Source: a virus. From it: a stretch of DNA of 24,099 nt. Shown here in pieces: positions 1 through 24,099 of the stretch (the first letter of the stretch is position 1; each line of letters begins with the position of its first letter). The translations under genes were made by a program, and so were the position numbers. Location: the IMG/VR virus record IMGVR_UViG_3300007960_000188, positions 1 to 24,099 of that record. One strand, given 5' to 3'. The notes below the pieces were generated by a model. That model was given only the letters and a program-made list of their open reading frames with translations. It was not told where the DNA came from and ran no database searches.

Positions 1-556
1 TACCAAAAATTGCATTGCCACCTGACACGTTACCTGATGTAACAGATAAGTTACCGGCTACAGCGTTTCCAGTTACAGTCAAAGATGTAACCGTTAATGG
101 CACAGTCATTGTAGCACTTGTTGTTACTGTAAGATTTGCTGTAGTTATATTAGAGTTTGCTATTACGTTTGCGGCAGTAAGATTTCCAGAGATTGTAACG
201 TCTGTAATGTTTGCTAAACTTGTAGGGAGATCGACATAAAGAGTTTGAGTAGAATCAGTTATAGTTGCAGAACCACCTGCTGAACCATTACCGGGAGCAT
301 CTCTAGTTACTTGTAGTGTAGATGAAGTAACTTGTACGCACGAAATATTAGCACCTAAGACAACGTTGCCTACTGGTGATCCGTTAACTAAGTATATGCC
401 CGGGCCTGCAGTTCTGTTAACGCTAACAACTGCTTGATCTCCTAACCCTGCGAATACTTCAGTGAAGTTTAATTGAACTTTTTCAAACGCAGAGCGAATA
501 GCATCAGCATCTGGATCGTCTGGAAAGCTACCAAAATCTATATTTCTTTGTGCCAT
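1..556 (-). CDS. Tail fibre/appendage protein, N-terminal part (runs off left edge)
   Basis: About 185 residues can be read from ATG at 556-554 down to the window edge without a stop; the C-terminal part is missing. The first 40 residues (MAQRNIDFGSFPDDPDADA..., then a helix-like stretch with FEKVQLNFTEVF) look like the N-terminal attachment domain I associate with marine T4-like phage fibre or baseplate-appendage proteins. After about residue 125 the chain becomes a Thr/Val/Asn/Ala repeat zone (xxGNLxAANV type), the low-complexity beta pattern of fibre shafts. A late promoter octamer at 587-580 and an AGGGA ribosome site about 11 bases before the ATG support the start. The gene probably has its own late transcript, because a terminator at 611-640 closes the gene upstream. 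Receptor or appendage role is inferred from composition. Confidence 0.75.
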   Translation of the reverse strand, partial: MAQRNIDFGSFPDDPDADAIRSAFEKVQLNFTEVFAGLGDQAVVSVNRTAGPGIYLVNGSPVGNVVLGANISCVQVTSSTLQVTRDAPGNGSAGGSATITDSTQTLYVDLPTSLANITDVTISGNLTAANVIANSNITTANLTVTTSATMTVPLTVTSLTVTGNAVAGNLSVTSGNVSGGNAIFG

Positions 557-579
557 AGTGATTCAATCCCTAATAGTAG

Positions 580-587
580 TATTTATC
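580..587 (-). promoter_or_regulatory. T4-like late promoter octamer GATAAATA (fibre gene)
   Basis: GATAAATA on the minus strand, 23 bases before the ATG at 556, with an AGGGA ribosome site between. It matches the T4 late -10 element TATAAATA except for its first base and recurs before many other genes here. Confidence 0.7.
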
Positions 588-610
588 GTTTTCAACAGAA
601 CAACCGGATA

Positions 611-640
611 CATAAAAAAATGCCCGGGAGTACCGGGCAT
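611..640 (-). terminator. Factor-independent terminator after the 849-aa gene
   Basis: Perfect 8-bp GC-rich stem (ATGCCCGG paired with CCGGGCAT, 620-627 with 633-640) and a 5-base loop. On the minus strand a run of seven T follows (613-619 as A on plus). It lies between the stop at 665 and the late promoter of the next minus-strand gene, so it separates the two transcripts. Confidence 0.85.
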
Positions 641-664
641 TAAGAGTCATTGCTATTATTATTG

Positions 665-3214
665 TTATTTTGTGAGGGAATCAAAGACTGAGAGAATGTC
701 TTTGAAAGATTTCCCCTCATTAATACCGTCTTTGCCCATACGATCTTTTTGACCAGCAATGACAGGAACGGTTGTCTGACCTGTTGATTTCTGCTTGTTA
801 AGACCACCAGAAATAACTTTAGTCATAAAATCGATGTCTTGTTCAAATGATGTTTCAGTGCCTTTTTTGCCTGCATCGTTTGCCCACTCATCAAGTTTTT
901 CTTCGATATCATCTAAATCGTTAATATCAACATCTTCATCTTCAGATTCAGCAACTTTGAATTCCATCTGATCTTCTGATTCGGTTTCAACTAATTCTTC
1001 TTCGTGACCTTGATTTTCATCTGATGGTGCGTCTTCTGCACTTTCAGCAGTTAAAAGAGAAGGATCATCTTTCTGAGATAATGGTTGTTCGGGCTGTTCG
1101 CTGGCTTCGTCACCAACTTCACCTAACATTCTTTTCATCATCTCTTTAAGTTTAGTCATGTCATCTTCGTCTGCTCTATCACCCCATTTACCGTAAGAGT
1201 CATCTCTACGATCTTTTTCTGACTGTTCTTTGCTAGATTCTTTACCATCACGCATACCTAATGACTCATCTTCTTTGTCATCGTAGCCTTGATCTTTTTC
1301 TTTAACAAGTTGCTGTGTGCCAGACTGTTGAGTTGCAAGTGCCATGTTAGCATCTGCATTTCCTTTCTCATCGTTCATGGAGTTTGCGGAACCATCATCT
1401 GGTGGATTTTGTGCACCTTCGTCCATGTCACCACATGCACTTTCGTTGCATCCACACTTGGATTCAATCATGCCGCACTCATTGCACATTTTTTCTTCGT
1501 GATCATGATCTTCTGGGCCTTCGTCTTTGAAGTCGTCACCGTCAATCATTTCTGGATCGTCCATCATGCCTAATAGTTTAAGCATGTCATCGTGTGAACC
1601 TTGAGGCTCGTCACTGACTTCTGGAGCACCATAGAAAGAAACTACACCGGGTTCTGTAACATCTACTGCATCTGCTGGTGCGGGTTCATCACCGTATACA
1701 CCTAAGCCTACTGATTTAACGAACTGTAATAATTTGTCTGCTTCAGCATCAGTAGCACTTACTGAAACTGAGTCTGGACCATGTTCATTGCCTGTTGATA
1801 CTGAGATATTCAAACCTTCTGCTACTGGAGCTTCTTTGCCTTCGTTTAAAAGGTTGTCAAGTTCTTGTTGTAGACTTTCAAAAGTCCAGGCTTCTTCTTC
1901 AAGTGCTGAAGTATCTTTGTACTTCTTACCGTCTAATTCAAAAGAACCGCCTTTTGGTGTTGACGCTAGTTTACCTGTGAATGCATTACCTTCTTCCATG
2001 TCGTCCTCATCGATTCCTTTGCGGGCAACTGTTTCTGCATTCCAGTCGTACTTGTCAAAAGTACCATCATCGTCTGCACCTACGTTACCGTCTGGTGAAT
2101 TTTCTGCTTCGCCCATAGCACCGTATGAAGCCATTGTATCAACAACTTCTTTAGGATCTTCTTCGCTAACGATACCAACGATAGGTTCGTTACGAATGCC
2201 CATGCACTCATCAAGTCCTTCTACGTAGCCTTCGTGATAAGCACGTGCTTCGTTACTGCCTTGATCGTGTGGGTTAGCATATGAATGTTTGTTCAAGCCA
2301 TGAGCTTTACCCATGTGTCTTGCGGCTTTAAGAATATGCTCTACACCCTCATTAAGAGTTTTTTTGCATTTCTTGATTAAATCTTTAAGATCATCTTTGT
2401 CACACTTAGGGTGTAATTTTAGAATCTGTGCTTGTGACATGCCGTCTTTGCACATTTTCTTGATACGTGACATAGATGGTAGATGAGACTTTTTCCACTC
2501 ATCATATTCAATATCTTTTGTGACTTCTTTGCCGGCTTTCTCGGCTTTGTTGTCGTCTTTACCTTTATGTTTCATATCGTATTCTAAGTCTTTAGTGACT
2601 TTTTTACCTGCTTTTTCTGCGTTGTCATCACGTTTTGCATCTTTTTTCTTTGATTCAAATGTAAGAGGTGATGCTTGTCCTGGACCTTGTGGAGGCATCT
2701 CACCTTCTTTCATCTTACCTAGAGTCTTAGCAAGATTTGCTTGCTTTTCAGTCTTAGCAGGAAAATCATCTTTGTGTGCTAATACATGTCTTGCGAATTC
2801 TTTTGTAGACATACCATGTCTTTTTGCTTTTGCAGAAAAGGCGCCTGGATCTTTGATTGCACCCTTGATCCATTCTTCGGCTTCTTTGATCTCAGTGTCA
2901 CCGAAACTTAATTCACCTTTATCCATAGCAGTTTTTAACTGATTAGCAACTTGAGGATTGTGTACAGTACCTAAAGTGTCACCGTTTTTCTTGATAACTT
3001 GAGCACCAGTCTTTACTGGCTCCATAGAAATATCATTTTCCATGAGTTCTTTAAACATGTTAGCAAGAGAAGGAATCTTTACAGCACTGGTATCAGCTAC
3101 CTTAGGCTGTGCTGACTCTTTGAGTACTTTGCGTGGTTCTGCTTCGACTCGCTCAAGGACTGGTTTATCAGCCTTTAACTGATCGAATTTGTTTAAAATG
3201 TTTTTTAGGTCCAT
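665..3214 (-). CDS. Large acidic protein of unknown function with Cys cluster and internal repeat
   Basis: 849 residues, not recognised. The chain is strongly charged, with long Asp/Glu-rich stretches (about residues 370-410, 540-600, 640-780). A 24-residue tandem repeat occupies about 196-243 (DDN.AEKAGK.VTKD.EYD, two copies). A Lys-rich helical segment with three Cys follows at 250-285. A possible metal site lies at 577-594 (CNEC, then CGC and one more Cys). N- and C-termini echo each other: NILNKFDQL near the start, DILSVFDSL at the end. AAAGGA precedes the ATG by about 9 bases. The gene follows the 208-aa protein by 12 bases and ends at a strong terminator, so it is last in a unit with late promoter signals. 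Position beside TerS and gp4 suggests a virion or head-internal protein, but that is only inference. Confidence 0.7.
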   Translation of the reverse strand: MDLKNILNKFDQLKADKPVLERVEAEPRKVLKESAQPKVADTSAVKIPSLANMFKELMENDISMEPVKTGAQVIKKNGDTLGTVHNPQVANQLKTAMDKGELSFGDTEIKEAEEWIKGAIKDPGAFSAKAKRHGMSTKEFARHVLAHKDDFPAKTEKQANLAKTLGKMKEGEMPPQGPGQASPLTFESKKKDAKRDDNAEKAGKKVTKDLEYDMKHKGKDDNKAEKAGKEVTKDIEYDEWKKSHLPSMSRIKKMCKDGMSQAQILKLHPKCDKDDLKDLIKKCKKTLNEGVEHILKAARHMGKAHGLNKHSYANPHDQGSNEARAYHEGYVEGLDECMGIRNEPIVGIVSEEDPKEVVDTMASYGAMGEAENSPDGNVGADDDGTFDKYDWNAETVARKGIDEDDMEEGNAFTGKLASTPKGGSFELDGKKYKDTSALEEEAWTFESLQQELDNLLNEGKEAPVAEGLNISVSTGNEHGPDSVSVSATDAEADKLLQFVKSVGLGVYGDEPAPADAVDVTEPGVVSFYGAPEVSDEPQGSHDDMLKLLGMMDDPEMIDGDDFKDEGPEDHDHEEKMCNECGMIESKCGCNESACGDMDEGAQNPPDDGSANSMNDEKGNADANMALATQQSGTQQLVKEKDQGYDDKEDESLGMRDGKESSKEQSEKDRRDDSYGKWGDRADEDDMTKLKEMMKRMLGEVGDEASEQPEQPLSQKDDPSLLTAESAEDAPSDENQGHEEELVETESEDQMEFKVAESEDEDVDINDLDDIEEKLDEWANDAGKKGTETSFEQDIDFMTKVISGGLNKQKSTGQTTVPVIAGQKDRMGKDGINEGKSFKDILSVFDSLTK

Positions 3215-3226
3215 AGTTCTTATCCT

Positions 3227-3853
3227 TTAGTTGCCTGCGCCTGTCTTTGGCTTAGCAGGCCGTTTAATATCTGTCATTGGACTCTTGTTACCTTTGATAG
3301 AGTCATCTGTCCAAGGCTTCCAGGGGTCAAAAGAAGTTTGAGTGTTTTTCTGTTCTTCTGGAATGCCGATCTTTTCTTGTTCACGTTCTTTAACATAATC
3401 GTGTACATCTTTAAGATACTTATCACCATACGCTTTGCTAGCTTCTTTTCCATTATCTTCTAAATCTTCATGATCTAGAACAGGAGTATGGGACATCTGA
3501 TTTTCATACTGATGTAGTTCACCGTCAACACTGTCATCAAACGCAGTATTTACCATTCTAACATAGTTGACATTGTGACCTAGCAACTGAGCAATCTGCT
3601 GAATCATTGGCTCTGTTGCAGGATAAGCAAACTTACATTTAAAGATATGAACAGGTTCATTTGAGAGATTTGGGAATCCATATGGGGATTTTTGTACAGG
3701 TGTAGAAGTCGGGCCTTTAATTTCTATAGGCTCAAACTTATCCAAGTTATATTTAAATAACTCTAAAAATTTCTTGTCAACATCACCTGCAACTTTAATA
3801 GTACAGTCATAGGTGTGAAGACTTTCAGCAATATAGTGTTTCAAACTTTTCAT
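3227..3853 (-). CDS. Conserved T4-like phage protein of unknown function (208 aa)
   Basis: An upstream in-frame ATG at 3886 would give 219 aa, but I choose the ATG at 3853. The start then reads MKSLKHYIAES, an opening I recognise from conserved hypothetical proteins of T4-like phages. It is preceded by AAGGGA about 7 bases away and by a GATAAATA late promoter at 3880-3873, which lies downstream of the longer start. The N-terminal 110 residues look like a compact alpha/beta domain (CTIKVAGDV, then FKCKFAYPATEPMIQQIAQLLG). The C-terminal 90 residues are charged and Pro-rich and probably flexible. The same transcript would carry the 849-aa gene. Function unknown; neighbouring TerS and gp4 hint at head or packaging. 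Confidence 0.72.
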   Translation of the reverse strand: MKSLKHYIAESLHTYDCTIKVAGDVDKKFLELFKYNLDKFEPIEIKGPTSTPVQKSPYGFPNLSNEPVHIFKCKFAYPATEPMIQQIAQLLGHNVNYVRMVNTAFDDSVDGELHQYENQMSHTPVLDHEDLEDNGKEASKAYGDKYLKDVHDYVKEREQEKIGIPEEQKNTQTSFDPWKPWTDDSIKGNKSPMTDIKRPAKPKTGAGN

Positions 3854-3872
3854 ATGTGAATCCCTTATAATA

Positions 3873-3880
3873 TATTTATC
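3873..3880 (-). promoter_or_regulatory. T4-like late promoter octamer GATAAATA inside the overlap with TerS end
   Basis: GATAAATA on the minus strand overlaps the last bases of the TerS gene (stop 3881-3879) and lies 19 bases before the ATG at 3853. It would drive the 208-aa and 849-aa genes. Confidence 0.7.
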
Positions 3881-4367
3881 ATTCATCCGAGTTTTTTGAC
3901 GTTAACATTCTAAGCAATTCGTTGCGGTCCAGTGCTTTACCCGTACCGTCTCCTAACGGAATGTTGTCTACTTCTTTAGTTTGCCTGCTGATTCGCTCAT
4001 CTAACTGAGCTTTTTTCAGTTGCAAATCAATCATCTTTAACTTCTTATTTAACTTGGCAGTTTTTGCAGTGATCGCATGTCCTAGCATGTTACCAGCGGC
4101 TGCGAAAATGTCACTAGCAAATCTAGAATCTACTTGCATACCTAAGTCTTGTAAATCTTTAAAACTGTTAGTTGCTAAATCTGCTAACTCATCTAATTCT
4201 TGATCAGAAGATTCTAATCCCCTCACCTGCGGCAATGCATTTTCTATCTTTTCTAGATTGTTGATTGCTTCCTGTGTTATTTCTTGTACAATACCAGGAA
4301 TAGGTTCTTCAAGTGGATTGTCCTCTTGAGAAGCGATGTCGAATAATTCTTCAAGTTTCTTAGTCAT
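3879..4367 (-). CDS. 16: Small terminase subunit (T4 gp16-like)
   Basis: 162 residues, matching the length of T4 gp16 (164). TerS binds the phage genome and regulates the large terminase during headful packaging. The recognisable block is DLxDLGMQVDSRFASDIFAAAGNMLGHAITAKTAK followed by a Lys-rich helix (LNKKLKMIDLQLKKAQLD), the helical core typical of gp16 in marine T4-like phages; the first 40 residues are acidic. The partner large subunit (gp17) is not in the window. The ATG has no good Shine-Dalgarno; instead TAAATA followed by five bases precedes it (4378-4373), overlapping the gp4 stop, so the mRNA may be leaderless or the gene coupled to gp4. Assignment rests on motif memory. Confidence 0.78.
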   Translation of the reverse strand: MTKKLEELFDIASQEDNPLEEPIPGIVQEITQEAINNLEKIENALPQVRGLESSDQELDELADLATNSFKDLQDLGMQVDSRFASDIFAAAGNMLGHAITAKTAKLNKKLKMIDLQLKKAQLDERISRQTKEVDNIPLGDGTGKALDRNELLRMLTSKNSDE

Positions 4368-4372
4368 ATCTC

Positions 4373-4380
4373 TATTTAGT
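4373..4380 (-). promoter_or_regulatory. Late-promoter-like ACTAAATA, five bases before the TerS ATG
   Basis: ACTAAATA, then GAGAT, then ATG on the minus strand, overlapping the gp4 stop codon. It deviates from GATAAATA at the second and first positions but has the exact TAAATA-N5-ATG spacing seen at four other genes. Confidence 0.5.
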
Positions 4381-4823
4381 TACTTTCCTCTTCCGTTGTA
4401 GAAAAGGTCATCTTCAGTCACTACACGAAACGTCAAGCCCTGTGCTTTACAATATGCTTGTGCTGATTTCCATTTAGCATGATTGATAGCAACAGTTGCC
4501 GCTGTTCTAGCAGAAACTACTTTGCTTTCTATAATGCTTTCTTTTTTTGGTTTTATCTCTACGATCTCTGCTCTGACTCTGCCAAACTTGTCTTGGTATT
4601 GTAAAAAGAAATCAGGTACGTAGTTAGTTCGTCTTTTAGTGATAGGGTGTATATAAGGGATTACTATTGCTTCGCTGGCCCATTTAAGTACTTTGTCATT
4701 GTTGTCGCAGAACATCATGAAAGTGAGTTCCCAACCTGAACGATATTTGGGCTTGTGTTTACCTATATATTTTTGTGGATTTTTCGGAGTGAATATACCC
4801 TGTGCGTATTTTTGTCTCGCCAT
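4380..4823 (-). CDS. 4: Head completion protein (T4 gp4-like)
   Basis: 147 residues, close to T4 gp4 (150). The protein acts after DNA packaging to complete the head before tail joining. Recognisable features are KxRSGWELTFMMFCDNN (about residues 25-42), a SEAIVIPY strand, the block NYVPDFFLQY and EIVEIKPKKE, in which PDF and E.KPK resemble the Asp/Glu-Lys core of TnsA/endonuclease-fold proteins, a resemblance noted for the gp4 family. The start has AGGT about 7 bases upstream. It lies 8 bases downstream of the 123-aa gene and 12 bases before TerS, in one minus-strand cluster. Clustering of gp4 with gp16 differs from T4, where they are far apart. Confidence 0.82.
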   Translation of the reverse strand: MARQKYAQGIFTPKNPQKYIGKHKPKYRSGWELTFMMFCDNNDKVLKWASEAIVIPYIHPITKRRTNYVPDFFLQYQDKFGRVRAEIVEIKPKKESIIESKVVSARTAATVAINHAKWKSAQAYCKAQGLTFRVVTEDDLFYNGRGK

Positions 4824-4831
4824 GGATCAAC

Positions 4832-5203
4832 CTATAATATTACATTTCGTTGCACTGTCTGATTTGGTGCAGGTTGATTTGCTACTCCATATAATGCTGT
4901 TTTAGTTCTTAGTAAATTTAGATAAAAGGCCATCTCTGCATTTAATTTTAGTTTATTGTTTCCTAAACCTTTCATGTAATCTAAAAATACCATTACATCT
5001 GTACCTGACTCCTGCGCTATTCTAAACAGTACTGTAGCAAATTGCGCCGCGGTTCTTTTAGCAGATTCAGTTTTTTTGTTTTGTGCACCAAGAAAAAATG
5101 AATTCACAATGTCCCACTGATCAGCAGGTACTATTAATTCTTGGTTGTAGAAATTATCAAAAATCTCTACTGTTCTGTCACCTTGTTGAATTTCTAAAGC
5201 CAT
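4832..5203 (-). CDS. Conserved structural-type protein of T4-like marine phages (123 aa)
   Basis: The pattern is a short N-terminal strand region (EIFDNFYNQELIVPADQWDIVNSFF), a helix with TAAQFATVLFRIAQESGTDVMVFLDYM, then LNAEMAFYLNLLRTKTALYGV and a short tail ending RNVIL. I recognise this layout from a small conserved protein found next to baseplate and tail genes in T4-like marine phages, whose role I cannot state. GGTGGA lies 8 bases before the ATG, overlapping the stop of the tube-initiator gene (gap of 3 bases), so translation is probably coupled to it. Transcription would come from the late promoter at 6463-6456. Confidence 0.65.
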   Translation of the reverse strand: MALEIQQGDRTVEIFDNFYNQELIVPADQWDIVNSFFLGAQNKKTESAKRTAAQFATVLFRIAQESGTDVMVFLDYMKGLGNNKLKLNAEMAFYLNLLRTKTALYGVANQPAPNQTVQRNVIL

Positions 5204-5206
5204 ATA

Positions 5207-6430
5207 TTATCCACCGAAAATAGAATCTATCACTGCACCAGTTGCTTTTCTTGCCGCATCTTGGATGCTGTTTACTTGACCACCTGCTGTAGGTGTTCCC
5301 CCTACAGTAGTTCTTGATGCCGCGCCTGTTACTACACCTTGGTTTGCAATATTTATAATCGTAGGAGTAGCACCGTTAGTAGGGGAATTAGCTGTAGTGT
5401 TAGTTTCGGGCCCACCGAATATAGCATTTTTAATAGCATCTGAAATACCGTTCTGTATCGCAGTAATAGCATTATCTTTAATAGCATCTAAATCGAATTC
5501 TTTAGCTAGTTTGGCTAATTCTGCGGCTTTTTGAGCCGGGGTCAACTCACTATTGATAATTTCTTCCATTCTTTGTTGGATTGAAAAGATGTCATTTGGC
5601 GCACCTTGAGCTAATGGACTTTCTGCTTTATCGAAATGTGCGCTCTCACCAAAACCAGTCACAAACTCATCTGGATTTTCAGGATCAATCTGTCCAGTAT
5701 TATATATAACTGTCTCGTAATCGATAGTCATCTGATTAGTCATCGTACCGTTACCCTCATTGTAATTGTAGGTATCGTGCGAGAAATTAGTAATTATAGG
5801 ATTAATCAGAGTATAAGCAATAAAATTATTAGCCCATAATCCATATACAGTAATATCTTTAAAGAAAGGAATCTTAGATCCGAAGTTTGGATAGTCTGGA
5901 TTCTGTCCTGCATTAGTGGACCCTCCCCTATAACCGTATTCTTGATCACCGGTTATAGAAGGGTCATATATATTTCTTCTGTTATAGTTCTTTAAGGCTG
6001 GTTGAGTAGCAAAAGGATTTACACTTGGGTTCCATGAATCTGCATAGTAGTATTGATAATATGCATGCCACATTGCAGTAACTTGACTCATGTTATCATC
6101 GTGAAAAGTCACATTGATAGGATCGTATTTAATCTTTGTCTGAACGATTCTTTTTCTATTATACTGGTTTAATTCGCTAGTATCAAATTTAAATGAAGGT
6201 AATTTAATTTCTCTAACTAAAATACCATAGTTCTTGCCAGTTGGAGGTTGCCACGCATCTTCATTGATATTGAAGTATGTGTGAAACATGAACTTGACTT
6301 TTGGAGCATTGCCCATGCCGCCCGGAACAAATACTCTAGAGGCGTGTTGCCAGTCACGTAAAGTTACACGATTTCCCAGCCCACCGAATACGTCTCCGAC
6401 GATATTGTTTACGTAATCCTTAATTGCCAT
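5207..6430 (-). CDS. 54: Baseplate tail-tube initiator (T4 gp54-like)
   Basis: The reading frame opens with TTG at 6433 and ATG at 6430; I take the ATG (407 aa), with GGAG about 9 bases upstream and a GATAAATA promoter at 6463-6456. gp54 caps the baseplate hub and nucleates polymerisation of the tail tube; it shares the tube-protein fold. Blocks seen: DWQHASRVFVPGGMGNAPKxKFMFH, LPSFKFDTSELNQYNRKR, the strand IKYDPINVTFHDD, and TNQMTIDYETVIYNTG near residue 250, all in the style of tube-fold proteins. T4 gp54 is 320 aa; the extra length is a C-terminal tail of about 140 residues with a helix (TPAQKAAELAKLAKEFDLD) and a Thr/Gly/Ala-rich end. The tube gene lies just upstream. Confidence 0.7.
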   Translation of the reverse strand: MAIKDYVNNIVGDVFGGLGNRVTLRDWQHASRVFVPGGMGNAPKVKFMFHTYFNINEDAWQPPTGKNYGILVREIKLPSFKFDTSELNQYNRKRIVQTKIKYDPINVTFHDDNMSQVTAMWHAYYQYYYADSWNPSVNPFATQPALKNYNRRNIYDPSITGDQEYGYRGGSTNAGQNPDYPNFGSKIPFFKDITVYGLWANNFIAYTLINPIITNFSHDTYNYNEGNGTMTNQMTIDYETVIYNTGQIDPENPDEFVTGFGESAHFDKAESPLAQGAPNDIFSIQQRMEEIINSELTPAQKAAELAKLAKEFDLDAIKDNAITAIQNGISDAIKNAIFGGPETNTTANSPTNGATPTIINIANQGVVTGAASRTTVGGTPTAGGQVNSIQDAARKATGAVIDSIFGG

Positions 6431-6455
6431 CAAGCCGTCTCCAATTTATATAATG

Positions 6456-6463
6456 TATTTATC
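6456..6463 (-). promoter_or_regulatory. T4-like late promoter octamer GATAAATA (tube initiator)
   Basis: GATAAATA on the minus strand between the terminator of the tube gene and the GGAG ribosome site of the gp54-like gene. Confidence 0.7.
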
Positions 6464-6464
6464 A

Positions 6465-6500
6465 TCCAAAAAAAGACCAGGTATTAATACCTGGCCTTTT
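6465..6500 (-). terminator. Factor-independent terminator after the tube gene
   Basis: Perfect 18-bp palindrome CCAGGTATTAATACCTGG (6477-6494), forming a 7-bp stem with a 4-base loop. On the minus strand it is followed by TCTTTTTTT. It sits directly after the gp19 stop at 6527. The plus side also has a short CCTTTT run, but no plus-strand gene ends here. Confidence 0.82.
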
Positions 6501-6526
6501 CAGTCTAGAACGATACTTAAAAACTA

Positions 6527-7153
6527 TTATACAGTTTCTAAGTTTGCACCAGTTGGGGTAGGACCACCTACGCCATTGTTTGCACCACCTAGACCGTCTG
6601 TCTGTACAGCGTTATCATAACGAATCGTCATAGCGATTGTAACCGCATCTGATGTGCCGTAGTTAAGAGTCTGGTAGTTAGCTTGTTGTAAGAAACATCC
6701 TGATAGTGACCAGTCTTCTAATACTTGTGGCTCGTTAGAACCGTTACCACCGTCTAGAATCTGAATGTCCATATCGAACTTATAGTTGCCACCAGCAGTT
6801 GCAGACGATTGATTAAAGAAGTCTAATTGTTTCTGTAATTGTGCGCCTACAGCCGCGGAAATAGCGCCTGTTGCGTCATCTCTGACGTTTAGAGCAAGTG
6901 TCTGCCATGTGTGTTTACCTGCAAGATATACACGTGAGTTGTACACGTTAAGTGTAATCTCATCAAACTGTACCTGAGGTCTCGCACAATCGATAACTTG
7001 CCTTGTTAGTACAGTTTGATCTGCACTTGGGAAACCGAAATTACTGAACATGACACGGAATCTGTACTGTAATTTTGGCATTAATAACTTTTCATTACCG
7101 GTACCTTCAGGAACTACTGAAAGGTTTTGTAATGTTGCTGATGCTGAAGGCAT
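6527..7153 (-). CDS. 19: Tail tube protein (T4 gp19-like)
   Basis: 208 residues (T4 gp19 is 163). It polymerises as hexameric rings to form the inner tail tube through which DNA passes. Supporting blocks are LQYRFRVMFSNFGF (residues about 28-41), LTRQVIDCARPQVQFDEITLNVYNSRVYLAGKHTWQTLALNVRDD, the stretch with DMDIQILDG, and LEDWSLSGCFLQQANYQTLNYGTSDAVTIAMTIRYDNA, the usual end of the tube fold. A Gly/Asn-rich tail of about 25 residues follows. CAGGAG lies 7 bases before the ATG and a GATAAATA promoter lies at 7184-7177. It is flanked by a hairpin upstream and a terminator downstream, so it can be made as a monocistronic, abundant late mRNA. It sits next to the sheath gene as in T4. Confidence 0.88.
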   Translation of the reverse strand: MPSASATLQNLSVVPEGTGNEKLLMPKLQYRFRVMFSNFGFPSADQTVLTRQVIDCARPQVQFDEITLNVYNSRVYLAGKHTWQTLALNVRDDATGAISAAVGAQLQKQLDFFNQSSATAGGNYKFDMDIQILDGGNGSNEPQVLEDWSLSGCFLQQANYQTLNYGTSDAVTIAMTIRYDNAVQTDGLGGANNGVGGPTPTGANLETV

Positions 7154-7176
7154 TGTAAATCTCCTGTTATATTATT

Positions 7177-7184
7177 TATTTATC
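7177..7184 (-). promoter_or_regulatory. T4-like late promoter octamer GATAAATA (tail tube)
   Basis: GATAAATA on the minus strand, 23 bases before the gp19 ATG, followed by an A/T-rich leader and CAGGAG. Confidence 0.72.
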
Positions 7185-7191
7185 TAAATTC

Positions 7192-7219
7192 TTAGAAAGT
7201 GGCCGAAGCCACTTTCTAA
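7192..7219 (-). terminator. C(UUCG)G hairpin between sheath and tube genes
   Basis: Perfect 12-bp stem (TTAGAAAGTGGC with GCCACTTTCTAA). The minus-strand RNA has the loop UUCG closed by C-G, an exceptionally stable tetraloop. It starts 10 bases after the sheath stop. A clean U-run does not follow (GAATTT), so it may be a partial terminator or a 3'-end stabiliser or processing hairpin. Confidence 0.7.
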
Positions 7220-7229
7220 CTTTTCTCTA

Positions 7230-10200
7230 TTATGCTCCGCCACCTGACAACTCACCAGTGTTAAAGATTCTAACAGGAATGTAGATGAACTCAGCGGCTT
7301 TGACTGGCTCTACAGCGATGTCAATCCAAAGTTCGTTTCTATCAATTCTTGCTGGTGTGTTATTAGAAGAATCACAAACAACAGAATAGTCGTATAGACC
7401 GCGCTTAGATACTAGATCCTGGAACAATGTCTCAATAACTGCTTTGATTGAGGTTCTTGTTGCAGTATCGTTAGGTTCAAACACGAACGGTCTTGCGGCA
7501 ATCGTTAATTGTCTACGGATATATGCAACTAAACGTGCTACGTTGATTCTGTCAAGTGCTGACTGTGAATCAAATGATGTTTTGTTACCATAGTTCAATA
7601 AACCGTTACCAGTAAAGAATACTAGTGGGTTGATGAAGTTAGTGTAAAGAACATCTCTGATGCCAACACGTGTTCTGATTGTCTGGAATTCGCCAGACTG
7701 TGCATCAATGTAACCGATGTTTGTAGCATTGTCAATGATACCGCGTCTTGTACCTGCTGGGGCTAACCAAGGGTAAGCGATTTGGTCATTGCGTAGCATT
7801 GTTCTTATCATCATGTGTGATGATGGAACTGCTACTAAGTTTCCTGACAAGTCAGTTGTGATACCACTTGGATAGAATAGACCCAAGTATGTATTTCTTG
7901 TTACACATCCATCTTCACCTGTTGATGTTGCGCCTGCGGCGTTAGTTGCCCAAGCCTGAATCTCAGTTGCAGAATCAGCAAGTCTCATTGGTGTATCACC
8001 AACGATGTAAGATGTCTCACCTCTATCAGAGTTTAGAACAACCATGTTAGGTTGTAACTCAGGATAGTTAGGAGCTGCCTGTAAGTTGAAGAAGTTATCT
8101 TCATCTCTGATAGCTGTATTAGTATCAAGTGCGGCTCTCATTGCCTGTACAACCATTGCTCTTTGAGCCTTACGACCCATGTAAGGAGCACCGTTTGATT
8201 GTAAGCCAGAAGCACTTACCCAAGCATCTTTCTGTGTTGGTAATGATCCGCTGTTAGGGAATCTATCAGCATTGAACCAGTTAACACGATACTGCTTGAC
8301 GTTATAACCAGAACGTCTTGTGTTGAATAACAACATACCTACCGGATATAGTGCATCATTTGGAGCATCGATATCTAAGTAATCGCTTGCTAGTAGAGCA
8401 GTGATACTTGGGATAGGATCATTAGCTGGGTTAGTTGTGCCGTTTGTAGCCCAACGTGCATCAGCAAACACGATACCAGAAGGATTAATCTGATCAGTGT
8501 TATCGATTCTTACCCACTTATCAACACCTTCAACTTGCTGCCAGCGATTGATTACTGGGTAGTTTTCAAGATCAGTTGTGTCGATCCAGAGATCACCGTA
8601 TGCAAGTGATGTACCATCAGATTGAACTGTTGGCTCAGATGCGCTTACGATAGGACCTGCAGGGTCAGTTGAGTTTAAGATGCTGGGTGATGGTAGACCA
8701 TTAGCATCGTAACCTTGATTTTTGTAACCTTTCCAAGCACCGTTGAAGTTGATCATGATATCAACTTGGTCTACTGTTGAGTAGAACCAGTTAGTTAAGT
8801 TATCAGGGATAGATGTTGGCTCACCTTCGTTTGAAATTAGTGAGTTAGCACCTGTAGTTGTTAGTGAGAACGCTCTCCAGTTAGACAACTGAACTGTGTA
8901 AGAAGGAGCACCTTCTCCTGAGAACCATGTCCATGATGTTACAGATCCTGCGCCATCAACTGAAGTAACTGTTACAGTTAAGTCATTTGCTGGGCTTGAT
9001 CCACCTAGATCAGTACCTGAGAACACAACTCTATCACCTACAGCGTGACCTGAACCACCTGCTACTACAACACCTGCGCTGAAATCATAGTTCTGATAAT
9101 CATTAGTTACAGAAACCTGTAAATTGATACCTGCGCCTGTTGTTGAGCTTTGGATAGGCTGAAATACAACATCATTTTTTGCAGGACCATATTTGGCACC
9201 TGCTGTTGTATTAGCTACGAAACCTGCTTCACTCCACAAATCTTGTGAAAGACCGGTTGATGTATCGAAATCGTCAAGTACAATTACACCACCTGCTGTA
9301 TGAGTGATAGTGATAGAACCATCATCATTAACTTGAGCAGAAGTATAAGGAACGTTTGCAGCCGACCATGCAGTCACAAAGTCTGTAGCGTCAGAGTTAT
9401 CTGCTAAGAAGAAGTTGTATGCAGAACTCAAAGATGCTGATCCTGGAGTTGATACTTGAATTCTAGCAGAGTAAGGACCATTTGTAAAGTCAGGAGCAGT
9501 GTTAGTACCCTTGATTGCTGTTGGACCTGTACCTGAACGATACCAGTAGTATAGAGGACTTGCATTATATTCGCCGTCATATCCGTACTGAGTATACACA
9601 GAGCCAGCTGGGATAGCTTGTCCACCTGTTGAATCAACAGTAACGATCTGTGCCCAGTCAGAAGAAGCAAATGTTTGTATTTTAGGCACAAACGATGCAG
9701 ACAATGAATCGTATTGAGAGATTGCTGGATTTAAGCCGTTACCTGCTGTACCTACCTTAACCCAGATAGAACCAGTTGGTGCTGGGTTAGATTGTCCGGC
9801 TTGCCATAGTGGCTGTTGAGCAGATGTTCCGTAGAACACTTTTGGCTGGAATCCAGTAGTTGTTGCCGCAAAACCTAAATCTGCAAGAACTGTTCCTGTA
9901 CCGTTTAGTACTCGTACAAAGTAGGTTGATGGGTTATCACCACCTGTCTGTGCTGAGTAGATAGCAAGTTTGTTATCCTGCACTGCGGCAAATAGATATT
10001 TCCAGTTAAGAGCATTGATATCTGCGGCAACCTGGCTAATAGTGTTATTTGGTGCAGCCTGAACAGTGATAGTTGCTATGTTTGTGCCGTTTAAAGCAAG
10101 ATCAAATGTGTCACCTGCTGTTAACGTTGGGTTAGAGTTATTACCTAAAAGTGCAGGCCATGCTTTGAACCATTCTTCACTTCCAAGAGCTACCCAAGTA

Positions 10201-10832
10201 TTAGTTGGAGCTTTGTAGAAGTAGACTGGTGCAGTCGATGCACTTGGATAATTGTAGTTAGCGATAGCAACTACAGCATAGTCACCGATATTACCAACTG
10301 ATCCTAGTGGTGCGCCTGCTGACAATAGATCACTGTCAGTGATTACGATAGGATTCTTAGGAGTGAAAGAACCAGTAGTTGCATTAAATTCATTGATACC
10401 CCATGTAGAAGTAGTTGAATCTAACCAATAAGAATCATCTTCTGGAGCTCCAGTTGGACGACCTGTTGAACCTACTAGACTTGCTAAGTCAATGTCTGCT
10501 CTTAAACAGAAGACTTGGTTAGATACACCAAGGGCTGAATAAGCCGTTAACAATCCATACTCGTTCAATTCGTAACCCTGAATAGGTGTACCGTTTGTTG
10601 TAGTATAGAAGAATGGATTACCGTACAGAGTGACAAGATCACGCTGACTTGTAATGCGATATAATTTATTAGCATTTGCGGCAGTAGTGGCTGCGGCAAT
10701 GCCTGTACCTGTTGGATCTGCCTTATCTTGCGCTGTTGCTAGCAAGAAGAAGGGTACTGATGCTGGTGCGCCTGGTAAGTATTGACTCTCGTCAATGATC
10801 GTTACTTCTACGCCTGGTGATGTAAGTGCCAT
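7230..10832 (-). CDS. 18: Tail sheath protein (T4 gp18-like), greatly enlarged
   Basis: 1200 residues against 659 in T4. The sheath surrounds the tube and contracts at infection. The N-terminal region (residues 1-120, MALTSPGVEVTIIDES..., VPFFLLATAQDK, NQVFCLRAD) and the C-terminal core (about 885-1190: RGETSYIVGD, PWLAPAGTRRGIID, GNGLLNYGNKT, IDIAVEPVKAAEFIYIPVRI) are standard sheath. Between about 125 and 870 lies a long insertion made of Gly/Ser/Thr-rich beta modules. These include two or three W-containing units (SYWLDSTTSTW, GSIWVKVG, GDLWIDTTD...YPVINRW) and a GGSGHAVGDRVVFSG...LTVTVTSVDGAGSVTSW module near 592-635. AAAGGA precedes the ATG and a GATAAATA promoter lies at 10896-10889. 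The insertion probably faces outward on the tail surface (inference). Confidence 0.9.
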   Translation of the reverse strand: MALTSPGVEVTIIDESQYLPGAPASVPFFLLATAQDKADPTGTGIAAATTAANANKLYRITSQRDLVTLYGNPFFYTTTNGTPIQGYELNEYGLLTAYSALGVSNQVFCLRADIDLASLVGSTGRPTGAPEDDSYWLDSTTSTWGINEFNATTGSFTPKNPIVITDSDLLSAGAPLGSVGNIGDYAVVAIANYNYPSASTAPVYFYKAPTNTWVALGSEEWFKAWPALLGNNSNPTLTAGDTFDLALNGTNIATITVQAAPNNTISQVAADINALNWKYLFAAVQDNKLAIYSAQTGGDNPSTYFVRVLNGTGTVLADLGFAATTTGFQPKVFYGTSAQQPLWQAGQSNPAPTGSIWVKVGTAGNGLNPAISQYDSLSASFVPKIQTFASSDWAQIVTVDSTGGQAIPAGSVYTQYGYDGEYNASPLYYWYRSGTGPTAIKGTNTAPDFTNGPYSARIQVSTPGSASLSSAYNFFLADNSDATDFVTAWSAANVPYTSAQVNDDGSITITHTAGGVIVLDDFDTSTGLSQDLWSEAGFVANTTAGAKYGPAKNDVVFQPIQSSTTGAGINLQVSVTNDYQNYDFSAGVVVAGGSGHAVGDRVVFSGTDLGGSSPANDLTVTVTSVDGAGSVTSWTWFSGEGAPSYTVQLSNWRAFSLTTTGANSLISNEGEPTSIPDNLTNWFYSTVDQVDIMINFNGAWKGYKNQGYDANGLPSPSILNSTDPAGPIVSASEPTVQSDGTSLAYGDLWIDTTDLENYPVINRWQQVEGVDKWVRIDNTDQINPSGIVFADARWATNGTTNPANDPIPSITALLASDYLDIDAPNDALYPVGMLLFNTRRSGYNVKQYRVNWFNADRFPNSGSLPTQKDAWVSASGLQSNGAPYMGRKAQRAMVVQAMRAALDTNTAIRDEDNFFNLQAAPNYPELQPNMVVLNSDRGETSYIVGDTPMRLADSATEIQAWATNAAGATSTGEDGCVTRNTYLGLFYPSGITTDLSGNLVAVPSSHMMIRTMLRNDQIAYPWLAPAGTRRGIIDNATNIGYIDAQSGEFQTIRTRVGIRDVLYTNFINPLVFFTGNGLLNYGNKTSFDSQSALDRINVARLVAYIRRQLTIAARPFVFEPNDTATRTSIKAVIETLFQDLVSKRGLYDYSVVCDSSNNTPARIDRNELWIDIAVEPVKAAEFIYIPVRIFNTGELSGGGA

Positions 10833-10888
10833 AGTATTATTCCTTTTGTATGATTGTGAGGGTTACCCCCTGAGTTAATTCATACTAT

Positions 10889-10896
10889 TATTTATC
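10889..10896 (-). promoter_or_regulatory. T4-like late promoter octamer GATAAATA (tail sheath)
   Basis: GATAAATA on the minus strand, 56 bases before the gp18 ATG. It faces away from the plus-strand TATAAATA at 10942, so the intergenic region holds two divergent late-type promoters. Confidence 0.72.
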
Positions 10897-10941
10897 TTCT
10901 GGTGAGAAAAAACGCTTATTACGGGGCCTTCGAAGGTTTTT

Positions 10942-10949
10942 TATAAATA
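10942..10949 (+). promoter_or_regulatory. Perfect T4 late promoter TATAAATA, five bases before an ATG
   Basis: TATAAATA, then TTATT, then ATG at 10955. This is the exact T4 late consensus. With T4 geometry (octamer at -13 to -6) the transcript would begin at the A of the ATG. Confidence 0.7.
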
Positions 10950-10954
10950 TTATT

Positions 10955-11305
10955 ATGCCTACAAAAAGACCTATTTGTAAGAATTGCAACAAGAACGTAT
11001 GTGCAGTAAATTACATACGTGATGGTGTGCGGCATTACCGAAGCATCTGTGACTCTTGCGGTAAAGATAGAAAGAAGACTAGAAAAACATTCTCTTGGGA
11101 GAAAGCAGGTTATCAAAAAAAGAATATATGTGATGTGTGCGGGTTCACCGCACTATATCATACACAGATGACTGTGTTTCATATAGACGGTGAGTTGACT
11201 AACACTGAGTTTTCTAATCTACGTACTATCTGCTTAAACTGCGTAGAAGTTGTAAAAAAGAAAGAAGTTCGCTGGAAGCGAGGAGATTTACAAGTCGATT
11301 ACTGA
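10955..11305 (+). CDS. Zinc-ribbon / degenerate HNH-like small protein
   Basis: 116 residues. Two cysteine pairs, CKNC at about 8-11 and CDSC near 32-35, form a likely zinc knuckle. The second half reads ICDVCGF, then VFHIDGELTNTEFSNLRTICLNC, which follows the HNH layout (CxxC, H-x-DG-x4-N-x5-NL-x4-CxxC). The first catalytic His is replaced (VFH instead of VHH), so nuclease activity is uncertain. I recognise a protein of this type, ending in WxRGDL, as conserved in T4-like marine phages. It is the only plus-strand gene between two minus-strand blocks. No Shine-Dalgarno is visible and the ATG lies five bases after TATAAATA. Its last 18 bases overlap the 3' end of the kinase gene, tail to tail. 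Confidence 0.75.
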   Translation: MPTKRPICKNCNKNVCAVNYIRDGVRHYRSICDSCGKDRKKTRKTFSWEKAGYQKKNICDVCGFTALYHTQMTVFHIDGELTNTEFSNLRTICLNCVEVVKKKEVRWKRGDLQVDY

Positions 11306-11908
11306 TTCTACTAGATAATGTAGATCGTCAATCGACCCGTTATTATCTATCACATAATCATATTTCAATCCCACGCTACTATACTCGCTTGCATGAACAT
11401 TATAATCCATCAATTTTGCGAGTGCTTGTGGGTTTTGTGTCAGAGTATATTCTTCAGCATAACCAAACCAGTCTGGATTTTCTCCCCTGACTACTCTAAT
11501 AACTGTACCACCTGAATTCTTGATAGCGTCAACTTCATTTGGAAATCTACAATCAGTAATAACTACATTGTCTTTGATCTTGCGTAGAGTATTTTCTATC
11601 GATGCTACCCAGATATCGTTATGAAAGTTTCTCCTGCAAACTTCAGTACCCCAGTGCTGTAACACCCATCTAGGAGTAAGATGAGGAACATTTAATCGTT
11701 TTGCCCACCACTCGTCAACTTCTTCACGCCATTGTCTACTAGATAGTGTAGTGCCTTCTAGTAACTCTCGGTCCCAGCCGAATATAGCGGCAACAGCATC
11801 TTTAAGTGGTGTTGCATAACTTAGTTTTTTGAATCCATGAAATCTAATAAGGTAGTCTGCTACAGTATCCTTACCGCTACCGATCAAGCCTGTGATGCCT
11901 ACGATCAT
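11288..11908 (-). CDS. 1: Deoxynucleoside monophosphate kinase (T4 gp1-like)
   Basis: 206 residues. It would phosphorylate dNMPs to dNDPs with ATP, feeding phage DNA synthesis in the cytoplasm. A Walker A P-loop GLIGSGKDT is at residues 7-15, and the following FxKLSYATPLKDAVAAIFGWDRELLEG block is typical of dNMP kinases. WVLQHWGTEVCR and VVITDCRFPNEVDAI, with the Asp/Arg of the nucleotide-binding region, complete the family pattern. CAGGAG lies 8 bases before the ATG. A sigma-70-like promoter (TTGATA-17-TATAAT, 11967-11939) directly precedes it and no late octamer is seen, fitting an early or middle enzyme. The 3' end overlaps the convergent HNH-like gene by 18 bases. Confidence 0.88.
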   Translation of the reverse strand: MIVGITGLIGSGKDTVADYLIRFHGFKKLSYATPLKDAVAAIFGWDRELLEGTTLSSRQWREEVDEWWAKRLNVPHLTPRWVLQHWGTEVCRRNFHNDIWVASIENTLRKIKDNVVITDCRFPNEVDAIKNSGGTVIRVVRGENPDWFGYAEEYTLTQNPQALAKLMDYNVHASEYSSVGLKYDYVIDNNGSIDDLHYLVESVIDL

Positions 11909-11938
11909 ATGAGGGTCTCCTGATAATGATTTAAGTAT

Positions 11939-11967
11939 ATTATAGTATATTAGTAACCGAATATCAA
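11939..11967 (-). promoter_or_regulatory. Host sigma-70-type promoter TTGATA-17-TATAAT for dNMP kinase
   Basis: On the minus strand, TTGATA (11967-11962), exactly 17 bases, then a perfect TATAAT (11944-11939), about 31 bases before the kinase ATG. It overlaps the 3' end of the glycosyltransferase-like gene. Confidence 0.75.
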
Positions 11968-13224
11968 GTGATTTCGGGCTTCTTCAGAATTAATAGTGGT
12001 TAGAAAGGGAACTGTGAATAGTCTCAATATCTTTATTTTAGGTACATGTTTGAGAGGGGGACACCCTTGAAATAATAAATCCCATTCACGTTCTAGCACT
12101 ATTTTCCATTGGTTGTGATTATGTTCAATGTCTTGCCATATTTCATCTTGATGTTCATCGCAACAGTCTAAGAAACTGGTCACCCGCTCATATGCAACAT
12201 TGATGTATTTTTCTAAATCTTCTGCGATATAACCCTCACCAAAATCTACTAATTCAGGGTGACAAGTGTACTTTCTAAAGGTTCTGAATCCTAGTGATTC
12301 TAATGTCTTTTCGAACGTATCCTGCACACTTATACCTATGAATGGTTTTTTCACTGCGATAGGTTTCCAAGTTTTTTCAGTTACCGGAAAGACCATATTA
12401 TCTTCTGGATAAACACCTTGAGCTGGATGTCTCCACCATGTTTCTGGATTTATGATAAGACTTGCATTATTGTATTGAGGAGGGAAAACATAATTAGCAA
12501 GATCAAACGCATGTAATTTTTTTAAAGCCATTTCTCCAAACTGGTCGCCCTCGAATGATCTAGCAAATTTAAAATATAATTCTTTCATCTTAGCTAAGTC
12601 TAAATCTAGATCATATAATCCGTTCATCCAATCTAGTAACATGCTGTAAGTTTCTTCTTGAAATTGATTAGGTTGACATGCATTCAAGACATAAGTTAAC
12701 GAATAATCAAGACGGTCCATCTCGTCTTCAACGAAAAATTTATACAGCAGAGGAAATTTATGAGGTCTATTAGTAATATCTCCTAGCATCCAAAGTGCTT
12801 TTTTATTCCTATTAAAACTCCACTGTTTTGAATGATCTATACCTATAGATTTTTTCTCAGTGTCGTCTGATCTTAATAAGAAAAATCTTACCCTAGATCC
12901 ATATATAGGATAGTAATCTGTTAGCTTTGAGAATTTTATAGATGCAGTTTCATATAACACATGAACTGATTTTAGATTAGGAAACATGTTACTTTCTTTA
13001 CAGAACTTTAAACAGTCTTCTAACCAAGGTGTATAATCACCCTTAAGTTGAGGCTCATAGAGAGCGATTCCTATGATCAAATGTTCTATTTGATTTAGTA
13101 CATTATTATCGATCTCTGTATCGATATGACCTCTAAAAAACGGCAACTTGTCTCCGGGTGTAGAACATTCGATTGCTAAAGCCCAGATATTGTCGTGAAA
13201 CCAGATACTTCTGATATCTATCAT
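11950..13224 (-). CDS. Putative glycosyltransferase-like protein (EKTxKPI motif)
   Basis: 424 residues. The diagnostic stretch is VTEKTWKPIAVKKPFIGIS at 281-299 followed by LESLGFRTF (309-316). I know this pattern from glycosyltransferase-like phage proteins, where the EKTxKPI block resembles the donor-binding end of GT-B/exostosin-type enzymes. The N-terminal half shows alternating strands and helices (SVHVLYETASIKF, VRFFLL) but no certain catalytic residues. It follows gp13 by 6 bases with AAGG about 10 bases before the ATG, so it is probably co-expressed from the late promoter at 14045-14038. Late timing would fit modification of virion proteins or host glycans rather than DNA. Acceptor and donor are unknown. 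Confidence 0.6.
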   Translation of the reverse strand: MIDIRSIWFHDNIWALAIECSTPGDKLPFFRGHIDTEIDNNVLNQIEHLIIGIALYEPQLKGDYTPWLEDCLKFCKESNMFPNLKSVHVLYETASIKFSKLTDYYPIYGSRVRFFLLRSDDTEKKSIGIDHSKQWSFNRNKKALWMLGDITNRPHKFPLLYKFFVEDEMDRLDYSLTYVLNACQPNQFQEETYSMLLDWMNGLYDLDLDLAKMKELYFKFARSFEGDQFGEMALKKLHAFDLANYVFPPQYNNASLIINPETWWRHPAQGVYPEDNMVFPVTEKTWKPIAVKKPFIGISVQDTFEKTLESLGFRTFRKYTCHPELVDFGEGYIAEDLEKYINVAYERVTSFLDCCDEHQDEIWQDIEHNHNQWKIVLEREWDLLFQGCPPLKHVPKIKILRLFTVPFLTTINSEEARNHLIFGY

Positions 13225-13230
13225 TAAGAA

Positions 13231-14016
13231 TTAACCTTGGATCCAAGTCAGAGGTTGTGAGTAATCTACGTAGTTCTTCAAGTCTGTCAGCAATCGTTCT
13301 TGCTCTGCTTTAGATTCTGCCTTCATTGCCGCGCCGTTAAGTGCAGTACCGCCGCCGGGTCCTGCAATAGTTGAGAATTTTTCACGTGCTTCACCCATGA
13401 TGCCTTTTAAGACTGCTAGACAAAAATCATATAGCCAGGGAGAGATACCCGGATCTTGTAACAATGAAGTTTCTGGACGTTGAATATCTGCCCAGATTAG
13501 AACTTGTTCGCCTGAGCCTTTAAAGTCTCTTACGAATCTAATCTGTTTAGTGACTGGATCAAACGTATAGATAACAAAGCCACCAAACATTCTAGCGGCT
13601 AGCTCTACGTATCCTGCATAGAAATCATATGTCGCCATGCCACCTGCATAGTTGTAGTTTAACAAATAAGTGTTTAAGATCGCACTTGAGAATGGATCAA
13701 ACGAACTTGCGGCTGGACCTGTCTCTAAGCCGATTGTTCTTCTGAATACTTGTCTTACGTTAATAAACTCACTAGGTAGGGTGTAAGTGTCTACGTTTTT
13801 GTCGATAGTCAACAGAGTATAAGTTTCTTGGACTGCATTCTCAGCACGTTGCCTATAGGTCTTTATCGTGTAGATATAAGCCTGTTCGTAATGCTCAGGG
13901 TCTAGTTCTAGATCGATAATACCGTCGCCCAATCTGAAACGAATGTTATCAAACATTTCTTCTTTGAGTTGTTCTAGATTCAGATTGTTAGGTACTGCAA
14001 GAATATCAGAAGCCAT
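13231..14016 (-). CDS. 13: Neck protein (T4 gp13-like)
   Basis: 261 residues (T4 gp13 is 309). Neck proteins sit under the portal and seal the filled head before the tail binds. The N-terminal 60 residues are helical and acidic. TYTLPSEFINVRQVFRRTIG, the FDPFSSAILNTYLLNYNYAGG stretch, VIYTFDPVTKQIRFVRD and WADIQRPETSLLQDPGISPWLYDFCLAVLKGIMGEAREKFSTIAGPGGGTALNG match the order of blocks in gp13 of T4-like marine phages, ending in the helical KAEQERLLTDLKNYV segment. AAGGA lies about 8 bases before the ATG and a GATAAATA promoter at 14045-14038. gp14 is encoded 2.5 kb away on the other strand, unlike T4 where 13, 14 and 15 are adjacent. Confidence 0.78.
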   Translation of the reverse strand: MASDILAVPNNLNLEQLKEEMFDNIRFRLGDGIIDLELDPEHYEQAYIYTIKTYRQRAENAVQETYTLLTIDKNVDTYTLPSEFINVRQVFRRTIGLETGPAASSFDPFSSAILNTYLLNYNYAGGMATYDFYAGYVELAARMFGGFVIYTFDPVTKQIRFVRDFKGSGEQVLIWADIQRPETSLLQDPGISPWLYDFCLAVLKGIMGEAREKFSTIAGPGGGTALNGAAMKAESKAEQERLLTDLKNYVDYSQPLTWIQG

Positions 14017-14036
14017 AAAAGTTTTCCTTAATAAGT

Positions 14037-14183
14037 CTATTTATCAGGAACTGAATCGACTTGCTTCTTTAGTTTCTTTTTAAATTTTTCTGTAGGTTCA
14101 CCCAAACCGCATTTTACATACAATTTGGCCCAGAACTCACCCTTCTTTTTTGTAGTTTTGTTAAAAAATTTTTCTAATATCAT
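14037..14183 (-). CDS. Small basic protein of unknown function (48 aa)
   Basis: A longer frame opens with ATG at 14243 (68 aa), but that part lies inside the upstream gene. I choose ATG at 14183, giving MILEKFFNKTTKKKGEFWA... with a Lys-rich C-terminal half, net positive. The start lies 4 bases after the upstream stop and exactly five bases after a TAAATA element (14194-14189). No Shine-Dalgarno is visible. Its last codons and stop (CCTGATAAATAG) contain the late promoter of gp13. Not recognised; existence is supported by tight packing and by the promoter-to-start spacing. Confidence 0.5.
   Translation of the reverse strand: MILEKFFNKTTKKKGEFWAKLYVKCGLGEPTEKFKKKLKKQVDSVPDK
14038..14045 (-). 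promoter_or_regulatory. T4-like late promoter octamer GATAAATA (neck gp13)
   Basis: GATAAATA on the minus strand embedded in the final codons and stop of the 48-aa gene, followed by a short leader with AAGGA and the gp13 ATG at 14016. Confidence 0.68.
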
Positions 14184-14187
14184 ATAG

Positions 14188-14412
14188 TTATTTAGTCTGT
14201 TTACGGGGACGGCCCGTCGGACGGGGTCTCCTAAAAAGATCACGTTGTACTTCTTTGATTCCCGTTGTTACTGTGTTTACAAACACAAAAGGAAAAAGAC
14301 CGTGAATAAATCCTGCTACCGCTAACCAAAGTAGTTTAGCTGATGCTTTAAATACTCTTGCTAGATGAGTACCATATGGTATTCGTTGTTCTTTCAGATG
14401 ATCAAAGTTCAT
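14188..14412 (-). CDS. DUF6356-like small membrane-associated protein
   Basis: 74 residues. The layout is HLKEQRIPYGTHLARVFKASAKLLWLAVAGFIHGLFPFVFVNTVTTGIKEV followed by an Arg/Pro-rich tail. Residues about 22-50 form one hydrophobic segment. The HLxxAFxxSxxLxxAxxxxxxHxxxPxxxxxTxxxxVK pattern resembles DUF6356, a small bacterial family of unknown function. The ATG overlaps the stop of the SGNH-like gene (ATGA), with GAGGAAAGGGG just upstream, so expression is coupled. Its own stop lies inside the TAAATA element of the next gene. Family assignment is from memory. Confidence 0.6.
   Translation of the reverse strand: MNFDHLKEQRIPYGTHLARVFKASAKLLWLAVAGFIHGLFPFVFVNTVTTGIKEVQRDLFRRPRPTGRPRKQTK
14189..14196 (-). 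promoter_or_regulatory. Late-promoter-like ACTAAATA, five bases before a small ATG
   Basis: ACTAAATA, then ACTAT, then ATG on the minus strand; the element contains the TAA stop of the DUF6356-like gene. Same spacing as at the TerS, Nudix, gp14 and HNH-like genes. Confidence 0.45.
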
Positions 14413-15155
14413 ACCCCTTTCCTCTTAAAGTAGTTGTAAAGATCATCTGCGTGTGCTTTGTGTGCAGCCTCATCATGATGACCATATTTTGCTTTGTGGT
14501 TCACGTGTCCACGTAATTTAAATTTCTCGTAGAAAGCATCTTCTTTGGTGCGGAAATTATAATAATGTTTGTCGTTCACCAATCTCATATAATGCCTAGT
14601 CCAAGGCAAGTTTTCTTCTGTGAAAACGTATCCAGCACTGGACATAAAATACCTATAATTATTTGCTTGACAAAAATATTGAATCATCAATATCATTTGT
14701 AGACTCAATATCTCGCAGAAGGGTACTTCATGTGCAATGAACCTATGATAACGTTCTTGCTTTTCTTTTTCCCTAGCAGAATATCCTGTGTAACCAGGAT
14801 TGATCTGAATAAATTGTTCTTGATCTACTTGCCAGTCAGCAGAAGGAAATGAAGTATCGGCTGGAAACTCAAACGGAGCTTCGACTCTGATACTCTCAGT
14901 CCAGTTTACTAACAGTGCTACGTTGTTAGTTTTGTTGTTAACGATATCTTTGTTTTCAGCAAACCATCTTAAGATATGTCTAGCTACTAACTGATTAGTA
15001 GCGCCCGGTGTTGCAATATTGATAGGAATATATCCCATCTTTTGAGCAAACAGATTACCGAAACTATGTTCTCGGTTGTATTTGCTGTCTAGTGTACCAT
15101 CGATCTCAGACCCAGATGAGTGAGAGCAACCTGCAATCACCATATAATTTTTCAT
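14409..15155 (-). CDS. SGNH/GDSL-hydrolase-like protein
   Basis: 248 residues. MVIAGCSHSSG at 5-15 corresponds to block I of SGNH hydrolases, with Ser11 as candidate nucleophile (GCS in place of GDS). NIATPGATNQ near 47-56 fits block II. A block III-like strand is VALLVNWTESIR, with Asn before a Thr/Glu. The C-terminal YGHHDEAAHKAHADDLYNYF resembles block V, but the Asp three residues before the first His is missing, so activity is uncertain. Such proteins remove acyl groups from sugars or polysaccharides. It starts one base after the stop of the 403-aa gene and overlaps the next ATG, so the three genes form an operon. A second, different SGNH-like gene lies at 20272-20988. Confidence 0.65.
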   Translation of the reverse strand: MKNYMVIAGCSHSSGSEIDGTLDSKYNREHSFGNLFAQKMGYIPINIATPGATNQLVARHILRWFAENKDIVNNKTNNVALLVNWTESIRVEAPFEFPADTSFPSADWQVDQEQFIQINPGYTGYSAREKEKQERYHRFIAHEVPFCEILSLQMILMIQYFCQANNYRYFMSSAGYVFTEENLPWTRHYMRLVNDKHYYNFRTKEDAFYEKFKLRGHVNHKAKYGHHDEAAHKAHADDLYNYFKRKGV

Positions 15156-15156
15156 G

Positions 15157-16368
15157 TTAAAATGCCTTCAAAATAATCATTTTGTCGTTGAAACGACCGT
15201 TTGGTTGCACTGCTACTGCTTTGATCTTGTCGAAATACTGTCGTGCCGCAGGCTTACTACCCATGACCTCTTTGATTTGTTCGCCCGGTTTTCTGAGTGT
15301 TTTGATCTGACTAGCAGACTTGTCAAAACCACACAGTGTGTTACCTTTGATAAACAGTTCTCCGCCTAGTGAGTCTGCAACATAGTGATGCAACTTACGC
15401 TTTGCCGTGTCATAGACCCAGGCTTCTTTTTTAAGATGCAAGTCTTTAGGATGAACACTTTCCAACTTTAAGTTGTTTGCTTCATCTTCAAATTTTCGCA
15501 TATATTTTAATTTAGAAACAAGTTTGTCAATTGATACTGGCTTACGTGCCCTTTTTGCCCTTGTTTTAATCTTTAGGACATTGTATGAATTGATTGCCCC
15601 GATCAACTTATCATAATAAGCAATCAAGTTTTTCATTTGTGTTTTAGTAAAATGAGAGTAACCTTCATTTAGTTGCTCATCTTTACCTGATAGAACTTCT
15701 ACGAATTCCGATTTCTCTTTTTCGTAATAGTTTACCAAAATACTTGTATGTTGTGGTAAGATATTTTGATCATTCAATAGCTTGATAACTTCAGATGAAT
15801 GATCTACCCCAGATTTGGCTTTGAGATTATAGATAAACTCATCAATCAGACCATCAATCTCTCCACCAACTTCATGTGTGCGCTCACGCATTATGTCTTG
15901 AACAGACTTGCGTTCTGGCTTCTTTTCTTTTTCTGTATCTAATGCTTCTTCATCTTTTTTATTTTCTTCATACCAGCGATTTACAGGGGTCATTACTTTA
16001 TCATTGATGAAGTTAATTTCTTTTTCTGAGAGGGGCCAGCCCCGATATTGAGCTAGCCGACACATTGCCCCTACGGTTTGAGTAATATGGGTATCAGGTA
16101 CTTTCGACAACAACTTTGCGTCTTCTACCCGATCATTAGCATGTAGCCATTGAGACACGTAGTTTTTCGTCATCTTTTGATCAAAGATTTTACTGTACCA
16201 GTTTAGTGCATTGCCCAATTTAGAGTTGCGGTTTTCGTCCGTAATAGTATCTTCACGGAAATCGGGTTCATCTCCGTACCATTGGATGTCTTCCATAGTA
16301 AGGTTCAACGCATCAGGATCACGCATACTCGCACGTTTACGACTGACTTTGACTTTGCGCTTTGCCAT
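15157..16368 (-). CDS. Conserved phage protein of unknown function (403 aa)
   Basis: Starts with a very basic segment (MAKRKVKVSRKRA) followed by MEDIQWYGDEPDF, then a helical region and a Glu/Lys-rich linker around residues 140-155. The C-terminal third contains KKEAWVYDTAKRKLHHYVADSLGGELFIKGNTLCGFDKSASQIKTLRKP, a layout I recall from uncharacterised proteins of marine T4-like phages. The basic start suggests nucleic-acid contact, but no known domain is visible. GGAG lies 6 bases before the ATG, and a sigma-70-like promoter (TTGCAA-17-TACAAT) rather than a late octamer lies upstream, hinting at early or middle expression. First gene of the operon with the SGNH-like and DUF6356-like genes. 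Confidence 0.72.
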   Translation of the reverse strand: MAKRKVKVSRKRASMRDPDALNLTMEDIQWYGDEPDFREDTITDENRNSKLGNALNWYSKIFDQKMTKNYVSQWLHANDRVEDAKLLSKVPDTHITQTVGAMCRLAQYRGWPLSEKEINFINDKVMTPVNRWYEENKKDEEALDTEKEKKPERKSVQDIMRERTHEVGGEIDGLIDEFIYNLKAKSGVDHSSEVIKLLNDQNILPQHTSILVNYYEKEKSEFVEVLSGKDEQLNEGYSHFTKTQMKNLIAYYDKLIGAINSYNVLKIKTRAKRARKPVSIDKLVSKLKYMRKFEDEANNLKLESVHPKDLHLKKEAWVYDTAKRKLHHYVADSLGGELFIKGNTLCGFDKSASQIKTLRKPGEQIKEVMGSKPAARQYFDKIKAVAVQPNGRFNDKMIILKAF

Positions 16369-16410
16369 TTTTTCTCCGAGTGATAGTAAGATAGAAACTA
16401 CTTATAGCGT

Positions 16411-16439
16411 ATTGTAAGCGATACGAAAAAAAATTGCAA
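16411..16439 (-). promoter_or_regulatory. Host sigma-70-type promoter TTGCAA-17-TACAAT
   Basis: On the minus strand, TTGCAA (16439-16434), 17 bases including a run of eight T, then TACAAT (16416-16411), 43 bases before the ATG at 16368. It faces away from the plus-strand late promoter at 16478. Confidence 0.62.
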
Positions 16440-16477
16440 GGCCTATTTTACCCAAATTAAAGCACGGGAAGCCCTAC

Positions 16478-16485
16478 GATAAATA
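16478..16485 (+). promoter_or_regulatory. T4-like late promoter octamer GATAAATA, five bases before gp14 ATG
   Basis: GATAAATA, then TATAT, then ATG at 16491. No Shine-Dalgarno can fit between them, so a leaderless start is predicted for the gp14 mRNA. Confidence 0.72.
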
Positions 16486-16490
16486 TATAT

Positions 16491-18230
16491 ATGCCAAGAC
16501 TATCATTATACAGACCCGAAAAGCAAAACGACTATCGTTTTTTGGACAGAACTATCTCTGAACAATTAACGGTAGGGGGCACCGACCTATATATCCACAA
16601 GTATCTGGGTCCCCAAGACAACGGGCCTTCAGCAGACTTTACTCAACCCCAATATGATAAGCTGGATCCATTAAATATCCAAGACTTGTTATTTCTGGAA
16701 AACAGAGATCGTAAGTATGCTAAGGATATCTATCGTTTAAGAGGTCATTATAATGTCCAAAACTTAGATTTCGATCTAAGTCAGTTTGGGTTATTCTTAA
16801 GTAATGATACTATCTTTGTCACTGTTCATTACAATGATATGATAGATGTTATAGGCAGAAAATTAATGGTTGGGGACGTTTTAGAACTACCTCACTTAAT
16901 GGACTACAACCCATTGAATGAAACGTTCCCTACAGCACTGAAACGCTTTTACCAGATCACAGATACGAACTATGCAAGTGAAGGTTTTAGCCAAACTTGG
17001 TTCCCGCATCTATGGCGCATCAAGTGCGAGCCTCTAGTTGATAGCCAAGAATTCAGTAACATTCTCAAAGAGCCAGTCAACAAAGACAACTATCTAGGTG
17101 ATTGGGACAAACTAAAAGTTTACCCACCGGGCTATGTAGTTTCATACGGTGATAAAAATTATATCTCATTACAAGAAGTACCCGCTGGTACAATACCAGG
17201 AGCAACAGATCCTGATCCATATTGGAAATTAGACACAACTGATTCACTAAAAGATATTCTAGGTCGTTACAATAAGAATTTAGAAATCAACGACAAGAAC
17301 TTAGAAGAAGCAAAACGCATTCTACCAAAAGCAGGTTACGACACAACAGATTTGTATGTTGTTCCTGGATATGGACTCTGGGAAGCCAATGGCGTTCTGT
17401 CTAATAAATTAAATCAACCTGCACCGCCTGTCGATATTCGTAGCTGGATGCCCGGCAACTCTGCTTTGACTAGTACTGGTCAAGTTATCACAATGCGTAG
17501 CAGTCAATACAAATATTCTTCTTCAGGTATCAAAGTATCTAAAGAAACAATGAATGCTATTCAACAGAGATTGGGCGGCAAGATTGATCTAGAAAATATT
17601 ATCGATAAGTTCGTACAAGCCAACTTACAGATATTAACTGAAGCACCTGAGATGATGAAGTCGGGATCAGGGGCATTAGAAGGTACAAAGATACTTTCTG
17701 TTCAAATTGCTGGTCCTGTTATAGGACCATACGGTACTGCTGATAACACTTATGCAACGGCAGACCAAGACCCAACTGCGGCAGGATTCACAGGTACAGA
17801 ACCCTATGGTCCTAACACAATGAACTATCGTGCAGACTGTGATCCTAGATTCCAGTATATTGCAAGATCAACACCAAGAGATTTCGGTTATACAACAGGG
17901 TACTTGACAGGCGAGGGGGCTGCACCAAACGGTTTACCAACTGGTGCAGGCTTAGCGTTCCCTCAAGACCCGCAAGTAGGCGACTACTTCTTACGTATAG
18001 ACTATACACCAAACGTCTTGTTCAGATGGGACGGGCAATTGTGGTTAAGAGTAGGTGAGAATGTCAGAACAGATACAGGTTACACTGCTGGAGATACATC
18101 ATTGCAATCAGGATTTATTAATAACCAAGATGAAATCTTTGTAAATAATGAAGGGACTGAAGTTCCGTCAGCACAACCTCTATCATCGATGTTGCAGTTG
18201 GCACCTGATCCTATTCCACCAGAAGAGTAA
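16491..18230 (+). CDS. 14: Neck protein (T4 gp14-like), extended, with carbohydrate-binding-like insert
   Basis: 579 residues against 256 in T4. gp14 caps the neck below gp13 and receives the tail. The core is in residues about 15-195: DRTISEQLTVGGTDLYIHKYLGP, a DLSQFGLFLSNDTIFVTVHYNDM block, GRKLMVGDVLELPHLMDY and ALKRFYQITDTNYASEGFSQTWFPHLWRIKCEPL. Residues 202-247 (DWDKLKVYPPGYVVSYGDKNYIS...PDPYWKLD) look like a chitin-binding (CBM5/12-type) module with spaced Trp/Tyr. Near the end, VGDYFLRIDYTPNVLFRWDGQLWLRVGENVRTD (497-528) is a module I recall from neck proteins of marine phages. The start is fixed by GATAAATA-N5-ATG; no Shine-Dalgarno is present. gp15 follows after 3 bases. Confidence 0.82.
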   Translation: MPRLSLYRPEKQNDYRFLDRTISEQLTVGGTDLYIHKYLGPQDNGPSADFTQPQYDKLDPLNIQDLLFLENRDRKYAKDIYRLRGHYNVQNLDFDLSQFGLFLSNDTIFVTVHYNDMIDVIGRKLMVGDVLELPHLMDYNPLNETFPTALKRFYQITDTNYASEGFSQTWFPHLWRIKCEPLVDSQEFSNILKEPVNKDNYLGDWDKLKVYPPGYVVSYGDKNYISLQEVPAGTIPGATDPDPYWKLDTTDSLKDILGRYNKNLEINDKNLEEAKRILPKAGYDTTDLYVVPGYGLWEANGVLSNKLNQPAPPVDIRSWMPGNSALTSTGQVITMRSSQYKYSSSGIKVSKETMNAIQQRLGGKIDLENIIDKFVQANLQILTEAPEMMKSGSGALEGTKILSVQIAGPVIGPYGTADNTYATADQDPTAAGFTGTEPYGPNTMNYRADCDPRFQYIARSTPRDFGYTTGYLTGEGAAPNGLPTGAGLAFPQDPQVGDYFLRIDYTPNVLFRWDGQLWLRVGENVRTDTGYTAGDTSLQSGFINNQDEIFVNNEGTEVPSAQPLSSMLQLAPDPIPPEE

Positions 18231-18233
18231 TTT

Positions 18234-19835
18234 ATGGCACAGTATTTTTACGACAATCAGATACGCAGATTCTTGTTACAGTTTGCAAAAATTTTCAGCA
18301 ATTGGTATGTTACCAAAGGTAACGATCCTAACGGCAACCCAATCTTAGTTAGAGTACCAATCATGTATGGTGATGCAAGTAGACAAGCATCTACTATCAT
18401 AGCCAACAACTCTGCTAGTAACATGCCTTCTGCTCCTCTGATAACTTATTTCATCAACGGTTTAGAATACGATCAGAGACGCACACAAGAGCCGTACTTC
18501 GTTGAAAAGCAAAACATTAGACAACGTACATACAATCCTGAAACACAGTCTTATGACACTACACAGGGGCAGGCCTTCACTGTTGAGAAGTTGATGCCAG
18601 TGCCTTATACATTGCGTATTCAAGTTGACTTCTGGACTACTAACTATCAGCAAAAGTTAGAGTTAGTAGAACAATTAGGTACGCTTTTCAACCCAAGTTT
18701 AGAGATTCAAAGCACTGATAACTTTATCGATTGGACTTCGTTGAGTGTCGTATATCAAGACGGTTTGACATTCTCGTCACGTAGTATTCCTCAGGGAACA
18801 GGCAACCCTATCGATGTGATGTCTTGGAAATTTTATATTCCTATCTGGTTGACTACATCAGCCAAACTAAGAAAATTTGGAGTCATTCACAAGATCATCA
18901 CTTCTATCTACGAAGGCAGAACTATCCAAGATATGCAAGATGATGATCTATTGCTTGGTACCCGTCAAAAGATTTCTCCATACGGGTACAAATTATTATT
19001 GATAGGAAACTCATTACAGTTATTACCACAGAAGGAACCTTTCTATCCTTCCAATAGTAGCTTAGATAGACCTACAAACCCCGACACTGACATTTTCTGG
19101 CCGTCTCTACTTAACTTATATGGAGCATATAAACCGGGATTGTCACAAATTTGGTTAGAAAATCCATATATGGATAATGAGATTGTAGGTACGATTGTAG
19201 TAGATCCTCTGGACGAAAGGTATCTAATTTATGATATCGATCCTGATACGTTACCCACTAATACACTAGAACCAGTAGATAGTGTAATCAATCCCCAATT
19301 GACAGGGCCAAACTCAGGATTGCCTGGCCCTACACCAAACAAACGTTATCTTCTAGTAGAAGACATCGGTACTGATACGTCATCATGGGGACTTATGTTA
19401 GGTAGTGTTTCTGGTATATCAGCTACCCCCGAGACGATGCCTATCACTGCTGGAGTACCTGGCGGCTATTACATGATTGCAAATCCCGGTAGCACTGACT
19501 TCACGGCATTAGGCGCCGGAGCAAATACAGCAGGTACTATCTTTACTTTAAATAATGTAGAACCTGCAGGTACCGGTACAGTATATAAGATTGAAGATGC
19601 GTCAGCTAATGATATCATTCAATATAACGCTGATATCGGAGCTTGGTTTATCGCATTTGATTCTAGCGAATATCCAGACGATGTACAATACGTATTGAAT
19701 TTGACTACTCAAATACAATACAGATGGGCTCCCACTCCCCAAGAACCCGGCAATGTGCAACCTGCACAAGAAGCACAGTGGATGAAGTCTTATGAAGGAT
19801 ATTATAACGAAGGTGATTACAGCATAGTTATTTAA
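18234..19835 (+). CDS. 15: Tail terminator / proximal sheath stabiliser (T4 gp15-like), extended
   Basis: 533 residues against 272 in T4. gp15 caps the finished tail and docks it to the neck. The N-terminal 300 residues carry the family pattern: FYDNQIRRFLLQFAKIFSNWYV, VRVPIMYGDASRQASTI, PLITYFINGLEYDQRRTQ, VPYTLRIQVDFWTTNYQQKLELVEQLGTLFNPSLEIQSTDN and MSWKFYIPIWLTTSAKLRKFGVIHKIITSIY. Later, YLLVEDIG (372-379) and ANDIIQYNADIGAWFIAFDS (458-477) look like one C-terminal domain split by an insert at about 400-455 (YYMIANPGSTDFTALGAGANTAGTIFTL), a phage structural module. Starts 3 bases after gp14 with only a weak purine-rich AGAAGAG upstream, so it is co-transcribed and probably translationally coupled. 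Confidence 0.85.
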   Translation: MAQYFYDNQIRRFLLQFAKIFSNWYVTKGNDPNGNPILVRVPIMYGDASRQASTIIANNSASNMPSAPLITYFINGLEYDQRRTQEPYFVEKQNIRQRTYNPETQSYDTTQGQAFTVEKLMPVPYTLRIQVDFWTTNYQQKLELVEQLGTLFNPSLEIQSTDNFIDWTSLSVVYQDGLTFSSRSIPQGTGNPIDVMSWKFYIPIWLTTSAKLRKFGVIHKIITSIYEGRTIQDMQDDDLLLGTRQKISPYGYKLLLIGNSLQLLPQKEPFYPSNSSLDRPTNPDTDIFWPSLLNLYGAYKPGLSQIWLENPYMDNEIVGTIVVDPLDERYLIYDIDPDTLPTNTLEPVDSVINPQLTGPNSGLPGPTPNKRYLLVEDIGTDTSSWGLMLGSVSGISATPETMPITAGVPGGYYMIANPGSTDFTALGAGANTAGTIFTLNNVEPAGTGTVYKIEDASANDIIQYNADIGAWFIAFDSSEYPDDVQYVLNLTTQIQYRWAPTPQEPGNVQPAQEAQWMKSYEGYYNEGDYSIVI

Positions 19836-19851
19836 GGGGTAGTTTATATCC

Positions 19852-19859
19852 GCTAAATA
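19852..19859 (+). promoter_or_regulatory. Late-promoter-like GCTAAATA, five bases before the Nudix ATG
   Basis: GCTAAATA, then ATTTT, then ATG at 19865 on the plus strand, within the 29-base gap after gp15. Same TAAATA-N5-ATG arrangement as at gp14. Confidence 0.5.
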
Positions 19860-19864
19860 ATTTT

Positions 19865-20275
19865 ATGATCATCCTCAATCAGTCCGCAGGGATATTCTTT
19901 TATAACAAGACCACAAAACGGTATCTTTATCTTCTTAGAAATGAGCCGAAGAACCCAACATGGTCTATCCCCGGTGGTAAGATAGAAAAGAATGAAACTC
20001 TTTTAGCTGGATTGAAACGAGAGTGTTTAGAAGAAATGAAACACTGGAGCGATGACTTTAAACTAATTCCTATACAAAAATTTGTCAATAAAACATTTGC
20101 ATATCATACTTTCTTTTGCATCGTAGAGGAAGAATTCATACCTCAATTAAATCATGAACATATAGGTTATGCTTGGGTTGGTAATCACATGTATCCAAAA
20201 CCCCTGCACCCCGGATTGTATTCTACAATCAATATAGAAACAGTCACAGAAAAAATGAGAGCCTTGACTGAATGA
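19865..20275 (+). CDS. Nudix hydrolase
   Basis: 136 residues, a typical single-domain Nudix length. The Nudix box reads GKIEKNETLLAGLKRECLEEM from about residue 39, with the G-x5-E-x7-RE-x2-EE order intact; the Gly normally found two residues after EE is Lys here. PTWSIPGG just before it is the usual lead-in. The enzyme would hydrolyse a nucleoside diphosphate linked to another moiety (candidate substrates: oxidised dNTPs, ADP-ribose, NDP-sugars, capped RNA), using metal bound by the box glutamates. No Shine-Dalgarno is visible; TAAATA lies five bases before the ATG. The next gene begins inside its stop (ATGA), so they are coupled. The NDP-sugar option would fit the glycan-related neighbours, but substrate cannot be read from sequence. 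Confidence 0.85.
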   Translation: MIILNQSAGIFFYNKTTKRYLYLLRNEPKNPTWSIPGGKIEKNETLLAGLKRECLEEMKHWSDDFKLIPIQKFVNKTFAYHTFFCIVEEEFIPQLNHEHIGYAWVGNHMYPKPLHPGLYSTINIETVTEKMRALTE

Positions 20276-20988
20276 CAAAGAAAATGATAGTGTGTGGAGA
20301 TAGCTACATGACTCCAGCGGTTGCTCATCCAAACACACATTTTGCTGAATTAACTGCTAAAGTATTAGACTATGAATTAATAGTATACTCCCGCGGAGGC
20401 ATGAGTAATCTAGGAATATGTCTTCAAATAGAAGAAGCTGTATCTAACAAACCTGATTTGATTTTATTTAACACTACTAGTTATGACAGAACTGAAATAC
20501 CTCTTAAACCGCCTTCAGAAGAATGTTATGATTATACTATGCAAGACATTATATACAGGGAAAGAAATTCATTTAGTACATATTCCGGAATAACAGGTAA
20601 GAAAGGACCTAACCTAATATCAGATAGCATGTACAGCATATTAACATATAATTTATACGATGATATTCCAGATATAGATTATAAAACAGAAGGAATAAAA
20701 AAATATTTTGAAACTATATATGATTTCGGCTGGGAGAGGATAAAGGATATGATGTGTCTTTATGCATCAATCCACAAATTACATGAATCTAAAATACCTT
20801 ACGTGTATAACTTCCCAGAAAACGAAATCTTAGAATATTGCCCTTTTATCGATGAGAAGTTTACGTTATTAGATAAGGCAAATGATTTGCCGGTAGGCGT
20901 CAAAGATCCGGGATATCATACTACTATAGAAAGTCAATATCTAATGAGTAGAATGTTAATAGATTATCTAGTCGAAAGATTCAAATAA
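20272..20988 (+). CDS. SGNH/GDSL hydrolase-like protein
   Basis: 238 residues. Block I is VCGDSYM (residues 7-13) with Ser11 as nucleophile, block II is YSRGGMSNLGI (conserved Gly), block III is a strand LILFNTTSYDR with the Asn, and block V is DPGYHTTIESQYLMSRMLIDYL near 212-233 with Asp212 and His216 as likely acid and base. All catalytic positions seem present, more complete than in the paralogue-like gene at 14409-15155. The family cleaves acyl esters, often O-acetyl groups on glycans. The ATG overlaps the Nudix stop. It is the last plus-strand gene; the junction hairpin after it has its U-run on the minus side, so the plus-strand stop signal is unclear. Confidence 0.72.
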   Translation: MTKKMIVCGDSYMTPAVAHPNTHFAELTAKVLDYELIVYSRGGMSNLGICLQIEEAVSNKPDLILFNTTSYDRTEIPLKPPSEECYDYTMQDIIYRERNSFSTYSGITGKKGPNLISDSMYSILTYNLYDDIPDIDYKTEGIKKYFETIYDFGWERIKDMMCLYASIHKLHESKIPYVYNFPENEILEYCPFIDEKFTLLDKANDLPVGVKDPGYHTTIESQYLMSRMLIDYLVERFK

Positions 20989-21013
20989 AAAGGAAGGGTC
21001 TTGCGACCCCTCC
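20985..21013 (-). terminator. Factor-independent terminator at the convergent junction
   Basis: Stem 20992-21000 with 21005-21013 (nine pairs with one A-C mismatch) and loop TTGC. On the minus strand it is followed by TTTTTATTTG, so it ends the transcript of the 109-aa and 307-aa genes. On the plus strand only ATAATCTAG follows, giving weak plus activity. Confidence 0.72.
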
Positions 21014-21034
21014 ATAATCTAGATTTCTCTAAAT

Positions 21035-21364
21035 TTAATGTACAAAAAATGCTTGAAAACCCGAGTAACCTAAGCTACCTAGAGCAATCCCAGCACCAAT
21101 AAGCATCCATCTCCACTTTTCTAATCCTGCAATTTTCTTAGCCATCTCATTATGTGAATCTAGATTTGACTTTTGAAAATCACGAATCATTTGTTGAGTA
21201 CTTTCTGTGTGCTTATCCATCTTATCTGACACATCTTTAACCTGTCCTTTCAATTCGATAATTTCTGTATCGAATTTTCTGTCTAGATTTTTAAATTCAA
21301 CTTGCAATACGGCAATTTCTGCATCATATTTTTGAAGTTGACGTTGTGCTTGAGACTGTGGCAT
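21035..21364 (-). CDS. Coiled-coil protein with C-terminal membrane segment (XhlA-like topology)
   Basis: 109 residues. Residues about 8-80 form a charged heptad-type coiled coil (EIAVLQVEFKNLDRKFDTEIIELKGQVKDVSDKMDKH...), followed by GLEKWRWMLIGAGIALGSLGYSGFQAFFV, one hydrophobic segment at about 86-107. This order of a long coiled coil, a Trp-containing junction and a terminal membrane helix resembles XhlA-type holin accessory proteins. It could equally be a membrane-anchored virion or entry factor. AGGGGGT lies just before the ATG. It follows the 307-aa gene by 13 bases and ends at a terminator. No endolysin is adjacent, which weakens a lysis role. Confidence 0.65.
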   Translation of the reverse strand: MPQSQAQRQLQKYDAEIAVLQVEFKNLDRKFDTEIIELKGQVKDVSDKMDKHTESTQQMIRDFQKSNLDSHNEMAKKIAGLEKWRWMLIGAGIALGSLGYSGFQAFFVH

Positions 21365-21377
21365 GACTTACCCCCTA

Positions 21378-22301
21378 TTAACTGCTTGCGATAGTTACGA
21401 CTGGGTAAGGAACACCATTTGCGGCATCTGCGGCTTCTGCTGAACCAAACGTTAAGAACGCGGGATCAGAACCAGCTAATGTACCGTCACCGAATAGTTC
21501 ACCGTTGTGATCACTAAAGCTGAAAGCACCTGTGTTAGCACTGTTAGCATAAGTTGCTTGTACGCTGAATGTATTTGGTAATAATGTAGTACCATAGTCT
21601 GCTGTAAATGCCTGAACTTCTAAGCCGGTTGTTGCACCGTGAATCAAGTATTTGGTTTTACCTTTTTGTCTTACGACATAACCAGCTTCTTCGTCACCAT
21701 AGACCCATTCAGATCCAGATACGTTTGCGCTAGCGTTTGCAAGAAATGTTGCGAATACTGCGTTAGCATTAGCGATATCATCGATAATACCTAAGAATGT
21801 GCCGTCTGCTGTAGTTACGACAGAACCATCTGAAAGAGTGTTTGCAAAGTCAGTGCCTACACCATCTAAGTTTGGACTATCATCTGCACATGATATTGTG
21901 CCGTCACCAGCAATACCGATCACAGCAGTGATCAATACTTGATTACCATAAATTGCTGTGTCTCCACCAACGATACCATAACCTGAAGCGTTTGAGTAAC
22001 CTGAGTCAACAACGTTGACTGAAAGTGCTACTGAACCACCTGAAGTAGTTGAAAGAGTTGGTGATACTTGTGGTTGAACTGAAGGATGATTTACTAGTGC
22101 TGAGAAAGTTGTTCCTGAAAGAATTTCTTTGACCCAGTAAGTAGTACCTGCTACTAAACCACCTACGTTTGATGCTACTACGAAACGCATGCCAGCACTG
22201 AAGTCAGCGGTGCTTGATACAGTGATGATGTTAGTAGTAGCGGCTGTTGCAGTCAATGTGACTACGGTTTGCGCTTTTGCGATTTTTAAAGGACGTCCCA
22301 T
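21378..22301 (-). CDS. Virion structural-type protein with beta-rich modules (307 aa)
   Basis: Begins GRPLKIAKAQ, an opening I associate with abundant structural proteins of marine phages. Residues about 20-70 (TNIITVSSTADFSAGMRFVVASNVGGLVAGTTYWVKEILSGTTFSALV) form a module often inserted in phage fibre and virion proteins. The middle has GYGIVGGDTAIYGNQVLITAVIG and a Gly/Asp/Thr-rich region. EAGYVVRQKGKTKYLIHG (about 207-224) is another conserved block, and the end reads NGVPYPVVTIAS. AGGAG lies 7 bases before the ATG after a structured leader of about 80 bases that starts near the GATAAATA at 22391-22384. Strong promoter and ribosome site suggest high late expression. Capsid decoration or appendage are both possible. 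Confidence 0.68.
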   Translation of the reverse strand: MGRPLKIAKAQTVVTLTATAATTNIITVSSTADFSAGMRFVVASNVGGLVAGTTYWVKEILSGTTFSALVNHPSVQPQVSPTLSTTSGGSVALSVNVVDSGYSNASGYGIVGGDTAIYGNQVLITAVIGIAGDGTISCADDSPNLDGVGTDFANTLSDGSVVTTADGTFLGIIDDIANANAVFATFLANASANVSGSEWVYGDEEAGYVVRQKGKTKYLIHGATTGLEVQAFTADYGTTLLPNTFSVQATYANSANTGAFSFSDHNGELFGDGTLAGSDPAFLTFGSAEAADAANGVPYPVVTIASS

Positions 22302-22317
22302 TTGTTTTCTCCTATTA

Positions 22318-22374
22318 AGTGCGGGTTCTATCCGCTACGCAGTGGGTAACTGCATAAACTCTCACCATGAGAGT
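22318..22374 (-). promoter_or_regulatory. Structured 5' leader with three successive small hairpins
   Basis: In the minus-strand transcript three stems follow each other: ACTCTCA with TGAGAGT (22374-22358), GCAGT with ACTGC, and GCGG with CCGC ending at 22321. They fill most of the space between the late promoter and the AGGAG site. A control or mRNA-stabilising role is inferred. Confidence 0.45.
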
Positions 22375-22383
22375 GTATGATTA

Positions 22384-22391
22384 TATTTATC
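22384..22391 (-). promoter_or_regulatory. T4-like late promoter octamer GATAAATA (307-aa gene)
   Basis: GATAAATA on the minus strand, 82 bases before the ATG at 22301, in the gap after the fibre gene stop. Confidence 0.68.
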
Positions 22392-22412
22392 TTTTTTACG
22401 TAAAAAGCAGGG

Positions 22413-24099
22413 TTACAATCTGCCGACAGCGATCTCAATAACGCCCTCATCACCAGTAAAGTTTTCTAATGATTTACCTAATACTGTACCAATCTTTGGT
22501 GCTATGATAGTTGCTTTAGCATAACCGTTACCAGCACTTACCATCATGTCACCCTTAGATACAGGACCTTTTACTTTGACTGGGCATCTACCTTGCAGTG
22601 CGATAGCAACTTTATTGCCCTGACATTCGCTGTTCATTACATATGCAGGGTTAGTAGATACTACACCTGCAAGTTTGAATGTCTCTTCACCTGCTAATGT
22701 GACTTCTTTCTCGCCACCAAACTCTAATACAGTACCCGGTTCATAAATCTTGTCGCCTTCATAGTATTCTGCTAAGTCAGCGTATGTTGCTTGTAATCTT
22801 GAACCAGCTGTTAGAGTCCAGTTACCTGTTACTGTACCTGCTGTTGTGTTAGCACCGGTAGTTAGTGCGGTACCACGTAATGTAGTTGCTCTAACAGTAC
22901 CAGAGTTAGCATAAACGTTTCCTGCTGTTACAGCACCAGTCACACCTAGAGAAGTCAATGTACCCACTGATGTGATGTTAGGTTGTGCCGCAGTTGTTAC
23001 AGTGCCTGCTGTTGTTGCTGATGTAGCACTACCTGCACTTGTTGCATAAGTTGCATTAGCAACAACACCAGAAACATTTGCACCTGCAACACTATTAGCA
23101 GTAGTTGCGTAAGCTACTGCTCCACTTACATTACCACCTGCTACACTATTAGCAGTAGTTGCGTAAGCTACTGCTCCACTTACATTACCACCTGCTACAC
23201 TATTAGCAGTAGTTGCGTAACTTACAGCACCTGTTACATTAGCACCAGTAATTGATGTTAATGCAGAACCGTTACCGCTAATTGCAGTTACAGTTAATGT
23301 ACCAGTTGTTTTATCAAATACAAGACCGTTATTACCTGCTAGGGCACCAGCGTCATTAAATTGAACTTGAGTGTTAACTCCACCAGGAGTAGAATTCCCA
23401 ACAGTAACGCTATTGATGTTAGTACCGCCGCCTGTAATTGCGGCATAACCAGCAAGTGAAGTAGTCCAAGTCATTGTGAGTGTATTAGCATCTACGTAAT
23501 CAATAGTTGGATAATCGTATCTACCGGTATAAGAAATGCCATTAGCATCGATTGCTTCAACACCTACATATCTTCTATTAAGATTATGATTAACTGTCCA
23601 AACATTACTTGCAGAAACTTGTGTATGTAAGAAATACCCGCCGTCTGGATTAGTCCAACTTAAGTTACCTGCACCATCAGTTTTTAGAATATAATTTGCT
23701 GTACCACCAGTGATTGTGACATTGCCAACTGCACCTAAATCTGAGGTTCCAGATACTTTTAAAGTTCCTACGTTAGCATTACCAGATGTAATTAAGTTTC
23801 CACCTGTTACACTTCCAGTAACTCCCAACGATGTAAGAGTGCCTACCGAAGTAATGTTGGGTTGTGCGTTTGTAGTTAAAGTACCTGAAACAGTTGTCGC
23901 AACGACTCCAGTAGCACCTAAATTACCTACGTTAGCATTACCTGTTACTGCTAAAATTCCACTTGTTGAAATATTACCTGCGCTTAAGTTTCCTGTAACT
24001 GTTACAGAAGACATAGTAGCGGAGCCTGTGCTTTGAATATTGCCGGCGATTACGTTAGCAGAAATGTTACCGCTAAAAGTAGTTGTTGTTAAGTTTGAA
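22413..24099 (-). CDS. Repeat-rich tail fibre protein, C-terminal part, with Peptidase_G2-like end (runs off right edge)
   Basis: The reading frame is open to the right edge; an internal ATG at 24014 is not the start, since 28 codons before it continue the same repeat pattern. At least 561 residues are visible. The chain has Gly/Asn/Thr/Val shaft repeats, two copies of AQPNITSVGTLTSLGVTG, a central beta module (HTQVSASNVWTVNHNLNRRYVGVEA...DANTLTMTWT, coded near 23430-23640) and a perfect 54-bp tandem repeat at 23107-23214. The last 125 residues (DLAEYYEGDKIYEPGTVLEFGG..., LAGVVSTNPAYVMNS, VAIALQGRCPVKVKGPVSKGDMMVSAGNG) resemble the Peptidase_G2 / intramolecular-chaperone domain at fibre and spike ends, which cuts itself after trimer assembly. 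The catalytic residues cannot be assigned. The late promoter for the 307-aa gene follows the stop. Confidence 0.8.
   Translation of the reverse strand, partial: SNLTTTTFSGNISANVIAGNIQSTGSATMSSVTVTGNLSAGNISTSGILAVTGNANVGNLGATGVVATTVSGTLTTNAQPNITSVGTLTSLGVTGSVTGGNLITSGNANVGTLKVSGTSDLGAVGNVTITGGTANYILKTDGAGNLSWTNPDGGYFLHTQVSASNVWTVNHNLNRRYVGVEAIDANGISYTGRYDYPTIDYVDANTLTMTWTTSLAGYAAITGGGTNINSVTVGNSTPGGVNTQVQFNDAGALAGNNGLVFDKTTGTLTVTAISGNGSALTSITGANVTGAVSYATTANSVAGGNVSGAVAYATTANSVAGGNVSGAVAYATTANSVAGANVSGVVANATYATSAGSATSATTAGTVTTAAQPNITSVGTLTSLGVTGAVTAGNVYANSGTVRATTLRGTALTTGANTTAGTVTGNWTLTAGSRLQATYADLAEYYEGDKIYEPGTVLEFGGEKEVTLAGEETFKLAGVVSTNPAYVMNSECQGNKVAIALQGRCPVKVKGPVSKGDMMVSAGNGYAKATIIAPKIGTVLGKSLENFTGDEGVIEIAVGRL
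23107..23214 (-). repeat. Perfect 54-bp tandem repeat, two copies, in the fibre shaft
   Basis: 23107-23160 and 23161-23214 are identical and encode an 18-residue unit of the type GGNVSGAVAYATTANSVA. Diverged copies flank it on both sides (near 23053-23106 and from 23215). The identity at base level indicates recent duplication and a site of copy-number change. Confidence 0.85.

Follow-up and report, generated by a model that had tools for sequence, protein, structure and literature searches.

A 1200-residue phage tail sheath protein with a predicted beta-rich, modular insert

The window, i.e. the whole stretch of DNA analysed here, is a complete IMG/VR virus record of 24,099 bases, which is itself a fragment. 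An uninterrupted, intact ORF on its minus strand (7230-10832) codes for a protein of 1200 amino acids, plus stop. Residues 1-1193 of this protein match positions 2-913 of the 915 in phrog_10581 (E 5e-206), a family of tail sheaths from large phages, and the Pfam domain Phage_sheath_1C is found in its C-terminal core (residues 1089-1189; 1e-16). The ORF is a genuine gene coding for a tail sheath along its full length, as the original prediction had held. The conserved N- and C-terminal core, including the C-terminal sheath domain, and the adjacent tail tube genes are those of a gp18-type sheath. The latter genes are two paralogues (phrog_4542) on the minus strand, encoding proteins of 208 aa (6527-7153) and 408 aa (5207-6433).

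The deoxynucleoside monophosphate kinase (11288-11908), sheath, tube, tube and head closure (4380-4823) genes occur in the same order in the phages Phosso and PA5oct and in a similar arrangement in Atu_ph07 and RaK2. Two paralogous tubes are also encoded in Atu_ph07, Phosso and PA5oct, while three tube genes are annotated in RaK2. Between the sheath and kinase genes, a small ORF on the opposite strand codes for an HNH endonuclease (10955-11305, plus strand), and homing endonuclease genes are likewise located near the sheath genes of PA5oct and RaK2. Elsewhere in the window are a head-tail adaptor gene (13231-14016) and, on the plus strand, genes for a neck protein of 579 aa (16491-18230) and a gp15-like sheath terminator of 533 aa (18234-19835), which are about twice the size of T4 gp14 and gp15 (256 and 272 aa, respectively). 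A variable C-terminal extension of the gp15-like protein among the relatives was considered and dropped, as the ORFs concerned are cut by the locus ends. Two fibre-like ORFs (22413-24014 and 2-556, both minus strand) contain 'YATTANSVAGGNVSGAV' as a repeated unit, together with a conserved C-terminal region, with matches to phrog_6427 and to the tail fibre family phrog_19602. Adjoining the fibre genes is an ORF (21378-22301, minus strand) for a 307-aa protein that matched neither Pfam nor PHROG.

The sheath protein consists of two core halves separated by a large central region. The N-terminal half comprises residues 1-118 (10479-10832, minus strand), as delimited by conservation and by a structural match to other sheaths from about residue 22, and the C-terminal half comprises residues 879-1200 (7233-8198, minus strand), which contain Phage_sheath_1C and also match other sheaths structurally. 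Between them lies an insert of about 760 residues (about 119-878; 8199-10478, minus strand), whose limits are based on family conservation, profiles and a structural model. Identity to the sheath family is approximately 0.74-0.85 for residues 1-125, falls to 0.39-0.68 for residues 150-725 and rises to 0.76-0.89 over most of residues 876-1200. The original prediction had correctly recognised intact cores around a large central region, but had located the insertion at 7605-10457; these positions encode residues 126-1076 and extend some 600 bases into the C-terminal core, while the residues it named (125-870) are encoded at 8223-10460.

An AlphaFold2 model built with an alignment of 72 relatives reached a mean pLDDT of 88.9 and a pTM of 0.68, the latter value leaving the relative placement of the sheath modules uncertain; a single-sequence model (pLDDT 30) was discarded. 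In the model, the extra sequence is not simply part of the sheath core. Residues 121-880 are predicted to be 35% strand and 9% helix (mean pLDDT ~91), as against 37% helix in the C-terminal core, and the insert is thus modelled as a set of well-folded, beta-rich modules between the core halves, in line with the original prediction. Its description as rich in glycine, serine and threonine applies only in part, since these residues are just slightly enriched (30%, against 25% and 21% in the core halves). When compared with solved sheaths, 305-340 residues of the model can be aligned, over ranges from about residue 22 to 1180, with Z scores of 24-30. The matches include the sheaths of Klebsiella phage KP1 (29.7), the Streptomyces CIS (~27), pyocin R2 (26) and T4 gp18 (24.4), whose core aligns with that of the model, as well as PVC sheaths. 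Minimal sheaths of ~350 residues align over ~305 residues, which fits a core built from both ends of the protein (1-118 and 880-1200). This whole-model search is dominated by the core, and single insert domains could still match PDB entries. Relative to a minimal, core-only sheath of ~350 aa the excess is ~745-760 residues, and the ~745-residue insertion originally proposed stands in this comparison. It does not stand against T4 gp18, where the net excess is ~500 residues, because domains I and II of gp18 (residues 88-345) already hold 258 residues at the same place (PMC3004832).

Ten modules (U1-U10), all encoded on the minus strand, can be distinguished in the insert. Three are tryptophan-containing units, namely U1 (residues 120-168; 10329-10475), U4 (345-400; 9633-9800) and U8 (664-710; 8703-8843), all delimited by profile comparison. 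These correspond to the three such units noted in the original prediction; U1 resembles U8 at 94% (best shuffled control 35%) and U4 at 74% (best shuffled control 19%), a modest signal of similarity among the three. U2 (176-222; 10167-10307) is a short beta unit recognised in the model and profiles, and U5 (401-440; 9513-9632) is a further short unit. U9 (724-784; 8481-8663) is characterised by the motif GDLWIDT; a relationship with U1 or U4 is not claimed, as the comparisons yielded only 9-12%. U10 (785-880; 8193-8480), defined by conservation and profiles, is a conserved segment entering the C-terminal core.

U3 (residues 228-335; 9828-10151) and U6 (440-545; 9198-9515), identified by profiles, are two copies of a duplicated domain of ~100 aa, and their homology is evident from a profile match of 97.9% (E 5e-13), where the best of 60 column-shuffled controls reached 1.6%. 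U3 also matches its equivalent in Atu_ph07 and Phosso at 81% (best null value 0.7). In Phosso, this equivalent contains the flagellin hook IN motif (Flagellin_IN, PF07196) at residues 198-232, with 28.4 bits against a curated cut-off of 22.7, and the motif is detected more weakly in Atu_ph07 (1e-3) and in the relative L130 (9e-3). The corresponding stretch of U3 comprises residues 245-284. Whole-protein and segment Pfam scans of the 1200-aa sheath itself gave no Flagellin_IN hit, and the duplicated U3/U6 domain is here called flagellin-IN-like by homology to Phosso.

U7 (residues 551-643; 8904-9182) has the sequence form GSGxxVGDxVxxSG...NDLxVxV. Its profile matches residues 102-168 of T4-type gp18, inside domain I, at 80% (E 1e-5), with 100 column-shuffled controls at or below 2.1%; the profiles of the remaining nine modules do not match T4 gp18. 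U7 also resembles the baseplate-wedge family phrog_32294 (E 2e-4), as does a second copy of this module in the relative L119 (9e-6). The module that had been likened to phage adhesins therefore most closely resembles domain I of T4 gp18 and a family of baseplate wedges, and not a recognised adhesin. Pfam scans of nine isolated sheath segments yielded nothing significant. In tblastn searches of phage records, neither U3 alone nor the L119 copy of U7 had a match, and U7 of the 1200-aa sheath gave weak matches only, to cyanophage virion proteins.

The distribution of the modules among related sheaths is graded. The relatives were gathered with the 1200-aa sheath as query, and their counts are therefore not natural frequencies. 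In a first IMG/VR set, all 64 other full-length sheaths (1177-1216 aa; 54-100% identity) keep the insert, and a second scan, run with profiles, brought in both longer and shorter sequences. All full-length close relatives, now spanning 1175-1290 aa, retain the insert, and the original prediction thus withstood the search for such relatives without it. Within clade A the full-length sheaths are near-uniform in size (1175-1216 aa), with the exception of L104 (1233 aa) and L119 (1290 aa). The latter (L119:4001-7870) contains ~100 extra residues past the position of residue 524 of the 1200-aa sheath, including the second domain-I-like stretch. In more remote jumbo phages the insert shrinks stepwise, the sheaths being 1086 aa in Atu_ph07, 888 aa in RaK2 and 714 aa in XacN1.

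Profile comparison detects U1, U9 and U10 in the majority of the wider group, with U9 missing from the RaK2-type, XacN1 and T4-type sheaths. U3 is present in clades A, B and C as well as Atu_ph07 and Phosso, while U5 and U6 are by this test restricted to clades A, B and C, although U6 also scored in Atu_ph07 and Phosso when a plain HMM search was used. U7 is found by profile only in clade A and in T4-type sheaths, and clade B (~50% identity to the 1200-aa sheath) has the same protein without residues 551-643. In a tree of 82 tips based on the core only, the 45 sheaths with U7 form one group against the 37 without it, with a split support of 1.0 that refers to the unrooted split; a value of 0.136 at the U7 ancestor came from re-rooting. 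Another group of sheaths of ~1050-1076 aa, starting with MAEQTFxSPGFFExEIDL, occurs in bacterial MAG contigs (Flavobacteriales, Halobacteriovorax and Methylococcaceae; L177:1415-4642, L178:1475-4624 and L179:1454-4657) and matches the 1200-aa sheath in the C-terminal core only. It is possible that large sheaths had more than one origin.

Across 33 independent pairs of relatives, some of them near saturation at synonymous sites, the insert has a pooled dN/dS of 0.27, each of the modules 0.20-0.35 and the core halves 0.11 and 0.14. Purifying selection acts on the insert, although its constraint is relaxed. These values bear on the notion that the modules are near-neutral passengers, recombined into a tolerant surface loop and retained since they do little harm. 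Such an origin would agree with the different modules carried at the same location in different relatives, the additional domain-I-like copy in L119 and an insert evolving about twice as fast as the core. The dN/dS of every module, however, implies selection to keep them, and the almost uniform length of clade A sheaths also argues against mere carriage, which is considered very improbable.

Glycan binding by the tail surface had been part of the original prediction, and a role for extra sheath domains in adhesion has also been published by Evseev et al. 2022 (PMC9230969). The outer modules could be adhesins: each sheath subunit would bind glycans weakly, and the tail as a whole would adhere to host capsule, mucus or particles ahead of any engagement of the fibres. 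Many copies would be available for this, if not the hundreds originally envisaged: characterised tails contain ~140-150 sheath subunits, with 138 copies in T4 (PMC3004832) and 25 rings of six in phAPEC6. Furthermore, 23 of the 26 tryptophans of the sheath protein fall in the insert, and one module recurs in the baseplate-wedge family. Against this, Pfam searches with the whole sheath, the nine segments and 32 aligned sequences matched no carbohydrate-binding or lectin family, and purifying selection prevails, the 33 pairs revealing no hypervariable segment in the insert. When 5430 ORFs from the fetched loci were compared, fibre genes of the record included, the insert profiles matched none outside the sheaths, nor did they match the neck and gp15-like proteins. 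Adhesion as the principal role seems unlikely, and the glycan-binding part of the original prediction is unsupported. The related suggestion of modules common to sheath, neck and fibres was dropped, as BLAST found no similarity to the neck, gp15-like or fibre proteins and the profiles agree.

The insert might instead anchor other proteins, its outer modules holding decoration proteins or hair-like fibres in the manner of the ringed tail fibres of phAPEC6. The phAPEC6 fibres are situated at three positions only rather than ring by ring, which is at odds with a dock present on every subunit, and no partner protein was identified here; anchoring is regarded as quite unlikely.

Jumbo phages with oversized sheaths have been described before, and the 1200-aa sheath is a well-resolved further example. 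Evseev et al. 2022 modelled 112 phage sheaths and described multi-domain 'type 3' sheaths, listing Atu_ph07 (1086 aa), Mad1_20_16 (1248 aa) and LacPavin_0818_WC45 (1283 aa) with '5+' domains; sheath size correlates with genome size, and adhesion and virion stability were proposed as roles (PMC9230969). With regard to the definition of this type (at least three domains, the extra ones away from the tube contact), several modules can be told apart in the 1200-aa sheath by profile and predicted strands. BFVD also contains sheath entries of 1283 aa and 1492 aa (S-CBWM1). These and the Mad1_20_16 and LacPavin_0818_WC45 sheaths share the core and large multi-domain inserts with the 1200-aa sheath, but where searched they gave distant overall matches only.

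The sheaths of Sinorhizobium phage Phosso (1091 aa) and Agrobacterium phage Atu_ph07 share the family, core and flanking gene order, and U1, U3, U4, U8, U9 and U10 are detectable in them, with the Flagellin_IN motif in the U3 equivalent. They differ in being ~110 residues shorter, in lacking U7 and in the location of the U4-type unit, which lies near the site of U7 in the 1200-aa sheath. RaK2, 121Q, Munch and PA5oct (879-888 aa) share the core and gene neighbourhood and have a U1-like tryptophan-containing unit, but by profile lack U3, U5, U6 and U7; the RaK2 sheath has been produced as nanotubes (PMC8618960). T4 gp18 (659 aa) has the same core fold and insertion place, and its domain I resembles U7. 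It differs in holding 258 inserted residues rather than ~760, and the domain-I likeness, the only one by profile, lies at another position in the insert. The present analysis adds to this the history of the individual modules in the aquatic group, the duplication of the flagellin-IN-like domain and a domain-I-like module restricted to a single clade. In a narrow search of the literature, no prior description of a flagellin-IN motif in a sheath came up, and these relatives are not mentioned in a paper on aquatic 'moraphages' (PMC12619734).

Taken together, the protein is interpreted, with a probability of roughly 0.6, as the gp18-type sheath subunit in a large aquatic myovirus with Atu_ph07, PA5oct and RaK2 among its relatives, the role of its outer beta modules being most likely structural. 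Residues ~1-118 and ~880-1200 would form the contractile core, packing on the tail tube and driving contraction, while the ~760 residues of the insert would exit and re-enter the core where T4 gp18 bears domains II and I, placing a set of beta modules on the sheath exterior. This outward position is suggested by analogy with T4 gp18, in which domain I is the most exposed part and the termini are the most buried (PMC8570332). The modules probably accumulated during the evolution of the phage group, with the tryptophan-containing units the most widespread, the duplicated IN-motif domain narrower and the T4-domain-I-like module in one clade. They may give a long sheath extra width and armour, and additional contacts between subunits, with at most weak, nonspecific surface adhesion. 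Such a structural role (spacing, bulking or stabilisation) is possible and is preferred as the simplest reading. It agrees with the contracted sheath being wider in RaK2 (888 aa; 41 nm; PMC8618960) than in T4 (659 aa; 33 nm; PMC3004832), two data points of which neither is the present protein. The sheath could alternatively be a flagellin-like platform with fixed core ends and a swappable central surface, its thick coat having a selected function in adhesion, armour or fibre docking. The duplicated flagellin-IN-type domain, the tryptophan-containing units and the T4-domain-I-type module in a new place, re-duplicated in L119, would then make up this central region; this reading is considered doubtful.

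The series of modules in sheaths from 714 to 1290 residues across the relatives provides a resolved case of sheath growth in jumbo phages, and the role of the extra sheath domains becomes testable in the cultivable phages RaK2, Atu_ph07 and PA5oct.
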